Shown here: in pieces, positions 1-64,000 of the stretch
Layout of the letters: every line of letters starts with the position of its first letter
How positions within the stretch are numbered: position 1 is the stretch's first letter
Source: Aequitasia blattaphilus
GTDB lineage: Bacteria; Bacillota; Clostridia; Lachnospirales; Lachnospiraceae
Assembly: GCF_024721305.1 (NCBI RefSeq)
Contig: NZ_JAMXOD010000001.1
Location: 223,830-287,829, forward strand
Reading direction: 5' to 3'
DNA: 64,000 nucleotides
Notes under the pieces: generated by a model
What the model saw: the letters and a program-made list of their open reading frames with translations, nothing else
Told to the model about the DNA's origin: nothing
Databases searched by the model: none
Translations under genes and position numbers: made by a program

Positions 1-2
1 AC

Positions 3-1742
3 GGCAGTAACGTATATACGGATCCGAAAGGAACGTTAGCTGAGGAGTGTGGCAATTATCTTATGTCTATGGGAAGGCGCGTGCTATCGCTAAATCTTGT
101 AGACATGAACCAGTCTTGCCGGTATAACCCTTTCCGGTATCTAAGGAAAGCCAGTGACGTGAATAAGCTTGTCACCAACTTAATGGCAAACACCACCCAA
201 GAGAATGCCAATCACTCAGACCCCTTTTGGGAAAAAGCGGAAAAGATGTATTTATCCAGTATCTTCTTTTACGTCTGGACAGAGTGCCCCCGAAAGGAAC
301 ATCGCCGGCTAGAAAATGGGGTAATTGAAAACGTGTATTTAGACCGTACCTTTCGCAGTGTGCTTCATCTACTAAACGAAGCAAAGGTAAATCATGACCC
401 TGAGGTTAAATCGCCTCTCGATGTCAGAATGAATAAGCTGGCAAGAGAAAAAGGAGAAAACCATCCGGCCGTTCGTAGCTATAGGCGCTGCGTAAGAGGA
501 GCAGGCGACACCGTTCGTAGTATTATCGTATCCGCTAATGCAAGGTTTGATCCCTTTGATAATGAGGAGCTACTGCGGATTCTTGATGGGGATGATATTG
601 ATTTACCATCCCTAGCAGCGGGATTTCATGGAAATACAGATATCAAAACCAGTCTCTTTTGTTGTATCCCCGATGACGACGATACCTATAACTTTATTCC
701 AGGGTTACTCTATACCCAGCTCTTTCAGGAGCTCTACCGACAAGCCAGGCTAAACGGTGGTAAGTGCCCCATACCGGTGGGCCTGTGGTTAGACGAATTC
801 GCCAATATCAAGATGCCCGCCGCCTTTGAAAAGATCCTAGCCACTTGTCGTAGTCGGGATATCTATTGTGCCATTCTTCTACAATCCTTAGCCCAGCTGA
901 AGGTTGCTTACCGAGAAGATAAGTGGGAAGGGGTCTATGGGAACTGCGATACCGTAGTGTTCTTAGGTGGTAATGAACCCTCGTCTCATAAGCACATGAG
1001 CGAGCAGGCAGGAGAAAAGACCATTGAAAAACGAAGCCAGGGAGAAAGCAAAGGTAGTCATGGATCGAGTAATGCCAACTACGATGTAATGGGGCGACGG
1101 CTAATCTTGCCAGAAGAAGTTTCTATGCTTAAGGATGAATGCCTAGTCCGGATAAAAGGAGAGTATTCTGTAAAGGATAAGAAGTGGGACTACTACGGTA
1201 AGCATAAGAAGATCCGGAGCCAGATTGTAGCCTTTGGCACCTTTTCTCAAGAGATTCAGATTGAAAGAGAAGAGGACCGACTGGTAACCAAGGAACTGAC
1301 AGAAGGGTTTACCCCTCTAGGAGAAAAAAGTAGAACCTATTATGAGCGTTGTCAAAAGAGCGGCGAGTCAGTGGAGTTATACGAAATAAGTAGGGAGTCT
1401 TTTCTGACCTATGATTTTTCAAAAAGCAAAAGTAAGACGGAAGCCCAGATGCTACTTTTCTTAAAAGGGGCTTACGACGAGAAATATGAGAAAAAGGAGA
1501 AATGGCTAGCTAAGGAAGAGCCTACCAAAGAACAGGTGATAAAGACTCCAGAGGATTTATTGGATTACGTGATTAGTGGCGCCTTTTCTAAAGAACAAAT
1601 GGAGGTTCTAGGAAGAGTTTCTTTAAAAAAGATTCCCTTCCAGAAACTAAAGCAGATTGCAAAGCCAGAGCTACCAGCAGAAAATATGGCTTTTGCTTTA
1701 AACCTATTAACCGAAATGGAGGATACATATGATTTTAATTGA
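3..1742 (+). CDS. VirD4/TraG-like type IV coupling protein, 5' partial
   Basis: The reading frame is open to the window edge and the upstream codons (VYTDPKGTLAEECG) match the region after the Walker A segment of TraG/VirD4 ATPases, so the true start and the P-loop lie outside the window; 579 codons remain. Visible landmarks are the YNPF block near residue 40, the Walker B-like GLWLDEFANI near residue 262 and the following ILLQSLAQLK segment. Coupling proteins are hexameric inner-membrane ATPases that hand the relaxase-DNA complex to the mating channel. The C-terminal ~180 residues are charged and element-specific. It starts a compact run of conjugation genes with the downstream PcfB-like gene. 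Family assignment is secure; the substrate relaxase is not in view. Confidence 0.9.
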   Translation, partial: GSNVYTDPKGTLAEECGNYLMSMGRRVLSLNLVDMNQSCRYNPFRYLRKASDVNKLVTNLMANTTQENANHSDPFWEKAEKMYLSSIFFYVWTECPRKEHRRLENGVIENVYLDRTFRSVLHLLNEAKVNHDPEVKSPLDVRMNKLAREKGENHPAVRSYRRCVRGAGDTVRSIIVSANARFDPFDNEELLRILDGDDIDLPSLAAGFHGNTDIKTSLFCCIPDDDDTYNFIPGLLYTQLFQELYRQARLNGGKCPIPVGLWLDEFANIKMPAAFEKILATCRSRDIYCAILLQSLAQLKVAYREDKWEGVYGNCDTVVFLGGNEPSSHKHMSEQAGEKTIEKRSQGESKGSHGSSNANYDVMGRRLILPEEVSMLKDECLVRIKGEYSVKDKKWDYYGKHKKIRSQIVAFGTFSQEIQIEREEDRLVTKELTEGFTPLGEKSRTYYERCQKSGESVELYEISRESFLTYDFSKSKSKTEAQMLLFLKGAYDEKYEKKEKWLAKEEPTKEQVIKTPEDLLDYVISGAFSKEQMEVLGRVSLKKIPFQKLKQIAKPELPAENMAFALNLLTEMEDTYDFN

Positions 1743-1845
1743 AATCAAGAAGGAAAACACCAGTGAAAAGAGAAAGTCAAATCTAGAGGCTTATTATCAA
1801 AACCTAAGAAAAAAGAACCGCAAAGGGGGAAAGAAGCATGTTTAA
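1729..1845 (+). CDS. Small 38-aa basic protein overlapping the coupling-protein gene
   Basis: A short ORF starts inside the last codons of the coupling-protein gene and ends 8 bases inside the next gene. A GGAGG motif sits about 6 bases before its ATG. The product is highly charged, rich in Lys and Arg (ending KKNRKGGKKHV), with a predicted helix in the middle. Overlap at both ends is typical of translationally coupled genes in conjugative elements. I do not recognise the family. It may be only a coupling peptide that keeps ribosomes moving into the DUF5688 gene. Confidence 0.45.
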   Translation: MILIEIKKENTSEKRKSNLEAYYQNLRKKNRKGGKKHV

Positions 1846-2788
1846 TCAGTTTGCAAAAGAGGTAGAAGAAAGGTTACAGGCGCATTTTGAAACCAATGGG
1901 CTAGATGTTCAGGTTCAACTAAATAGCGTTCTAAAAGTAAATGATGTTAATCGCCAAGGTATCATTATTAAACCAGAAGATAGTAAGGTGGCGCCGATTA
2001 TCTACTTAGAAGAATTTTATGAAGACGTTCAAGACGGTAGCAAAGATATGGACAGGGTTATTGATGAACTTGTGGGCATCTATGAAGAGAACCGTGCTAT
2101 GCGCGGACAGATCCACCTCGAGAATATCTTCTCCTTTAATCAGATCAAGAATGAACTTACTCTTTGCGTAGTCAACACGGCCAAGAATCAGGAGATGTTA
2201 AATGAAATCCCTTATGTGGAAATGGATGATTTATCAGCCTTTTGTAGAATCCCTATGATAAATAGTGAAGAGCAGCGGGGATTTATGAAGGTTACCTATG
2301 AACTACTAGATGCTTGGAACGTGGACTTTAACGAAGTCTATGACATGGCTATTTCCAATACCCATAACTTTAATGACTTTCGACTATATAGCATGGAAGA
2401 CATTATTGGTGAAATGATGGGAAACGGAGCACCCCAAAACCTGCTTAATAAAGAGATGCACGAGAATGAGGGCATGTTTGTCTTAACCAATGAACCGAAA
2501 GTAAATGGCGCCACAGCGCTATTACGTCCAGACATTATGGAACAGGTTTCGGCAGTACTAGGCGGGGATTATTACATTTTACCTTCGTCCTTGCATGAAA
2601 CGATTTGTATCCGTAAAGAAGGAGCACCACCAGCGGCCGAGCTAGGTGAAATGGTGCGGGAAATTAATGCGACTCAAGTAGACGTGGAGGATCGCTTAAG
2701 CGATCATATCTATGCCTACGATAGTAGGGAAAAGAAGCTTCATTCAGTAAGAGAATCCTTCTTACCACTAAAAGAACACAGCTTATAA
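1838..2788 (+). CDS. DUF5688-family protein
   Basis: A 316-residue soluble acidic protein with no signal peptide or membrane segment. Its opening (FNQFAKEVEERLQ), the IIYLEEFYED block and the later VLGGDYYILPSSLHE segment fit the DUF5688 family, which is common in conjugative elements of gut Clostridia and has no known function. The start at 1838 has GGGGGAAAGAAGC upstream and overlaps the preceding small ORF by 8 bases. A hairpin follows directly, so it may end one transcription unit. Position between the coupling protein and the PcfB-like gene suggests an accessory role in transfer or element biology; this is inference from context only. Confidence 0.7.
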   Translation: MFNQFAKEVEERLQAHFETNGLDVQVQLNSVLKVNDVNRQGIIIKPEDSKVAPIIYLEEFYEDVQDGSKDMDRVIDELVGIYEENRAMRGQIHLENIFSFNQIKNELTLCVVNTAKNQEMLNEIPYVEMDDLSAFCRIPMINSEEQRGFMKVTYELLDAWNVDFNEVYDMAISNTHNFNDFRLYSMEDIIGEMMGNGAPQNLLNKEMHENEGMFVLTNEPKVNGATALLRPDIMEQVSAVLGGDYYILPSSLHETICIRKEGAPPAAELGEMVREINATQVDVEDRLSDHIYAYDSREKKLHSVRESFLPLKEHSL

Positions 2789-2794
2789 AGAGAG

Positions 2795-2826
2795 GCCCGG
2801 GAGCTTGGATGCTTCCGGGCTTATTT
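2795..2826 (+). terminator. Hairpin after DUF5688 gene
   Basis: GCCCGGGAGC and GCTTCCGGGC form a 10-bp stem with one G-T wobble around a 6-nt loop, followed by TTATTT. The T-tract is weak, so this may be a partial terminator or an mRNA-stabilising hairpin between two conjugation genes. Confidence 0.6.
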
Positions 2827-2855
2827 AGTGATGAAAAAGAAAGGAGCAAAGAGCA

Positions 2856-4046
2856 ATGAGTGATGTAAGCGATACCATGCAGATTGTAAGTCTTGCAGGG
2901 CATGGAGCCTTCATTTTAGGAAAAGTAAGTGTAGAAGTCATTCAGTTTTTCATGCGGCTGGCACTGACCAAGCGCCAACAAAACATGCGCTTAAAGTATG
3001 GGGAAATGACTTTAGATAAGCTAATGGAAAAGCAAGCCCTAATGGGAGACCAAGCGGTAGTGTTTCAGGTAAAGGTAACAAATGAAAAAGAACTAAGTAG
3101 CGTAAAAGAAGAACTGACCAAGAGAGGAATTACCTTTTCCCAGCTATTTGACTTTAATTTAGAGGATAATTTCACTCAGTTTTACAGCAGTGCCTCCGAT
3201 AGCCCGAAGCTAAACGCCTACTTTAAAGCCCATGAAGAGTTAATGGCCGGGGCCATCAAGATGGAAGACTACTTTAAGTCGGCACCGGAGAAGGATAAGC
3301 AGGCAATTAAGGAAGAGGTAGCAAAACATTTAAATACTAAAAAAAAGTCCAATGTGCCGACAGCCCTTAAGTACCTTGTTAAGCAGGAAGAGTATGTGAA
3401 AAACCAGGAGCTAGAAGAACGTTTTGCCCATCTCTTGTTTAAGCATCCGAAAGAAGAAGGACATCTGATTGCGATTCCCAGTGATGAGGTTATAAATCAG
3501 GGAGAGGACTTTTTGCTTTTACTAGAGCCTACCGACGAATATCCGATTTTATCTAAAGAGGGACAGATACTTGAACGTAGACTAGGGAAGGATATTTATC
3601 TGGCATTTGAGCGAGAAGAATTCTTGCAGCTAGAAAAGCTATCACCAGAAGAACGAAGAGACCTTGCGGAAGCCAAACGACTAAAAGTGGCAGAGCTTTA
3701 TCAAGCAGAGCGGAAGAAAGAAGGCGCCTTTGAAGTTTCTTTTCCTGTCCGTGACCGAGTAAGCGAGACCGCTTATAGCCTCGAGTTTCTAGTACCAGGA
3801 AGAGGGGAGCGCACAACCATGGAGCTACCAAAGGACCGGCTAAAGAAAAGTAAAGACGGGAAATTCTATCAGGCGGTTTTAAATCGCGAGGAATTATTAG
3901 ACGTACGTGTCTTAGGGTACCCAGTTGAAGCATACGGAAAAGATATGGAAGAACATTTTGAACTATTAGGAACGGAAACAGGAATAGGAGAGAAAATAAC
4001 TGTCAAAGAAAGGAGAAGTCATGAAAGAACTAGAAGTAGTAAATGA
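2856..4046 (+). CDS. PcfB/DUF3801-like conjugation protein
   Basis: A 396-residue protein whose N-terminal ~160 residues fit the PcfB/DUF3801 family (LAGHGAFILGK, AxLTKRQQNMRLKYGEM, MEDYFKSAPEKDKQAI). PcfB of plasmid pCF10 is an accessory factor found next to the VirD4-like protein PcfC, which agrees with the coupling protein upstream here. The remaining ~230 residues are longer than PcfB and highly charged; I recognise no domain in them. A good site (AAAGGAGC) precedes the ATG at 2856. Probable role: binding relaxosome or coupling protein during DNA processing. The family call is good, the role of the C-terminal extension unknown. Confidence 0.75.
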   Translation: MSDVSDTMQIVSLAGHGAFILGKVSVEVIQFFMRLALTKRQQNMRLKYGEMTLDKLMEKQALMGDQAVVFQVKVTNEKELSSVKEELTKRGITFSQLFDFNLEDNFTQFYSSASDSPKLNAYFKAHEELMAGAIKMEDYFKSAPEKDKQAIKEEVAKHLNTKKKSNVPTALKYLVKQEEYVKNQELEERFAHLLFKHPKEEGHLIAIPSDEVINQGEDFLLLLEPTDEYPILSKEGQILERRLGKDIYLAFEREEFLQLEKLSPEERRDLAEAKRLKVAELYQAERKKEGAFEVSFPVRDRVSETAYSLEFLVPGRGERTTMELPKDRLKKSKDGKFYQAVLNREELLDVRVLGYPVEAYGKDMEEHFELLGTETGIGEKITVKERRSHERTRSSK

Positions 4047-4137
4047 AAAGGAACTGAGAGAACGCATTGAAAAACTGGTAGATAATCAGGTATTAATCGT
4101 GGAACTAGAAAGGAGTGATGATGACGATGAACAATGA
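4021..4137 (+). CDS. Small 38-aa acidic protein
   Basis: A short ORF starts within the end of the PcfB-like gene and overlaps the start of the RadC-like gene. AAAGGAGAAGTC precedes its ATG, a better site than chance. The product is charged (KELEVVNEKELRERIEKL, then an acidic SDDDDE tail). Like the ORF at 1729 it is exactly 38 residues and bridges two genes. Function unknown; it may serve mainly to couple translation. Confidence 0.4.
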   Translation: MKELEVVNEKELRERIEKLVDNQVLIVELERSDDDDEQ

Positions 4138-4642
4138 ATTAGATTTAGTAGCGGTCCGCCTAATAAAAGAAAAGACCTATTATAGCGATGCGCCTGTTAA
4201 CAGCCCACAAGCGGTGGTAGATTTTTTGAAACAGGAGTTATCTACTTATGACCGGGAAGTGATGTGTGTAGTGAATCTTTCAACTAAGTGTGACGTTATC
4301 AATTTGAACTTTGTAAGCATGGGCACAATAAATTCCGCTGTGATTGAGATGCGAGAGCTCTTTAAAGCCAGCATCTTAAGCAACGCAGCTAGTATTGTCT
4401 GTTGCCATAACCACCCCTCAGGAGATCCTACCCCCAGTAAAGAGGATATAAAACTCACAGAACGGATAGGCCTATCAGGAAAGCTACTTGGCATAGAACT
4501 ATTGGACCACATTATTATTGGTAGGGGAAATATGCCTTACTACAGTATGTTAGAGGAAGACGTATTGCCCGTAGGGAATATGGAGGTGTTTAAAAGAGAG
4601 GTCTCCAAAATAAAGGGGAGTAATCGTGAGCAAATGTTATAA
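4121..4642 (+). CDS. RadC-like JAB/MPN domain protein
   Basis: This protein of about 173 residues is essentially one RadC/JAB domain. The metal-binding signature HNHPSGDPTPSKED is intact, followed by LLGIELLDHIIIG, the family's usual ending. RadC-type JAMM proteins are common on conjugative elements and phages. Their molecular role is unsettled: a link to recombination and repair is often assumed, but the fold is that of metallo-isopeptidases. ATGs at 4118, 4121 and 4127 compete; AAGGAG at 4110-4115 best fits 4121 or 4127. It is the last plus-strand gene of the conjugation block, followed by two hairpins and a convergent regulator gene. Confidence 0.85.
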   Translation: MTMNNELDLVAVRLIKEKTYYSDAPVNSPQAVVDFLKQELSTYDREVMCVVNLSTKCDVINLNFVSMGTINSAVIEMRELFKASILSNAASIVCCHNHPSGDPTPSKEDIKLTERIGLSGKLLGIELLDHIIIGRGNMPYYSMLEEDVLPVGNMEVFKREVSKIKGSNREQML

Positions 4643-4708
4643 AGAAACGATTTATATAATATGTAAGTCAGAGAAGAGAGTTATTTGTAAATATCATGAT
4701 TTTATATT

Positions 4709-4743
4709 AGCCATGGTCAGATATAGTCTTACTGGCCATGGCT
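4709..4743 (+). terminator. Hairpin downstream of the radC-like gene
   Basis: AGCCATGGTCAG pairs with CTGGCCATGGCT (12 bp, one G-T wobble) around an 11-nt loop, followed by TTTAAAAAGTTT. It likely ends the conjugation transcript. Confidence 0.5.
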
Positions 4744-4766
4744 TTAAAAAGTTTCACACTCTCAAA

Positions 4767-4810
4767 AAATAGCCAAGCACAGAAGTTTTCTGATCTTGGC
4801 TATTTCTAGT
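4767..4810. terminator. Bidirectional terminator between convergent genes
   Basis: AAATAGCCAAG and CTTGGCTATTT form a perfect 11-bp stem with A-rich sequence on one side and T-rich on the other. It lies between the plus-strand conjugation genes and the minus-strand GntR gene and could serve both. Apart from the two hairpins, nothing else is visible between 4643 and 4886. Confidence 0.65.
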
Positions 4811-4886
4811 TTATTTGAAAATAAAAAGCTATCATATAACGAATTTCCATATAGTATGGAATATGGCAAACAAGACTTTAACTATC

Positions 4887-5591
4887 TTACCTAGCAAATA
4901 GTGTTTCTAAAATGTCTAGAGGAAATTTAAAATCAGATTCAGATACATTACTAGAATCTAATCTACGTTTAATGGAATTCATATAGTGATCAGCAATAAC
5001 TTCACAAATAGCAGTTGTATCGTTGCTGCGATATACATCATATAATTTGCTATGAACTTTATATTGCCATCCTGCAAGAGTTTTACTATCTTGTGTCTCT
5101 ACTGAACAACTTAGAATAGTTGCATAATCTAAATCGTTCCACGCCTTAATTAAGCGAGGCATACCGGTCTCTTTAATCATTGCTCCATGAAACAAATTGT
5201 CATAAGTGATAATATCGTTAAAACTGTCCTCATTCATAGTTTCCATTAAACGTAATATGCGTTTCATTTCTTTAAGAGCACTGTCAGGAATAATTCCATT
5301 AAATGATTTAACGGCAATTAATTCGTATGTCCCACGTAGAAGATATGCTTCAAACACATCTTCTAAGGTGATTTCTTTGACTGAACAACCCATATTACGG
5401 GTGTATTCAACTAGCCCTTCTTGTTCAAGTTGTCGAAAGGCTTCACGAATCGGCCCCCTACTAACGCCAAATTCTTCGGAAATTTCTTGCTCAATAATTC
5501 GCATACCAGGCTCTAGTTCGTGACTAATTATTTTTTCGCGGATCGCATCAACAACGCTTTCACGGAGAGTGCGATATTTTATTTCCCCCAT
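4887..5591 (-). CDS. GntR-family (FadR/FCD) transcriptional regulator
   Basis: A 234-residue regulator with an N-terminal winged helix-turn-helix (RIIEQEISEEFGVSRGPIREAF, residues ~32-53, broken by no gaps) and an all-helical FCD ligand domain after residue ~85. FCD regulators bind small organic acids or related metabolites through a metal site. It is transcribed away from the aminopeptidase/peptide-transporter pair, with 185 bases between the starts, the usual layout for a local repressor. A perfect palindrome over the presumed start site of the divergent promoter is a candidate operator. The inducer is unknown; a dipeptide, amino acid or derived acid would fit the neighbours. Confidence 0.85.
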   Translation of the reverse strand: MGEIKYRTLRESVVDAIREKIISHELEPGMRIIEQEISEEFGVSRGPIREAFRQLEQEGLVEYTRNMGCSVKEITLEDVFEAYLLRGTYELIAVKSFNGIIPDSALKEMKRILRLMETMNEDSFNDIITYDNLFHGAMIKETGMPRLIKAWNDLDYATILSCSVETQDSKTLAGWQYKVHSKLYDVYRSNDTTAICEVIADHYMNSIKRRLDSSNVSESDFKFPLDILETLFAR

Positions 5592-5711
5592 ATCATCGTC
5601 CCTTTACTGTGTATTTGGAAATATCAACAAATTTATTTTAGCACAGTAAAATTGAATGGTAAACACTCCTAGTAAAAACAATATTAATTAATGAAAAATC
5701 ACTATAAAGCA

Positions 5712-5749
5712 TTGACATACGATATAGTTTAATGTAAATTGTTAACAAT
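5712..5749 (+). promoter_or_regulatory. Promoter and candidate GntR operator for the aminopeptidase gene
   Basis: TTGACA at 5712-5717 and TAAATT at 5735-5740 are spaced by 17 bases. The -10 runs into the perfect 12-bp palindrome ATTGTTAACAAT (5738-5749), which would cover the transcription start. A repressor there would block RNA polymerase, and the divergent GntR protein is the obvious candidate. Promoter elements are seen; the operator role is inferred. Confidence 0.6.
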
Positions 5750-5776
5750 CAACAATAAAAGAAAAGGAGATAAGAT

Positions 5777-7570
5777 ATGTTGGAAGTTGCGGATCGCATT
5801 CGGAAACTGCGAGAGCTTATGAAAGAAGCAGAAATTGATTTCTACATTGTTCCTACTGCTGATTTTCATCAAAGTGAGTATGTAGGTGAGTATTTCAAAG
5901 CTAGGAAGTTTATGACAGGATTTACAGGCTCTGCTGGAACGATAGTTGTTTCTCGTGAAGAGGTAGGACTTTGGGTGGATGGCAGATATTTTATTCAAGC
6001 TGCTAACCAAATCAAGGGAGCGCCGATAACACTTTTTAAAATGGGAGAACCTGGAGTACCTACAATTAATGAATATCTGGAGACTAAGCTTAAAGAAGGC
6101 GAAAAATTAGGCTTTGATGGCCGAGTAGTATCTATGAGTGAAGGCCTTGAATATGAAAAAATAGTTCAAAACAAGAAAGGCCATATTGTAAGTGGCCAAG
6201 ATTTGGTGGATAAAGTATGGGAAAATCGCCCACCAATCAGTGAAGAAGTAGCATTTGCGTTAGATGAGAAATACACTGGTGAATCTGTTTCGTCTAAGCT
6301 AAAACGTATTCGTAAGAAAATGTCAGAGAACAAGGCAGATGCTCATATTTTAAACACAATAGATGATATTTGTTGGACATTAAATATTAGAGGAAACGAT
6401 ATTGAATTTTTCCCGCTTGTACTATCATATGGAATTATTTATATGGGACATATGGATTTGTATATTGATGAAAAGAAGCTAGATTCACGAATGAAAGAGA
6501 AGTTAAAAAAAGAAAACATTTTCTTGCACCCTTATAACTCTTTTTATGAAGCTGTAAAAAATATTGCGGAAGGCAAAAGTGTAATGCTTGACCCTGCAAA
6601 AATTAATTACGCGACTTTCAATAATATTCCTAGAGGGGTTGAGAAAGTTGAAGAAAACAATCCTGAAATATTATTTAAGTCTATGAAAAATGAGGTAGAA
6701 GTTGAAAATATCAGGCAAGCACAGATCAAGGATAGCGTATGCTATGTTAAATTCATGAAATGGCTTAAGGAAAATTATGAAAAGGGTGATATTACTGAAT
6801 TAAGTGCCTCTGCGAAGCTGGATGAATTAAGAAATGAGCAAAAGAACTATATTAGGCCAAGTTTTGCACCTATATGCGCGTATGGTCCCCATAGTGCAAG
6901 TCCACATTATGAATCAAGCCCAAAAACAGATGTAGTATTAGAAGCGGGTAATTTTTTCTTGGCAGATACAGGAGCGGGATTTTTAGAAGGCTCAACGGAT
7001 ATTACAAGAACTTATGCTTTGGGAGAGGTAAGCCAGGATAAAAAGGAAGACTTCACTTTAGTTGCCGTAAGTAACTTGCGTCTTGCTAGTGCTAAATTTT
7101 TATATGGCTCAACGGGAATGGTTTTAGATATCTTAGCTCGAAAGCCGTTTTGGGATCGTAACATTAATTTTAACCATGGTACAGGACATGGTGTGGGATA
7201 CCTTCTTGGAATACACGAGGGGCCATCGGGTTTTAGATGGAATTTTAGAAGTCATGAATCTCATCAATTAGAAGCGGGAATGGTAATAACAAATGAGCCG
7301 GGAATCTATTATGAAGGTTCTCATGGAGTGCGCTTGGAAAATGAATTACTTGTATGTAATGGGGAAAAGAATGAATATGGCCAATTCATGTATCTAGAGC
7401 CAATTACATACATACCCTTTGATATAGAAGCAATAGAACCAAAAATAATGACACAAGAAGATAAAACACTACTAAATGATTATCACAAATTGGTATTTGA
7501 AAAAATATCACCATTTTTAGATGAAGAAGAGAAGGTATGGCTTGAGAAATTTACAAGAGAAGTCGAGTAG
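5777..7570 (+). CDS. pepP: Xaa-Pro aminopeptidase, M24B family
   Basis: A 597-residue cytoplasmic metallopeptidase that removes an N-terminal residue preceding proline. Layout: two creatinase-like N domains (residues ~1-300), the pita-bread M24 catalytic domain (~315-535) and a C-terminal extension, as in long eukaryote-type Xaa-Pro aminopeptidases. Metal ligands are visible: Asp in LADTGAG (~396) and STDITRT (~407), His in NHGTGHGVGY (~468), Glu in NEPGIYYEG (~506) and RLENE (~520). A strong site (AAAAGGAGAT) precedes the ATG. Twelve bases separate it from a peptide-transporter gene, so the pair probably imports and trims proline-containing peptides. Function is secure at family level; the exact peptide preference is unknown. 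Confidence 0.9.
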   Translation: MLEVADRIRKLRELMKEAEIDFYIVPTADFHQSEYVGEYFKARKFMTGFTGSAGTIVVSREEVGLWVDGRYFIQAANQIKGAPITLFKMGEPGVPTINEYLETKLKEGEKLGFDGRVVSMSEGLEYEKIVQNKKGHIVSGQDLVDKVWENRPPISEEVAFALDEKYTGESVSSKLKRIRKKMSENKADAHILNTIDDICWTLNIRGNDIEFFPLVLSYGIIYMGHMDLYIDEKKLDSRMKEKLKKENIFLHPYNSFYEAVKNIAEGKSVMLDPAKINYATFNNIPRGVEKVEENNPEILFKSMKNEVEVENIRQAQIKDSVCYVKFMKWLKENYEKGDITELSASAKLDELRNEQKNYIRPSFAPICAYGPHSASPHYESSPKTDVVLEAGNFFLADTGAGFLEGSTDITRTYALGEVSQDKKEDFTLVAVSNLRLASAKFLYGSTGMVLDILARKPFWDRNINFNHGTGHGVGYLLGIHEGPSGFRWNFRSHESHQLEAGMVITNEPGIYYEGSHGVRLENELLVCNGEKNEYGQFMYLEPITYIPFDIEAIEPKIMTQEDKTLLNDYHKLVFEKISPFLDEEEKVWLEKFTREVE

Positions 7571-7582
7571 GAGGGAATTAAA

Positions 7583-8944
7583 ATGAAGACTAAAGAAAGA
7601 AAATACCCGTTGGGATTTTGGATGTGTGCGGGCACAGAAATATTCGAGAGGCTTGCATATTATTTAGGAAGATCTCTAATATTGATTTTTGTAACAACTG
7701 CGGTAGTAAATGGTGGATTAGGGTTAAGCGATTCGGTTGGGGCTAAATTACAAGCGAACTTGACAGCGTTTGCATATTTAGGGCCGGTACTAGGAGGAGT
7801 AATTGTAGATAGATTTATCGGGGCAAGATATACTACTCCTATAGGTATGGTGCTGGTCGGAATAGGCTATTACATGGGAGCGTTAGCCAAAGGTCCTGGT
7901 ATGATATATGCTATGATTGTATGCGTAAGTTTAGGCCTTGGTTTATTTAGGACTGCGCCTCTTATCGGAAGAATCATTGGAGACAACAGCAAAATGGATT
8001 CAGCTTTTTCTATACGCTACACTTTAGTTAATGTTGGGGCGTTCATTGGAACCTTCTTAGTTGGGATCCTTTATAAAGATGTATTTGCGAAAGATGGTGT
8101 TTTAGGGTTTGCTCCATGCTTTAAGTTAGCTGCACTTGCCATGTTTGTGGGAGCGGTTTGGTTTATGATTGCTACAAGGTTTATGGGAGACGTAGGTAAA
8201 AAACCGTTTAAAATGGAAAAGACGGAAGAAGAGCTAGAAGAAGAAGCAAAACAAAAGGCATTAGATAAAGAATTAAAGAAAATGCCAATGACTACAATTG
8301 AGAAAAAACGTATTGGAGCAATTGTATTGGTGTCGGCATTTTCAATCGTTTTCTGGATATTCTGGTATTTAGCATATCTTCCAGTATATTATCACTGGGC
8401 AGAAAATATGAATTGGGTAGTAGCGGGATACGAAGTTCCGGCTACATGGTTTGATGCGGCGAATTCAATATTCTGTGTAATACTTGGGCCGATTACGGCA
8501 AAACTGTGGACAGTTTTAGCTGCAAGGCCACAAGGGGATATGAGCTTATTTAGAAAAACTGGATTAGGAATAGGGATACTTGGGCTTGGGTACGTATTCT
8601 TTGCAGTGATTGAAATAACTCGAGGAAATGGAAAACCAAGCGTTTTATTACTAATAATATTCGCATTCTTATTAACACTAGGAGAAATGTTCTTCTCACC
8701 ACTTGGACATTCATTCATTAGTAAGTATTCGCCTAGCCGTTATTTAGGAGTCATGATATCTGTATGGGGAATCGCCACATTTATCGCTGGAAAAAGCTAT
8801 GGCAATGTTTATGAGTTTGCTTTCGGAGGCAATTTTAAATTTTCATCAGCCTGCATTGTAATTGCTATAGTGGCATTTGTTTCAGCTCTAATACTGTTTG
8901 CTTTAGATAAAAGATTATCTGGATTAGTAGAGAAGGAACAATAA
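7583..8944 (+). CDS. POT/PTR-family proton-coupled peptide transporter
   Basis: A 453-residue, multi-pass membrane protein of the major facilitator type. The POT signature ExxERxxYY is present near residue 14 as EIFERLAYYLGR; here Leu replaces the usual Phe. About 12 hydrophobic segments surround a charged central loop (residues ~210-240, rich in Glu and Lys). POT carriers import di- and tripeptides with protons. It sits in one operon with the upstream aminopeptidase, matching import followed by hydrolysis. It is shorter than many bacterial members (~480-500). GGAGGGAATTAAA precedes the ATG. A hairpin terminator follows. Confidence 0.85.
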   Translation: MKTKERKYPLGFWMCAGTEIFERLAYYLGRSLILIFVTTAVVNGGLGLSDSVGAKLQANLTAFAYLGPVLGGVIVDRFIGARYTTPIGMVLVGIGYYMGALAKGPGMIYAMIVCVSLGLGLFRTAPLIGRIIGDNSKMDSAFSIRYTLVNVGAFIGTFLVGILYKDVFAKDGVLGFAPCFKLAALAMFVGAVWFMIATRFMGDVGKKPFKMEKTEEELEEEAKQKALDKELKKMPMTTIEKKRIGAIVLVSAFSIVFWIFWYLAYLPVYYHWAENMNWVVAGYEVPATWFDAANSIFCVILGPITAKLWTVLAARPQGDMSLFRKTGLGIGILGLGYVFFAVIEITRGNGKPSVLLLIIFAFLLTLGEMFFSPLGHSFISKYSPSRYLGVMISVWGIATFIAGKSYGNVYEFAFGGNFKFSSACIVIAIVAFVSALILFALDKRLSGLVEKEQ

Positions 8945-8963
8945 GTAGAAAAACAATTATAAA

Positions 8964-9012
8964 AAGAGGTCCTGGGTACGTGCTTATGAAGTAGATATCC
9001 AGGATCTTTAAT
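8964..9012 (+). terminator. Terminator after the peptide-transporter gene
   Basis: AGAGGTCCTGG pairs with CCAGGATCTTT (one G-T wobble) around a 22-nt loop, followed by a short T/A-rich stretch. Confidence 0.55.
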
Positions 9013-9204
9013 AAATATAGGCTCTGCCATTTTAGTTTTATGAAAGACAAAGAGTAGTCAAATGATTGCTCTTTTTTAATGCTTTTAAATGGTCGTTTGT
9101 GTGAAAATTGGTAAACGTCAAATCATCCGCCTAGTAGTTTTCTGAGTTTTGTGGCATACTTGAAAAAATTCCAAAAACTAACAGTTTTTTCGAGGAGGAT
9201 TGCG

Positions 9205-9579
9205 ATGGATAAAATTACACATGAAATGCGCCTTATGCACTGGAAAACGATTGTTGAACAGTGTCAAGGTCGCCCGAGAAATCAATCAGCAAAGCAATGG
9301 CTTGCAGACCGGGAAATACCTGAGAAGTCTTATTATTACTGGCAACGAAAAGTCCGACAAGAAGTATATGAAAAATTGAATTCACCAACAGCAATACCAG
9401 CGGTACAACCCGATGCCAACATTTCCTTTTCAGAGATTCCGTTATCGTTTAGGCAGGAGTCATCTACTTCTTTTCAACCGGCAGCGATTGTGAAGACACA
9501 AAAGATAACAGTTGCATTATCTGATTCGATATCAGAGCGACTTCTTAATCAACTTCTACAGGCGGTGCATCATGCTTGA
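9205..9579 (+). CDS. tnpA: IS66 TnpA-like accessory protein
   Basis: A 124-residue protein beginning MDKITHEMRLMHWKTIV and containing NQSAKQWLADREIPEKSYYYWQRK, a helix-turn-helix typical of IS66 TnpA. GAGGAGGATTGCG gives a strong site for the ATG at 9205; a longer frame upstream has none. It overlaps tnpB by 8 bases, the standard coupling in IS66. This gene appears intact, unlike its two partners. TnpA is thought to assist DDE transposase TnpC; its precise role is not established. Confidence 0.8.
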   Translation: MDKITHEMRLMHWKTIVEQCQGRPRNQSAKQWLADREIPEKSYYYWQRKVRQEVYEKLNSPTAIPAVQPDANISFSEIPLSFRQESSTSFQPAAIVKTQKITVALSDSISERLLNQLLQAVHHA

Positions 9580-9927
9580 AGATGTAGCCGGTATTCGCCG
9601 TGTCGTAATCGCATGTGGTTTTGTTGATTTACGAAAAGGAATCAACGGATTGCTCAGATTGTTGGCGCCCGATATGACCTGAATCCATTCGAAAAGGGCA
9701 CCTTGTTTTTGTTCTGTGGCAGAAGGTCAGATCGCATGAAGGGGCTACTTTGGATGGGGAATGGTTTTTTGTTACTCTATAAAAGATTCGAAGACGGCTC
9801 TCTTTCATGGCCACGTACACAAGAGGAAGCGGTTGAATTAACAGAAGAACAATTCCACCATCTAATGCTTGGGCTAAATCCAGTTAATCCAAAGATTAAG
9901 GAAGTCAATCCTTCTAAAATAGCATAA
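9572..9927 (+). pseudogene. tnpB: IS66 TnpB (Orf2), frameshifted
   Basis: The start codon overlaps tnpA. The first frame reads to VDLRKGINGL and then runs to a stop 15 codons on; the family sequence continues in the -1 frame as AQIVGARYDLNPFEKG, LFLFCGRRSDRMKGLLW and so on to 9927. The break lies near 9650-9653 and is explained by loss of one G in what should read Gly-Leu-Ala-Gln. No slippery heptamer is present, so programmed frameshifting is unlikely. Confidence 0.8.
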
Positions 9928-10200
9928 AGTTTTATGCAAAACAGAGAAATTTTCAGGCTCTTTTCCGAGAGAATAGAAACGAAGATTCGCACTGTAAAAC
10001 GGATTATAGCAGTGCAAATCTCTTTGTTTCATACCACTAAAAAGGGACATTCTCGTACTTTGACACCTCTACATATGGAGCGTTTATTGCAGTCTGTTGA
10101 GGTCTTATCTATAGGCACAATGACGAATATTCAGTATCGTGAAATTCGCTGTTTTCTATGTTTTAGAGTATAATAAAAAACAGGAAAGGGGTGAACATTC

Positions 10201-11825
10201 ATGGGTCAAAAGTACACAGCTGAAGAATTGAATCAGTTCAGTAAACAAGAGCTTGTATTTTTGGTTTCTTCTTTACAAGGGCAAATGGAAACGATGAATG
10301 AAAATCTCGAAAAGCTGATTGAGCAGGTGCGGATTGCAAATCAGCAAAGGTTTGGTCGCCATACGGAAAAGTTAGATACTATGGATGGACAGCTCTCCTT
10401 TTTAACGAGGCAGAGTATCTCTCGGAGGAAAATGCCGAAGAGCCGGACATTGAGGAAGTATTACAAAAAAAGCCACGTGCGAAGAAACAAAAGGGTAAGA
10501 GAGATTTAGATCTTCAGGATTTCCCTGAAGAACTGCAGGAACATGATGTGCCCATGGAAAAGCTGGATGCACTATTCGGCGAAGGCTGTTGGAGAAAAAT
10601 GACAGTCGAGGAATACAAGCGACTACGTTATGAACCGGCATCATGGACGGTGGAACGACATCGAGTACATGTTTATGTTGGAACCGGCGGAGAACATCAG
10701 GATGAATTTCTGCGTGGAACACGTCCGAAAGACCTTCTTCGAAACAGTATTTTAACACCATCACTTGGCGCAGCAATCATGAATGCAAAGTATGTGAATT
10801 CCATACCGGTTGCTCGCATTGAAGCGGAGTTTGAACGAAATGATGTCCATCTATCCCGTCAGACTATGTCGGATTGGATTATTAAATGTTCAGAGCGTTA
10901 CTTTGAACCGTTGTACCAGAGACTACGTGAAAAACTTTTAGAATTCCCTGTAGCCCAGGCAGATGAAACACCGGTAGATGTCATTCGTGATGATCGCAGT
11001 GCCGGAACTCCAAGCTACATGTGGGTATTTCGGAGTGGAGAATTCTACAAAGAGACTCCGATTGCCCTGTATAAGTATCAAAAGACTCGTAACAGCGAGC
11101 ATCCCAAAGAATTCTTCAAGAATTACAAAGGCGTCGTGGTTACAGATGGATTGAGCCAATACCATAAACTCGACAGGGAGCTTGAAGGATTTACAAATGC
11201 GAATTGCATGGCTCACGCAAGGCGAGATTATGCAGATGCTGTAAAAGCATTGGGAAAGAGCAATCCGGATGTAGTAAAACGCTCCATTGCTTATCAGGCA
11301 CTGGCTCGAATCAGTAGCATCTATAAACTGGAGGGAACGCTATCGGACATACCGGCAGAAGAACGGCTGGTAGAAAGACAAGCCACAATCAAACCATTGG
11401 TTGAGGAGTATTTCACATGGATAAAAGAGAGATTGTCCGATACGAGCTGTTTACCGAAAGGGAAAACAGCTGCTGGACTTAACTATAGTGTCAATCAGGA
11501 AAAGTACCTAAAGGTGTTTTTAGAAAATGGAGACGTACCAATTGATAATTCAGCATCTAAACGAAGCCTTCGAACTTTTTGTGTCGGAAAAAAGAATTGG
11601 ATTTTTTGTAATTCGATTAAAGGTGCACAAGCAAGTGCAATCGTGTATAGCATCACAGAAACCGCCAAGTTGAATAATCTAAATCCTTATTACTATCTTC
11701 AATATTTACTGGAAGAGATACCGAAGCTGATTGCGGAAGACAGAACTATCGATAATTTAAAACTGGATACGCTGCTTCCGTGGTCAAAAGACCTTCCGGA
11801 GCAATGCAAAAGTAAACGCCGCTGA
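10201..11825 (+). pseudogene. tnpC: IS66 TnpC (DDE transposase), frameshifted
   Basis: The N-terminal part (10201-10509: LZ-like coiled coil and the FGRHTEKLD block) and the catalytic part (10548-11825: zinc-finger/linker remnant, the DDE domain with ADETPVDV and VVTDGLSQYH, and the C-terminal NWIFCNS segment) are in different frames. Reading continues smoothly if one T is restored in the TTTTT run at about 10399-10403, giving QLSFFNEAEYLSEENAEEPD. With an intact frame the protein would be about 540 residues, normal for IS66. AAAGGGGTGAAC gives the start site. Transposition in its own right is improbable. Confidence 0.85.
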
Positions 11826-11894
11826 GAGGTGGTGCAACTTAGGGATTTGCGAAAACAAGTAAATTTTGAGCGACACCTTCAAGCGGGTGCAAAG

Positions 11895-11939
11895 AAAAAT
11901 CCTACATCTTAGGGACATTCCCTCGGATGTAGGATTTTT
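11895..11939. terminator. Strong bidirectional terminator
   Basis: AAAAATCCTACATC and GATGTAGGATTTTT form a perfect 14-bp stem, with a second small stem (AGGGA/TCCCT) inside the loop. It lies between the IS66 remnant and the 3' end of hsdR, whose stop is 5 bases away, and has poly-A/poly-T on both flanks. Confidence 0.8.
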
Positions 11940-11943
11940 TGCA

Positions 11944-14900
11944 TTATGCTACTGCGCCGTAGCGTGTGTACACATATTCGTAAATCTGTTGACGATACCC
12001 TGAGATAGCCATTTCATCATAGCACTCTGGCAAGTCTGCCCATAACGTGTCACGAATCAGGTTATCAATTTCTGCTTTTGTTTCTTGCTTATCAGTCCAA
12101 TGGTCAAGTTCTGCGATCTTAGACTTAATATTTTGCAGCAACGTAGCAGCTACTTCTTTTAACTTCTTAATATCGTTTTTGCTCAAGTCATCTCGGAACA
12201 GCATATCATAAAGGGATAATTCTTCATCACTTGTAAAGCCTTCACGAGCATAGCGCTGTTCTTCTTGGTTCATCTGATTAGCCAAATCCATTAAATCCAT
12301 AAAGGTCTTTTCAATATTAGCACGGTCTTGTTCACTATTATAATCTGTAATAATTTGCTGATACCTCTCATAATAATTGATACGGTCTGGATTAGAGAAC
12401 AACATCATATCCAGCTTTTGCTGAATTACTTCCTCCAGGTCTTTCATCACAAGATTTTTCTTATGTACCTTAGCAAATTCTCTGCGAAGTAAATCAAAAT
12501 CAATAGCACTAATATCAAATCTGCGCGGTTCTTCACGCACCATCATAGGCGTATGTTGTATTTCTACATAGTCACTTATGATTTTATTAATTTCAATCAT
12601 AAGGTCAGTGGTATTCGTGTGCTTACGCTTCTTCTGCAATTCAGAGAATATCGCTACTATCGCTTCATATTCTTTTCTTGTAGCGCCGGTTACATCATCA
12701 CGGTCTGTATATTTCATCAAACGAATTAGTTCTGATGCATATGTACTGAAGGTCTTTTTATCCTCTACAGTTCCGCAGACAACATTGGCAGCTTCTTGCA
12801 AATATGATAGTTTCATAAAGTCATAAGCATCAATCAATAGCTGCAGGTCGAAGTCATTATCTGCTAAGAATGATTTAGCCTTCGCTATAGTATCCATAAT
12901 TCTTGCAATTAGCTCAGCCTTATCAATGGTAGGGTCTGTCTCGCCATTACCACCAACATTGGCTGTATAATCCGCTAGTGCCTTTCTCAAGGCTTTCACG
13001 ATACCAATATAATCAACAATCAATCCATTGCTCTTACCTTCGCTTACACGGTTTGCACGTGCGATGGTCTGCATTAAGGTGTGTGCTTTTAAAGGCTTAT
13101 CCAAATACAAACAAGACAAGCACTTTACATCGAAGCCTGTGAGCCACATCGCACAGACAAAGACAACACGAAGAGGATTCTTTGAATCTTTAAATTCTTT
13201 ATCCAATTCACGCTTTTCCATCTTTGCACGATGATATTTGATATCCAAGTCCCATTTCTTAAAAGTTTGGATTTCATTTTGTTCTTGGCTGATAACCACA
13301 GCCATTTCTGTTTCTTCCATCCACTTAAGCTTACGCTCCAATTCAAGAGCTTCTTGCTGCGTAGCATTTTTTATATTTTCTTTTAGATTTTTTATTTCTT
13401 CTTTCCAGTATTCCTGTACATAGTTGTACATACGAACACAGGTAACTTTATTCAGACAGACAAACATTGCTTTACCGCTTGTCCATAAATCAGAGTAGTG
13501 CTGTACAAAATCGTGAGCTATAGATTTAAGTCTTGGTTCTGCAGTAAGCAAATGGATTTCCTTTGCAAATTCTGCTTCAAGTTTATCTTGTTGATCTACA
13601 TCCAAATCTGCATTCTCGATAGCATCCAAAATCTTATCAGAGATTTCCGGATTACGCAGGTCGAGGATTTTCTCACCACGGTTTTCATAATAAAGTGGTA
13701 CAGTCGCACCATCTTCAACAGCACGTTTGAAATCATAAACAGAAACATATCCACCAAAGGTACGGGCAGTAATGTTATCACTGGATAATAACGGTGTTCC
13801 AGTAAAACCAATACGAGCAGCGGTAGGCAATAACTTAACCATATTATCGGCAAAGATGCCATATTGGCTACGATGTGCTTCATCAGACATAATTATAATG
13901 TCATGATCAGGATAGATTGGTTCTTCGTTGGGTTTATTGAATTTTTGAATTAATGTAAAGATAAAGCTTGGGTTGCCGTGCAGTTTACGCACCAAGTCAT
14001 CACCACTTGAGGCGATGAACTGAGACGCCTTGATATTCTTTCCAAGCAATCCACAATTTTCAAATGTATCACTAATCTGTGAGTTTAATTCTTCACGGTC
14101 CGTTAATATAACGAATGTCGGAGAACCTTCAAACTTTCTGCGTATCTTCTGTGCAAGGAATACCATTGAATAACTCTTACCAGAGCCTTGCGTATGCCAG
14201 AACACACCAAGTTTTCCGTCATTCAACTTTCTATCCGCATAGGCTTTCATTGCTTCGTTTACACCAAGGTACTGATGGTTACGAGCAAGTATCTTCGCTG
14301 TGTGACCATTAGAGTGGTCAAAGAGAATAAAGTTCTCAAACAAATCCAGGAAATTCTCTTTTTTGCAGATACCACGGAGCATAGTTTCAAGAGCTACACT
14401 TCCTTGGTCTTCCTCTACGAGACGCTTCCACTCATGAAAGAACTCATACTTACCGCCCAGCGTGCCAACCTTTGCCTCTGTCCCGTTAGAAAGCATTAGG
14501 AATGCATTGTAATAGAACAAATGTGGAATGGTATCTTGATAGTCGGTATAATTATCATCATAGGCATTCTGCACATCCACCGTATTTTTCTTTAGCTCTA
14601 CAAAGAGCAAAGGAATACCATTTACAAAGCCCACAATATCAGTACGGCGTCTATAGAGATCTCCATGTATCTTTAATTCCTTAATTGCAAGAAAATGGTT
14701 GTAGTCCGGATTATGAAAGTCGATAACGGTTGCTTTCTTAGTTTCATTCTGACCGTTCGGCTTTTTTACAGTCACAGGGATACCATCACGGATAAGAAAA
14801 TACTTCTCCTCATTCACCTGTAGTAAAGAGGACGTAGAAAGTCTGTTCTCAAGAACTTTCTGTGCCTCTAATATCTGAGTGTCGTTTATCCACGGATTCA

Positions 14901-15087
14901 ATTTCTTTAGTGCCGCTTGAAAGTAACGAACAAGTAATATTTCATGATAGCTGGTTCTTCCGAATGAGCCGTTTGCACCTAACACTTCCGTGTTATAGGC
15001 AAATTCAACTTCCCAGCCTAATTCATCATGGAGTAGATTTCCTGCACTTTCCTGCACAAGTATATTTTCAGAATAATCATAACTCAT
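11944..15087 (-). CDS. hsdR: Type I restriction enzyme, HsdR subunit
   Basis: A 1047-residue endonuclease/translocase. The N-terminal nuclease domain has the PD-(D/E)xK signature: Asp150 in RRRTDIVGF and Glu164-Leu-Lys166 in LLFVELKK. It is followed by a superfamily-2 helicase motor with Walker A HTQGSGKS (~298-305), the DEAH-type motif SDEAHRS and FTGTPLL, then a helical C-terminal domain that contacts HsdM. HsdR cuts unmethylated DNA far from the recognition site after ATP-driven translocation. It is the last gene of the operon, 15 bases after the HEPN-like gene, and ends at a strong terminator. Full length, no frame breaks. Confidence 0.95.
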   Translation of the reverse strand: MSYDYSENILVQESAGNLLHDELGWEVEFAYNTEVLGANGSFGRTSYHEILLVRYFQAALKKLNPWINDTQILEAQKVLENRLSTSSLLQVNEEKYFLIRDGIPVTVKKPNGQNETKKATVIDFHNPDYNHFLAIKELKIHGDLYRRRTDIVGFVNGIPLLFVELKKNTVDVQNAYDDNYTDYQDTIPHLFYYNAFLMLSNGTEAKVGTLGGKYEFFHEWKRLVEEDQGSVALETMLRGICKKENFLDLFENFILFDHSNGHTAKILARNHQYLGVNEAMKAYADRKLNDGKLGVFWHTQGSGKSYSMVFLAQKIRRKFEGSPTFVILTDREELNSQISDTFENCGLLGKNIKASQFIASSGDDLVRKLHGNPSFIFTLIQKFNKPNEEPIYPDHDIIIMSDEAHRSQYGIFADNMVKLLPTAARIGFTGTPLLSSDNITARTFGGYVSVYDFKRAVEDGATVPLYYENRGEKILDLRNPEISDKILDAIENADLDVDQQDKLEAEFAKEIHLLTAEPRLKSIAHDFVQHYSDLWTSGKAMFVCLNKVTCVRMYNYVQEYWKEEIKNLKENIKNATQQEALELERKLKWMEETEMAVVISQEQNEIQTFKKWDLDIKYHRAKMEKRELDKEFKDSKNPLRVVFVCAMWLTGFDVKCLSCLYLDKPLKAHTLMQTIARANRVSEGKSNGLIVDYIGIVKALRKALADYTANVGGNGETDPTIDKAELIARIMDTIAKAKSFLADNDFDLQLLIDAYDFMKLSYLQEAANVVCGTVEDKKTFSTYASELIRLMKYTDRDDVTGATRKEYEAIVAIFSELQKKRKHTNTTDLMIEINKIISDYVEIQHTPMMVREEPRRFDISAIDFDLLRREFAKVHKKNLVMKDLEEVIQQKLDMMLFSNPDRINYYERYQQIITDYNSEQDRANIEKTFMDLMDLANQMNQEEQRYAREGFTSDEELSLYDMLFRDDLSKNDIKKLKEVAATLLQNIKSKIAELDHWTDKQETKAEIDNLIRDTLWADLPECYDEMAISGYRQQIYEYVYTRYGAVA

Positions 15088-15102
15088 TTATCAGCACCTC
15101 CT

Positions 15103-15801
15103 TTAATAACAATCCATCATAGCATCTTCTTGAATCTCAATATCTAATTCTGGCATATCATAAATAAACTCCAGCATTTTAAACACATAGATAATTTGTT
15201 CTTCAAGCAATTCTAAATCTATGACTTCATTATCAAATGTTTGGATGTAAAAATGTCCCTGCTTATTTTTTGCAAGAGGGTATCTCGCAAAGGTCATATC
15301 ATCGGTTTTCTCGTATATGTTATCTATAAACTTTTCAACTACTTTAATTCCTAGAAACATTTGCTCAGTAGTATCACATTTATTCTTTGTTTTATATTCG
15401 ATAATCAATTTTCTTGCAACACTGCACAGACCTTTTAAATCATGTCCACCTTCCGTAATTCCACGATGTATATTTAGAATAACGGATAGAACCGCATTTA
15501 TAGCCTTCAGATAGGTCTCAATCCCGTGAACTGTATTAAACATAATCGGGAAAATCCATGAATCTGCTTTTTTGTCCGAATTATCTTCTAGGCATTGATG
15601 GATTAAGTTAAATGCCGTTGAGAAAAATGCTTCACCTACGACTACAAATTGTGAACGTGAGTTGTGTCCAAATCCCATGCGCCAATTTAGATATGCAGTT
15701 TTCTCAATATCTGAATTATATTGAAAAATAGAATCCAATTGTTTTCCGTATTGAAGAATCTTGGAAGTGTCATAATCTATAAAATTCGTTAACTCTATCA
15801 T
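15103..15801 (-). CDS. HEPN-like protein embedded between hsdS and hsdR
   Basis: A 232-residue soluble, helical protein. The stretch HGIETYLKAINAVL (~92-105) followed by GHDLKGLCSVA (~119-129) resembles HEPN domains, and Arg113 and His120 give an Rx6H spacing compatible with the HEPN RNase motif Rx4-6H. The start at 15801 is chosen because GGAGGTG lies 7 bases upstream, inside the end of hsdS; a longer frame reaches 15825 without such a site. The gene sits where prrC, an anticodon nuclease, sits in the E. coli prr locus (hsdM, hsdS, prrC, hsdR), but it has no ATPase domain. A role as an RNase effector or guard of the restriction system is inference; it could be an unrelated helical accessory protein. 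Confidence 0.5.
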   Translation of the reverse strand: MIELTNFIDYDTSKILQYGKQLDSIFQYNSDIEKTAYLNWRMGFGHNSRSQFVVVGEAFFSTAFNLIHQCLEDNSDKKADSWIFPIMFNTVHGIETYLKAINAVLSVILNIHRGITEGGHDLKGLCSVARKLIIEYKTKNKCDTTEQMFLGIKVVEKFIDNIYEKTDDMTFARYPLAKNKQGHFYIQTFDNEVIDLELLEEQIIYVFKMLEFIYDMPELDIEIQEDAMMDCY

Positions 15802-15805
15802 TAAG

Positions 15806-16993
15806 TCACACCTCCAATTCGCCACTCATGAGTTTAGGTAATAAGCGATCGCGGGCTTGTTGTGCAAACAGCATTCGTTTCTCCAATGTATCTATCTGAT
15901 TAAAAATAGGTAACATATTGTCATTAAAATCTTTTCTGACTTCTACGCTTGGACAAAGAATAGTTTTATCCTTCAATAATGGAACTGTGATTTGTTGTTG
16001 TGCCGCTCCAGTAGCTCTAAAGTTTTGATTTGAGAGATTAAGATAAAGATATAGCACATCCATCACGTCATCTTTAGGTGTAACTGAAATCAATCTCACA
16101 ATTGGAACAAATGGAGTTCTGTGTAAGAACACAAATCCAACGGTACCTCTTGCAGAAATTGTGACACTTTCTTTTTCAACAACTGCTTTATTAGTGTACC
16201 CATAAAGTCCTTTATTAGAAATTCCATTTGAAAAAATGGGGACTTGGCACTCGTCAGTTTTATTTTCAGAACATACCTTTGGCTTATCACCACCAGCTTT
16301 AAGTACTGAAACACTGCTTAAGGACGCTGTTTCCCACCCCTCCGGCACACCATCAATAATCTCTGTATCCTCATATCCAGGGAAGTGCAAATCCACAAAC
16401 CATTCTTTATATAATCTCTGTGCTGCTTCTTCAAGAAGCTTGATTTGCTTTTGGTTATTTTCGATGAGATCGTCGTATGCAGAAAGGATGTTTGCAATCC
16501 TATTCTGAGTATCTAAACTAGGACAAGGAAATTGTAAATTCTTTATATGTGATGGGCTTATATTAGCTTGATTTGCCGCACCTCCAGCTTTTGCAGCCAG
16601 TTCAATCTTCACTGCATCTTGCGATAGATAATAATACACATAATCTATATCTGCTTCTGCATTTTTCTTTATTGCAACTTTACCTACTCGTTGATTTAGT
16701 AATGTTTTTTCAAGGTATTTAACTCTAGCAACTCTTCCGACAACAGAAGCCCATTGATTTATATGAGAACCAGTCATTGCGATTAGTACATCATCATATG
16801 ATAAGATAAATCTGTTCTGTTTTTCAGCCACCTCTTTTGATACATATGTTAAATCGTCAAGCGAAACCGTGGGTGGTGAAATGTTTTTGATTTTAATTAT
16901 TGGAACACCATTCACTGCAAAATCTTTGGTTTTAAATGCAAATCCCGAGAGTATATCGATATAATCTCCTAGTATTTTCATTTCATTACTCAT
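15806..16993 (-). CDS. hsdS: Type I restriction-modification specificity subunit HsdS
   Basis: A 395-residue protein with two target-recognition domains (residues ~5-160 and ~210-350), each followed by a conserved helical spacer: SLDTQNRIANILSAYDDLIENN and the closing EKRMLFAQQARDRLLPKLMSGEL. HsdS determines the split recognition sequence and holds two HsdM subunits. Length and two-TRD layout are complete, so the system should be functional for methylation. It overlaps hsdM by 4 bases. No inverted duplicate hsdS or recombinase gene for phase variation is seen nearby. The DNA target cannot be predicted by eye. Confidence 0.92.
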   Translation of the reverse strand: MSNEMKILGDYIDILSGFAFKTKDFAVNGVPIIKIKNISPPTVSLDDLTYVSKEVAEKQNRFILSYDDVLIAMTGSHINQWASVVGRVARVKYLEKTLLNQRVGKVAIKKNAEADIDYVYYYLSQDAVKIELAAKAGGAANQANISPSHIKNLQFPCPSLDTQNRIANILSAYDDLIENNQKQIKLLEEAAQRLYKEWFVDLHFPGYEDTEIIDGVPEGWETASLSSVSVLKAGGDKPKVCSENKTDECQVPIFSNGISNKGLYGYTNKAVVEKESVTISARGTVGFVFLHRTPFVPIVRLISVTPKDDVMDVLYLYLNLSNQNFRATGAAQQQITVPLLKDKTILCPSVEVRKDFNDNMLPIFNQIDTLEKRMLFAQQARDRLLPKLMSGELEV

Positions 16994-18810
16994 AGTCCCA
17001 TCTCCTTCATATTTTGTGAGATGGCATCCATCAAGTCATTGGATTCTGCTTGTAATGAAAGTAGTTCACGATGGATTTCTGTCATTCGTTCTTCAAAGTT
17101 TACGCCATCATCTTCTACAGGTGCAACACCAACATAAGCACCCGGAGTTAATGACCAGCCTTTTTCTTCGATATCTGCAAGGCTTGCAACTTTACACAAA
17201 CCAAGAACATCTTTATATTCTCCATCATCAAATTTTTCATACAGCCATACCGCTTCTTTTGCAGTGGTTAATTCATCTGTCTTGGCTGCAATTATTTCAT
17301 CATATTCTGCTTGAATACGTTTTTTGTCTCCACGTCCTGCAGCTTCGAGTTCAGCCTTTGCTCGTTTCTGTAATTCTTTCAGTTCAGACTTGAGCTGTGT
17401 ATGTGCTTCTTCAAAGGAAGTATCGTGTCCTAAGACACTGTGATATTCATTAAGTAATGCAGTGTATTTTTCTGTTTCCCCACGATATAACCATACAATA
17501 GCATTCAGATTTTTCATCTGCCATTCAGACCATTCGTTAAGGGTACGGTCTACTACTGTATAATAATTTCTGGCATCGATAAAGAGAACCTTATCTTTGA
17601 TTTCTTCGCTTTTCCCTTTATCGAAGAACCATAGCGAACAAGGAAGACTCTTTGTATAGAAAAAGTTATTCCCAACACTTATCATTGCATCCACATGACC
17701 TGTTTTAACAAGGCTTTCACGAATGTCCTTATCTTTACCTTGACTGTCTGTAGCAGATGATGCCATAACAAAGCCAGCACGACCATGTTCATTCAGATAG
17801 CTGTAAAAATAGGAAATCCATAGATAGTTTCCATTTCCAACTTCTTTCTTGGCATTGACTCCTGGCATACCAAAAGGAAGTCTACCGGCAGCCTGTGTGG
17901 ACTCTGATTTTACTTTATCTACATTAAAAGGCGGGTTCGCCATAACATAATCACAGTAACCATCCAAATTATGTGCGTCATGGTAGAAAGTATTTGCTTC
18001 ATCACCAGATTTAATCACTCCGGTAAGCCCGTGAACAGCCATGTTCATCAAACAAAGCTGTGCATTATATTCTACCTTTTCCTGTCCATAAAATGTCATG
18101 GCACTATTTGCATTCATGCCTGACTGGTTAACAAAATCGCCAGACTGAATAAACATACCTCCAGAACCGCAAGCTGGATCTAATAGAACTCCACTCTTTG
18201 GCTCGATAATATTTACAATCATTTTTACAAGAGATTTTGGTGTAAAGAAAACACCATCATCAGATGCGATATTCTTAGCAAATTTATTTAGGAAGTACTC
18301 GTAAATACGACCTACGATATCTCCACCAACTTCATCAATGGCACTGTTGTTAAAGATACGAAGAAGCTCAGACAATATTTCATCTGTAAAATCTGTATAA
18401 CTATTAGGCAGAACACCTGTGAGCTGTTCGCTCTGGTCTTCAATCAGCTGCATAGCATTATTTACAACTTCACCAAGGCTTGTCATTTCATGTCCATCTT
18501 TATTCTTAAGACCAGCTGCTTTGATGTCTTCCGGTAAATTTAACAGATAATCATATTGTGCCTCTTTCGGAAGGAATAAAGCACTCTTTGCTGCAAAGTC
18601 ACTTGCTTCCACAGGTATCACTCTACCACCACGAGAAGGTCTATTCTTAAGAATCTCTTCTTCAACCTTTTTATATCTGCTGAAGGCATATCTCAAAAAG
18701 ATAAGTCCTAACACCGGCATACAATACTGGTTGGATGTAAGCTTAGATCCTGCTCTTAACAAATCAGCAGATTCCCACAGTTCTGCTTCTAGTTTTCTAA
18801 TATTTATCAC
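16990..18810 (-). CDS. hsdM: Type I DNA methyltransferase HsdM (N6-adenine)
   Basis: A 606-residue methyltransferase with the HsdM N-terminal helical domain (starting near LEAELWESADLLRAG), SAM-binding motif I as DPACGSGGMF and catalytic motif IV NPPF in VMANPPFNVDK. It adds a methyl group to adenine in the site chosen by HsdS, protecting host DNA. It is longer than many HsdM (~500) because of a charged coiled-coil region at about residues 440-500 (KSELKELQKRAKAELEAAG). It overlaps the upstream XRE gene by 14 bases and hsdS by 4, so XRE, hsdM, hsdS, HEPN-like and hsdR form one operon. Confidence 0.95.
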   Translation of the reverse strand: MINIRKLEAELWESADLLRAGSKLTSNQYCMPVLGLIFLRYAFSRYKKVEEEILKNRPSRGGRVIPVEASDFAAKSALFLPKEAQYDYLLNLPEDIKAAGLKNKDGHEMTSLGEVVNNAMQLIEDQSEQLTGVLPNSYTDFTDEILSELLRIFNNSAIDEVGGDIVGRIYEYFLNKFAKNIASDDGVFFTPKSLVKMIVNIIEPKSGVLLDPACGSGGMFIQSGDFVNQSGMNANSAMTFYGQEKVEYNAQLCLMNMAVHGLTGVIKSGDEANTFYHDAHNLDGYCDYVMANPPFNVDKVKSESTQAAGRLPFGMPGVNAKKEVGNGNYLWISYFYSYLNEHGRAGFVMASSATDSQGKDKDIRESLVKTGHVDAMISVGNNFFYTKSLPCSLWFFDKGKSEEIKDKVLFIDARNYYTVVDRTLNEWSEWQMKNLNAIVWLYRGETEKYTALLNEYHSVLGHDTSFEEAHTQLKSELKELQKRAKAELEAAGRGDKKRIQAEYDEIIAAKTDELTTAKEAVWLYEKFDDGEYKDVLGLCKVASLADIEEKGWSLTPGAYVGVAPVEDDGVNFEERMTEIHRELLSLQAESNDLMDAISQNMKEMGL

Positions 18811-19042
18811 GATTATTTTCCTCCGTCTTATAGTTTAGCCATGCCTCATGAGCAGTAGAAAAATCAATATCATGCTGGAGGCAGAAATCTTTAATTTTTT
18901 TCATTGCATTTAGATTAGGCTTTACTTTTCCGCCTTCCCATCTATTTACAGTTGAAAAAGCCACACCGATTTCTTTTGCAAAATCCTCTTGTGTCATAAG
19001 TAAGCATTGCCTTATTTTCTTTATTTCCCCCGGAAAATTCAT
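18797..19042 (-). CDS. XRE-type regulator of the restriction operon
   Basis: An 81-residue protein, almost entirely a helix-turn-helix (TQEDFAKEIGVAFSTVNRWEGGKVKPN). It is the first gene of the hsd operon and overlaps hsdM by 14 bases, so it is probably a controller protein that delays restriction until methylation is established, or an autorepressor. AAAGGAGATAAAC precedes the ATG. Confidence 0.8.
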   Translation of the reverse strand: MNFPGEIKKIRQCLLMTQEDFAKEIGVAFSTVNRWEGGKVKPNLNAMKKIKDFCLQHDIDFSTAHEAWLNYKTEENNRDKY

Positions 19043-19083
19043 TGTTTATCTCCTTTGCAAATGCATTTCAGCAATATAGCATT

Positions 19084-19112
19084 ATTATAGCGGGAATTCA
19101 TGGATTTTTCTA
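19084..19112 (-). promoter_or_regulatory. Probable hsd operon promoter
   Basis: On the minus strand TATAAT (19089-19084) lies 17 bases after TAGAAA (19112-19107, 4 of 6 matches to TTGACA). Transcription would begin about 35 bases before the XRE start codon. The adjacent inverted repeats at 19115-19185 are upstream of it. Confidence 0.45.
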
Positions 19113-19114
19113 CC

Positions 19115-19144
19115 TAAGCAGTCGATAATGGCTGCTTATTTTTT
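19115..19144 (+). terminator. Hairpin with T-tract upstream of the hsd promoter
   Basis: TAAGCAGTC pairs with GGCTGCTTA around a 6-nt loop, followed by a TTTTTT run, which is a plus-strand terminator arrangement. No plus-strand gene precedes it, so it may stop antisense transcripts reading out of the hsd operon region. Confidence 0.4.
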
Positions 19145-19185
19145 ACTTTATAGGAAAGTCCGTGGACTTTCCTATAAAGTGAAAA
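19140..19185. repeat. Near-perfect 46-bp palindrome
   Basis: ACTTTATAGGAAAGTCC and its exact reverse complement are separated by only GT (19145-19180). The arms extend outward by about five more T/A pairs after one T-G mismatch. It lies between the hsd promoter and the small ORF at 19230 and belongs to no gene. Such a palindrome could be a cruciform-forming repeat, a protein-binding site or the scar of a mobile element. Confidence 0.7.
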
Positions 19186-19229
19186 TGGCACCTTCATATT
19201 TGAGAGCACCAAAATCAGATGATAAGTAT

Positions 19230-19412
19230 TTAGAAGATGTAAAAGCCCTCTTCACCAACCTCATCACCAAAAACATCTTCATTTAAGAAGTAGTCCATAT
19301 CAAGAAGGTCATTATCGCTCATGCTTTTAATGAGATCAGGTGTCATACCTTCGGGTGGATTTTTAGTATATTTATCACGTAGCTTCTTTACAAGTTCTTT
19401 TTCGTTGCTCAT
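19230..19412 (-). CDS. Small acidic hypothetical protein
   Basis: A 60-residue protein starting MSNEKELVKKLRDKY and ending in a strongly acidic tail (NEDVFGDEVGEEGFYIF). GGAGGCGATTCAA gives a good site for the ATG at 19412; the frame extends upstream only through a TTG that overlaps the site. It lies between the IS91-like transposase gene and the hsd operon, on the same strand as both. I do not recognise its function. The pattern of basic N-terminus and acidic C-terminus occurs in DNA-mimic and antitoxin-like proteins, but nothing here proves that. Confidence 0.6.
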   Translation of the reverse strand: MSNEKELVKKLRDKYTKNPPEGMTPDLIKSMSDNDLLDMDYFLNEDVFGDEVGEEGFYIF

Positions 19413-19439
19413 TTGAATCGCCTCCAATCATTCGCTTAT

Positions 19440-20645
19440 GAATGAAGTTTAGCATAAATAAAGAGGCGGGAAAAGAACATCATGTATGAACAAGTTTTGT
19501 AGTCATAACCTTTTCATAATAGTCTTGTAAAGAGAAGCGCTTGTGATTATAGTACAGTTCGACAAAAATCATTGTTTTGCCGCAATTAGGACATTTTAAG
19601 GGATCGTAACCGAAAGTAGAGAGAATGGATTCGCGCCACTTATTAAAAGCAAGTAGGAAGAAATGCTTCTCGGTTGGAATGGCACGGAATAGCTTTTTAT
19701 CCTTTTCTCTATGTCTCGCATAGATACCATAGTAACGTATCATCTTGTATTGTTTTTCAGGGATGTGTCTTATAAGTCGAGAAATGAAGTCGGTTGCAGG
19801 AACAGTTTCGTGAACAAGTTTTTCGTTTTCGTGTCGATTGTAATGGAAGGTTACATTATCACCGTCGTAATCGTCGATACGAGAAGTGGCTATAGCGGGC
19901 CGTCCAAGATATCGACCGATATATTTAATGACAATATCTGGATTACATTTATTAGACTCAGCATAAACATAAAAGCCGTCTTTGTGTATCAAGTAATTCT
20001 TATTGATTTCGGATTTGAATGAAGGTCCAATGTGAGAAAGCATTGCCTTAAGTAAAGCGGTGCGAAAGGATTTTCGCAAAAATTCATAGCTAAAATAATG
20101 GACTTTACGCCAGGGAATATTGTTGCCGGTGCCCCCTTCTGAAAGAAGGCAGTGAATATGTGGATTCCACTTTAAATCTCTACCAAATGTATGAAGAACA
20201 CAAATAAAACCGGGTGTAAATTCTTCTGTTTTATTAAGCTTGCGAAACAACCGAAGAATAACACTTTTAACGGCAAAAAAGAGACAATCAAGAAGCGTGC
20301 GATCATCAAGAAAATAATGCCGAAGTTCTTCAGCAATGGTGAATACGAGATGCCGATGGCTGCACTTAATAAGTTTGAAAGACATAGACGTGGTGCGATC
20401 AATGGAGTACATATTCCCACAAGAAGGACAGAATCGACTTTTACAGCGAAAAGGGACAAATTTCCATTCGCCACAGTCGCAATGATACATAGCCCCGCCA
20501 AAGGAAGGGTCACCACAATTAAGCATCTTCTCGATATTTTCTAGTTCAACCGGACGAGGATGCATAGAGTATTTTATGATTTCGAAATAGTCATTGAAAA
20601 TACGCTGTAATATATTCATATGACTATTATGAGATAAATTGAAGC
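19440..20645 (-). mobile_element. IS91-like (HUH, rolling-circle) insertion sequence
   Basis: A single transposase gene abuts truncated oppC: oppC-like codons continue only to about 20643, after which the sequence changes to the transposase region. This places the right junction near 20640-20655. The left junction is not defined, because IS91-type elements make no target duplication and have no long inverted repeats. The boundaries are estimates. Confidence 0.7.
19480..20619 (-). CDS. IS91-family transposase with N-terminal zinc-binding domain
   Basis: A 379-residue transposase. The N-terminal zinc ribbon is visible (HCDCGEW, then RFCPSCGN), followed by the HUH nuclease core with NPHIHCLL as the paired-histidine motif and YIGRYLGRPAIA carrying the catalytic tyrosine region. 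A second Cys pair near the C-terminus (KCPNCGKTM) is usual for the family. IS91 elements transpose as single strands by rolling-circle replication and can mobilise flanking genes. The start at 20619 is provisional: no good ribosome site is visible and the frame stays open into oppC sequence at 20664. Confidence 0.85.
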   Translation of the reverse strand: MNILQRIFNDYFEIIKYSMHPRPVELENIEKMLNCGDPSFGGAMYHCDCGEWKFVPFRCKSRFCPSCGNMYSIDRTTSMSFKLIKCSHRHLVFTIAEELRHYFLDDRTLLDCLFFAVKSVILRLFRKLNKTEEFTPGFICVLHTFGRDLKWNPHIHCLLSEGGTGNNIPWRKVHYFSYEFLRKSFRTALLKAMLSHIGPSFKSEINKNYLIHKDGFYVYAESNKCNPDIVIKYIGRYLGRPAIATSRIDDYDGDNVTFHYNRHENEKLVHETVPATDFISRLIRHIPEKQYKMIRYYGIYARHREKDKKLFRAIPTEKHFFLLAFNKWRESILSTFGYDPLKCPNCGKTMIFVELYYNHKRFSLQDYYEKVMTTKLVHT

Positions 20646-20663
20646 AAAAGAAATCCCGGTGCA

Positions 20664-21452
20664 ATGTTTGGCTTGTTTTTTGTAATTGCGTTACTTATTT
20701 TATCGTTATTATCACCTTATATATGTAGATACGGTTACCAAGAAATCGTGATGAAAGATCGCTTTTCGCTTCCAAGCTGGAATCATTTATTAGGCTGTGA
20801 TGAAGTAGGTCGGGATATTCTTTCACGCATTTTATTTGGGGCAAAATACACCTTGAGTATCGGAATATTATCTGTAGCACTTAGTTGTGTTGCAGGGGTG
20901 ATATTAGGCTCTATTTCGGGTTATTTTGGCGGAGTTGTAGATACACTAATCATGCGTTTTTTAGACGTATTTCAAGCTTTTCCCAACATACTATTAGCAA
21001 TTGCGATATCAGCAGTATTAGGAACCGGATTTGATAAAGTTATATATGCAATTGGTATTAGCGGAATTCCTAATTTTGCACGAATGATGCGTGCGAATAT
21101 ATTAACGGTGCGTAATGCTGAATTTGTTGAAGCGGCTACGTCAATTAATTGTTCGACATTTAGGATTATTCGTAATCATGTTATTCCGAATGCGATTTCA
21201 CCATTGATTGTTCAAGTCGCTATGGGTATTGCAAGTTCGGCCTTAGCAGCATCTGGGTTGAGTTTTTTAGGATTTGGTGTACAAGCACCAACGCCGGAGT
21301 GGGGTGCGATGTTGGCTTCAGCTCGTGGTTATATGCGCGATTATCCCCACATGGTTATCATTCCGGGGCTATTTATTATGTTGACAGTTTTAAGCTTTAA
21401 TTTAGTAGGGGATTCTATACGTGACGCATTAGATCCAAAGCTCAGGGATTAG
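20664..21452 (+). CDS. oppC: Peptide ABC transporter permease, OppC/DppC type, 5' end lost
   Basis: A 262-residue inner-membrane permease with the binding-protein-dependent transport domain and the EAA loop (EAATSINCSTFRIIRNHVIPN, ~154-174; contact site for the ATPases). Six hydrophobic segments are present, including the first (FGLFFVIALLILSLLSPY). Homologues have 20-40 extra cytoplasmic residues in front; here in-frame codons reading SKRNPGA extend only to 20643 before a stop, so the IS91-like insertion removed the native start. No ribosome site precedes the ATG at 20664, so expression is doubtful although most of the protein survives. oppA and oppB are absent from the window. Confidence 0.8.
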   Translation: MFGLFFVIALLILSLLSPYICRYGYQEIVMKDRFSLPSWNHLLGCDEVGRDILSRILFGAKYTLSIGILSVALSCVAGVILGSISGYFGGVVDTLIMRFLDVFQAFPNILLAIAISAVLGTGFDKVIYAIGISGIPNFARMMRANILTVRNAEFVEAATSINCSTFRIIRNHVIPNAISPLIVQVAMGIASSALAASGLSFLGFGVQAPTPEWGAMLASARGYMRDYPHMVIIPGLFIMLTVLSFNLVGDSIRDALDPKLRD

Positions 21453-21464
21453 GAGGAAATGGAA

Positions 21465-22448
21465 ATGGTAAAGAAGGAAAGTAAACATAATTTTTTCTCA
21501 GTTCGTGACTTACGTGTAGAGTATGCCTCAGGGCAAGAAGTGATTCACGCGGTTAATGGTGTGTCATTTGAACTAGAGTCTGGAACAACGATAGGGCTAG
21601 TTGGTGAAACAGGCGCAGGCAAAACGTCTATAGCTCGTGCGATTATGAGAATTTTACCTGACTACGCAACGAAAAGTGTTAGCGGAAAAGTTGACTTTAA
21701 AGCGGAAGAGTTATTAGAGTTACCAGAGAGTGAAATGCGACTTTTGCGTGGAAAAAGCATTTCGATGATATTTCAGGATCCAATGACAGCGTTAAATCCA
21801 GTGAAAAAGGTAGTAGATCAAATAGCTGAAGGAGTTAGGTTACATCAGAATACAAGTAAGCGGGAGTCGATAGAGATAGCGATTAAAATGTTGGAAATGG
21901 TGGGAATTTCTGAGGACCGTGCATATGAGTATCCTCATCAGTTCTCAGGTGGAATGAAGCAAAGAGTGGTAATTGCGATAGCTCTAGCCTGTAATCCCGA
22001 AATACTCATAGCAGACGAACCAACGACAGCTCTAGATGTAACTATTCAAGCTCAGGTTTTGGAGCTGATGAAAGAATTAAAAGAGAAACTGGGAACGGCT
22101 ATGATTCTTATTACCCATGATTTAGGAGTGGTGGCCGAGGTGTGTGATACGGTTGCGGTTGTGTACGCAGGCGAACTAGTGGAATATGGGACAAAGGAAA
22201 GAGTTTTTGATAAACCTTCTCATCCGTATACGCAAGGACTTTTTAATGCATTGCCAGACTTATCAAAGAATGTAAAAAGACTTACACCGATTGAAGGCTT
22301 GCCGCCCGATCCAAGTAATTTGCCTAAAGGGTGTGCGTTTGCATCTAGATGTCCATTTGTAACTGAAGAGTGCAAAAAGGACAAAATCGATATGATAAAA
22401 ATAAGTGAGAACCATCAGGTTCGCTGTATTAGGTGTGAGGAGGAATAG
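21465..22448 (+). CDS. oppD: Peptide ABC transporter ATPase OppD/DppD
   Basis: A 327-residue ATPase with Walker A GETGAGKTS (~46-54), signature FSGGMKQR, Walker B ILIADEPTTALD and the oligopeptide/dipeptide C-terminal extension containing cysteines (GCAFASRCPF). OppD and OppF form the heterodimeric motor of a peptide importer. AGGAGG at 21451-21456 fits the ATG at 21465 (8 bases) better than the one at 21459. It follows oppC by 12 bases and ends 1 base before oppF. Confidence 0.9.
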   Translation: MVKKESKHNFFSVRDLRVEYASGQEVIHAVNGVSFELESGTTIGLVGETGAGKTSIARAIMRILPDYATKSVSGKVDFKAEELLELPESEMRLLRGKSISMIFQDPMTALNPVKKVVDQIAEGVRLHQNTSKRESIEIAIKMLEMVGISEDRAYEYPHQFSGGMKQRVVIAIALACNPEILIADEPTTALDVTIQAQVLELMKELKEKLGTAMILITHDLGVVAEVCDTVAVVYAGELVEYGTKERVFDKPSHPYTQGLFNALPDLSKNVKRLTPIEGLPPDPSNLPKGCAFASRCPFVTEECKKDKIDMIKISENHQVRCIRCEEE

Positions 22449-22449
22449 A

Positions 22450-23394
22450 ATGCCACTTTTAGAAATCGAACATTTAAAAAAATATTTTTCGACGCCGCGA
22501 GGCTTGGTTCATGCAGTTGATGATGTTTCCTTTTCCATTAATAAAGGTGAAACCATGGGCTTAGTGGGAGAGTCAGGATGTGGAAAATCGACTTTAGGCC
22601 GCACGATAATACACTTGCAAGAAAGTACAGGCGGGATTATTAAGTTTGAAGATAAAGACGTAACAAATTTAGGAAAAGAAGGACTGAGAAAGCTTCGTGA
22701 AGATATGCAAATAATCTTTCAAGATCCGTACTCTTCCTTGAATCCTCGACTTACAATTCATGATACTATCGTGGAACCCTTAATGCTATCTAAGCGATTT
22801 GATTCAAAGGGACTTGAGGCAGAAGCAAATAGACTTATGGATTTAGTCGGGATTGAACAACGCTTTAGAATGTCATACCCCCATGAGTTAGATGGAGGGC
22901 GAAGACAAAGAGCAGGTATTGCTAGAGCAATTGCATTAAACCCTAAATTTATTGTTTGTGATGAGCCGGTTTCGGCCTTGGATGTGTCTATACAAGCGCA
23001 AATATTAAACCTATTAATGGATTTACAAGAGGAATATGGGTTGACATACTTGTTTGTAACTCATGATCTATCGGTTGTACGCCATATTTCAACAAATATT
23101 TGTGTAATGTATCTTGGACAGATGGTTGAGACCTGTCCAACAAAGGAATTATTTGATAATCCTTTACACCCATATACAAAGGCTTTGTTGTCGGCTATCC
23201 CGACAGTTGATATACGCCATAAGCAGGAAAGAATTATTCTAAAAGGAGAAATCAATTCTCCCATCAATCCCAAACCCGGGTGTAGGTTTGCACTTAGATG
23301 TCCGTATGCGGAAGCGCAATGTAATGAACCAGTGGTGTTGCGTGAGATTAGTGAAGGACATTTTTGTTCTTGCTGTAGAATTAATGAAATATAA
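22450..23394 (+). CDS. oppF: Peptide ABC transporter ATPase OppF/DppF
   Basis: A 314-residue ATPase: Walker A GESGCGKST, Walker B FIVCDEPVSALD and the C-terminal oligopeptide domain (GCRFALRCPY). The signature motif reads LDGGRRQR instead of LSGGQxQR, with Asp in place of the Ser that contacts ATP gamma-phosphate; some OppF/DppF-like proteins vary here and the partner OppD has a normal SGG. The start at 22450 has GAGGAGG directly upstream, while the longer frame to 22405 overlaps oppD. The operon ends here with palindromes downstream. Without the binding protein and OppB it needs partners from elsewhere. Confidence 0.9.
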   Translation: MPLLEIEHLKKYFSTPRGLVHAVDDVSFSINKGETMGLVGESGCGKSTLGRTIIHLQESTGGIIKFEDKDVTNLGKEGLRKLREDMQIIFQDPYSSLNPRLTIHDTIVEPLMLSKRFDSKGLEAEANRLMDLVGIEQRFRMSYPHELDGGRRQRAGIARAIALNPKFIVCDEPVSALDVSIQAQILNLLMDLQEEYGLTYLFVTHDLSVVRHISTNICVMYLGQMVETCPTKELFDNPLHPYTKALLSAIPTVDIRHKQERIILKGEINSPINPKPGCRFALRCPYAEAQCNEPVVLREISEGHFCSCCRINEI

Positions 23395-23400
23395 TTATCT

Positions 23401-23436
23401 TTGATAACGTTATCAAATCTAGATAAAATGTTATCT
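23401..23436. repeat. Two adjacent palindromes after oppF
   Basis: TTGATAACGTTATCAA (23401-23416) is a perfect 16-bp palindrome, followed by AGATAAAATGTTATCT (stem of 6, loop of 4). They share a GATAA/TTATC core. They may be a weak terminator or binding sites for an element-encoded protein. Confidence 0.5.
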
Positions 23437-23747
23437 AAACTGAAAAATCATGAAAATTTGCAAAAAAGTGCGTTGCGTGAAGGGTAGTTTATTTATGCGC
23501 TGTAATCGTTAGTTAAAAGTAGTTATAATTATGGGATACTGAATGACTAAAACATGATTTTGAGACGCAGCCTTAGAAAGTATATATTTCTAATATAGGT
23601 TATGAGAGGGGTAGTGTTTTTCGGAAAACGTAGGCAAGACGTGCACGCAACTACTGCAAAAAACCTTATTTCAACTATAATTTTTGTCGATATTACATAT
23701 AGGGAGTCCCATATGAATGGAACCTTGACAATTATATAAATCATTCA
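23437..23747. other. Intergenic leader region, no gene seen
   Basis: No coding frame with a ribosome site is found on either strand. Small hairpins are present: TTAGAAA/TTTCTAA near 23575, CATAT-GGG/CCC-ATATG at 23696-23715, and ATGAATG/CATTCAT at 23713-23748. A TATAAT at 23676-23681 has only a poor -35; it could start the structured RNA that follows. Confidence 0.4.
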
Positions 23748-24066
23748 TCAAGTACGTTCCTGTAATTATTGCTTTAAGCATAAGCCATTTAGCGCTACGC
23801 CATGACAGAGTTTGTGTTTTGACGTATTAGCATGACAGACGGTAGAACTTTTGAGCGATACATAGTTTGCTATTAATCCGAATGACTTTCGGGCGGCGAT
23901 GACAGATTACGGGTATAATGATACTTCCGTTCAGGTAAGGTAGGGCAGTGCATAACTTAACTTACCCAGACGGCTTCCGGAGGTCCCGGGAGAGACGTTA
24001 GTCTATGAGGCGGGTTCGTCGTCTGTCGCTTGATGAATCCAGTTTGCTAGGGGCGAGGCAAATAAG
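23748..24066 (+). ncRNA. Structured RNA, copy A (HEARO/omega-RNA-like)
   Basis: This stretch aligns with 24699-25026 through conserved blocks in the same order: AGCATAAGCCAT (23777), CGCCATGAC (23798), CGGCGATGACAG (23894), GATACTTCCGTT (23920-23931), a CCGGAGRTCCCGG hairpin and CAAATAAG (24059). Between the blocks sequences differ but stems are kept: CCGAA/TTCGG (23878-23892), CCGT+GGTAAG/CTTACC+ACGG (23927-23973), CTTCCGG/CCGGGAG (23974-23992), AGAC/GTCT (23993-24004). A U-G pair makes the plus strand the RNA. From memory the closing GAUG...GGGG...CAAAU part resembles HEARO/omega RNAs of IscB/IsrB, but no nuclease gene is nearby. A terminator follows at 24138. Confidence 0.6.
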
Positions 24067-24137
24067 CAAAGAGTTTGATATACACGATAAAAGTAAAACG
24101 TAATGCATGAATAGTCATATTTGATTTAGGAGAAGAA

Positions 24138-24169
24138 AGAGATCATTGAAAACTGATGGTCTCTTTTTT
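24138..24169 (+). terminator. Terminator after RNA copy A
   Basis: AGAGATCAT pairs with ATGGTCTCT (one T-G pair) around a 9-nt loop, followed by TTTTT. It lies between the RNA and the XRE gene, so the RNA probably ends here as its own transcript. Confidence 0.75.
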
Positions 24170-24192
24170 GTGAAAACATTTAGGGGGGAGAA

Positions 24193-24564
24193 ATGAAAAA
24201 GAACATCGGAGTACGAATTAAGCATTATCGAATGACTAAAAAAGTATCACAAGAGCAATTAGCAGAATTAACGGATTTATCAGTTTCATTTATTTCCAAA
24301 GTAGAAACGAATCGTGTATCAATAGGCTTAAATGCAATCATCAAAATTGCGAATGCATTAGAAGTCCCTATAGGGGATTTGCTTGAGCAAAAAAGTGTTG
24401 AAGAGAGTGAACATAATATTTCAAAAATCGCAGCAACTCAAGAAGTCTTAAATAAAATTGTTAAAAAGCTTTCTAGGTGTGAGAAAACGATGCTACATAT
24501 TATTGAAGATGTCATTGAGGCGATGATTACATCCATTAATAATCACAGAGACGAACAATGGTAA
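24193..24564 (+). CDS. XRE-family regulator in the integrase module
   Basis: A 123-residue protein with an N-terminal helix-turn-helix (VSQEQLAELTDLSVSFISKVE, in the first 35 residues; one residue per base position unbroken) and a helical C-terminus likely used for dimerisation. AGGGGGGAG gives a strong site. It lies between the two structured RNAs and upstream of xis and int, so it could control excision, the RNAs, or both. An ATTTCTTTCA/TGAAAGAAAT hairpin (24591-24617) follows its stop. Confidence 0.8.
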   Translation: MKKNIGVRIKHYRMTKKVSQEQLAELTDLSVSFISKVETNRVSIGLNAIIKIANALEVPIGDLLEQKSVEESEHNISKIAATQEVLNKIVKKLSRCEKTMLHIIEDVIEAMITSINNHRDEQW

Positions 24565-24698
24565 ATTGAAATTTTTGTTACCAAAAGTGGATTTCTTTCA
24601 GTATATGTGAAAGAAATAGGTGAAATCTTTCAGTTCTTCTCCATGTTCATATTATCAATATCTCGATAAAATGAATATAAGAACTGAATAGACAAGCG

Positions 24699-25026
24699 TC
24701 AAATACATTCCTACTGCTTTTGCGATGAGCATAAGCCATAAGAGTTGGTTGCGCCATGACCACGAGAATTGTATCACAGAGAAACGTGAAAGCGATAAAA
24801 CAACAACTCTTAGTACTAGGTGGCTCCTAGATACCGGCGATGACAGGTGGTAGGGATAATGATACTTCCGTTTCGTCATAGCCCGTGCGTTAAAAGCGTC
24901 CCCGGTAATGAAAGCGGCTGCCGGAGATCCCGGCAGGATGAAGAAATAGATTTCTTCTCATGGTGCAAAGCTAGCCCTTTGCCGTTTGATGGCTTCCCGA
25001 CTACTGGGGTGTTGAGAACAAATAAG
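24699..25026 (+). ncRNA. Structured RNA, copy B (HEARO/omega-RNA-like)
   Basis: Second copy of the RNA at 23748. Conserved blocks: AGCATAAGCCAT (24728), CGCCATGAC (24752), CGGCGATGACAG (24835), GATACTTCCGTT (24861-24872), CAAATAAG (25019). Stems with different sequence at matching positions: CTAGG/CCTAG (24816-24830), CTGCCGG/CCGGCAG (24918-24936), GAAGAAAT/ATTTCTTC (24940-24957), GCAAAG/CTTTGC (24965-24982), plus a long-range AAGAGTTG-GTTG/CAACAACTCTT pairing (24740-24751 with 24801-24811). A long imperfect hairpin (24631-24686: CAGTTCTT, TTCAT, TTATC with their complements) sits just upstream and may be part of the transcript. No IscB/IsrB gene follows; the next gene is xis. Confidence 0.6.
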
Positions 25027-25041
25027 TATTGAAAATATAAA

Positions 25042-25085
25042 GTCAAGTGTGCAAAGGAATAATCCAGTACCTTTGCACATTTGAC
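25042..25085 (+). terminator. Long hairpin between RNA copy B and xis
   Basis: GTCAAGTGTGCAAAGG and CCTTTGCACATTTGAC form a 16-bp stem with one G-U pair and a 12-nt loop. There is no T-run after it, so it may be a terminator or RNA end of non-standard form, or a control element ahead of xis-int. Confidence 0.5.
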
Positions 25086-25172
25086 AGTTAGAAATAACCT
25101 TTTGCTATCTTTTAAATGTTTTTAGAAGATATTAAAGGGTTGTTTTTTTTCAGAGAAGGGAGGGGCTTTAAA

Positions 25173-25397
25173 ATGATGAATATGAAGGTGAGGGATAATG
25201 AAAAAAACGTTCCCCTTTGGGAGAAGTTCAATTTAACGATAACCGAAGCAGCAGAGTATTTTAATATTGGAGAAAAGAAGCTAAGGAAGCTTACAGATGA
25301 TAATTTAGATTGTGGATTTGCGATTTATAACGGAACAAAAGTATTGATTAATCGTAAAAAATTCGAAGAGTTTCTCAATCAAATATCCAGTATTTAA
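25173..25397 (+). CDS. xis: Excisionase-like protein (Tn916 Xis type)
   Basis: A 74-residue DNA-binding protein. LTITEAAEYFNIGEKKLRKLTDD, allowing for the break at 20 residues, is a winged-helix MerR/excisionase core, and the ending IYNGTKVLINRKKFEEFL matches Tn916 Xis. Xis bends the element ends and tips the integrase toward excision. GGGAGGGG sits about 7 bases before the ATG at 25173; the frame continues upstream to 25116 without need. It lies 89 bases before int. Confidence 0.8.
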   Translation: MMNMKVRDNEKNVPLWEKFNLTITEAAEYFNIGEKKLRKLTDDNLDCGFAIYNGTKVLINRKKFEEFLNQISSI

Positions 25398-25486
25398 GTG
25401 GGTTACATGTTTGGACGGGAGCTGAGAATGTGATATAGTATTTATATCGCACTAAGGCTTTCTTGAAACAGAAGGGAGCGATAGAA

Positions 25487-26683
25487 ATGAGTGAAAAGAG
25501 ACGAGATAATAAAAATCGAATTTTACGAAATGGAGAAAGCCAAAGGAATGATGGAAGGTATGTATATGTATACGTAGATGGTAATGGAAACCAGAAGTTC
25601 TTGTATAGTTGGAAGCTTGAGCCAAATGATACACTGCCTAGTGGGAAGCGAGATTGTGTGTGCTTAAGAGATAAAATAAAACTTTTAAAAAAGGATCAAG
25701 CAGACGGTATTATTGCAAATGCAGGAAAAATGACTGTTTTGCAGTTGGTCGAGAAATACATAAGTCAAAAAACTGGCGTTAGACATAACACGGAAGCTAA
25801 TTATCGATTTGTCATCAACATTATCAAGAAGGAAGAATTTGGAAGTAGACGAATTGATAGTATCAAGCTTTCAGATGCCAAAGCTTGGCTGATCAAATTG
25901 CAGGCTGACGGAAGAGGATATAGTACAATCCATACGGTAAGAGGTGTGGTCAGACCGGCTTTTCAACTTGCTACAGATGATGATCTTATTCGCAAGAATC
26001 CTTTTGAGTTTCAATTAGCCACGGTTGTGGTAAATGATAGTGTGACAAGGGAAGCGATAACAAGAGATCAAGAACGAAAGCTTCTGAAATTTATAAAAAA
26101 TGATAAGCATTTTTCTAGATATTATGATGGTATATATGTCCTATTTAAGACAGGTGTACGTATTTCTGAATTTTGTGGCTTGATTGCTGAAGATATAGAC
26201 TTTGAAAATCAAAAACTTCGTATTAACCGTCAGTTACAGCGAACGCGGAATATGCAATACATAATTGAATCCCCGAAGACAGCTAACGGTGAAAGATATG
26301 TTCCCATGGATAAAAAATTGATGAAATGCTTTAAGAGAATCTTGAAGAATCGGAAGTCGGTAAAGGTAGAACCGGTGATAGACGGAATTCATGGCTTCCT
26401 GTTTTTGGATAAAAATGGCATGCCGATGGTTGCCTTGCATTGGGAAAAGTATTTCGAACATATATATCATAAATATAATAAGACCTATAAGGAAGAGATG
26501 CCCAAAGTTACACCTCATGTGTGCCGGCACACGTTTTGCTCTAATAAAGCGAAAAGTGGTATGAATCCGAAGACGTTACAGTATATAATGGGACATGGAG
26601 ATATCGGGGTTACCCTTAATACGTATACGCATGTAGACTTTGAAGATGCTAAGAAAGAAATGAAACGGTTGAAAGAGGCTTAA
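25487..26683 (+). CDS. int: Tyrosine integrase, Tn916 family
   Basis: A 398-residue tyrosine recombinase. The N-terminal arm-binding domain opens MSEKRRDNKNRILRNGESQ and contains SWKLEPNDTLPSGKRDC, closely like Tn916 Int. Then follow the SAM-like core-binding domain (~75-160) and the catalytic domain with Arg in KTGVRISEFCG, HVCRHTF, MGHGDIGVT and the nucleophile Tyr in TLNTYTHVDF. It catalyses excision and insertion of the element with little site specificity if it behaves like Tn916. GGGAGCGATAGAA gives the start at 25487; the frame upstream is not needed. Apparently intact. Confidence 0.95.
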   Translation: MSEKRRDNKNRILRNGESQRNDGRYVYVYVDGNGNQKFLYSWKLEPNDTLPSGKRDCVCLRDKIKLLKKDQADGIIANAGKMTVLQLVEKYISQKTGVRHNTEANYRFVINIIKKEEFGSRRIDSIKLSDAKAWLIKLQADGRGYSTIHTVRGVVRPAFQLATDDDLIRKNPFEFQLATVVVNDSVTREAITRDQERKLLKFIKNDKHFSRYYDGIYVLFKTGVRISEFCGLIAEDIDFENQKLRINRQLQRTRNMQYIIESPKTANGERYVPMDKKLMKCFKRILKNRKSVKVEPVIDGIHGFLFLDKNGMPMVALHWEKYFEHIYHKYNKTYKEEMPKVTPHVCRHTFCSNKAKSGMNPKTLQYIMGHGDIGVTLNTYTHVDFEDAKKEMKRLKEA

Positions 26684-26690
26684 AATTGCG

Positions 26691-26780
26691 ATTAGTAAAT
26701 TGACAAAAAGAGGGTTGTTTTACTAATTATTTTACTAATTTTGCAGGCAAAGATATGCCAATTTAAGCAAAGATATGCCA
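26691..26780. repeat. Clustered short repeats at the element's right end
   Basis: Immediately after int, TTTTACTAATT occurs twice (26718-26728, 26730-26740) with an inverted copy ATTAGTAAA at 26691, and GCAAAGATATGCCA occurs twice 20 bases apart (26747, 26767). Spacing and position suit integrase or excisionase arm sites near the transposon terminus. Nothing else is seen up to the next gene at 26869. Confidence 0.6.
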
Positions 26781-26868
26781 CCAAAACCAGAAAAACAAGG
26801 ATAAAGGCAAGCGTCAACAAACCGCGTAAATACGGGGAAAGTCAGTAAAATCAAGGAGAATAGGAAAG

Positions 26869-27315
26869 ATGAAAAAAATATTATTTATCTGCCACGGCAA
26901 CATATGTCGCTCACCAATGGCAGAATTTGTTCTAAAAGACATGGTAAAAAAAGAAGGAAAAGAAGCGGAGTTTTTTATAGCATCAGCAGCAACCAGCCGA
27001 GAGGAAATAGGAAATCCACCTCATCCTGGTACCAGAAGAATCTTAAGCCAGCATGGAATTGATACAAAAGGAAAACAAGCAACGCAGCTAACCAGAGCAG
27101 ACTACGATAAATATGATTTGCTGATAGGAATGGATCATTACAATATTCGAAACATGGAACGTATAACAGGTGGTGACCCTGAGGGAAAAATCCATTTACT
27201 CCTATCCTTTGCCGGAGAAGATAAAGATATTGCAGACCCTTGGTATACGAACAAATTCGATGCCACCTACCGAGATGTCGTAAAGGGATGTAAAAGCTTG
27301 TTGGAAAAAATATAG
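26869..27315 (+). CDS. Low-molecular-weight protein tyrosine phosphatase
   Basis: A 148-residue phosphatase with the P-loop Cys8-HGNIC-Arg14-Ser and the general-acid motif DPWYT (~122-126). These enzymes dephosphorylate tyrosine kinases of capsule synthesis or other proteins, or arsenate in related families; Ser after the Arg and the DPWY motif favour the phosphatase. It is the first chromosomal gene after the element, with AAGGAGAATAGGAA before its ATG, so its original promoter may have been replaced by element sequence. A hairpin follows. Confidence 0.88.
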   Translation: MKKILFICHGNICRSPMAEFVLKDMVKKEGKEAEFFIASAATSREEIGNPPHPGTRRILSQHGIDTKGKQATQLTRADYDKYDLLIGMDHYNIRNMERITGGDPEGKIHLLLSFAGEDKDIADPWYTNKFDATYRDVVKGCKSLLEKI

Positions 27316-27326
27316 AAAAGAATCGT

Positions 27327-27355
27327 ATGAGCAATCTGGAAATCAGGTTGCTCAT
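27327..27355 (+). terminator. Terminator after the phosphatase gene
   Basis: ATGAGCAATCTG pairs with CAGGTTGCTCAT (12 bp, one wobble) around a 5-nt loop, followed by AATTAGTTTT. Confidence 0.65.
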
Positions 27356-27434
27356 AATTAGTTTTAATAAGAAGAAACTCTCAATTTACTACATGATTAA
27401 GTTGAAAAGCGTTGAATTTTCTAATAACTTAAGG

Positions 27435-27463
27435 TGGACTTTTAAATCGAAACATATTATAAT
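27435..27463 (+). promoter_or_regulatory. V-ATPase operon promoter
   Basis: TGGACT at 27435-27440 (4 of 6 to TTGACA) and a perfect TATAAT at 27458-27463 are 17 bases apart, just upstream of the first ATPase gene. Confidence 0.65.
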
Positions 27464-27499
27464 TTTCTTAACATGACGCAAAAGAGAGGTGGTGAGGTT

Positions 27500-27808
27500 A
27501 TGGTGGTGGATACAATTCAAAAAATCAAGGAAACTGAGGAAAAGGCTCAAAAGATTATTGAAGAGGCCGATGTAAAATGCAAAGAAATCCTTGAAAACGC
27601 CACAAATGAAATCGCAAGAATTCAGCAAGATTCAAAGGAAAAAGGAAGTAAAAAAGCGGAATCAGATTTAAAAACCGCGCAGGAAAAGGGAGAGGAAAAA
27701 CGAAAACTTGCCCTTGAAGAAATTAACAAGGAGGTTCTTTCGGTAAAAGAAAGTGCAAAAGCAAAAGAAGAAGAAGCAATTGCATTGATTATGAAAGAGT
27801 TAGCCTAA
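27500..27808 (+). CDS. ntpF: V-type ATPase peripheral-stalk subunit (NtpF/AhaH-like)
   Basis: A 102-residue protein that is almost one continuous coiled coil (VDTIQKIKETEEKAQKIIEE and onward, Lys/Glu/Ala-rich). It is the G/H-type peripheral stalk partner of subunit E, linking the catalytic head to subunit I. Start at 27500 is favoured because GAGGTGG lies 7 bases upstream; a longer frame begins at 27473. First gene of a nine-gene operon in the same order as the Enterococcus hirae ntpFIKECGABD cluster. Confidence 0.75.
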   Translation: MVVDTIQKIKETEEKAQKIIEEADVKCKEILENATNEIARIQQDSKEKGSKKAESDLKTAQEKGEEKRKLALEEINKEVLSVKESAKAKEEEAIALIMKELA

Positions 27809-27837
27809 GTTAAGAAAGAATTAGGAGGAAATTGCCT

Positions 27838-29844
27838 ATGGCTAAATTGCAGATGCAACGAGTGAGTATCTGCGCTTTGAAACGAGATCGAAAAGCTGTA
27901 TTAGAAAAAATGCAAAAACTTGGGGTAATGGAAGTTTCTTCCATTGAAGATGAAGAATTGGAGCGGTTAGATACGCAGACCGCGAGACAAAGCTTCGATA
28001 AGAAAACAAATGGCATTGAATCAGCTTTGACGATTTTGCAGACTTATGCACCAGCGAAAACTTCGATGTTTGATGGTCTAAAGGGGAAAGACCTGATAGA
28101 AAGTGATGAATTTAATCCTGTAATCGAAGACAGAGAAGAATACTTAAGTGCTTCTAAAAAGCTGATTTCACTTGAAAAAGAAATCAGTGAAAAGAAAGCA
28201 AACATAAGTAAGACGGAGAATCAGGTTGAGGCAATCCAGCCTTGGCTGAAATTAGATATACCAATGGATTATAAGGGAACACAGCATACAAGAACTCTTA
28301 TTGGAACTATGGCTCCACTGACAACGCTGGAAATGGTTTATACCTTTATCAAAGAGTATGATGACTCACTTGATGCGGTAGAGGTAGAAATTATTAATCA
28401 AGATAAGGATGCAACCTATCTGTGTGTAGTTTGCTTAAGGGAAGAGGCAGATAAGGTGGAAGAAGCCTTGCGGCTAAATGGATTCGCCAGACCTGCAAAC
28501 CCTATTTCACAGATACCCCTGGCTTATGAGGAGGAATTAAAAGCAGATATTCGTTCATATGAAAAAGAGATTGAAGACAGAATAAGTCAGGTGAAAGAAT
28601 TTGAATCAAAAAGAAAAGGTTTAAAATTCGTATCGGATTATTACCGCATGAGAAAAGAGAAGTACGAAGTACTTGGAACTCTGCCACAGTCAGAGAGAAC
28701 ATTCTTTATCAGCGGATATATACCAAAAAGAGAAGTGCCTAAAATACAGAAGGCAATCGGAGATGTCTATACGTGTATTATAGACATTGATGAACTGGGA
28801 GAAGAAGAGGAAGCGCCAGTCCTGTTAGATAACTCTACATTCCCATCAAGCGTGGAAGGAGTAGTATCTTCTTACGGTTTACCTGGAAAAGATGACGTAG
28901 ACCCATCGATGGTAACATCGATTTTTTATGTGATTTTCTTCGGATTAATGCTTTCAGATGCAGCCTATGGATTGGTTGTATTTCTGGCATGTTTTATCGT
29001 TCTAAAAAAATTCCCCAGAATGGGAATAGAAATGAGAAAGTCTATACGGCTTTTCATGTACTGCGGTGTTTCTACAACTGTGTGGGGTGTACTGTTTGGC
29101 GGATACTTTGGAGATTTAATCTCTGTAGTAAGTAAGGTGTTTTTCAATAAAGAAATCATCATAAAGCCATTATGGTTCGCACCTTTGGACAATCCTATGA
29201 AACTATTGATTTTCTCCATGCTATTTGGAGTAATTCACTTATTCGTTGGTTTAGGGGTGAAAGGATATCTCTGCATCAAGAATAAAGATATAGTAGGCTT
29301 CGTAAGCGATGTTGTCTTTTGGTACATGATGTTAATAGGACTGATCTTAATGCTATTGCCAAGTCAAATATTTGTTTCCATGTCACAGATGAATATTGTT
29401 TTTCCACCAGCGATTAATACGTTGGCGAAAGGGCTCGCAATTGCGGGGGCACTTGGGATTTTTCTCATGTCCGGAAGAAGCAGCAAAAACTTTGGGCTTC
29501 GTTTAGCACTTGGTGCTTATGATTTATACAATATAACAGGATGGGTCAGTGACGTACTTTCTTACTCAAGATTATTGGCACTTGGACTTGCTACAGGAGT
29601 TATTGCATCGGTAATTAATCAGATGGGAACCATGGCAGGAAAAAGTGTGCTAGGTGTCATTATTTTTATATTTGCCTTTGTGGTAGGACACACATTTAAT
29701 CTGGGTATTAACATGTTGGGTGCATACGTGCATACCTGTCGTTTACAATACGTAGAGTTTTTTGGAAAATTTTACGAAGGAGGTGGAAGAGCATTCCGCC
29801 CCTTTACAACAAATACGAATTATGTAGATTTGAAGGAGGATTAA
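27838..29844 (+). CDS. ntpI: V-type ATPase subunit I (membrane a-subunit)
   Basis: A 668-residue protein: a cytoplasmic half with coiled coils (to ~residue 340) and a membrane half with seven or eight hydrophobic segments. The segment SDVLSYSRLLALGLATGVIA carries the essential Arg of the ion half-channel (Arg in YSRLLALG), and GVIIFIFAFVVGHTFNLGIN is the next conserved helix. It forms the stator ion channel against the K ring. AGGAGGAAATTGCCT precedes the ATG at 27838; the upstream TTG at 27832 is less likely. Confidence 0.93.
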   Translation: MAKLQMQRVSICALKRDRKAVLEKMQKLGVMEVSSIEDEELERLDTQTARQSFDKKTNGIESALTILQTYAPAKTSMFDGLKGKDLIESDEFNPVIEDREEYLSASKKLISLEKEISEKKANISKTENQVEAIQPWLKLDIPMDYKGTQHTRTLIGTMAPLTTLEMVYTFIKEYDDSLDAVEVEIINQDKDATYLCVVCLREEADKVEEALRLNGFARPANPISQIPLAYEEELKADIRSYEKEIEDRISQVKEFESKRKGLKFVSDYYRMRKEKYEVLGTLPQSERTFFISGYIPKREVPKIQKAIGDVYTCIIDIDELGEEEEAPVLLDNSTFPSSVEGVVSSYGLPGKDDVDPSMVTSIFYVIFFGLMLSDAAYGLVVFLACFIVLKKFPRMGIEMRKSIRLFMYCGVSTTVWGVLFGGYFGDLISVVSKVFFNKEIIIKPLWFAPLDNPMKLLIFSMLFGVIHLFVGLGVKGYLCIKNKDIVGFVSDVVFWYMMLIGLILMLLPSQIFVSMSQMNIVFPPAINTLAKGLAIAGALGIFLMSGRSSKNFGLRLALGAYDLYNITGWVSDVLSYSRLLALGLATGVIASVINQMGTMAGKSVLGVIIFIFAFVVGHTFNLGINMLGAYVHTCRLQYVEFFGKFYEGGGRAFRPFTTNTNYVDLKED

Positions 29845-30321
<477 letters not shown>

Positions 30322-30335
30322 AAGGAGTGGTGTAA

Positions 30336-30929
30336 GTGACTGGATTAGATAAGGTACAAAACCAAATTCTAGCAGAAGCCAAAGAAGTTGCACAGGGAAA
30401 GCTAAATGAAGCGAATCAGCAAGCCAAAGAGATGATTGAAGAGGCACAAAAAGAAGCTGACAAAACTCTTGAACAAATGAATAGAAAGTCCGATGAAACA
30501 GTGAAAAAGTATGAGGAGAAAATGGAGTCCTCCATTGATATGGAGAGAAGAACAAGACTTCTCAGTGAAAAGCAAGGAATTATCAATGAGATGACCAATC
30601 GTGCCTATGAAAAAATAAAGGCCTTGGATGATGTTTCCTATTTCGCTTTTCTGTTGGAAATCTTCAAAGGTCATGTAAGAGATGGAGAAGGAGTACTCTA
30701 TTTTTCTGCAAAAGACCTGGAGCGTATTCCAAGTGACTTTTTAAGTGAGATTGAAAAAGCATCTAAGGAAAAGGGCGGAAGTGTGACCGTTTCCAAGGAA
30801 GCAAAGAATATCGAAAACGGATTTGTGCTGGCTTACGGCGACATTGAAGAGAACTGTACAATAAAGGCTCTGTTTGATGATAAGAAGGATTTATTAAGAG
30901 ATAAAATACATCAGATACTATTTTCATAG
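30336..30929 (+). CDS. ntpE: V-type ATPase subunit E
   Basis: A 197-residue peripheral stalk protein: a long N-terminal coiled coil (AKEVAQGKLNEANQQAKEM) and a globular C-terminal domain that grips the top of the A3B3 head. It starts with GTG at 30336, supported by GAAGGAGTGGTGTAA just upstream. It pairs with the small coiled-coil subunit at the head of the operon. Confidence 0.88.
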   Translation: MTGLDKVQNQILAEAKEVAQGKLNEANQQAKEMIEEAQKEADKTLEQMNRKSDETVKKYEEKMESSIDMERRTRLLSEKQGIINEMTNRAYEKIKALDDVSYFAFLLEIFKGHVRDGEGVLYFSAKDLERIPSDFLSEIEKASKEKGGSVTVSKEAKNIENGFVLAYGDIEENCTIKALFDDKKDLLRDKIHQILFS

Positions 30930-30944
30930 TAGCAGGAGGAGTAT

Positions 30945-31913
30945 ATGAGTAAACAGTTAGCCTACGCGGTTGCTCGAATTAGAGCGTTAGAAGTTTCTCT
31001 ATTCTCTGACAGCATCATCGATCAGTTGATGGGTGCAAAAGACGAACCTCAGGCACTTTCTTTTTTAGAAGAGAAAGGCTGGGGAGATTCTCAAATTTCT
31101 CGAGATCCCGAAAAAATGCTGGAAAAAGAGGAAGAAAAAATTTGGGAAACAATTAATGAGTTGTCTGTTGATAAAGAAAAATTTTCTGTATTATTTTATC
31201 CCAATCTTTTTCATAACCTAAAGGCTGCAATTAAGGCAATAGGTCAGGGAAAAGAAACATGGCAGTTCTTTTATGATGATGTTGAATTGAATAGAGACGA
31301 GATGATGGAAATCATCAGAAATAAAGATTTCGCAAGCCTTCCAGAGTATATGCAGGAAGCAGCGAAAGAAGCGTATGAGTCCTTTATGCATACCAAAGAC
31401 GGACAATTATGCGATGTAATCATTGATAAAGCAACGTTGGATGCAATCTATAAAGATGGTAAAAACTCAGGAGAAGCTATTATTTCCAATTATGCAGAGA
31501 CGACAGTGGCAGTGGCAGATATTAAGACCGCCCTTCGTTCCAGCCAAACGAAGAAATCCCTTGAGTTTGTAAAAAGAGCCCTTGCAAAGTGCGATACAGT
31601 AGATGTTGAAGCTCTGGCAAAAGCGGCTCAGATTGGTGTGGACAGTATCAAAGACTATTTGAGGACAACGGTTTATGCAGATGGAGTGGAAGCATTAGAA
31701 CATTCCCCTTCTGCTTTTGAACGTTGGTGTGATAATAAAATGATTCAAACAATCCAACCGGAAAAGTACAATCCATTTGGAATCGGTCCAATTTTTGCAT
31801 ATGTGATTGCAAGACAAAATGAGATTAAAACAGTGCGGGTGATTTTATCCGGTAAAAGAAATCAGTTACCAGAAAAGGAAATCCGGGAAAGGGTAAGGCA
31901 GATGTATGTATAA
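30945..31913 (+). CDS. ntpC: V-type ATPase subunit C
   Basis: A 322-residue helical protein of the V-type d/C family, which caps the rotor ring and links it to the central stalk. Recognisable stretches are the N-terminal YAVARIRALEVSL and C-terminal GPIFAYVIARQNEIKTVRVILSG (20-residue core). It overlaps the next gene by 8 bases, indicating translational coupling. Confidence 0.88.
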   Translation: MSKQLAYAVARIRALEVSLFSDSIIDQLMGAKDEPQALSFLEEKGWGDSQISRDPEKMLEKEEEKIWETINELSVDKEKFSVLFYPNLFHNLKAAIKAIGQGKETWQFFYDDVELNRDEMMEIIRNKDFASLPEYMQEAAKEAYESFMHTKDGQLCDVIIDKATLDAIYKDGKNSGEAIISNYAETTVAVADIKTALRSSQTKKSLEFVKRALAKCDTVDVEALAKAAQIGVDSIKDYLRTTVYADGVEALEHSPSAFERWCDNKMIQTIQPEKYNPFGIGPIFAYVIARQNEIKTVRVILSGKRNQLPEKEIRERVRQMYV

Positions 31914-32226
31914 AATAGCGGTAATAGGCGATTATGACAGCATATACGGTTTCGCCACCCTTGGCATTGATACATTTCCAATTCATGATGAGAACGAAGC
32001 AAAGACTAAGCTTAAGGAATTAACAGGTGGATTATATAAGATTATATATATTACAGAATCCTTAGCGTCTAAGCTGACAGAAGAAATTGAAAAATATGAA
32101 GAACAAATCACACCTGCAATTATATTGATACCCGGTATCTCAGATAATACTGGAGAAGGTATCAACAGGGTGAAGCAGTCTGTAGAAAAAGCAGTAGGTT
32201 CTGACATATTATTTGGGAATCAATAA
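31906..32226 (+). CDS. ntpG: V-type ATPase subunit F (NtpG)
   Basis: A 106-residue Rossmann-like protein (KIAVIGDYDSIYGFATLGID, then ILIPGISDNTGEG) that binds the central rotor axle and modulates activity. Its start lies inside the end of ntpC. Length and position match the family. Confidence 0.88.
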   Translation: MYKIAVIGDYDSIYGFATLGIDTFPIHDENEAKTKLKELTGGLYKIIYITESLASKLTEEIEKYEEQITPAIILIPGISDNTGEGINRVKQSVEKAVGSDILFGNQ

Positions 32227-32252
32227 TAAATAAAGGTGGGTGATCGATAAAA

Positions 32253-34019
32253 ATGAGTACAGGTACAATAAAAAAAGTGGCTGGTCCTCTGGTTATTGCA
32301 AAGGGGATGCGCGATGCTAATATGTTCGATATCGTCCGAGTTAGTAATCAGAGATTGATCGGAGAAATTATAGAGATTCATGGAGATGAAGCATCTATTC
32401 AGGTATACGAAGAAACTTCTGGCTTAGGCCCAGGAGAACCAGTAGAGTCCATGGGAGTACCGATGTCCGTAGAACTTGGGCCAGGATTGATTTCCAGTAT
32501 TTATGATGGAATTCAAAGACCTCTGGATGAAATTATGGCAGTCTCTGGAAACTCTCTGAAAAGAGGAGTTGAAGTGGACTCTCTCAAAAGAGATAAGAAA
32601 TGGGACTTTAAAGCAGTTGCAAAAGCAGGGGATGAAGTAGAAACCGGAGACATACTTGGTACGGTTAAAGAAACCATTGTAGTTGAGCAAAAAATTATGG
32701 TTCCATTTGGAGTAAAAGGAACAATAAAAGAAATTAAAGAAGGGGAATTCACGGTAGAAGAGACAATCGCTGTGATTGCCACTGAAGAAGGGGACAAAGA
32801 AGTGACCATGATGCAAAAATGGCCAGTTCGTAAGGGACGTCCTTATTTAAAGAAATTGCCGCCTCAAATGCCTTTGATTACAGGACAAAGGGTAGTTGAT
32901 ACCTTTTTCCCAATCGCAAAGGGTGGTGTGGCAGCAGTACCGGGACCTTTTGGAAGCGGTAAAACCGTTATTCAGCATCAGCTGGCAAAATGGGCAGAGG
33001 CAGATATTGTGGTTTACATTGGATGTGGAGAACGTGGAAACGAGATGACCGACGTTCTAAACGAATTCCCGGAACTAAAAGACCCTAAAACGGGAGAATC
33101 CTTGATGGAGCGTACCGTTTTAATTGCAAATACATCAGATATGCCGGTTGCTGCCAGAGAGGCATCAATTTATACAGGTATTACAATTGCGGAGTATTTC
33201 CGTGATATGGGTTACTCTGTGGCACTTATGGCAGATTCAACCTCCAGGTGGGCAGAGGCTCTTCGAGAAATGTCTGGTCGTTTGGAAGAGATGCCAGGTG
33301 AAGAAGGATATCCGGCGTACCTAGGCAGCCGTTTGGCACAGTTTTATGAAAGAGCGGGTCAGGTTGTTGGCCTTGGAAAAGACGGAAGAATCGGATACTT
33401 ATCCGTTATTGGAGCAGTTTCTCCTCCAGGTGGAGATATTTCAGAACCAGTTTCTCAGGCAACTCTGCGAATCGTTAAGGTGTTCTGGGGATTGGATTCA
33501 GCACTGGCTTATAAGCGACATTTCCCGGCGATTAACTGGTTGACCAGCTACTCACTCTATTTAGATGATATGGCAAAATGGTTTGACACAAATGTGTCTC
33601 CAGCGTGGATGGAATGCAGACAGGATATGATGAACCTTTTACAGGAAGAATCAGAGCTGGAAGAAATTGTTAAGATGGTAGGTATGGATGCTTTGTCACC
33701 AGCAGACCGTTTGAAGATGGAAGCAGCCAGATCCATTCGTGAAGATTTTCTTCATCAAAACTCTTTCCATGAAATTGACACGTATACTTCATTGGAAAAA
33801 CAGCTCTCATTAATGAAGCTGGTTGTGGCTTACTACGTAGAGGCAAAAGAGGCTTTGCAAAAGGGAGCGGCAATTGATGACTTGATTGGCATGGAAGTAA
33901 GAGAACGAATTGGTCGTTTTAAGTATGTAGAAAACGATAAAATTCAGGAAGAATCCGATAAAATCCATCAGGAACTAAAAGATGAGATTAACCATATACT
34001 GGAAAGGGAGGGCTTATAA
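32253..34019 (+). CDS. ntpA: V-type ATPase catalytic subunit A
   Basis: A 588-residue catalytic subunit with Walker [10 protein letters not shown] (~230-238), the A-subunit-specific bulge region (~110-190) and the arginine-finger partner motifs in the C-terminal half; [20 protein letters not shown] is the family signature. It hydrolyses or synthesises ATP at the A/B interface. AAAGGTGGGTGATCG precedes the ATG. Confidence 0.96.
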
Positions 34020-34022
34020 ATT

Positions 34023-35393
34023 ATGGCGAAAGAATATAGAACCATACAAGAAGTGGCCGGTCCTCTGATGCTTGTTCGTGGGGTAGAAAATGTAACTTAC
34101 GATGAACTCGGTGAAATCGAGCTGGCAAGCGGTGAAACCAGAAGATGTAAGGTTTTGGAAATCAATGGAAGTGACGCTTTGGTACAGTTGTTTGAAAGCG
34201 CTACAGGAATTAACTTAAGCAATTCTAAAGTACGTTTCTTTGGAAGAAGCATGGAGCTTGGCGTATCGGAGGATATGCTGGGACGTGTATTTGACGGATT
34301 AGGAAGACCAATAGATGGTGGTCCGGAAATCTTACCGGATGCCAGAAAAGATATCAATGGATTGCCTATGAATCCGGCAGCCAGAAACTATCCCCAGGAA
34401 TTTATTCAAACGGGAGTGTCTGCAATTGATGGACTAAACACACTTGTTCGAGGACAAAAATTACCGATTTTCTCTGCATCAGGACTTCCTCATGCAAACC
34501 TTGCAGCTCAGATTGCAAAACAGGCAAAGGTAAGAGGAAAGGATGAGAAATTCGCCGTTGTATTTGCGGCAATGGGTATTACCTTTGAAGAATCCAACTT
34601 CTTCATTGAATCCTTTAAAGAAACAGGAGCGATTGACCGAACTGTTCTCTTTATTAACCTGGCAAATGACCCGGCCATTGAGCGTATATCAACACCTCGT
34701 ATGGCACTGACAGCTGCGGAATATCTTGCTTTTGAAAAGGATATGCATGTGTTGGTTATTATGACAGATATTACCAATTATGCAGATGCTCTTCGAGAAG
34801 TATCAGCAGCTCGTAAAGAAGTACCAGGACGTAGAGGATATCCGGGATATCTCTACACAGACCTTGCAACCTTATATGAGAGAGCGGGACGTCAAAAAGG
34901 AAAAGATGGAAGTATCACATTGATTCCGATTTTATCTATGCCTGAAGATGATAAAACTCATCCAATTCCTGACTTAACAGGATATATTACAGAGGGACAG
35001 ATTATTCTGGGCAGAGATTTATACCGAAAAGGCGTTCAGCCGCCAATCGATGTTTTGCCGTCACTTTCACGTCTTAAGGACAAAGGTATTGGTGAAGGGA
35101 AAACGAGAGCAGATCACAGTAATGTAATGAACCAGCTTTTTGCAGCCTATGCCCGTGGTAAGGACGCAAAAGAACTGATGGTTATTCTTGGTGAGGCAGC
35201 TCTTACTCAAATGGATATTAAGTATGCAAATTTTGCAGATGCGTTTGAAAAAGAATACGTTTCTCAAGGATACAATACAGATCGTTCTATTGAAGAAACT
35301 ATGGATATTGGTTGGAAGCTTCTTCGCATGCTGCCAAGAACAGAGCTTAAACGTATTGATGACAAATACCTAGATGAGTATTATGGAAAGTAG
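34023..35393 (+). CDS. ntpB: V-type ATPase regulatory subunit B
   Basis: A 456-residue non-catalytic nucleotide-binding-fold subunit without a Walker A motif, as is normal. The signature [20 protein letters not shown] is clear. It alternates with A in the hexameric head and supplies the arginine finger. It starts 3 bases after ntpA. Confidence 0.95.
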
Positions 35394-35402
35394 GTGAATA
35401 AT

Positions 35403-36062
35403 ATGGCATCTACCCAGGTAACACCAACCAGAATGGAGCTTACTCGTCTAAAGAAAAAGCTGGTTACTGCAAGAAAAGGCCATAAGCTGTTAAAGGATAA
35501 AAGAGATGAGCTTATGCGTCAATTTTTGGAGCTGGTTCGTTCCAATATGGATTTAAGACGAGGTGTGGAAGAGGGAATTAAGAGAGCAAACCGCAATTTT
35601 GTAATGGCAAAAGCCAGTATGGATGAAGCGACTCTTAATACGGCATTAATGTCTCCAAAACAAGAGATTCAATTAGAAGTAGAGGAAAAGAATGTTATGA
35701 GTGTAAACATTCCTGTGTTTAATACAAAAACAAGAACACAGGATGAAAATGACATCTACTCCTATGGTTTTGCTTTTACATCCAGCGATCTTGATGGAGC
35801 GGTAAAATCATTGTCTCAAGTATTAAAAGATATGCTGAAATTAGCGGAAGTGGAAAAAGCATGCCAGTTAATGGCTTCGGAAATCGAAAAGACTAGAAGA
35901 AGAGTAAATGCTTTGGAACACGTTATTATTCCTCAAACTCAGGAAAGTATAAAATACATCACGATGAAATTAGATGAGAACGAAAGAAGTTCTCAGGTTC
36001 GACTGATGAAGGTAAAAGATATGATGCTCGAAGACGCGCATAAATACAGCGAAAGAGCATAA
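35403..36062 (+). CDS. ntpD: V-type ATPase subunit D (central axle)
   Basis: A 219-residue antiparallel coiled-coil axle; N-terminal VTPTRMELTRLKKKLVTARKG and C-terminal RRVNALEHVIIPQTQESIKY are standard for the family. AGTAGGTG before the ATG at 35403 fixes the start. It is the last gene of the operon; no ntpH/J follows, although KtrAB-like genes occur 5.5 kb on. Confidence 0.92.
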   Translation: MASTQVTPTRMELTRLKKKLVTARKGHKLLKDKRDELMRQFLELVRSNMDLRRGVEEGIKRANRNFVMAKASMDEATLNTALMSPKQEIQLEVEEKNVMSVNIPVFNTKTRTQDENDIYSYGFAFTSSDLDGAVKSLSQVLKDMLKLAEVEKACQLMASEIEKTRRRVNALEHVIIPQTQESIKYITMKLDENERSSQVRLMKVKDMMLEDAHKYSERA

Positions 36063-36069
36063 AGAAATC

Positions 36070-36111
36070 GAGACCAAATGGAGCTGGAAATTTCGGCTGA
36101 TTTGGTCTCGG
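36070..36111 (+). terminator. Hairpin after the V-ATPase operon
   Basis: CGAGACCAAAT and ATTTGGTCTCG form a perfect 11-bp stem with a 20-nt loop. The T-run is weak, so some read-through into the next gene is possible. Confidence 0.6.
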
Positions 36112-36133
36112 TAATTTAAAGGATACACAAATT

Positions 36134-36649
36134 ATGAAAAAAAACAATTTGATTTTAATTGGCATGCCAGCTTCAGGGAAAAGTACAATTGGAGTAGTGG
36201 CGGCAAAAAGAATGGGGTATCAGTTTATTGATACGGATTTATTAATTCAGCAGCAAGAAAAAAGACTACTGAAAGAGATTATAGAACAAGAGGGAATCGA
36301 AGGATTTCTTAAAATAGAGAATCAGGTAAATGGAGACTTAGATGTGGAGCAGGCAGTGATTTCTCCCGGAGGCAGTGTGATTTATTGTGAGGAAGCGATG
36401 AAGCACTTCAAAGAAATAGGGGTTGTTGTTTATCTGGATGTGGATTATAAGGAAATAGAAAAAAGAATTAGTGATGCAGCAGGAAGAGGGGTTGTATTAA
36501 AGGAAGGACAAACTTTAAAAGATCTGTATGAAGAGAGACTTCCGTTTTTTGAAAAATACGCCGATGTAACGGTTTCTCAAGAAGGACTCACCATCAATCA
36601 AACGATTAGTACGGTCATGAAATATTACGAAACAATTACGAATATGTGA
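36134..36649 (+). CDS. Shikimate-kinase-like P-loop kinase
   Basis: A 171-residue P-loop kinase of the shikimate kinase fold: Walker A GMPASGKST (10-18), Asp33-Thr-Asp35, the GG pair in SPGGSVIY and the LxxLYxxRxPFFxxxAD tail with its Arg. The usual FRxxE motif, whose Arg binds the shikimate carboxylate, reads FLKIE (Leu59). It therefore may act on another small substrate or be a divergent AroK. No other shikimate-pathway gene is near. AAAGGATACACAAATT precedes the ATG. Confidence 0.7.
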   Translation: MKKNNLILIGMPASGKSTIGVVAAKRMGYQFIDTDLLIQQQEKRLLKEIIEQEGIEGFLKIENQVNGDLDVEQAVISPGGSVIYCEEAMKHFKEIGVVVYLDVDYKEIEKRISDAAGRGVVLKEGQTLKDLYEERLPFFEKYADVTVSQEGLTINQTISTVMKYYETITNM

Positions 36650-36656
36650 AAAACAT

Positions 36657-36684
36657 TTTACAAATGGGGAATATGTGGTATAAT
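36657..36684 (+). promoter_or_regulatory. murA promoter with extended -10
   Basis: TTTACA (36657-36662) and TGGTATAAT (extended -10, hexamer 36679-36684) are 16 bases apart, 35 bases before murA. Confidence 0.7.
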
Positions 36685-36719
36685 AGCCAAGAATTCAAAA
36701 GAAATTAAGAGGTGTATTT

Positions 36720-38012
36720 ATGGAACAATATGTGATAAAAGGCGGGCACCCTTTAGTGGGCGAGGTGGAAATTGGCGGAGCCAAAAATGCTGCCCTTGCG
36801 ATACTTGCAGCTGCTATTATGACAGACGATACTGTATTAATTGACAACCTTCCAGATGTAAATGATGTTAATGTTTTGCTGGATGCCATTGAAGGAATCG
36901 GTGCAATGGTACATAGAGTAGACAGACACACAGTAAAGATTAATGGAACCAATATCAGGAACATGAGTGTTGAATATGATTATATTAAAAAGATTAGAGC
37001 ATCCTATTATTTACTGGGAGCTTTGCTTGGGAAATACAAAAGAGGCGAAGTAGCTCTTCCGGGAGGATGCAACATTGGGAGCAGACCAATCGACCAGCAT
37101 CTGAAAGGCTTTCGGGCTCTTGGAGCAGAAATTTCCATTGAACATGGAAAAGTTGTAGCGGAAGCACATAATTTTCAGGGTGAACACGTTTACTTTGATG
37201 TGGTTACGGTGGGTGCTACGATTAATGTAATGATGGCGGCCTGCTTAGCAGAAGGAATCACCATCATGGAAAATGTGGCAAAAGAACCTCACGTGGTAGA
37301 TGTTGCCAATTTCTTGAACAGTATGGGGGCGAACATTAGAGGTGCGGGTACGGATGTCATTAAAATCCGTGGCGTAAAATCTCTTCATGGAACACAGTAT
37401 TCTGTGATTCCAGATCAGATTGAAGCAGGTACTTTTATGTATGCGGCAGCGGCAACAAAGGGAGACGTCACTGTTTTAAACGTGATACCAAAGCATTTAG
37501 AGTCAACCATAGCAAAGCTAAAGGATATGGGCTGTGAAGTGGAAGAGTTTGATGATGCTGTCCGAGTTGTTTCGAAAGGAAACCTAAAGTCTACCCACGT
37601 AAAGACACTACCTTATCCCGGATTTCCTACAGATATGCAGCCTCAAATAGGAGTTATTCTTGCTCTTTGTAAAGGAACCAGTACAATCACAGAAAGCATA
37701 TTTGAAAACCGCTTTAAGTATTTAGATGAATTGGCACGGATGGGTGCAAAGGTAAAAGTGGAAGGAAATTCAGCAACAGTTGAAGGAATCGAAGGCTTTA
37801 CCGGAGCAAGAGTAAGTGCTCCAGACTTAAGAGCTGGTGCGGCATTGTGTATTGCCGGAATGGCAGCAGATGGTATTACCATAGTAGATGATATTGTGTA
37901 TATTCAACGAGGATATGAACACTTTGAAGAAAAACTCCGTGGCATAGGGGCTCTTATTGAAAAAGTTTCCTCAGAGAAAGAGATTCAAAAGTTCAAGTTA
38001 AAAATTGGATAA
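36720..38012 (+). CDS. murA: UDP-N-acetylglucosamine 1-carboxyvinyltransferase MurA
   Basis: A 430-residue enzyme that transfers enolpyruvate from PEP to UDP-GlcNAc, the first committed step of peptidoglycan synthesis. GGAKNAALAILAA (with the catalytic Lys) and LPGGCNIGSRPID (with the fosfomycin-reactive Cys) are intact, and the length fits. AAGAGGTGTATTT precedes the ATG. Clostridia often have two MurA paralogues; which one this is cannot be told here. Confidence 0.95.
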   Translation: MEQYVIKGGHPLVGEVEIGGAKNAALAILAAAIMTDDTVLIDNLPDVNDVNVLLDAIEGIGAMVHRVDRHTVKINGTNIRNMSVEYDYIKKIRASYYLLGALLGKYKRGEVALPGGCNIGSRPIDQHLKGFRALGAEISIEHGKVVAEAHNFQGEHVYFDVVTVGATINVMMAACLAEGITIMENVAKEPHVVDVANFLNSMGANIRGAGTDVIKIRGVKSLHGTQYSVIPDQIEAGTFMYAAAATKGDVTVLNVIPKHLESTIAKLKDMGCEVEEFDDAVRVVSKGNLKSTHVKTLPYPGFPTDMQPQIGVILALCKGTSTITESIFENRFKYLDELARMGAKVKVEGNSATVEGIEGFTGARVSAPDLRAGAALCIAGMAADGITIVDDIVYIQRGYEHFEEKLRGIGALIEKVSSEKEIQKFKLKIG

Positions 38013-38031
38013 AATAGAATATGGAAACATC

Positions 38032-38131
38032 CCTTTTATTAAGAGCAGTGGAGACGAAGGATCTGTGAAACTGCGGCAACCCCCATTAAGTGGTAGGTGC
38101 TCACCTGAGCGAGTAATCGAACAATAAAAGG
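38032..38131 (+). promoter_or_regulatory. SAM-I riboswitch (S-box) aptamer
   Basis: The S-box core is clear: TTATTAAGAGCAGTGGAGA, then CTGTGAAACTGCGGCAACC, and the GTGGTAGGTGC...GAGC stem region. P1 is formed by CCTTTTATT (38032-38040) and AATAAAAGG (38123-38131), a perfect 9-bp helix. The P1 3' strand (AAAAGGA) can instead pair with TCCTTTT of the terminator. Binding of S-adenosylmethionine would free the terminator and switch off metK. Confidence 0.92.
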
Positions 38132-38154
38132 ATTGGTTTATGAATCACGTAAAG

Positions 38155-38179
38155 CAGTCCTTTTTAGGACTGTTTTTTT
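38155..38179 (+). terminator. Riboswitch-controlled terminator
   Basis: CAGTCCT and AGGACTG form a 7-bp stem with a TTTT loop, followed by seven T residues. It is the expression platform of the SAM riboswitch. Confidence 0.9.
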
Positions 38180-38211
38180 AAAATTATTAAACAAAGGAGA
38201 ATAGAATTAAA

Positions 38212-39399
38212 ATGGAAAGAAGACTATTTACATCAGAATCAGTAACAGAAGGACATCCAGATAAAATGAGCGATCAAATTTCCGACGCAATATTGGATGC
38301 ACTTATGGAAAAGGACCCTATGAGCAGGGTGGCGTGTGAGACTTGCACAACAACAGGTTTAGTTATGGTGATGGGAGAAATCACAACCAATGCATACGTG
38401 GATATGCAGAAAATCATAAGAGATACCATTCGCGATATAGGGTATACAAGAGGAAAATATGGATTTGATGCAGACAACTGTGGAGTGATGCTTGCAATTG
38501 ATGAACAATCCAAGGATATTGCATTAGGAGTAGACAAAGCTCTTGAAGCAAAGGAAATGAAAATGACGGAGGAAGAGCTGGATCAGATTGGAGCAGGGGA
38601 TCAAGGAATGATGTTTGGTTATGCAACCAATGAAACAGAAGAATATATGCCATACCCAATAGCCCTGGCTCATAAACTTGCAAGAAGGCTGACAGAGGTT
38701 CGAAAGGATAAAACCATACCATACCTTCGCCCAGATGGAAAAACCCAGGTAACAGTGGAATATGATGAAGCGGGAAAACCAACACGATTAGATGCAGTGG
38801 TACTGTCTACCCAGCATGATTCGGAAGTTAGCCAGGAACAAATCCATCAGGATGTTGCGGAGCATATCTTTGCAAAGGTACTTCCGAAAGATATGGTAGA
38901 TAAGGACACAAAATTCTTTATCAATCCAACAGGAAGATTTGTAGTAGGTGGACCTCATGGAGATAGTGGATTGACAGGCAGAAAAATCATTGTAGATACT
39001 TATGGCGGTATGGCAAGACATGGGGGGGGAGCTTTCTCAGGAAAGGACTGTACGAAAGTGGACCGCTCGGCAGCATATGCGGCTCGTTACGTTGCAAAGA
39101 ATATCGTAGCAGCTGGATTGGCAGAACAGTGTGAAGTACAGTTGTCCTATGCTATCGGAGTGGCAAGCCCCACTTCTGTTATGGTGGACACCTTTGGAAC
39201 TGGTAAAATATCAGACCATGATTTAACCGAGATTATCCGTAAGGAATTTGATTTAAGACCGGCAGGAATTATTAAAATGCTTGATTTGCGCAGACCAATC
39301 TACAAGCAGACCGCAGCCTATGGCCATTTTGGAAGAGACGATATCAAGCTCCCATGGGAAAGTCTGAACAAGACGGATGATTTAAAGAAATATCTTTAG
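38212..39399 (+). CDS. metK: S-adenosylmethionine synthetase MetK
   Basis: A 395-residue enzyme making SAM from methionine and ATP. Signature hexapeptides are present: [12 protein letters not shown] and GGGAFSGKD, plus the N-terminal [11 protein letters not shown] with a catalytic His. It lies directly behind a SAM-I riboswitch, so its product feeds back on its transcript. It heads a tightly spaced run of 13 genes. Confidence 0.97.
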
Positions 39400-39409
39400 A
39401 GGTAGGACG

Positions 39410-40909
39410 ATGAAGCTAAAAACCAGATTAATTCTATCCTTTTTCTTTATGGTAGCCATTCCCCTTACAATAATCCTTGGTGTTATCCAGGTAATTGGCA
39501 GGGTTCAAATTAATACCATTAAGGACAATTATGACATATCAGGAACCACGATAGGCAGTCTTTCAAACTTTATTCAAATCACCTCAATGATGACAGAGGA
39601 GCACTATATGGAGCTGCTTCACATATCTATGGAGGATCCGAAGAAGTTGGAAGACGACAAATATTTGGATGAGTTTAACAAACATCTAGAGCAAGAGGAT
39701 TCCTATTTAATTATTCGGAAGTCTGAGGACATTATTTATCAGGGAAGCAATGGAGAAAATGTAGACGAGGTAATTGCCCATCTGCCCCCACATGCAGAGA
39801 TACATGGAGAGGAAGCGGGAAATGATGGCCTCTATGTTGGTACCGCAGAAGCACTGGTAAAGCAAATCGATTTTACCTATCCGAATCAGGAAAAAGGGAC
39901 AGCTTTTATTGTCTCGGATGCAGGAAATGTGATTCCAGATATAGGACGTTTCTTTCGGAATGTTGCATTAGGTGTGATGGTGGTTTTGGTTCTCATGTCG
40001 GGGATATTGATTTACTGGATTTACAGAGGTATAATCAATCCAATTGGTAAGATGCAAAAAGCAACAAAAAACATCAAGGCAGGAAATCTGGACTTTGAAC
40101 TGTCACCAGTTGCAGATGACGAAATCGGACAGCTTTGCAAAGACTTAGAGGATATGAGAAAACGTCTAAAAGATAATGCAGAAGAAAAATTGATTTATGA
40201 CCGTGAGTCAAAAGAATTAATCAGTAATATTTCTCATGATTTGAAAACACCAGTGACTGCAATTAAAGGATATGCGGAAGGAATCATGGACGGAGTGGCA
40301 GATACGCCAGAAAAAATGGACAAATATATACGAACCATTTATAATAAGGCTAATGAGATGAACTTACTAATCAATGAGCTTACTCTTTATTCTAAAATTG
40401 ATACCAATCGTATTCCGTATAATTTTGCCACTCTTTCTACCCATGGGTATTTTGGGGACTCTTCCGAAGATTTATCACTCGAACTTGAGTCAAAGGGAGT
40501 CGTATTTGAATACAGAAATGACGCGGATCCGAATACTATGATTATTGCAGATGCGGAGCAGATACGAAGAGTTGTTCATAACATTGTAAATAATTCCATC
40601 AAATACATGGATAAGGATGAACCTGTAATTAAGATGCGGGTGAAGGATATTGGTGACTTTGTACAGGTGGAGCTGGAAGATAATGGAAAAGGAATTGCAG
40701 CAAAGGATCTGGCTCATATCTTTGAAAGGTTCTATCGTACAGATGCTTCCCGGAATTCATCGAAGGGTGGCAGCGGTATAGGACTTTCGATTGTGAAGAA
40801 AATCATCGAAGAGCACGGAGGCAAAATTTGGGCAACAAGCAAAGAAGGAATTGGAACAACAGTGTATTTTGTTCTGAGAAAATTTCAGGAGGTACCGATA
40901 GGTGAGTAG
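39410..40909 (+). CDS. Membrane sensor histidine kinase
   Basis: A 499-residue kinase: first membrane helix ~7-30, an extracytoplasmic sensor domain of ~150 residues, a second helix ~185-205, HAMP (~206-258), the HisKA helix with phospho-acceptor His in LISNISHDLKTPVTA (~277) and an HATPase domain with NIVNNSIKYM, DNGKGI and GGSGIGLSIVKK. It lies 10 bases after metK and overlaps its response regulator gene by 8 bases. With KtrAB downstream it may sense osmotic or K+ stress, but the sensor domain is not one I recognise. Confidence 0.9.
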   Translation: MKLKTRLILSFFFMVAIPLTIILGVIQVIGRVQINTIKDNYDISGTTIGSLSNFIQITSMMTEEHYMELLHISMEDPKKLEDDKYLDEFNKHLEQEDSYLIIRKSEDIIYQGSNGENVDEVIAHLPPHAEIHGEEAGNDGLYVGTAEALVKQIDFTYPNQEKGTAFIVSDAGNVIPDIGRFFRNVALGVMVVLVLMSGILIYWIYRGIINPIGKMQKATKNIKAGNLDFELSPVADDEIGQLCKDLEDMRKRLKDNAEEKLIYDRESKELISNISHDLKTPVTAIKGYAEGIMDGVADTPEKMDKYIRTIYNKANEMNLLINELTLYSKIDTNRIPYNFATLSTHGYFGDSSEDLSLELESKGVVFEYRNDADPNTMIIADAEQIRRVVHNIVNNSIKYMDKDEPVIKMRVKDIGDFVQVELEDNGKGIAAKDLAHIFERFYRTDASRNSSKGGSGIGLSIVKKIIEEHGGKIWATSKEGIGTTVYFVLRKFQEVPIGE

Positions 40910-41591
40910 AATACTGATTGTAGAAGACGAAGTCGCAATCGCAGAACTGGAAAAGGATTATCTGGAGCTGAGCGGCTTTGAGGTAGAGACAGAAAATGAT
41001 GGGGAATCAGGATTAAAAAAGGCATTAGAAGAAGAGTATGATTTGTTTATCCTGGATCTTATGCTTCCGGGAGTGGATGGGTTTGAAATTTGTAAGCAAA
41101 TCCGCGATAAGAAGAATACTCCAATCATCATGGTTTCGGCGAAAAAAGATGATATTGATAAAATTAGAGGCTTGGGACTGGGAGCAGATGATTATTTAAC
41201 AAAGCCATTTAGTCCAAGCGAGTTAGTAGCAAGAGTAAAAGCTCATCTTTCCAGATATGACCGCTTAACGGGCAGTGCCATAGAAGCGAATAAAATTATT
41301 GAAATCAGAGGGCTGAAAATAGACACAACAGCGAGACGTGTTTGGATTAATGGAGAAGAAAAGACCTTTACAACCAAGGAGTTCGATTTGCTGACCTTCC
41401 TGGCAGGGCACCAAAACCATGTTTATTCAAAGGAAGAGCTGTTCCGGGAAATCTGGGATATGGAATCCATTGGTGATATTGCAACGGTAACAGTACATAT
41501 TAAAAAAATAAGGGAGAAAATAGAAGTCGATACCTCAAATCCTCAATATATTGAAACCATATGGGGAGTCGGATACCGATTCAAGGTATAA
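40902..41591 (+). CDS. OmpR-family response regulator
   Basis: A 229-residue regulator with receiver domain (phospho-acceptor Asp52 in LFILDLMLPG, acidic pair at 9-10, Lys in MVSAKKDD) and a winged-helix DNA-binding domain (EFDLLTFLAGHQNHVYSKEE, then GDIATVTVHIKKIREKIE). It pairs with the kinase upstream through an 8-base overlap and is 10 bases before the K+ transporter gene, a likely target. Confidence 0.93.
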   Translation: MSRILIVEDEVAIAELEKDYLELSGFEVETENDGESGLKKALEEEYDLFILDLMLPGVDGFEICKQIRDKKNTPIIMVSAKKDDIDKIRGLGLGADDYLTKPFSPSELVARVKAHLSRYDRLTGSAIEANKIIEIRGLKIDTTARRVWINGEEKTFTTKEFDLLTFLAGHQNHVYSKEELFREIWDMESIGDIATVTVHIKKIREKIEVDTSNPQYIETIWGVGYRFKV

Positions 41592-41601
41592 GGTGGAAAC
41601 G

Positions 41602-42981
41602 ATGAATACAAAGAAAAGAAATCTGAGATGGGATACAATGAGAATTTTGGCGGGAGGTTTCCTAGGAACAATCTTCCTGGGTGCCTTCCTTCTTTGGTTA
41701 CCTATCTGTAATAATGAGCCCATTACCTTTCTGGATTCATTATTCACTTCTACAACAGCAGTTTGTGTGACTGGTCTTGTTACAATTGTGCCGGCTACTC
41801 AGTTTACTTTGCTGGGAAAAGTAATCCTGCTTCTGTTGATTCAGATTGGTGGCCTTGGTATTATTGCCTGTACGACAGGGTTTTTCATTTTAATTAAAAA
41901 GAAAATCACAATTAGTGAGAGAGTTATTATTTCTGAAACGTATAGCTCAGATGGTCCAGGCGGTATGGTGAAGATGGTCAGAAGAGCGGTTCTGGGCACT
42001 TTTTTTGTAGAAGCTGTGGGTGCAGCAGTTTATGCTTGTTATTTTATTCCTCATTATGGAGTGATAAATGGAATCGGCTACTCTGTTTTTCACTCGATTT
42101 CCGCTTTTTGCAATGCAGGAATTGATATTTTAGGAAGCACCAGCTTTGCAGAGTTTGTACATAATCCTCTGATTAATATTAATACAATGCTTCTTATTAT
42201 ATTAGGTGGAATAGGATTTATTGTTTGGTTTGACATCGTAGACAATGGAAAAAGAATTCGTAAACATGAAGTTCCTAAGAAATGGTGGTTTACAAGGTTG
42301 AATCTTCATTCAAAGATTGCATTGACAACAACGGCTATTATGCTGGTGGCAGGGACTTTAGCAATTTTGTTCTTTGAATATAATAACCCGGAAACAATGG
42401 GGAAATTTTCTGTGGGTGATAAAATAATGAGTGCTGCATTTCAGTCTGTTACAACGAGAACGGCTGGATACTTTACCTTGCCCCAGAATGTGCTTCATAA
42501 TGAGACAAAGCTTTTTGGTGCAATATGGATGTTTATTGGCGGATCACCAGGAGGTACTGCCGGTGGAATCAAGACAACGACCATTGCAATGTTAGTACTG
42601 ACAGCGATTGCAGTGATTCGTGGCGGAGAGGATACAGAGTGCTTCGGCAGGAAAATATCAAAAAGCAATTTTCGAACTGGTTTTGCCGTTTCTCTCCTTG
42701 CAATGATAATCTATTTGGTTGGAACTATGGCAATTGTTATGATAGAGAGTGATAGTGTGCCTGTAATTGACATTATTTATGAAACCGCCTCTGCATCAGG
42801 AACGGTAGGGCTTACAGCAAATCTTACTCCTAATTTACAAAAGACAAGCCAGATTGTTTTGATTGGGATGATGTACCTGGGAAGAATTGGACCACTTACA
42901 TTTGCCTTAGTATTTGGGGGAAGACGCCATGCTGCGAGTCAGATAAGAGAGTTACCGGAAAGAAATATTTTGGTTGGATAG
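41602..42981 (+). CDS. ktrB: TrkH/KtrB-family K+ transporter
   Basis: A 459-residue membrane protein with four pore motifs each carrying a selectivity Gly: TTAVCVTGL, SAFCNAGID, TTRTAGYF and ASGTVGLT. The third-domain gate region PGGTAGGIKTTT is typical of KtrB/NtpJ. It takes up K+, often coupled to Na+ in KtrB. The start at 41602 is set by AAGGTGGAAACG; a longer frame overlaps the regulator gene. It precedes its RCK partner by 12 bases. Confidence 0.92.
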   Translation: MNTKKRNLRWDTMRILAGGFLGTIFLGAFLLWLPICNNEPITFLDSLFTSTTAVCVTGLVTIVPATQFTLLGKVILLLLIQIGGLGIIACTTGFFILIKKKITISERVIISETYSSDGPGGMVKMVRRAVLGTFFVEAVGAAVYACYFIPHYGVINGIGYSVFHSISAFCNAGIDILGSTSFAEFVHNPLININTMLLIILGGIGFIVWFDIVDNGKRIRKHEVPKKWWFTRLNLHSKIALTTTAIMLVAGTLAILFFEYNNPETMGKFSVGDKIMSAAFQSVTTRTAGYFTLPQNVLHNETKLFGAIWMFIGGSPGGTAGGIKTTTIAMLVLTAIAVIRGGEDTECFGRKISKSNFRTGFAVSLLAMIIYLVGTMAIVMIESDSVPVIDIIYETASASGTVGLTANLTPNLQKTSQIVLIGMMYLGRIGPLTFALVFGGRRHAASQIRELPERNILVG

Positions 42982-42993
42982 GAGAATAAGAAG

Positions 42994-43650
42994 ATGAAAC
43001 AATATGCAGTTTTAGGATTGGGTAATTTTGGAGAAAGTATTGCCCTTACACTTCAAGAACTGGGCTGTGAGGTGATTGCGGTGGATCAGTCGGCAGAAAG
43101 AGTACAAAAGATAGCAGACCAAGTATCCTATGCAATGCGTGCAGATATAGGGGATCCAGAGGTGATAAAGGTCTTGGGTGCCAGGAATCTGGACGGTGTC
43201 ATTGTTGCGGTGGCCAACAACATGGAAGCGAGTATTTTGGCAACAATCGCATCGAAAGATTTGGGTGTGCCCTACGTTCTTGCCAAGGCGAATAATGCTA
43301 CCCATGAAAAAATATTGACGAAAATTGGTGCGGATGCTGTTGTATACCCGGAACGAGAAACGGGACAACGCGTTGCAAGGCAGCTGGTGTCAAAAAACTT
43401 TTCTGATTGGATTAGCTTGTCTCCGGATTATAGCATTATCGAAACAGCTACTCCAAAAGGATGGATTGGAAAGACATTAGAAGAGCTGAACATCAGGGAA
43501 AATCATGATGTAAGTGTTATAGGATTTATAAAAGGATCCATGGTAGAGGTAAATCCAGATCCGAAAAAGGTAATTGAGGAGAAAAGTGTTATCATCCTTA
43601 TGGGGGCCAATGATGCACTGCAGGAGATTCAGGATGGAGAGGAAGAATGA
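42994..43650 (+). CDS. ktrA: KtrA/TrkA-type K+ uptake regulatory subunit
   Basis: A 218-residue cytoplasmic protein with one RCK_N Rossmann domain (GLGNFGESIA nucleotide loop, later VAVANNMEASILATI) and one RCK_C domain (from ~135). Such octameric rings bind ATP/ADP and gate KtrB. Single-RCK length marks it as KtrA rather than the doubled TrkA of enterobacteria. It overlaps the next gene by 4 bases. Confidence 0.92.
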   Translation: MKQYAVLGLGNFGESIALTLQELGCEVIAVDQSAERVQKIADQVSYAMRADIGDPEVIKVLGARNLDGVIVAVANNMEASILATIASKDLGVPYVLAKANNATHEKILTKIGADAVVYPERETGQRVARQLVSKNFSDWISLSPDYSIIETATPKGWIGKTLEELNIRENHDVSVIGFIKGSMVEVNPDPKKVIEEKSVIILMGANDALQEIQDGEEE

Positions 43651-44426
43651 TTAGCAGCACCGCAAATCCGAAGGTGAAAGAACTGGTACAATTAAAAAAG
43701 AAAAAAAAGGAAAGAGACCAGCAAAAAGCCTATCTTGTGGAAGGCCTGCGAATGGCAAGAGAAGTTCCAAAGGCTGATATCCTCAAGATTTATACCACTG
43801 AGAAATTCTATCGGAGCAATCGGCAGTTTTTTGAAAAAAAGCAGGAGCCAATACTTCTCTCTGATACGGTGTTTCAATATGTGTCAGATACGAAGACACC
43901 TCAAGGGATTCTGTTGGTGGTTCGGCAGAGAGCCTATACAGAAGAAGATTTGATGGGGCAGAAAAATCCTTGTTTTTTGATTCTTGAAAATGTGCAGGAT
44001 CCGGGAAATGTGGGCACAATCTTAAGAAGTGCAGAGGGAGCTGGTATAAGTGGAATCCTCTTAAGTAAGGATTGTGCTGATCTTTATAATCCCAAAACAA
44101 TCAGGAGCACAATGGGATCGATTTTTCGGATACCCTTTTGCTATACAGATGATTTAAAAGCAAGTATTTTAAAGCTGAAAAACAGCAACATAACCCTTTA
44201 CAGTGCCGATTTAGATGGAGAAGCAAGCTATGATGAAGCAACCTATCAAAGAGCCTGTGGATTTCTAATAGGAAATGAGGGGAATGGTCTGACCAAAGAG
44301 ATTTCTGATTTGGCAGATGAAAAAATTTATATCCCGATGAAGGGAGAGGTAGAATCACTAAATGCCTCTATTGCGGCAACGATTTTAATGTTTGAAGTTG
44401 CTCGCCAAAGAAGAAGGGAGGAGTAG
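43647..44426 (+). CDS. TrmH/SpoU-family RNA 2'-O-methyltransferase
   Basis: A 259-residue knotted methyltransferase. An N-terminal substrate domain is followed by the SpoU motifs LENVQDPGNVGTILRSAEG, FLIGNEGNGL and MKGEVESLNASIAATILM. It methylates ribose in rRNA or tRNA; the exact nucleotide cannot be assigned from sequence. Part of the metK-dusB run. Confidence 0.92.
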   Translation: MISSTANPKVKELVQLKKKKKERDQQKAYLVEGLRMAREVPKADILKIYTTEKFYRSNRQFFEKKQEPILLSDTVFQYVSDTKTPQGILLVVRQRAYTEEDLMGQKNPCFLILENVQDPGNVGTILRSAEGAGISGILLSKDCADLYNPKTIRSTMGSIFRIPFCYTDDLKASILKLKNSNITLYSADLDGEASYDEATYQRACGFLIGNEGNGLTKEISDLADEKIYIPMKGEVESLNASIAATILMFEVARQRRREE

Positions 44427-44429
44427 AGC

Positions 44430-44867
44430 ATGGAAAATTATTATTGGTTGATTGCATTTGCAGTACTATTGATTTTCGAGATTTCAACCATGGGATTGAC
44501 GACCATATGGTTTGCAATTGGTGCAATATGCGCCTTTTTTGCTGCTGTGTTAGGCGGAAATTTAATGGTGCAGGTTATTGTTTTTATTGGCATTTCTATC
44601 TTATCCTTGATATTAACCAGACCTTTGGTAAAGAAACACTTTAATAATTCCAGAGAGGCGACGAATGTATACAGTCTCATTGGTCAACAGGGTTTGGTAA
44701 TCATACCCATCGATACTTTAAGGGCAGAAGGAAGAGTAGAGGTCAAGGGACAGGAATGGGCAGCTAAGACAGAGAGTCCCCATGGTAAGATTGAAACAGG
44801 CACTGAGGTAGAAGTAAAAAGAATTGAAGGAGTCCACTTGATTGTGGAACGGAAGGAGAATGTATAA
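44430..44867 (+). CDS. NfeD-like membrane protein
   Basis: A 145-residue protein with two or three membrane helices in the first ~75 residues and an OB-fold domain (GQQGLVIIPIDTLRAEGRVE, then GTEVEVKRIEG) at the C-terminus, which is the short NfeD layout. It shares one base with the next gene, encoding an SPFH protein, its usual partner. Confidence 0.88.
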   Translation: MENYYWLIAFAVLLIFEISTMGLTTIWFAIGAICAFFAAVLGGNLMVQVIVFIGISILSLILTRPLVKKHFNNSREATNVYSLIGQQGLVIIPIDTLRAEGRVEVKGQEWAAKTESPHGKIETGTEVEVKRIEGVHLIVERKENV

Positions 44868-45796
44868 TGTTAAGTATAATAGGAATTATTGTATTAATTA
44901 TTGTGATTATGATCTTAATATCATGTATTAAAATTGTAAGACAGGCACAGGCATTAGTAGTGGAGCGATTGGGAGCTTTTCAGGCAACCTGGGGAACGGG
45001 GCTTCACTTTAAGCTGCCTATCGTTGACAGAGTTGCAAGAAAGGTTGATTTAAAGGAACAGGTAGTTGACTTTGCACCACAGCCAGTTATTACCAAAGAT
45101 AATGTTACAATGAGAATTGACACGGTTGTCTTTTTCCAGATTACAGATCCAAAGCTATTCAGCTATGGAGTTGCAAATCCAATCATGGCGATTGAGAACC
45201 TTACAGCAACGACTCTTCGTAATATTATCGGAGATTTGGAATTGGATCAGACTCTTACCTCAAGAGAAACAATCAACACGAAAATGCGTGCATCCTTAGA
45301 TGTGGCAACAGACCCATGGGGAATCAAAGTAAATCGTGTGGAACTTAAAAATATTATTCCTCCTGCAGCTATTCAGGATGCTATGGAGAAACAAATGAAG
45401 GCAGAGCGTGAAAGAAGAGAAGCAATTCTTCGTGCAGAAGGTGAAAAGAAGTCTACAATTCTGGTAGCAGAAGGACAAAAAGAATCTGTTATTTTGGATG
45501 CAGAGGCTGAAAAGCAGGCGGCAATTCTTCGCGCAGAGGCTCAGAAAGAAAAGATGATCCGTGAAGCGGAAGGTGAGGCGGAAGCAATCCTTAAGGTGCA
45601 AAAAGCGAACGCAGACGGTATTGTATTCTTGAAAGAAGCTGGTGCAGATCAATCTGTTCTGACAATTAAGAGTTTGGAAGCCTTTGAAAAGGCGGCAGAT
45701 GGAAAGGCAACAAAGATTATTATTCCTTCTGAAATCCAAGGAATTGCAGGTCTTGCAAAATCATTGGCAGAGGTAGCAGGAAAGGAAGAAAAATAA
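44867..45796 (+). CDS. SPFH/band-7 (stomatin/QmcA-like) membrane protein
   Basis: A 309-residue protein with one N-terminal membrane helix, an SPFH domain ([18 protein letters not shown] onward) and a long coiled coil rich in Ala, Glu and Lys repeats ([20 protein letters not shown]). Members oligomerise into membrane microdomain cages and act with NfeD. Ends one base into argF. Confidence 0.92.
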
Positions 45797-46731
45797 TGAA
45801 CTTGAAGGGGAAAAGTTTACTTACATTAAAGGATTTTAATCGTGAAGAAATCGAATACCTGGTGGATCTTGCCAAAGAGCTAAAAGATAAGAAGAAAGCC
45901 GGAATCAAAGGGGAAGCTTTAGCAGGGAAAAACATTGCCCTGATTTTTGAAAAACCATCCACCAGAACGCGATGTGCATTTACAGTGGCGGCAGCAGATG
46001 AAGGAGCCAACCCTACGTATCTGGCAGGAAGTGAAATTCAGCTTGGACATAAGGAAAGTGTGGAAGATACAGCAAAAGTCCTTGGAAGGATGTTTGATGC
46101 AATTGAATTCCGTGGATTTAAACAAAGTGATGTGGAAGGACTGGCAAAACATAGTGGAGTACCGGTTTATAACGGTTTGACAGATGATTTTCACCCGACA
46201 CAAGTTTTGGCTGATTTGCTTACAATGAAAGAACAGTTCGGAAAGCTGGAAGGATTGAATTTTGTTTACCTGGGAGATGGCCGTAATAATATGGCGAACT
46301 CTTTGATGATAGGACTTCTAAAGACGGGAGTAAATGTGGCAATTGTTGCACCAAAATCTTTGTGGCCTGAAGAAGATTTGGTTGAAATTTGTAAAGGCTA
46401 TGCAAGGGAGACAGGAGCGGCGCTTACGATTACAGATGATGTAGAGGCTGTAAAAAATGCGGATGTTCTTTACACAGACGTATGGGTATCTATGGGAGAA
46501 GAAGAGAAGGCAAAGGAAAGAGTGGATTTGCTTCGCCCTTATCAGATTAATAAAGAGATGATGGAACGCACAGGAAATTCCGGGACTATTTTTATGCACT
46601 GTTTACCAGCGGTAAAAGGAAACGAGGTAACAGAAGAAGTTTTTGACAGCAAAGCCTCTGTCGTATTTGATGAAGCGGAAAACCGGCTTCACACAATCAA
46701 AGCAGTTATGGTTGCAACGCTAGGAGAATAA
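45796..46731 (+). CDS. argF: Ornithine carbamoyltransferase
   Basis: A 311-residue trimeric transferase making citrulline from ornithine and carbamoyl phosphate. FEKPSTRTR binds carbamoyl phosphate, the FHPTQ block is intact and FMHCLPA carries the ornithine-binding Cys. It could serve arginine synthesis or catabolism; no other arg or arc gene is near, so its membership in this run looks like positional history rather than pathway. Confidence 0.95.
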
Positions 46732-46732
46732 C

Positions 46733-47716
46733 ATGAAATCTGAAATTCTAAGGATGCTGAAAGAGTGCTCTGGTCATTTGTCAGGGCAGGAATTAAGTGA
46801 GCATTTTAATGTTTCCAGAACTGCAGTTTGGAAAGCGATTGAGCAGCTGAAAAAAGAAGGGCATGAAATAGAAGGAGTCAAAAACAAGGGATATCACCTG
46901 ATTCAAAAGGGAGATATCCTAAGTAAGGCTGAGCTGGAAAGCCAGTTGGCAATGGGAGAAAAGGCTATTTCCGTTCATTTTTTTAATGAAGTTGATTCCA
47001 CAAATACCATAGGAAAAAAGTTAGCGGAAGAGGATAAAGAGAAGGAAATGACTCTTATTGTTGCTGACAGTCAGATTCAGGGAAAAGGTAGACGTGGCCG
47101 TTCTTGGGATTCTCCTAAGAAAAGCAATATTTATATGAGTCTTCTTTTATACCCCTCATTTTCGCCGGATCTTGCGCCGATGCTGACTCACGTAATGGCA
47201 ATTAGCGTAGCAGAGGGAATTGAAGCAGTCACCAGCTTATCCACAAAAATAAAATGGCCAAATGATATTATTGTCGAGAAAAAAAAGGTCTGTGGCATTC
47301 TTACAGAGATGAGTGCCCAGGTGGATTACATCAACTATGTGGTGGTTGGAGTGGGAATTAATGTAAATCAAAAAGACTTTCCTGAGGAGATTAAGGAAAA
47401 AGCAACCTCTCTTGCACTGTCTGGAGGAGAAGAGGTAAAGCGTTCCCTTTTAATTGCAAGAATCCTGGAAGGATTTGAAAAGAACTATCGTATTTTTTTG
47501 GAAACGAAGGATTTGTCAAAGCTTCGTAATGTATATGAAAAGCATCTGATTAATATTGGGGAAAAGGTTCGAATTGTTGAGGGTGACCATGGTTATGTGG
47601 CAACAGGATTGGGAATTTCGGATCAAGGGGAGCTAAAGATTAGAAAAGAAGATGGAACTTTTGCCAACATTTATGCCGGAGAAGTTTCCGTTCGAGGAGT
47701 GTATGGATATGTATGA
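46733..47716 (+). CDS. birA: Bifunctional biotin ligase / biotin operon repressor
   Basis: A 327-residue protein: an N-terminal winged helix-turn-helix (SGQELSEHFNVSRTAVWKAI), the ligase domain with the biotinyl-AMP loop GKGRRGRSWDSP and KWPNDI, and a C-terminal SH3-like domain. The HTH implies it also represses biotin genes. It starts 1 base after argF. Confidence 0.93.
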   Translation: MKSEILRMLKECSGHLSGQELSEHFNVSRTAVWKAIEQLKKEGHEIEGVKNKGYHLIQKGDILSKAELESQLAMGEKAISVHFFNEVDSTNTIGKKLAEEDKEKEMTLIVADSQIQGKGRRGRSWDSPKKSNIYMSLLLYPSFSPDLAPMLTHVMAISVAEGIEAVTSLSTKIKWPNDIIVEKKKVCGILTEMSAQVDYINYVVVGVGINVNQKDFPEEIKEKATSLALSGGEEVKRSLLIARILEGFEKNYRIFLETKDLSKLRNVYEKHLINIGEKVRIVEGDHGYVATGLGISDQGELKIRKEDGTFANIYAGEVSVRGVYGYV

Positions 47717-48044
47717 TGAAAAGGTTGTCTTGTGTGGTGCCAATTCTTACGAAGTGAAATATTATTTCAATCCTGAATTTGATGCTTTGCCGGATCAGAT
47801 TAAAGAGGAATTAAGGGTTCTTTGTGTGCTTTACGTAAATGATGTGGGTGGTATATTAACCATTGTCTTTGATGAGAATGGGGAACTACAGTTGGAAGTT
47901 TCTTCCACAGAGGGAGATCCCATGTTTGATGAAATTGGTAGCAGGCTTAAGATTAAGGAAATACAAGAAAAACATCAGGATCTTTTACAGTCCTTGCAAA
48001 TGTTTTACAAAGTATTTATGGGAGGAGATAAGGAATGTTACTAG
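47709..48044 (+). CDS. Hypothetical protein between birA and coaX (DUF6145-like)
   Basis: A 111-residue soluble protein (MYDEKVVLCGANSYEVKYYF) with no membrane segment. It resembles DUF6145 proteins of Lachnospiraceae, a match I recall rather than can test. GAGGAG at 47694-47699 fits the ATG at 47709 (9 bases) better than the one at 47703. It overlaps birA by 8 bases and coaX by 10, so it is expressed with them. Function unknown. Confidence 0.65.
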   Translation: MYDEKVVLCGANSYEVKYYFNPEFDALPDQIKEELRVLCVLYVNDVGGILTIVFDENGELQLEVSSTEGDPMFDEIGSRLKIKEIQEKHQDLLQSLQMFYKVFMGGDKECY

Positions 48045-48805
48045 TTGTAGACGTAGGAAACACAAACATCACCATTGGAATATTTAATAAAGACAAGTTA
48101 ATAGGAACTGTGCGTATGACGACAAAAGCGCAGAGAACATCGGATGAGTTTGGTGTTGATTTAATAAGCATGGTAGAAGGTCAAGGGTTAAAAATCGAGG
48201 ATATCAGTCACGTGATTCTTGCTTCTGTAGTGCCGGATGTTATGCACTCTTTAGGAAGTGCTTTTATTAAGTATTTCAACAAAAAACCCTTTGTCGTTTC
48301 AGCAGGAACAAAAACAGGTATCCGTATTGCGACGGAAAATCCAAAGCAGGTTGGGCCGGATCGGATTGTAGATGCTGTGGCAGCCTATGTTCTTCATGGT
48401 GGACCTGTAATTGTGGTAGACTTTGGGACTGCCACTACCTATGATTTGGTGGGGCCAAAGGGGACATTTGAAGCAGCAATAACTGCTCCGGGAATTCGAA
48501 CATCTGCTAAGGCAATGTGGGCTGAGGCAGCTATGCTTCCAGCAATTGAGCTGAAAAAACCGGAATCAATCCTGGCAAGGGAAACCATTACCAGTATGCA
48601 GGCAGGGATTGTGTACGGGCAAATTGGTCAAACGGAGTATATTATTAATCAGATGAAAATTGAATCAGGATATGAGAATGTGAAGGTTGTGGCGACAGGA
48701 GGTCTGGGCTCGATTATTTATAAGGAAACAGAGTGTATTGATGTGTACGATTCACAACTCACATTGAAAGGTTTGAAAATCATTTTTGATAAGAATCATA
48801 AGTAA
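48035..48805 (+). CDS. coaX: Type III pantothenate kinase
   Basis: A 256-residue ASKHA-fold kinase for the first step of coenzyme A synthesis. VVDVGNTNITIGIF is the phosphate loop, GPDRIVDAVAAY and VDFGTATTYDLV are the pantothenate and catalytic motifs. AGGAGATAAGGA precedes the ATG. Full length. Confidence 0.95.
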   Translation: MLLVVDVGNTNITIGIFNKDKLIGTVRMTTKAQRTSDEFGVDLISMVEGQGLKIEDISHVILASVVPDVMHSLGSAFIKYFNKKPFVVSAGTKTGIRIATENPKQVGPDRIVDAVAAYVLHGGPVIVVDFGTATTYDLVGPKGTFEAAITAPGIRTSAKAMWAEAAMLPAIELKKPESILARETITSMQAGIVYGQIGQTEYIINQMKIESGYENVKVVATGGLGSIIYKETECIDVYDSQLTLKGLKIIFDKNHK

Positions 48806-48814
48806 GGAAGAATA

Positions 48815-49777
48815 ATGAAAATTGGAAATGTAGAACTAAAAAATCCATATATTCTCGCACCAATGGCAGGGGTTAGTGACCTGCCATTTCGTTGCATTTG
48901 TAATGACATGGGAGCAGGACTTTTGTCCATGGAGATGGTAAGTGCCCAGGCTCTTCTTTATCGCAATAAAAACACAGAGGGTCTTTTGGAAATTCACCCA
49001 AAGGAACATCCGGTCTCTTTGCAGCTTTTTGGTTCAAAGCCAGAGGTCATCAGTGAAGCAGCCAAGAGGATAGAGGACAGGGATTTCCAAATATTGGATA
49101 TTAATATGGGATGCCCAGTCCCTAAAATTGTAAAAAATGGTGAAGGTTCCGCTCTTATGAAAAACCCAAAGCTTGTTTATGAAATTGTGAGACAGACAGT
49201 AAATGCTATTCAGAAGCCTGTAACAGTTAAAATTCGTAAGGGCTTTAATGAGAATCAAATTAATGCAGTTGAGATAGCGAAAATTGTTGAAGAAGCAGGT
49301 GCAAAAGCAATTAGTGTTCATGGGAGGACGAGAGAGGAGTACTATAGCGGAAAGGCAGACTGGGATATTATTAGACAGGTGAAAGAGGGAGTATCGATAC
49401 CGGTAATAGGGAATGGAGATGTGACCTCTCCCCAGAAGGCAAAAGAGATGATGGAGCTGACTGGTTGTGATGGTGTAATGATCGGGAGATACGCACGAGG
49501 AAACCCGTGGATTTTTCGAGATTGCCTGAGCTATGAAAAGAATGGAACGGTACCTGAGCGGCCGAGTCTTCAGGAGATAAAGGAGGTTATGCTTTATCAT
49601 GGGAAGCTGCAGCTGGAGTATAAGGGAGAATATATTGGAATCAGAGAAATGAGGAAGCACGTTGCATGGTATACTAAGGGATTGAAAGGCTCTGCCAAAA
49701 TCCGTGATCAAATCAATCATGTAACAACTTATGAGGACCTGAAAAGAACAATCGATCAGATAGGATATTGCAATTGA
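48815..49777 (+). CDS. dusB: tRNA-dihydrouridine synthase
   Basis: A 320-residue FMN-dependent TIM-barrel enzyme reducing uridine in tRNA. LAPMAGVSDLPFR, the catalytic Cys in NMGCPVPKIVKNGEGSALMK (20 residues) and SVHGRTREEYYSG are typical. Last gene of the 13-gene run; the greA promoter overlaps its stop codon. Confidence 0.93.
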   Translation: MKIGNVELKNPYILAPMAGVSDLPFRCICNDMGAGLLSMEMVSAQALLYRNKNTEGLLEIHPKEHPVSLQLFGSKPEVISEAAKRIEDRDFQILDINMGCPVPKIVKNGEGSALMKNPKLVYEIVRQTVNAIQKPVTVKIRKGFNENQINAVEIAKIVEEAGAKAISVHGRTREEYYSGKADWDIIRQVKEGVSIPVIGNGDVTSPQKAKEMMELTGCDGVMIGRYARGNPWIFRDCLSYEKNGTVPERPSLQEIKEVMLYHGKLQLEYKGEYIGIREMRKHVAWYTKGLKGSAKIRDQINHVTTYEDLKRTIDQIGYCN

Positions 49778-49802
49778 CATGAGTTGCAATATCATGTATA
49801 AT
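49774..49802 (+). promoter_or_regulatory. Consensus sigma-A promoter for greA
   Basis: TTGACA (49774-49779) and TATAAT (49797-49802) both match consensus fully with a 17-base spacer. The -35 overlaps the end of dusB. Confidence 0.85.
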
Positions 49803-49861
49803 GATGAAATTGTGAAAGTATCTTTGTTATAAAAAATTTTAAATGTGAGGAGCGTTAAGAT

Positions 49862-50344
49862 ATGGAAGCAAAAAAAGTCATATTAACATACGCAGGATTA
49901 ACATCTTTAGAAGAGGAATTAGAGCATCTAAAGGTAGTAAAACGTAAAGAAGTAGCAGGAAAAATTCGAGAAGCAAGAGAGCAAGGCGATCTTTCGGAAA
50001 ATGCAGAATACGATGCGGCAAAGGATGAGCAAAGAGACATTGAAGCTCGTATTGAGCATATAGAGAAAATTCTGAAAAACGCTGAAGTTGTTGTGGAAGA
50101 TGAAGTGGACTACGACCAGATTAATGTTGGGTGTAAGGTATTAGTTCATGATATCACTTTCGATGAAAATATCGAATATAAAATTGTGGGGTCTACAGAG
50201 GCAAACAGCCTGGAAGGAAAGATTTCCAATGAATCTCCTGTTGGACAGGCACTGCTTGGTAAAAAGACAGGTGATGTAGTAGATGTTGAGACACAGGCAG
50301 GAATTATGCAATACAAAGTATTAGAAATAGGTCCGTCAATCTAA
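49862..50344 (+). CDS. greA: Transcript cleavage factor GreA
   Basis: A 160-residue factor with the N-terminal coiled coil (LTSLEEELEHLKVVKRKE, then ENAEYDAAKDEQ with the acidic tip residues) and the C-terminal FKBP-like domain. It rescues backtracked RNA polymerase. TGAGGAGCG precedes the ATG. Served by a consensus promoter. Confidence 0.95.
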   Translation: MEAKKVILTYAGLTSLEEELEHLKVVKRKEVAGKIREAREQGDLSENAEYDAAKDEQRDIEARIEHIEKILKNAEVVVEDEVDYDQINVGCKVLVHDITFDENIEYKIVGSTEANSLEGKISNESPVGQALLGKKTGDVVDVETQAGIMQYKVLEIGPSI

Positions 50345-50376
50345 GGACAAGGATAAGAATTGGAATAGGAATACAA

Positions 50377-50437
50377 AGGGAGCTGTTGCAGAATCAAAGA
50401 ACCCTGATTTCAGGGGGATTTTGCCACAGCCTTATTT
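50377..50437 (+). terminator. Hairpin between greA and lysS
   Basis: GCTGTTGCAGAATC pairs with GATTTTGCCACAGC, enclosing a second stem CCCTG/CAGGG. TTATTT follows. Probable terminator or attenuator; the T-tract is short. Confidence 0.6.
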
Positions 50438-50460
50438 AACGATATATAGGAGGTAAGGAA

Positions 50461-51951
50461 ATGGGAAATAATCAACAAAATCAGGAACCAGATTTAAATC
50501 AATTGAGAAAGGTCAGAAGAGAGAAATTAAAAGAGCTTCAGGACCAGAATAAAAACCCATTTGAAATCACGAAATATGATGTAACTGCTCATGCAGCAGA
50601 AATCAAAGCTAATTACGATGAAATGGAAGGCAAACAGGTATCAATTGCCGGTCGTATCATGCAAAAAAGAGTGATGGGAAAAGCTTCCTTTTGTAATGTG
50701 TTAGACCAAAGTGGAAATATTCAGTCTTATGTAGCCAGAGACTCTCTGGGAGAAGATGCATATAAGGCTTTTAAGAGAATGGATATTGGAGATATTGTGG
50801 GAATTACTGGAGAAGTATTTACCACGAAAATGGGTGAGATTTCCATTCATGCAGAAAAGGTAGAGCTTCTTTCGAAGAGTCTGCAGATTCTTCCGGAAAA
50901 GTTCCATGGATTAACGGATCGGGATTTACGTTATCGCCAGAGATATGTGGATCTTATTATGAATACGGATGTAAGGGAAACCTTTATTAACCGCTCAAAG
51001 ATTATCAGTTCTATTCGCAGATACTTAGATGCACAGGGATTTTTAGAGGTTGAGACGCCTATGCTTGTAGAGAATGCAGGTGGAGCAGCAGCAAGGCCTT
51101 TTGAGACCCATTTTAATGCTTTAAGTGAGGACTTCAAACTTCGTATTTCTTTAGAGCTGTATCTAAAGAGATTGATTGTAGGAGGTCTTGAAAAGGTCTA
51201 TGAAATCGGACGTGTATTCCGTAATGAAGGGTTGGATACGAGACACAATCCTGAGTTCACTCTCATGGAGCTGTATCAGGCTTATACGGATTACCACGGT
51301 ATGATGGACTTGACAGAAAATATGTACCGCCATGTGGCGCAAGAGGTTCTTGGAACTACGAAAATTGTTTACAATGGCGTAGAGATGGATTTAGGAAAAC
51401 CTTTTGAGCGAATTACCATGATAGATGCTGTGAAGAAATATGCCAATATTGATTGGAACACAGTTGAAACAACTGAAGATGCAGTTGCTTTGGCAAAGAA
51501 GCATCATATTGAGGTAGAAAAAAGACATAAAAAGGGTGATATTCTGTCTTTGTTTTTTGAGGAATTTGCAGAAGAACATTTGATTCAGCCTACCTTTGTT
51601 ATGGATCATCCAATTGAGATTTCGCCTCTTACAAAGAAGATTCCAGAAAATGAGGATTACGTTGAGCGTTTTGAGTTCTTTATGAATGGTTGGGAGATGG
51701 CGAATGCATACTCTGAGCTGAATGACCCAATTGATCAAAGAGAGAGGTTCAAAGCACAAGAAGAGTTGCTTGCACAAGGAGATGATGAGGCGAATACTAC
51801 CGATGAAGATTTCTTAAATGCATTGGAAATTGGAATGCCGCCAACAGGTGGAATCGGTTTTGGAATTGACAGAATGTGTATGCTTTTAACAGATTCACAG
51901 GCGATTCGAGATGTGTTGTTATTCCCTACGATGAAGAGCATTGATAAGTAA
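50461..51951 (+). CDS. lysS: Lysyl-tRNA synthetase, class II
   Basis: A 496-residue synthetase: OB-fold anticodon domain (~60-160) and class II catalytic core with motif 1 (FLEVETPMLV), motif 2 (YEIGRVFRNEGLDTRHNPEFT, in parts) and motif 3 (GFGIDRMCMLL). AGGAGGTAAGGAA precedes the ATG. No T-box leader is visible. Confidence 0.97.
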   Translation: MGNNQQNQEPDLNQLRKVRREKLKELQDQNKNPFEITKYDVTAHAAEIKANYDEMEGKQVSIAGRIMQKRVMGKASFCNVLDQSGNIQSYVARDSLGEDAYKAFKRMDIGDIVGITGEVFTTKMGEISIHAEKVELLSKSLQILPEKFHGLTDRDLRYRQRYVDLIMNTDVRETFINRSKIISSIRRYLDAQGFLEVETPMLVENAGGAAARPFETHFNALSEDFKLRISLELYLKRLIVGGLEKVYEIGRVFRNEGLDTRHNPEFTLMELYQAYTDYHGMMDLTENMYRHVAQEVLGTTKIVYNGVEMDLGKPFERITMIDAVKKYANIDWNTVETTEDAVALAKKHHIEVEKRHKKGDILSLFFEEFAEEHLIQPTFVMDHPIEISPLTKKIPENEDYVERFEFFMNGWEMANAYSELNDPIDQRERFKAQEELLAQGDDEANTTDEDFLNALEIGMPPTGGIGFGIDRMCMLLTDSQAIRDVLLFPTMKSIDK

Positions 51952-52001
51952 AAGTATTTTGATGTAGATAGAAGATAGTTAAAGGATAATTGGGGAATTA
52001 T

Positions 52002-53381
52002 ATGGCAATTGTGAAAAAAATCAGCGTGAGTTTTTTGGTTATACTGATTGTACAATTACTTTCCATACAAGTGATGGCAGAAGAGAGTACAGCGGAGGGT
52101 AGTATTCCTGTTCTGGAACTGGAAATTGATAGTCGGGGAGAGACAGATCAATTTGCGGCTACAGTAGAAGGAACTACGAAAACCTTGGCAAAAGGTGAAT
52201 TAATTAATCTAAACGGCAATCATGATTATACAACAAAAAAAGATGATATTTGCCTGAAATTAGAACAGAAGAGCGAATTACTGGGAGTGGGAGAAAGTGA
52301 TACTTATCTCCTTCTTGGTGGTGCCAAAGATAAATCCTTAATTCGTAATTATTTGGGTTATCGTATTGCACAGAAAACAAATGAAGATGCCCCACAGATA
52401 AGACTCGTGGAATTAGTGATTCAACAAGGAAAAAAGGAATCCTATCAAGGGGTTTATTTGTTGGTAGAAAAGAAAAATGAAATAGATAAGCTGGAGTTTG
52501 AACAAGGCGAAAGCCCAATAGGCTTGGAAATAGAAACTTATCGTACTCAAAACTATGAGGAAGATGGGGAATTAGCACTATCCCCCATCTTAGGAAAAGA
52601 ATGGAAACAAGAGTACGAAGAGTATATTTCGAGGCTTTCTTATGGTGAGCAGGTTTTATATTCAGATAACTATAAAGTGTTTTATGAATATAAGGAAATG
52701 TTTGACGTGACTTCTTTTATTGATTCTTTTATAATTGAAGAATTAATGTCAAATTATGGAGAAATAAAAAGCGGAAATTATGGATACAGCCTGGAAACAG
52801 AAAAAATTACCTCTGAACCGTTGTGGCGATTTGATGAAGCAATAGACAATGAACGAGTACCCTTTGAGTTAGAGGTAGATGAGGAAGATGCTGACGCAGA
52901 AGAAGAGGAACTCCTTCCTTTTACGCGGTCTGGATATTATGAGCAATTCTTTAAGAGTCCGGAGTTTATCCGAAGTATGCAGGAGCGCTATCACGAGCTT
53001 CGGGATAAGGGGCTTACGGAGAAGTGGTTAGAGCAACAGGTGGAGTCTGCTGCGGAACAGGTTTCGGAAGCAAAAGACCGGGATTGGGAAAGATGGAATG
53101 ATTACAAAGGTCATGTGCTACAGCCTTTAGAAGTAGAAAATGGTGCTGGGGAGAGTGTTTTACTTTCTAGACAGACAGAGGACTATGACGCAGAGATTTT
53201 AAAGATAAAGACAAACTTACGAAATAAAAATCTGGATATGGGAATTGGATTTGCTAATTTTGATTTTAGTGATCAAGCTGTTAGTCACGAGGTGGTTTTA
53301 AACTCGAATCCTATCTGGCTTCTTGTTTTTTTGGTGGCTTTTTTTCTACTAATCCGATTTGTTCGAAAATATGGAGTGTAG
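52002..53381 (+). CDS. CotH-like protein, membrane anchored
   Basis: A 459-residue exported protein with an N-terminal signal peptide (VSFLVILIVQLLSIQVMA) and a C-terminal membrane helix (NPIWLLVFLVAFFLLIRF). The middle resembles the CotH kinase-like domain: LIRNYLGYRIAQ, YQGVYLLVEKKNEID and EPLWRFDEAIDN, the last matching the W-D...D catalytic segment loosely. CotH proteins are atypical protein kinases, best known from spore coats; a copy next to a polysaccharide synthase is a recurrent arrangement in Clostridia to my recollection. First gene of the surface-polymer operon, 17 bases before the glycosyltransferase. Confidence 0.75.
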   Translation: MAIVKKISVSFLVILIVQLLSIQVMAEESTAEGSIPVLELEIDSRGETDQFAATVEGTTKTLAKGELINLNGNHDYTTKKDDICLKLEQKSELLGVGESDTYLLLGGAKDKSLIRNYLGYRIAQKTNEDAPQIRLVELVIQQGKKESYQGVYLLVEKKNEIDKLEFEQGESPIGLEIETYRTQNYEEDGELALSPILGKEWKQEYEEYISRLSYGEQVLYSDNYKVFYEYKEMFDVTSFIDSFIIEELMSNYGEIKSGNYGYSLETEKITSEPLWRFDEAIDNERVPFELEVDEEDADAEEEELLPFTRSGYYEQFFKSPEFIRSMQERYHELRDKGLTEKWLEQQVESAAEQVSEAKDRDWERWNDYKGHVLQPLEVENGAGESVLLSRQTEDYDAEILKIKTNLRNKNLDMGIGFANFDFSDQAVSHEVVLNSNPIWLLVFLVAFFLLIRFVRKYGV

Positions 53382-53398
53382 AAAGGATGTGATTAAGC

Positions 53399-55792
53399 AT
53401 GAGTGCAGGTAGTGAATTAAGAAAAAGAATACCGTACAAAAGAACACCGTATAAACGATGGCCGTTAAAGGGTGTTACGAAACATATTTCAATCAGACAC
53501 AAGATTTTACTTTACCTTACAATGGCAGTAGTATTTATTTATTTGGGATGGCGGATTTTCTTTACGATGCCCTTTCGATTTGGCCTTTTATCCAGTATAC
53601 TGGGAATTATTTTGCTTTTAGCCGAAATGGCTTCTTTTACGGTAACACTCTCGAACTTTCGTGAGGCAACCCATTACGTAGTGCCTTACCTTCCACCGAT
53701 ACCGGAAGATTGGTATCCGGAGGTTGACGTGTTTGTGACAACCCATAACGAAGAGGTAGAGCTTCTTTACAGAACATTAAATGGCTGTACTTTTATGGAG
53801 TATCCTGATAAGAGCAAAGTCCATATTTGGCTGTGCGACGATAATAACCGGCAGGAAATGAAGGATTTGGCAGATAGTTTAGGTGTAGGCTATATCGGCA
53901 TGGAAGAAAAAAACAAACATGCTAAGGCAGGAAATCTAAACAATGCACTGAACAAGACATCAGCACCCTTGGTGGTTACCTTTGATGCAGACATGATTCC
54001 AAAAGAAGAATTCTTGACCAAGATAGTACCTTACTTCTTTCTTCCGAAAATGGAAGTGGATGAGGAGGGAACGTGGCGAATATTAGAAGAAGATGAAATA
54101 GATGAAGAATACAAGATTGGGTTTATTCAATCACCACAAAGCTTCTATAATCCTGATTTATTTCAATATAACTTATATTCGGAACGAAACATTCCGAATG
54201 AGCAAGACTATTTCTTTACCCAAGTAAACGTCGCAAAGAACAATGACAACATATCATCTTATGCAGGTTCAAATACAATGCTTTCAAGAGAAGCATTGGA
54301 AACAGTCGGAGGATTTGCATGGGAAAGTATCACAGAGGACTTCTTAACCGGATTAATGATTTTACAGGCAGGATACCGAAATCTTGCAATACCAGATCAA
54401 TTGGCTCATGGACTTTGCCCGGAAACAATAAGTTCTTTCGTATCTCAAAGAGATCGCTGGACGAGAGGTAATATTCAATGTTTCCGTCTGGTTCGGGTTT
54501 GGACATCAAGAACGTTGAATTTTTGGCAGAAATTTGAACTAACAGGTTCTTTGTGTTATTGGTTTGGTTTCTTAGGAAGACTGGTTTTTATTTTAAGCCC
54601 GATTATTGCCGTTTTATTTAAGGTGCAGTTGGTAAATACTACGATTTTTCACGCATTTATATTTAGCTTACCAGTTTATGTACTGTACTATTTTTCGACG
54701 AGAATTCTATCGGATAATACACGATCGAATCACTGGTCTCATGTGGTGGACACGATAATGGCACCATATTTGTCCATGCCGGCAATCCTTGAAACAATAG
54801 GGTTTAAGCAAAAGAAATTTGTTGTTACTGATAAAAGTAAATCAAAAGATATTCAGCAATGGAGGAAATTTCTTTATACGATTCCTCATGCATTATTATT
54901 AATTCTCAATCTGATAACGGTAGCTTTTATTCTGTATCAAAGTATTACAACTACCGGATTATACAATCCAATTGTTTTATTCTGGCTTTTATCAGGAACA
55001 AAGGATTTGATTTTTGCAATCTTTTTTATGATGGGAAGAACGAATTATCGTAATGCAGAGCGTTATTATGTGAAAATGCCAGTTACGGTTCGAAGCAATG
55101 ATTTAACCCATGAAGGGGAAACAGCAGATATTTCCCATACCGGTATGTCAGTTGTATTTTCTCAACCAATTAATTCCCGTCCCGACTCGATTGTAGAGAT
55201 AACGGTGGGAAATGAAGAGTACAGTGCGACGATGAAATGCCGTGTAGCAAACGTTAACCGGCGGCCGGATGATGCCGGCGGCGGATATAAATATGGATTT
55301 ATTATTGAAGATATAGATGAAGAAAATAAACGCCAGTTTTACCAGATTGTTTACAACCGAGCGCACCCTCTACCAAAGACTTTCAAAAAAAGCAGCAGCG
55401 TTTTTGATGATGTCCGGACAAATATTCAAAGACGTACAAAGAAAACGGTGCGTAATTATCGAAAAATGCCTCGCTTTATCGTAGATATGCCATTTCGGAT
55501 AGATGGTGGAAGCCAAGGAGTGTTAATGGATTTTAACTATGAGTTTGCGAAACTAAAAATGGCGGATAAAGTAGAACCGACGGATATCATAACGTTAGAA
55601 TGGGAGGGCAAATTAAAGCTTATATTGACCCCAGCTTCGAACAGTGAAATCCAAGATCTGTATCAAGTAATTAATTATAAAGAGCTTTTAGGAGATGCTG
55701 CCTTTATCCCCCTGGTAGAAAAATGGCAGGGGATGAATCAGCGTGGAGAAGCGAATAAACCGATAGGAACCGGTGTGATTACTCAGATTTAG
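53399..55792 (+). CDS. Cellulose-synthase-like GT2 with C-terminal PilZ domain
   Basis: A 797-residue processive family 2 glycosyltransferase. Catalytic residues are visible: Asp196-Ala-Asp198, Thr-Glu313-Asp314 and Gln350-Arg-Asp-Arg353-Trp354. Two helices precede and about six follow the GT domain, forming the export channel. A PilZ domain follows with both c-di-GMP contacts, Arg551-xxx-Arg555 and Asp577-Ile-Ser-His-Thr-Gly582. A second, degenerate PilZ-like stretch begins near residue 690 (RKMPR). As in BcsA, c-di-GMP should switch on synthesis. The polymer could be cellulose or another beta-glucan; no BcsB or endoglucanase is adjacent. Confidence 0.9.
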   Translation: MSAGSELRKRIPYKRTPYKRWPLKGVTKHISIRHKILLYLTMAVVFIYLGWRIFFTMPFRFGLLSSILGIILLLAEMASFTVTLSNFREATHYVVPYLPPIPEDWYPEVDVFVTTHNEEVELLYRTLNGCTFMEYPDKSKVHIWLCDDNNRQEMKDLADSLGVGYIGMEEKNKHAKAGNLNNALNKTSAPLVVTFDADMIPKEEFLTKIVPYFFLPKMEVDEEGTWRILEEDEIDEEYKIGFIQSPQSFYNPDLFQYNLYSERNIPNEQDYFFTQVNVAKNNDNISSYAGSNTMLSREALETVGGFAWESITEDFLTGLMILQAGYRNLAIPDQLAHGLCPETISSFVSQRDRWTRGNIQCFRLVRVWTSRTLNFWQKFELTGSLCYWFGFLGRLVFILSPIIAVLFKVQLVNTTIFHAFIFSLPVYVLYYFSTRILSDNTRSNHWSHVVDTIMAPYLSMPAILETIGFKQKKFVVTDKSKSKDIQQWRKFLYTIPHALLLILNLITVAFILYQSITTTGLYNPIVLFWLLSGTKDLIFAIFFMMGRTNYRNAERYYVKMPVTVRSNDLTHEGETADISHTGMSVVFSQPINSRPDSIVEITVGNEEYSATMKCRVANVNRRPDDAGGGYKYGFIIEDIDEENKRQFYQIVYNRAHPLPKTFKKSSSVFDDVRTNIQRRTKKTVRNYRKMPRFIVDMPFRIDGGSQGVLMDFNYEFAKLKMADKVEPTDIITLEWEGKLKLILTPASNSEIQDLYQVINYKELLGDAAFIPLVEKWQGMNQRGEANKPIGTGVITQI

Positions 55793-55820
55793 AAGGGATG
55801 ACCGGATAAAGGACTAAAAT

Positions 55821-57161
55821 ATGACATTAACAGATTTAACGTTTCTTTTATATTTATTACCTCTTACAATTGTTGTGAATTTTTTATTATCATTTTCACG
55901 AAATACTATAAAGTTTAGGAATATTTGGCTGATTATTATAAGCCTGATTTTCTATGCTTTTAATAAACTGCTTTTTGTGCCGATACTATTGGCCTTAAGC
56001 CTGATCAATTTTGGAGGCAGTATTTTGCTTTCGAAGGGAAAAAGGGAAAAGGGTATTCTGGCTGCGCTTATTATGATTAATATTGTGCCGTTTTTCCTGG
56101 GGCTTCCATTCTTGACTTTACAGGGGATTTCATATGTAGCAGATCAATATAAAGGGAAAACAACAAAAAAGGTTACTTTAGTGGAAACAACGCTATTCTT
56201 ATGTTTTTTCCCTACAATGCATGCAGGACCGATTCTGAAATATCAAGATGTGGAAACACAGCTTTATGAGCGAAGTGTTACACTCAGTAAGTTTTTACAG
56301 GGAGTGTCGTGTTTTGTTCCGGGACTTGCAAGAGTAGCTATTATTGCTGCACCCTTATCAAAGGCAGCAGATATGGTCTTTACATGGTCTGGAATGAGCG
56401 GAATCTATCAAAGTGTGCCAATTATGATGGGGATTTTTGGTCTTTTGGCTGCTGGGATATCCATTTGGCAATATCTTTTAGGGTATTCAGAGATGGTAAA
56501 AGGAATAGGATTGATGGTGGGATTCCACTATCCGGAGAACTTTAACAGTCCTTGGAGTGCCAGCTCAATAGAAGATTTCTTTAAACGATTTTATATATCT
56601 TTGGGATCTTGGTTTGATGAATATTTTTATCATCCGCTGAATGAAGAGCGAATGAATAACGATATGATGGTACTTTACACGCTGCTTACATGGCTTTTGA
56701 TAGGTGTATTTTTGGGACCGGATACGTCTAAGTTCATTTTTGCAGGCTGGTGTTTTATTTTTATAATTTATGAACGAATCGTAGATTTTGATAGTTTTAT
56801 GCGAAAGAAAAATAAAATCCTTCGATTTATATATGTTAGTGTAGTGATGTTTATTGCCGTTTTGGCACTTCGCAGTGAATCAGCTTACCATTTATCTTTG
56901 TATATTGGTAATCTGATTGGTCTTAGAGAAAACGCATTCAGTAGTGCTGGAACTACTTTTCTGTTCAAAGAAAGCTGGCCTCTTTTAGTTATTGGCTATC
57001 TTACAACATTTACATTTGGCAAGAAAAAAGACGGAGTCGGACGATATCTATACGTATTTTATTTTTTAGTATTGGTTGTGCTGGTTGTTTTATCTTTTAT
57101 GGCACTTACACAGAATGTATTTAATCCGAATAAGATATTGGACGTTCTAATGTGGAGCTGA
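55821..57161 (+). CDS. MBOAT-family (AlgI/DltB-like) membrane protein lacking conserved histidines
   Basis: A 446-residue protein with about 11 membrane helices. FFPTMHAGPILKYQDVE and IEDFFKRFYISLGSWFDEYF match the MBOAT acyltransferases that carry acyl groups to surface polymers. The RWHISL motif reads RFYISL (Tyr258) and the catalytic GLWHG reads GVFLG (Leu298), in an otherwise ungapped alignment with AlgI as I recall it. It overlaps in operon order with the DHHW-type partner just downstream. Either it is inactive and structural, or it uses a different chemistry. Confidence 0.85.
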   Translation: MTLTDLTFLLYLLPLTIVVNFLLSFSRNTIKFRNIWLIIISLIFYAFNKLLFVPILLALSLINFGGSILLSKGKREKGILAALIMINIVPFFLGLPFLTLQGISYVADQYKGKTTKKVTLVETTLFLCFFPTMHAGPILKYQDVETQLYERSVTLSKFLQGVSCFVPGLARVAIIAAPLSKAADMVFTWSGMSGIYQSVPIMMGIFGLLAAGISIWQYLLGYSEMVKGIGLMVGFHYPENFNSPWSASSIEDFFKRFYISLGSWFDEYFYHPLNEERMNNDMMVLYTLLTWLLIGVFLGPDTSKFIFAGWCFIFIIYERIVDFDSFMRKKNKILRFIYVSVVMFIAVLALRSESAYHLSLYIGNLIGLRENAFSSAGTTFLFKESWPLLVIGYLTTFTFGKKKDGVGRYLYVFYFLVLVVLVVLSFMALTQNVFNPNKILDVLMWS

Positions 57162-57187
57162 GAAGATTATGGTATAAGGAGGTAAAG

Positions 57188-58384
57188 GTGAAATTTACAG
57201 ATAAAATCCGACAGGTTTCAGCAGGAGTATTATCATTATTCTGGTTGATTTATGCAATTGCTAATATGGTTATGCAAGTGCCGGCAATTCAAATGGGATA
57301 TGAAAGAAGTTGGAATCTGGAATCCATATTTACAAATTTTGCAGATACAACAGGTAGTAATCTGCTGGGGGAGGAATTTCTTCAGGATTTGAATGGGATT
57401 GTTGTGCGGGAAACGGGAAAACAAGCGCTTAGAAACTATACGATTATTAAGCAAGATAATAATCAGCTGCGATATGTGAATCCATATCCATATGAGAGAA
57501 GCGATTACAGGGAAACGGCACTTCGATTAAGGGAAGTAAAGGAGGCAGCCGAAGGAGCTGATACAGAAATATTATTTTTAAGTTGTGATGACATTTATGA
57601 GCCAACAGGTGAGAGCAAGTCTCCCTTGCCTCTTAATGACTTAGGTTTTAGAAGCGATGAGCTCCTTTATGAACTGGAACAGAACAATATACCATACTTA
57701 GACTCAAGAGAAATCTTAAAAAATTCATTGCTTACAGATGAGGAATGCCACTATAAGACGGATTCCCATTGGACTATTCAAGCAGCTCATGAAGTATCTT
57801 TGGCTGTAATGGAAGAGATGTATAGAGAAGAGGAGTCACAAAAGCCGGAAGGGTTATGTCGTAGTAACTATCAGAAGGTGGTTTATCAAAATGATTTTGT
57901 GGGAAATATGGGAAAACAGATAGGAATACCGGGAATACAACCTGAAGATTTCACCCTTATCACACCAAAGTTTGAAACAGATTACACCATTAGCTATAGC
58001 CAGACGGCATTTAAAATGGAGGAAAAGGGAGACTTTCAAACGAGCATTATGTATCTTGAGGAGACAATGAATGTGAATAATACCTATGAAGAGAGTCCGT
58101 ATTTTTCATATTTACTCCAGTTGTATCCTTATCGCAAGATAACGAACAATCTAATTACTTCAGGAAAAAGAGTTTTGGTAATTGGGGATGATTATATGCT
58201 GCCGGTAACTGCTTTTCTAACGACGGCAGCCTCAGAAGTGGTCTTTGTCTGGCCCTATGCGCCGCCGGAGGGAAGTTCAAGTCTGGAAGAATATATAAAT
58301 CGAGAGCACTTTGATCAAATTATTATTGGTTTAAATCCGGGTTCATATAATGATTCGAACTTTGGATTTTTGAATCAGTATTAA
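57188..58384 (+). CDS. DHHW/AlgJ-like SGNH protein with altered nucleophile
   Basis: A 398-residue protein with one N-terminal membrane anchor (SAGVLSLFWLIYAIANMVM) and an SGNH-hydrolase-like extracellular domain of the DHHW/AlgJ/AlgX type. The Asp-x-His motif is present as Asp192-Ser-His194-Trp. The nucleophile motif, normally GDS, reads GDDY (Asp334-Asp335). Partners of MBOAT proteins of this kind acetylate polysaccharides; here the catalytic Ser is missing. It starts with GTG at 57188, given AAGGAGGTAAAG just before it; a longer frame overlaps the MBOAT gene. Confidence 0.82.
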   Translation: MKFTDKIRQVSAGVLSLFWLIYAIANMVMQVPAIQMGYERSWNLESIFTNFADTTGSNLLGEEFLQDLNGIVVRETGKQALRNYTIIKQDNNQLRYVNPYPYERSDYRETALRLREVKEAAEGADTEILFLSCDDIYEPTGESKSPLPLNDLGFRSDELLYELEQNNIPYLDSREILKNSLLTDEECHYKTDSHWTIQAAHEVSLAVMEEMYREEESQKPEGLCRSNYQKVVYQNDFVGNMGKQIGIPGIQPEDFTLITPKFETDYTISYSQTAFKMEEKGDFQTSIMYLEETMNVNNTYEESPYFSYLLQLYPYRKITNNLITSGKRVLVIGDDYMLPVTAFLTTAASEVVFVWPYAPPEGSSSLEEYINREHFDQIIIGLNPGSYNDSNFGFLNQY

Positions 58385-58413
58385 CAGTATCTATCAAAAA
58401 GGAGGGTTTAGAT

Positions 58414-58692
58414 ATGAGAATAGTAAAAGAAATTGCTGCAGTATTAATGATGGTTTTGATTATTGTAATTAGTTTTCCAACGGAGGTTCATGCATATATT
58501 GATCCCAGCTCCGGAAGTCTTATCATACAGATTCTCGGGATGGCATTCATTACACTAAGTGGGTTTTTCTTTATATTTAAGAACAAAATCCGGATGATGT
58601 TTGGAAAAGAGCCGCTGGAAAATGAAGATGAGGAAGATGAAGAAGATGAAGAAGAAGTTGAAGAAGACAACAACGAAGAAGACAAAAAATAA
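58414..58692 (+). CDS. Small membrane protein with acidic tail
   Basis: A 92-residue protein: signal-like helix (AAVLMMVLIIVISFPTEVHA), the motif AYIDPSSGSLI, a second membrane helix (LGMAFITLSGFFFIF), a short basic stretch and a tail of about 25 Asp/Glu. Small AYIDPxxGS proteins accompany surface-polymer genes in Clostridia. Its last ~90 bases overlap the start region of the next gene in another frame. AAAGGAGGG precedes the ATG. Possibly a regulator or chaperone of its neighbour; unproven. Confidence 0.75.
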   Translation: MRIVKEIAAVLMMVLIIVISFPTEVHAYIDPSSGSLIIQILGMAFITLSGFFFIFKNKIRMMFGKEPLENEDEEDEEDEEEVEEDNNEEDKK

Positions 58693-60763
58693 GGGAGTAT
58701 TTCCATCTGTTGCGATTGCACTTTTGTATGCTTTGATATTTTGCGGATATATCCCAAGTACTTCATACTTAAGCAATGTAAGCTCTTATTCATTTTCATT
58801 GTCTCAGCTACTTAGGGGTATGGTAATTCCCTTTGTAATTGTGTTTATTGTTAGCTTGACCATACTATTACTGGCATCTTTTGTGACAAAGAGAGGAGCC
58901 TCTGTCGTTCACATCTTATTGCTGACGATACTTTTTCTTGTTTGGATTGAGAGTGTATTCCTTAACCGGGGATTACCTCAGCTAACGGGAGAGGCTGACT
59001 TGTTTCGGTCCCCAGGACGATTGTTATTGGACATGGTCATTTGGCTTGTCATTTTGATTTGTGCTTTGGTCTATTGGAAGATTTTAAGTAAAAACTTCAA
59101 ATTTCTTTTATTTGTTACGACGTTTCTTTATATTTTTGGAATGGCAGAAGGCTTATTGTTACAGAACCCACAAGAAAATGTAGAGCGAATCAGCGCTACA
59201 ACAGTGCTGGATGAAAGCAGTTTTTCAAAAAAGGATAATGTTGTTTTTCTTCTTTTGGATGCCATGTCAACGGGACTCGTGATGGACTATCTAGATGAGA
59301 ATCCAGAAATGAGTGAAGAGTTGGAAGGTTTTGTGTTGTTTAAAAATAATATGGAGACGGCTTCCAGTACACAGTACTCCCTGCCGTCTATTCTGCGGGG
59401 CGAAAACTATGAAAATGGAGAAATTTCCGAAGATGCGTCTCTTGCTTTTGAAGACAAAAACTCTCTTCTGCAAATTTTTGATAAAGCAGGATATGATAGT
59501 TATGTATCCTCGACGTTAGCAATGTATAATTATGTTGGAGGAGATCAGAAGGTAGAGGAACAAGAATCCAGTGCTGTTAAGGTGACACCAGAGTTATATG
59601 GCCAGTTTTCAATCAGATTTGTCCCTTACGTTGCAAAGAATGAAATTGCAAATAAGGTTGGATTTGCTACAACGGTTATGTTAAATGGTCAGCAAGAGGA
59701 TGGAAACGTTCTCAATGCCCAAAAGAAAAATCCAATCAACTTTGATGAACTGACATACTTTTCTCTGGAATATGCTGCAAATAAGAAAAGCAGTATAAAA
59801 CCAACGTTTCATCTGCACCATGTCAATGGAACCCATAAACCTTATACCGTAGGAGCAGACGGTCAGCCATTAACAGAGGAAGATAATTATACGGTGCAAG
59901 GATTGAATGGACAAAATACCTGGACATGGAACCATGTGATGGACTTTTTGAAAACGCTGAAAGATAATGATTTGTATGAATCTTCAACGATTGTTATTTT
60001 GGGGGATCACGGAGATCGATTATTCGAGAGTAGTCGTACCCATGCGGAATATACAGGGCATGCAGCATTATTGATTAAACCACCTTATAATGAGGGGGAT
60101 TTGGTTGTATCCAAAGAACCTACCAGTAATGGATACTTAGCGGAATTTATTCCGAAACTCCATATAGAGGGGGAAAATTGGAAAAATCTGATACAGGATT
60201 TGCCCGAGGAACGTTCTCTTTTGATTGGTGGTACAGAGGTACGAACCTATAAAGGAACAGATGTTACGAAGCTAGAAGAAGTAAGTAAATTGGAAGTCAC
60301 TCACGATTATTCGCCGACGTCGTTGAAGGTAGGTACGACATATTCATTGTCTACATTAAATACAGACATACCGGAGATTGCATATCCTCTGAATTGTGAG
60401 AATGGGAACCTTGTAAATGGCTGGGGCTTACGAATGACAGACTCTCATATGACAGGAGAGTTTTTAACGGAAGAAAGCCCAGGAACCAAGTTGACTGCAA
60501 ATCTAGGAATTACATATACAAAGGAACGAGAAGCGGCGGATGAACAGACGTATCGTATCACGATAACGGATCCTGTTAGCAAAGTGTCGGAATCAAAGGA
60601 AATAGATGTTAATAAAAACTATTTTGAATTGGAACAGATACAGGTCTCAGAGGACCAGACAATCCGATTAGAAGTTGAAATCGATAACTTCCCTAGCTCG
60701 GGAGAGGCGACGTTCTACTTGACAAGAATAGAGCTGTCCAAGGGAGTGAAAGGAGCAAAATAA
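58646..60763 (+). CDS. LtaS-like membrane-anchored sulfatase-fold enzyme
   Basis: About 705 residues: a very basic N-terminus (KKKLKKTTTKK), about five membrane helices, then an extracellular alkaline-phosphatase/sulfatase-fold domain with NVVFLLLDAMSTG (metal Asp) and VILGDHGDRLFE (metal Asp-His). Such enzymes move glycerol- or ethanolamine-phosphate groups onto surface polymers or lipids. A ~200-residue beta-rich extension follows. The start is uncertain: several ATGs from 58601 lie in the overlap with the preceding gene; 58646 has GAGGAAG at a fair distance. Confidence 0.8.
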   Translation: MKKKLKKTTTKKTKNKGVFPSVAIALLYALIFCGYIPSTSYLSNVSSYSFSLSQLLRGMVIPFVIVFIVSLTILLLASFVTKRGASVVHILLLTILFLVWIESVFLNRGLPQLTGEADLFRSPGRLLLDMVIWLVILICALVYWKILSKNFKFLLFVTTFLYIFGMAEGLLLQNPQENVERISATTVLDESSFSKKDNVVFLLLDAMSTGLVMDYLDENPEMSEELEGFVLFKNNMETASSTQYSLPSILRGENYENGEISEDASLAFEDKNSLLQIFDKAGYDSYVSSTLAMYNYVGGDQKVEEQESSAVKVTPELYGQFSIRFVPYVAKNEIANKVGFATTVMLNGQQEDGNVLNAQKKNPINFDELTYFSLEYAANKKSSIKPTFHLHHVNGTHKPYTVGADGQPLTEEDNYTVQGLNGQNTWTWNHVMDFLKTLKDNDLYESSTIVILGDHGDRLFESSRTHAEYTGHAALLIKPPYNEGDLVVSKEPTSNGYLAEFIPKLHIEGENWKNLIQDLPEERSLLIGGTEVRTYKGTDVTKLEEVSKLEVTHDYSPTSLKVGTTYSLSTLNTDIPEIAYPLNCENGNLVNGWGLRMTDSHMTGEFLTEESPGTKLTANLGITYTKEREAADEQTYRITITDPVSKVSESKEIDVNKNYFELEQIQVSEDQTIRLEVEIDNFPSSGEATFYLTRIELSKGVKGAK

Positions 60764-60766
60764 ATT

Positions 60767-62152
60767 ATGACGATAAAGAAAGCACCCGGTTCTTTCCGGG
60801 ATCCCAGTGGTTTTGTTTGGGAAGAGGAAGGAAAGATTTACCGTACAATTACAGAATTTTATCGGCCTCACTGGGAAAAGGTGGAACCTTTTTTGAAGCA
60901 GATGATAAAGGAAAATCTCATACAGCCATTTGAAGAAACAACCCCTTTTACAGGGGCATGGAAAACGATTGAAGTGAAGCGTCTGCCATTTATTTCTTAT
61001 CCTTATGAGTGGAGCTATGATCAATTAAAAGATGCTGCATTGCTTACCTTGAAGCTACAAAGAAAAGCATTGAAAAAAGGACTGATTCTAAAAGATGCCT
61101 CTGTTTACAATATTCAGTTTGATGGAGCAAAGCCGGTTTTTATAGATCATCTCTCTTTTGAAGTGTGGCAGGAAGGAAATCCATGGGGAGCGTATCGGCA
61201 GTTTTGTTCTCATTTCTTAGCACCTTTGGCGCTTATGAGCGGAGTGGATTTACGCTGTGGACTTATGATGCGGCTATTTATCGATGGAATTCCTTTGGAT
61301 ATGGCTTCCACCATGCTGCCAATGAAGAAAAAGATGAATCCCGGGATTCATTTTCACATTGTGACCCATGCAAAAATGCAGGATAAATACAGTGATACGA
61401 AAAAGGCAGAAGGAAAAACAAAAAGTGTAAAAATCACAAAGGATTATTTGATTAATTTAACCGCCCAATTAGAGAGAATGATCAAAGACAAAGCATTCCA
61501 ATTACCAGAAGTAGAGACGGTATGGGGAAATTACTACGAGAATACTAATTACACAGAAGCTGCTGAAGAAGAAAAGTTTAAAATGGTTAAAGAGCTTGCC
61601 CAGAAATTCCGGGGAACAGGGATAGCAGTAGATTTGGGCGCAAATAACGGACGTTATACAAGAGCAATTGCTCCTTTTTTCCAATATGCTTTGGCAGTAG
61701 ATATGGATCCTCTTGCAGTAAATCAAAATTATAAAATGCTAAAGAGGGACAAGGAAACGAACATTCTACCTTTGCTCATTGATTTATCAAACCCGTCACC
61801 GGGAATCGGTTTTAATAATCTGGAACGACCGGAATTTAAAGAACGGTGCAAGGGAGATTTTGTGATTGCCCTGGCTTTAATTCACCATTTGAGGGTTACA
61901 GCAGGAATACCATTATCTTTAATTGCTGAATTTTTTGCATCTATGATAAATGAAGGTGGCGTATTGGTATTGGAATTTGTTCCAAAAGAAGATTCACAGA
62001 TGGAAAAATTACTTGCAATGCGGGAAGATGTTTTTTATGATTACAGTTTAGAAGGGTGTAAGGAAGCGTTTCAACCTTGGTTTGACTGTGAAGAAATAAG
62101 AGCAATAAAAGAATCCAAACGACATATTTTAGTTTTAAAAAAAATGAAATGA
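60767..62152 (+). CDS. Kinase-like / SAM methyltransferase fusion protein
   Basis: A 461-residue soluble protein. The C-terminal half is a class I methyltransferase (VDLGANNGRYTRA from Asp289; ALIHHLRV; GGVLVLEFVPK). The N-terminal half contains LKDASVYNIQF...PVFIDHL, in which Asp110, Asn115 and Asp127 have the spacing of a kinase catalytic loop plus metal-binding Asp. It may resemble NoeA-type methyltransferases; that is recollection. Kinase and methyltransferase in one chain recall the O-antigen chain terminator WbdD, with the order reversed. It lies 3 bases after the LtaS-like gene. Confidence 0.7.
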   Translation: MTIKKAPGSFRDPSGFVWEEEGKIYRTITEFYRPHWEKVEPFLKQMIKENLIQPFEETTPFTGAWKTIEVKRLPFISYPYEWSYDQLKDAALLTLKLQRKALKKGLILKDASVYNIQFDGAKPVFIDHLSFEVWQEGNPWGAYRQFCSHFLAPLALMSGVDLRCGLMMRLFIDGIPLDMASTMLPMKKKMNPGIHFHIVTHAKMQDKYSDTKKAEGKTKSVKITKDYLINLTAQLERMIKDKAFQLPEVETVWGNYYENTNYTEAAEEEKFKMVKELAQKFRGTGIAVDLGANNGRYTRAIAPFFQYALAVDMDPLAVNQNYKMLKRDKETNILPLLIDLSNPSPGIGFNNLERPEFKERCKGDFVIALALIHHLRVTAGIPLSLIAEFFASMINEGGVLVLEFVPKEDSQMEKLLAMREDVFYDYSLEGCKEAFQPWFDCEEIRAIKESKRHILVLKKMK

Positions 62153-62159
62153 GGCCGTA

Positions 62160-63818
62160 ATGTTTACAGCAATTATACTTATCATCATCCCTTTTTTGGC
62201 TCTTTTGGCATTAAAGGATAGCAAGGTAAAATCGTTAATCGCAATTTTGCTTATTAGTATTATGGTAGCGGGAAGTGGTTTTTTTACACCAAAAGAGACA
62301 ATTACAATAGAAGCCACAAATGAAAAGAATGAAGAGGCCGGCAGTGCAGATATAGAGCTTGATAGCATCATTGTCGATGGAAAACGTCTGACTTTTACCG
62401 AAATATTCGGAGGAGATGTGTGGAGAAGGACGGTAGACGGCGGTTATGCATGGCGGGAGTTTGAAGATAGTCCTCAGGTTATAACCGGTTCTATCGAAGC
62501 CGGAAACCGATATATTATTCGTTTTGTAAAGCAAGAGTGGCGTGGAATTGTCAAAGTTACAATTGGTGACAAAACACAGACGGTGGATTGCTATAATACA
62601 GAATACGTGTATGAAGATATGGTTATAGAGCCTGGAAATGCTTTGCAAGGGACGAGCAGTCTCTACCACAGAGCGTTCGTTTTTGGAATAACCTTTGTTG
62701 CTCTGTGTCTTTTAAACCTGGCATTGATTCTGATTACCCGTTGTATAAAAATGAACACAAATAAGAGTAAAAATAAAAGCAGTGAGAGTCTTCTCTTTAT
62801 CATTACAATGTTCTTACTAGTATTGTTAGACCTTGCAGGAGAAAATACTTCGGGCTGGTATGGCAACAATATGTTAAATCTTGACTTCGGACAGATAATC
62901 ATTGCAGCCATTTGTTCGCCGGCGATTATGCTTCTCTTATTGCATATCGGTGCTAAAGCTGATGAAAAAATCAGAGGCCGATTTATAGGAGCAGGTCTCC
63001 TGTTAATCGTCGCCTATTTGATAATTAATATCACCATGCATCTTTCTTTATTAATAAATCAAGAGAACAATAAAGAAAGTTTAATGGAAAATATTCTTAA
63101 TCCGCCTAATAATGTAAGTATTCATGGAATTGTATGGATTGCAGCTGCATTGATTATTTTTTCTCTTTTAAAAAGAGTTCTTGCTGTTAAGAGTGTATCC
63201 GGGAAGAAAATGGTCTGGCTGATTAACCTGGGAGCATACATTACCTATATATTAGTCTGGAATATGGATCGTCATTTTATAGAACCGTATTTTCCCATTT
63301 TTGTTGTGATTATGTATTTAGGGGGTCTTTCTCTTGGAGGGTATTATGGTTCAACTATAAATGCAAAAGAAGAGAAAACTCTTTGGGCTGTGGGACAGAT
63401 AATATTTGGTGTGATAGTCACATTTTCCACAGTGATGCTGATTACATGGTGGACTGGTCCCTTATTTTGGAATGGGTTTTACCTTAACATAGGAATACTA
63501 ATCAGTGGCAGAGGCCTTTTTATTATCTATCTAAAAAACAAGGAAAAGATAAACAACTGGCTAGCGTCCCAAGAAGTACGATTACGTAAACTGGCCGCTT
63601 TTTCCGGTTTGGGTTATCTCGTATATTTACCTCTAAATAATTGTTATGGATTTATGGTGGGTGATATTTTTATTAACAATAATATGAGTGGGATAGGAGC
63701 ATTGTTTATGGGTGCAGCTATATACTATGTTTTGAGTGTAATGATTGCTTATATGATATTAAAGTTACCATTTTTCTATTATATATTGAGAGTTAAACAG
63801 ACCAAGAATCTCCAATAA
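62160..63818 (+). CDS. Multi-pass membrane protein of unknown function
   Basis: A 552-residue protein. One or two helices at the N-terminus are followed by an extracytoplasmic beta-rich domain of ~130 residues (ADIELDSIIVDGKRLTF to about residue 165), then about 11 membrane helices. No catalytic motif is recognised. It ends the operon at a strong terminator. Topology and context suggest a role in export or modification of the polymer made by the operon, but this is inference. Confidence 0.7.
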   Translation: MFTAIILIIIPFLALLALKDSKVKSLIAILLISIMVAGSGFFTPKETITIEATNEKNEEAGSADIELDSIIVDGKRLTFTEIFGGDVWRRTVDGGYAWREFEDSPQVITGSIEAGNRYIIRFVKQEWRGIVKVTIGDKTQTVDCYNTEYVYEDMVIEPGNALQGTSSLYHRAFVFGITFVALCLLNLALILITRCIKMNTNKSKNKSSESLLFIITMFLLVLLDLAGENTSGWYGNNMLNLDFGQIIIAAICSPAIMLLLLHIGAKADEKIRGRFIGAGLLLIVAYLIINITMHLSLLINQENNKESLMENILNPPNNVSIHGIVWIAAALIIFSLLKRVLAVKSVSGKKMVWLINLGAYITYILVWNMDRHFIEPYFPIFVVIMYLGGLSLGGYYGSTINAKEEKTLWAVGQIIFGVIVTFSTVMLITWWTGPLFWNGFYLNIGILISGRGLFIIYLKNKEKINNWLASQEVRLRKLAAFSGLGYLVYLPLNNCYGFMVGDIFINNNMSGIGALFMGAAIYYVLSVMIAYMILKLPFFYYILRVKQTKNLQ

Positions 63819-63872
63819 GGCACGCCGTGGTGGATGTTTATGTATTAAATTGAATAATTTGCTGGTAGAATT

Positions 63873-63907
63873 AGAATGCACTTATACCAAAGTGCATTCT
63901 GTTTTTT
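63873..63907 (+). terminator. Terminator of the surface-polymer operon
   Basis: AGAATGCACTT and AAGTGCATTCT form a perfect 11-bp stem with a 6-nt loop, followed by TTTTTT. Confidence 0.85.
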
Positions 63908-63922
63908 CTGTCAATAACTTAT

Positions 63923-63970
63923 GAAAATGTCACTTTTTGAGAGCAACATTAACTTGAGAAAATGTCACTT
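63923..63970. repeat. Direct repeat at the window edge
   Basis: GAAAATGTCACTT occurs at 63923-63935 and again at 63958-63970, each next to a TTGAGA-like hexamer. Short iterated repeats at an end are typical of IS21-type elements, but no transposase is in view, so the identity is a guess. Confidence 0.35.
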
Positions 63971-64000
63971 CTTAATTAACTACTTGAATTTTAATTATTA

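Follow-up and report, generated by a model that had tools for sequence, protein, structure and literature searches.

What do two copies of a structured RNA do beside the integrase gene of an ICE? The question arises in the genome of Aequitasia blattaphilus, where a 64,000-nucleotide stretch of DNA (hereafter, the window) carries two colinear copies on the plus strand, A at positions 23748-24066 and B at 24699-25026. An earlier note, made from the sequence alone, had read them as a structured RNA under selection, next to an ICE integrase, and this reading is now supported by matches of both copies to the Rfam family RF02913 and by blocks and helices that are common to its relatives.

Two diverged copies of a known RNA family

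The likeness between A and B is far beyond chance, as expected from the previous description of two ~320-nt copies with conserved blocks in the same order. Blastn aligned a 38-nt block at 84% identity (E 1e-8) and a 41-nt block at 73% (E 0.004), and a repeat search returned the same two block pairs (23748/24699 and 23894/24835). The local alignment of the two colinear copies scores 89, compared with a mean of 22.3 (sd 3.1, maximum 36) over 500 two-base-block shuffles of B. The three stems said to differ in sequence between the copies while keeping their pairing are all present, namely CCGAA/TTCGG at 23878-23892 in A versus CTAGG/CCTAG at 24816-24830 in B (hairpin P4), CTTCCGG/CCGGGAG at 23969-23992 versus CTGCCGG/CCGGCAG at 24912-24936, and AGAC/GTCT at 23993-24008 versus GAAGAAAT/ATTTCTTC at 24940-24957. 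That such changes amount to covariation, which the earlier note had also claimed, is not establishable from two copies alone; covariation is shown by 96 family loci for a further helix, P1, described below. An ORF with a ribosome site was found in neither copy, again as noted before: A contains no listed ORF of at least 60 aa, and the two ORFs that overlap B (24655-24879 on the minus strand and 24847-25032 on the plus strand) have no evident site by eye.

When scanned with the Rfam covariance models, both copies matched RF02913, "pemK RNA", with scores above the gathering threshold of 34.8: A at 23915-24008 with 41.5 bits and B at 24856-24963 with 41.7 bits, both on the plus strand and both beginning with AUAAUGAUACUUCCG. 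The family, typed as Cis-reg in Rfam, reportedly originates from Weinberg 2017. Matches to it (E <= 0.001) were present in 121 of the 391 sampled genomes of the class to which the window belongs (Clostridia, as judged from named relatives), 120 of them over the cut-off, and in none of 14 control genomes. A strict motif identified 13 stretches in viral contigs, five of which reach the RF02913 gathering score. One viral contig, L217, was seen to hold an RT-14 RNA and a type-P5 twister ribozyme. The dinG family (RF03082), which has the same AAUGAUACUUC start as A and B in the same place, stayed below its gathering score of 46.9 in the window (24.4 and 18.1 bits, overlapping the place of RF02913 in a scan of 23500-25200) and is rarer than RF02913, with matches in 3 of 299 genomes of the phylum. 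A SAM riboswitch was also found in the window, at 38033-38130 (61.9 bits).

In the literature covered by a search that did not extend to Weinberg 2017, RF02913 appears in lists and test sets with no stated function: it is counted in Rfam 15 among the families with improved base pairs (PMC11701678), listed in a paper on structure (PMC7657543) and used as a test set in a paper on finding contaminants (PMC11507696), and pemK is named in a figure legend among RNAs near defence genes (PMC11061315).

The 5′ domain, helix P1 and the boxA-like site

The Rfam model comprises 61 positions, whereas the conserved unit in relatives extends over ~300 nt, and the model lacks both a 5′ domain and the helix P1 that A and B have. 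The family set comprised 100 regions round mostly best-scoring RF02913 matches, additional loci and the two window copies, which a motif filter reduced to 107 loci and the removal of near-duplicates to 99; with three named elements the set came to 102, of which 99 had enough flank (loci L003-L036 were inspected but not counted apart). With one base shuffle per flank as the control, GCGCCAUGACC was found 5′ of the core in 68 of the 99 loci (6 of 99 shuffled flanks), GCGAGCGAUAA in 55 (4 of 99) and, directly 5′ of the core, GCGAUGAC in 58 (1 of 99), and GAGRACAAAUA was found 3′ of the core in 21 (2 of 99); these shares do not give rates for the family as a whole, because the loci are mostly best-scoring ones and the motifs were picked after viewing relatives. 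Conserved blocks lie at 23797-23806 (ACGCCAUGAC) and 23853-23860 (GAGCGAUA) in A and at 24751-24761 (GCGCCAUGACC) and 24789-24798 (AAAGCGAUAA) in B, which also has a conserved 3′ end, CUGGGGUGUUGAGAACAAAUA, at 25004-25024. A covariance model of the 5′ domain alone, R1, built from 30 relatives with the window copies and the Rfam core left out, found B in its exact place (24703-24855) with an E-value of 4.6e-4 in 160 kb searched; it also found A in its exact place (23752-23914), at an E of only 0.4, and the conserved blocks are seen in A. At locus L172 (G025:C1:2910490), a boxA-like site precedes ACGCCAAGACC and GGGCGAGCG blocks that resemble the arrangement of the 5′ domain; this is possibly a distant relative of the domain, with no R1 match at E up to 10.

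P1 is a long-range, strongly covarying helix, in which the bases directly 3′ of [AG]UAC[AG]UU pair with those directly 5′ of AUAAUGAUAC, the two being roughly 90-230 nt apart. Strands of the same locus pair at a mean of -10.7 kcal/mol, compared with -4.7 when the 5′ strand is taken from other loci, and the locus's own pair is in the top 5% at 63 of 96 loci. This test was anchored on the loose UAC[AG]UU motif, which is not clearly commoner than in shuffles (52 versus 47 of 99 loci) and was kept as an anchor only; an unanchored version (24 of 99 in the top 5%) was dropped as too noisy. The strands are CCUGUAAU (23759-23766, directly 3′ of GUACGUU) and AUUACGGG (23906-23913) in A, CCUACUGCU (24710-24718, directly 3′ of AUACAUU) and AGGUGGUAGG (24845-24854) in B, and CGAUAAGAA and UUCUUAUCG in Tn916. 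For A and for B alike, the copy's own 5′ strand is equalled in pairing by 3 of 95 foreign ones. Two local helices are less strongly supported than P1 by chimera tests, in which the own pair was in the top 5% at 26 of 62 loci for P3 and at 22 of 86 for P4; in the P4 test B ranks first and A is missed at rank 50, though its hairpin is present. For P5 and P6, in the Rfam part, the corresponding values were 6 and 9 of 80, the anchors being probably poor, and RNAalifold found almost no structure in a MAFFT alignment.

A boxA-like site lies 5′ of the core in 61 of 99 loci but in only 1 of 99 shuffled flanks, the remaining 38 loci having none by the criterion used. Among eight rrn leader or spacer stretches from four genomes, five hold a similar site that no more than 3 of 100 shuffles equal, two have a poor site and one is without; these sites were found by the loose search only, exact rrn-boxA matching having given no exact match beside 16S genes (0 of 26). 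In Tn916 the boxA shows zero substitutions, whereas in A it is poor (CCTTGACAATTATATA at 23723-23738, three substitutions from YTTTGAMAAYTGAATA) and in B degenerate (ATATAAGAACTGAATA at 24675-24690, four substitutions by hand count, with the core TTTGA lost), so that no good boxA is present in B. In one genome (G222), about 15 of 17 matches, at L171 and further loci, are copies of one repeated stretch with AAGTTGCTCTTTGAAAACTGAACATC, an rrn-like boxA, perhaps located near one end of an insertion element.

The link to canT of Tn916

According to the portions of the canT study covered here, canT is an RNA between orf8 and xis of Tn916 with which RNA polymerase passes both the element's own and foreign terminators; it acts in cis, in one orientation only and processively, and Tn916 conjugation requires it (PMC11658703, PLoS Genet 2024). 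Two alleles are inactive: canT(S3), in which ATA at base 283 after the orf8 stop is changed to TGC, and canT(delta162), which concerns nt 229-390; within a canT fragment of 400 bp, however, the S3 change made little or no difference (PMC11658703), and the AUA is hence dispensable in some contexts. In the same portions, the authors describe the interpretation of activity from predicted structures as complicated and do not take sequence and structure further; the main text contains none of the words pemK, Rfam, NusB and covariation (PMC11658703).

We found that the orf8-xis stretch of the Tn916-like element of pCF10, whose Xis is identical to the query peptide, matches RF02913 with 55 bits. Base 283 after the orf8 stop of this element is ATA, the first base of the match. 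The S3 change alters the first three bases of the AUAAUGAUAC block of the family, that is, positions 1-3 of the RF02913 match, and the delta162 deletion spans the match; the same block stands at 23915 in A and at 24856 in B. Matches of 68.9 and 57.8 bits were obtained for a tndX element and a vanB element, which we take from their gene order to be of the Tn5397 and Tn1549 types, respectively. The link between canT and RF02913 looks new: no published one was found in a search that was without the conAn paper (NAR 2021) and Weinberg 2017, which is not proof.

Since the canT region matches RF02913 and the S3 allele falls within the AUAAUGAUAC block, we consider it probable (roughly 80%) that A and B belong to the canT type of Tn916, leader RNAs that bring about antitermination in cis, with RF02913 as their 3′ core. 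Counting against this reading are the poor boxA of A and the degenerate one of B, the S3 result in the 400-bp fragment, the high R1 E-value of A and, as given below, the family-wide terminator counts, the lack of a clear excess of promoter-like sites and the low share of Int relatives with the RNA. Like Tn916 canT, the two copies have the RF02913 core, the blocks of the 5′ domain and the P1 helix; B, moreover, lies 5′ of Tn916-type xis and int at the right end of the ICE, and the ICE has a terminator at its left end. Tn916 differs in having one canT, after orf7-orf8, whereas in the window ICE two copies flank the XRE gene, each with its own terminator. Antitermination has been demonstrated for Tn916 canT only; for A and B we infer it from shared sequence, structure and place. 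The copies would be new members, an antiterminator RNA of the canT kind being already known.

Other RNAs act in a comparable way. The conAn2 RNA of pLS20 is likewise large, brings about antitermination and stands at the start of a conjugation operon, but the conAn system, unlike canT, also needs a protein (PMC8955417 and PMC11658703, in the portions covered), and the EAR and put RNAs are named as cis-acting RNA antiterminators as well (PMC11658703). Homology to conAn2 was considered and dropped: pLS20 1900-3600, the inferred place of conAn2, contains no RF02913 match, and its best R1 score is 7.1 bits. In two Tn916-like elements, an SQ2397 RNA (RF03532, 230 bits) was observed at L166 2657-2886 and L167 2872-2643, adjoining an HTH regulator upstream of a sigma-like gene.

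The ICE, its terminators and the rival explanations

Copy B lies just upstream of xis (25173-25397, plus strand; Pfam Tn916-Xis, PF09035, 77.7 bits) and of the gene for a Tn916-type tyrosine integrase (25487-26683, plus strand; PF02920 and PF00589), whereas the gene after A, at 24193-24564 on the plus strand, encodes an XRE-type HTH regulator (HTH_3 by Pfam) and not Xis or Int. Over 6,414 bases (20487-26900), the region agrees in every base with a contig of Ohessyouella blattaphilus (L218), which suggests recent transfer. The L218 version of the junction is absent from the window's own genome (at <=3 mismatches only the window's own junction was found), so L218 represents another genome. The identity stops at 26901, within the opening codons of the gene for a low-molecular-weight phosphatase (LMW-PTP), and this break marks attR (region 26869-26900). 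The same LMW-PTP gene start is found on that side, by a loose motif, in 68 of 80 related integrase loci. A similar start, MIKILMVCHG as translated by eye, at G000:C1:203512 is read as a putative attL, which would make the ICE about 47 kb long (47,185 bases with this attL). A direct repeat of 13 nt around B, with one mismatch, was dropped as an att candidate in favour of the LMW-PTP site from the L218 comparison. At G000:C1:201490 and 203512 there are two successive LMW-PTP-like starts that share a palindromic flank, as though elements had accumulated at a single attachment site.

The ICE encodes ParA, RepA_N, a TraG-P-loop ATPase, taken for a VirB4-like protein, a lysozyme/CHAP protein and a TraG/VirD4-like coupling protein, with an M24 peptidase, a peptide transporter and HsdM as cargo; given this gene content, the ICE looks complete, and the RNAs stand at its right end. 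The RNA lies directly upstream in only 12 of 63 relatives of the window Int (strict motif, 1.5 kb flank), among which two copies are found by this motif only in L218. R1, run over 76 of the 80 related integrase loci, matched 12 times at E <= 1, and one of 13 scanned motif-negative loci has an RF02913 match.

The terminator previously reported after A was recovered as a hairpin at 24139-24169 on the plus strand, between A and the XRE gene (-16.9 kcal/mol, z -4.3). B, too, is followed by an intrinsic terminator of its own, omitted from the earlier note, at 25096-25150 on the plus strand ahead of xis (z -6.7), and by a strong hairpin at 25042-25085 on the same strand (z -8.1), with 16-nt arms that form a 94% complementary inverted repeat. 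A further terminator at the left end of the ICE before parA, near G000:C1:204110 (z -5.2), occupies the same place as T1 in Tn916. A scan of the whole ICE for hairpins with T-runs returned 32 on the plus and 21 on the minus strand, most of which lie within ORFs and a good part of which are probably due to chance, and promoter-like sites in the region were in no clear excess (18, compared with 13.2, sd 3.2, in shuffles).

A terminator behind both window copies, together with the Cis-reg type assigned by Rfam, is what might also be expected of a ligand- or protein-sensing attenuator, in which, as in a riboswitch, two alternative folds decide the fate of the next terminator. However, the terminators begin 73 nt (A) and 70 nt (B) past the end of the RNA and lie clear of its helices, and no strand is therefore seen to be shared. 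Nor is there an enrichment of terminators behind the RNA across the family: a family-wide rule of this kind was dropped, with terminators counted in sense orientation at 21 and in antisense at 22 of 59 loci, a count that left out 32 short-gap loci and 11 of 102 sequences without a called ORF. The terminators behind the RNA are thus a feature of the window ICE and not of the family. An automatic terminator scan missed the window terminators, probably because their stems run into the T run.

The first genes downstream are diverse as well. The 91 ORFs called, on the sense strand only and classed by simple motifs, include 11 PemK/MazF, 6 ParA, 6 Xis, 6 HTH, 2 serine and 3 tyrosine recombinases, 16 small ICE ORFs and 41 others, some of which look PemK- or Xis-like. 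Such diversity is easier to reconcile with a general effect on transcription than with a sensor for one pathway. The longest downstream ORF is co-oriented with the RNA in 81 of 87 loci, which is weak evidence because the longest upstream one is mostly co-oriented too (77 of 93). With canT, moreover, being processive and effective on foreign terminators (PMC11658703, in the portions covered), an attenuator appears unlikely.

Still less probable is a trans-acting or guide RNA (HEARO/OMEGA, TnpB reRNA or retron) merely parked beside the integrase. A large structured RNA on a mobile element would be in keeping with it, as would the figure legend that places pemK among RNAs near defence genes (PMC11061315). 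Yet HEARO, ROOL and GOLLD, the families suggested at first, gave no match in the Rfam scans (the window at gathering scores, 23500-25200 at E up to 5), in which no family of the trans-acting or guide kind appeared at the window copies, and Pfam scans of 12 window proteins, six of them from around the RNAs, showed no TnpB, IscB or reverse transcriptase. Conjugative elements do contain structured ssDNA sites, and covarying helices cannot separate RNA from ssDNA. A DNA element that acts as a single strand (single-strand origin, oriT or att arm) and is only RNA-like in look is nonetheless the least probable explanation, very unlikely given that the oriT of Tn916 is located by orf21, away from canT, and that a plain reporter shows canT activity for just one of the two orientations (PMC11658703, in the portions covered).

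If A and B are canT-type leaders, RNA polymerase transcribing either of them would be modified in cis by the folded RNA, perhaps, as a guess, with NusB-S10 bound at the boxA-like site, and would then ignore the intrinsic terminators downstream. From A, transcription would reach the XRE regulator past its terminator and, from B, xis and int; in the circular ICE, transcription from B would continue through attP and the terminator at the left end and so enter parA and the genes for conjugation. Any stray transcript made without passing a leader would end at the terminators. More tentatively, and with slightly less than even odds in our estimate, RF02913 may form the core of a single widespread class of mobile-element RNAs that act as processive antiterminators and mimic the rRNA leader, with an rrn-type boxA recruiting NusB-S10 and a 5′ domain, closed by P1, holding RNA polymerase. 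The window ICE would then carry two such RNAs in series as separate gates, one for the regulator and the other for excision and post-circularisation conjugation.

These results propose a testable function for RF02913, so far a motif in the literature covered, extend its unit from 61 to ~300 nt with a covarying long-range helix and tie it to its one bench-studied member, canT of Tn916, while the comparative helices name base pairs worth testing. Should the members of this RNA class all act in the same way, such control would extend to mobile elements in roughly one third (121 of 391) of the genomes sampled from the window's class.
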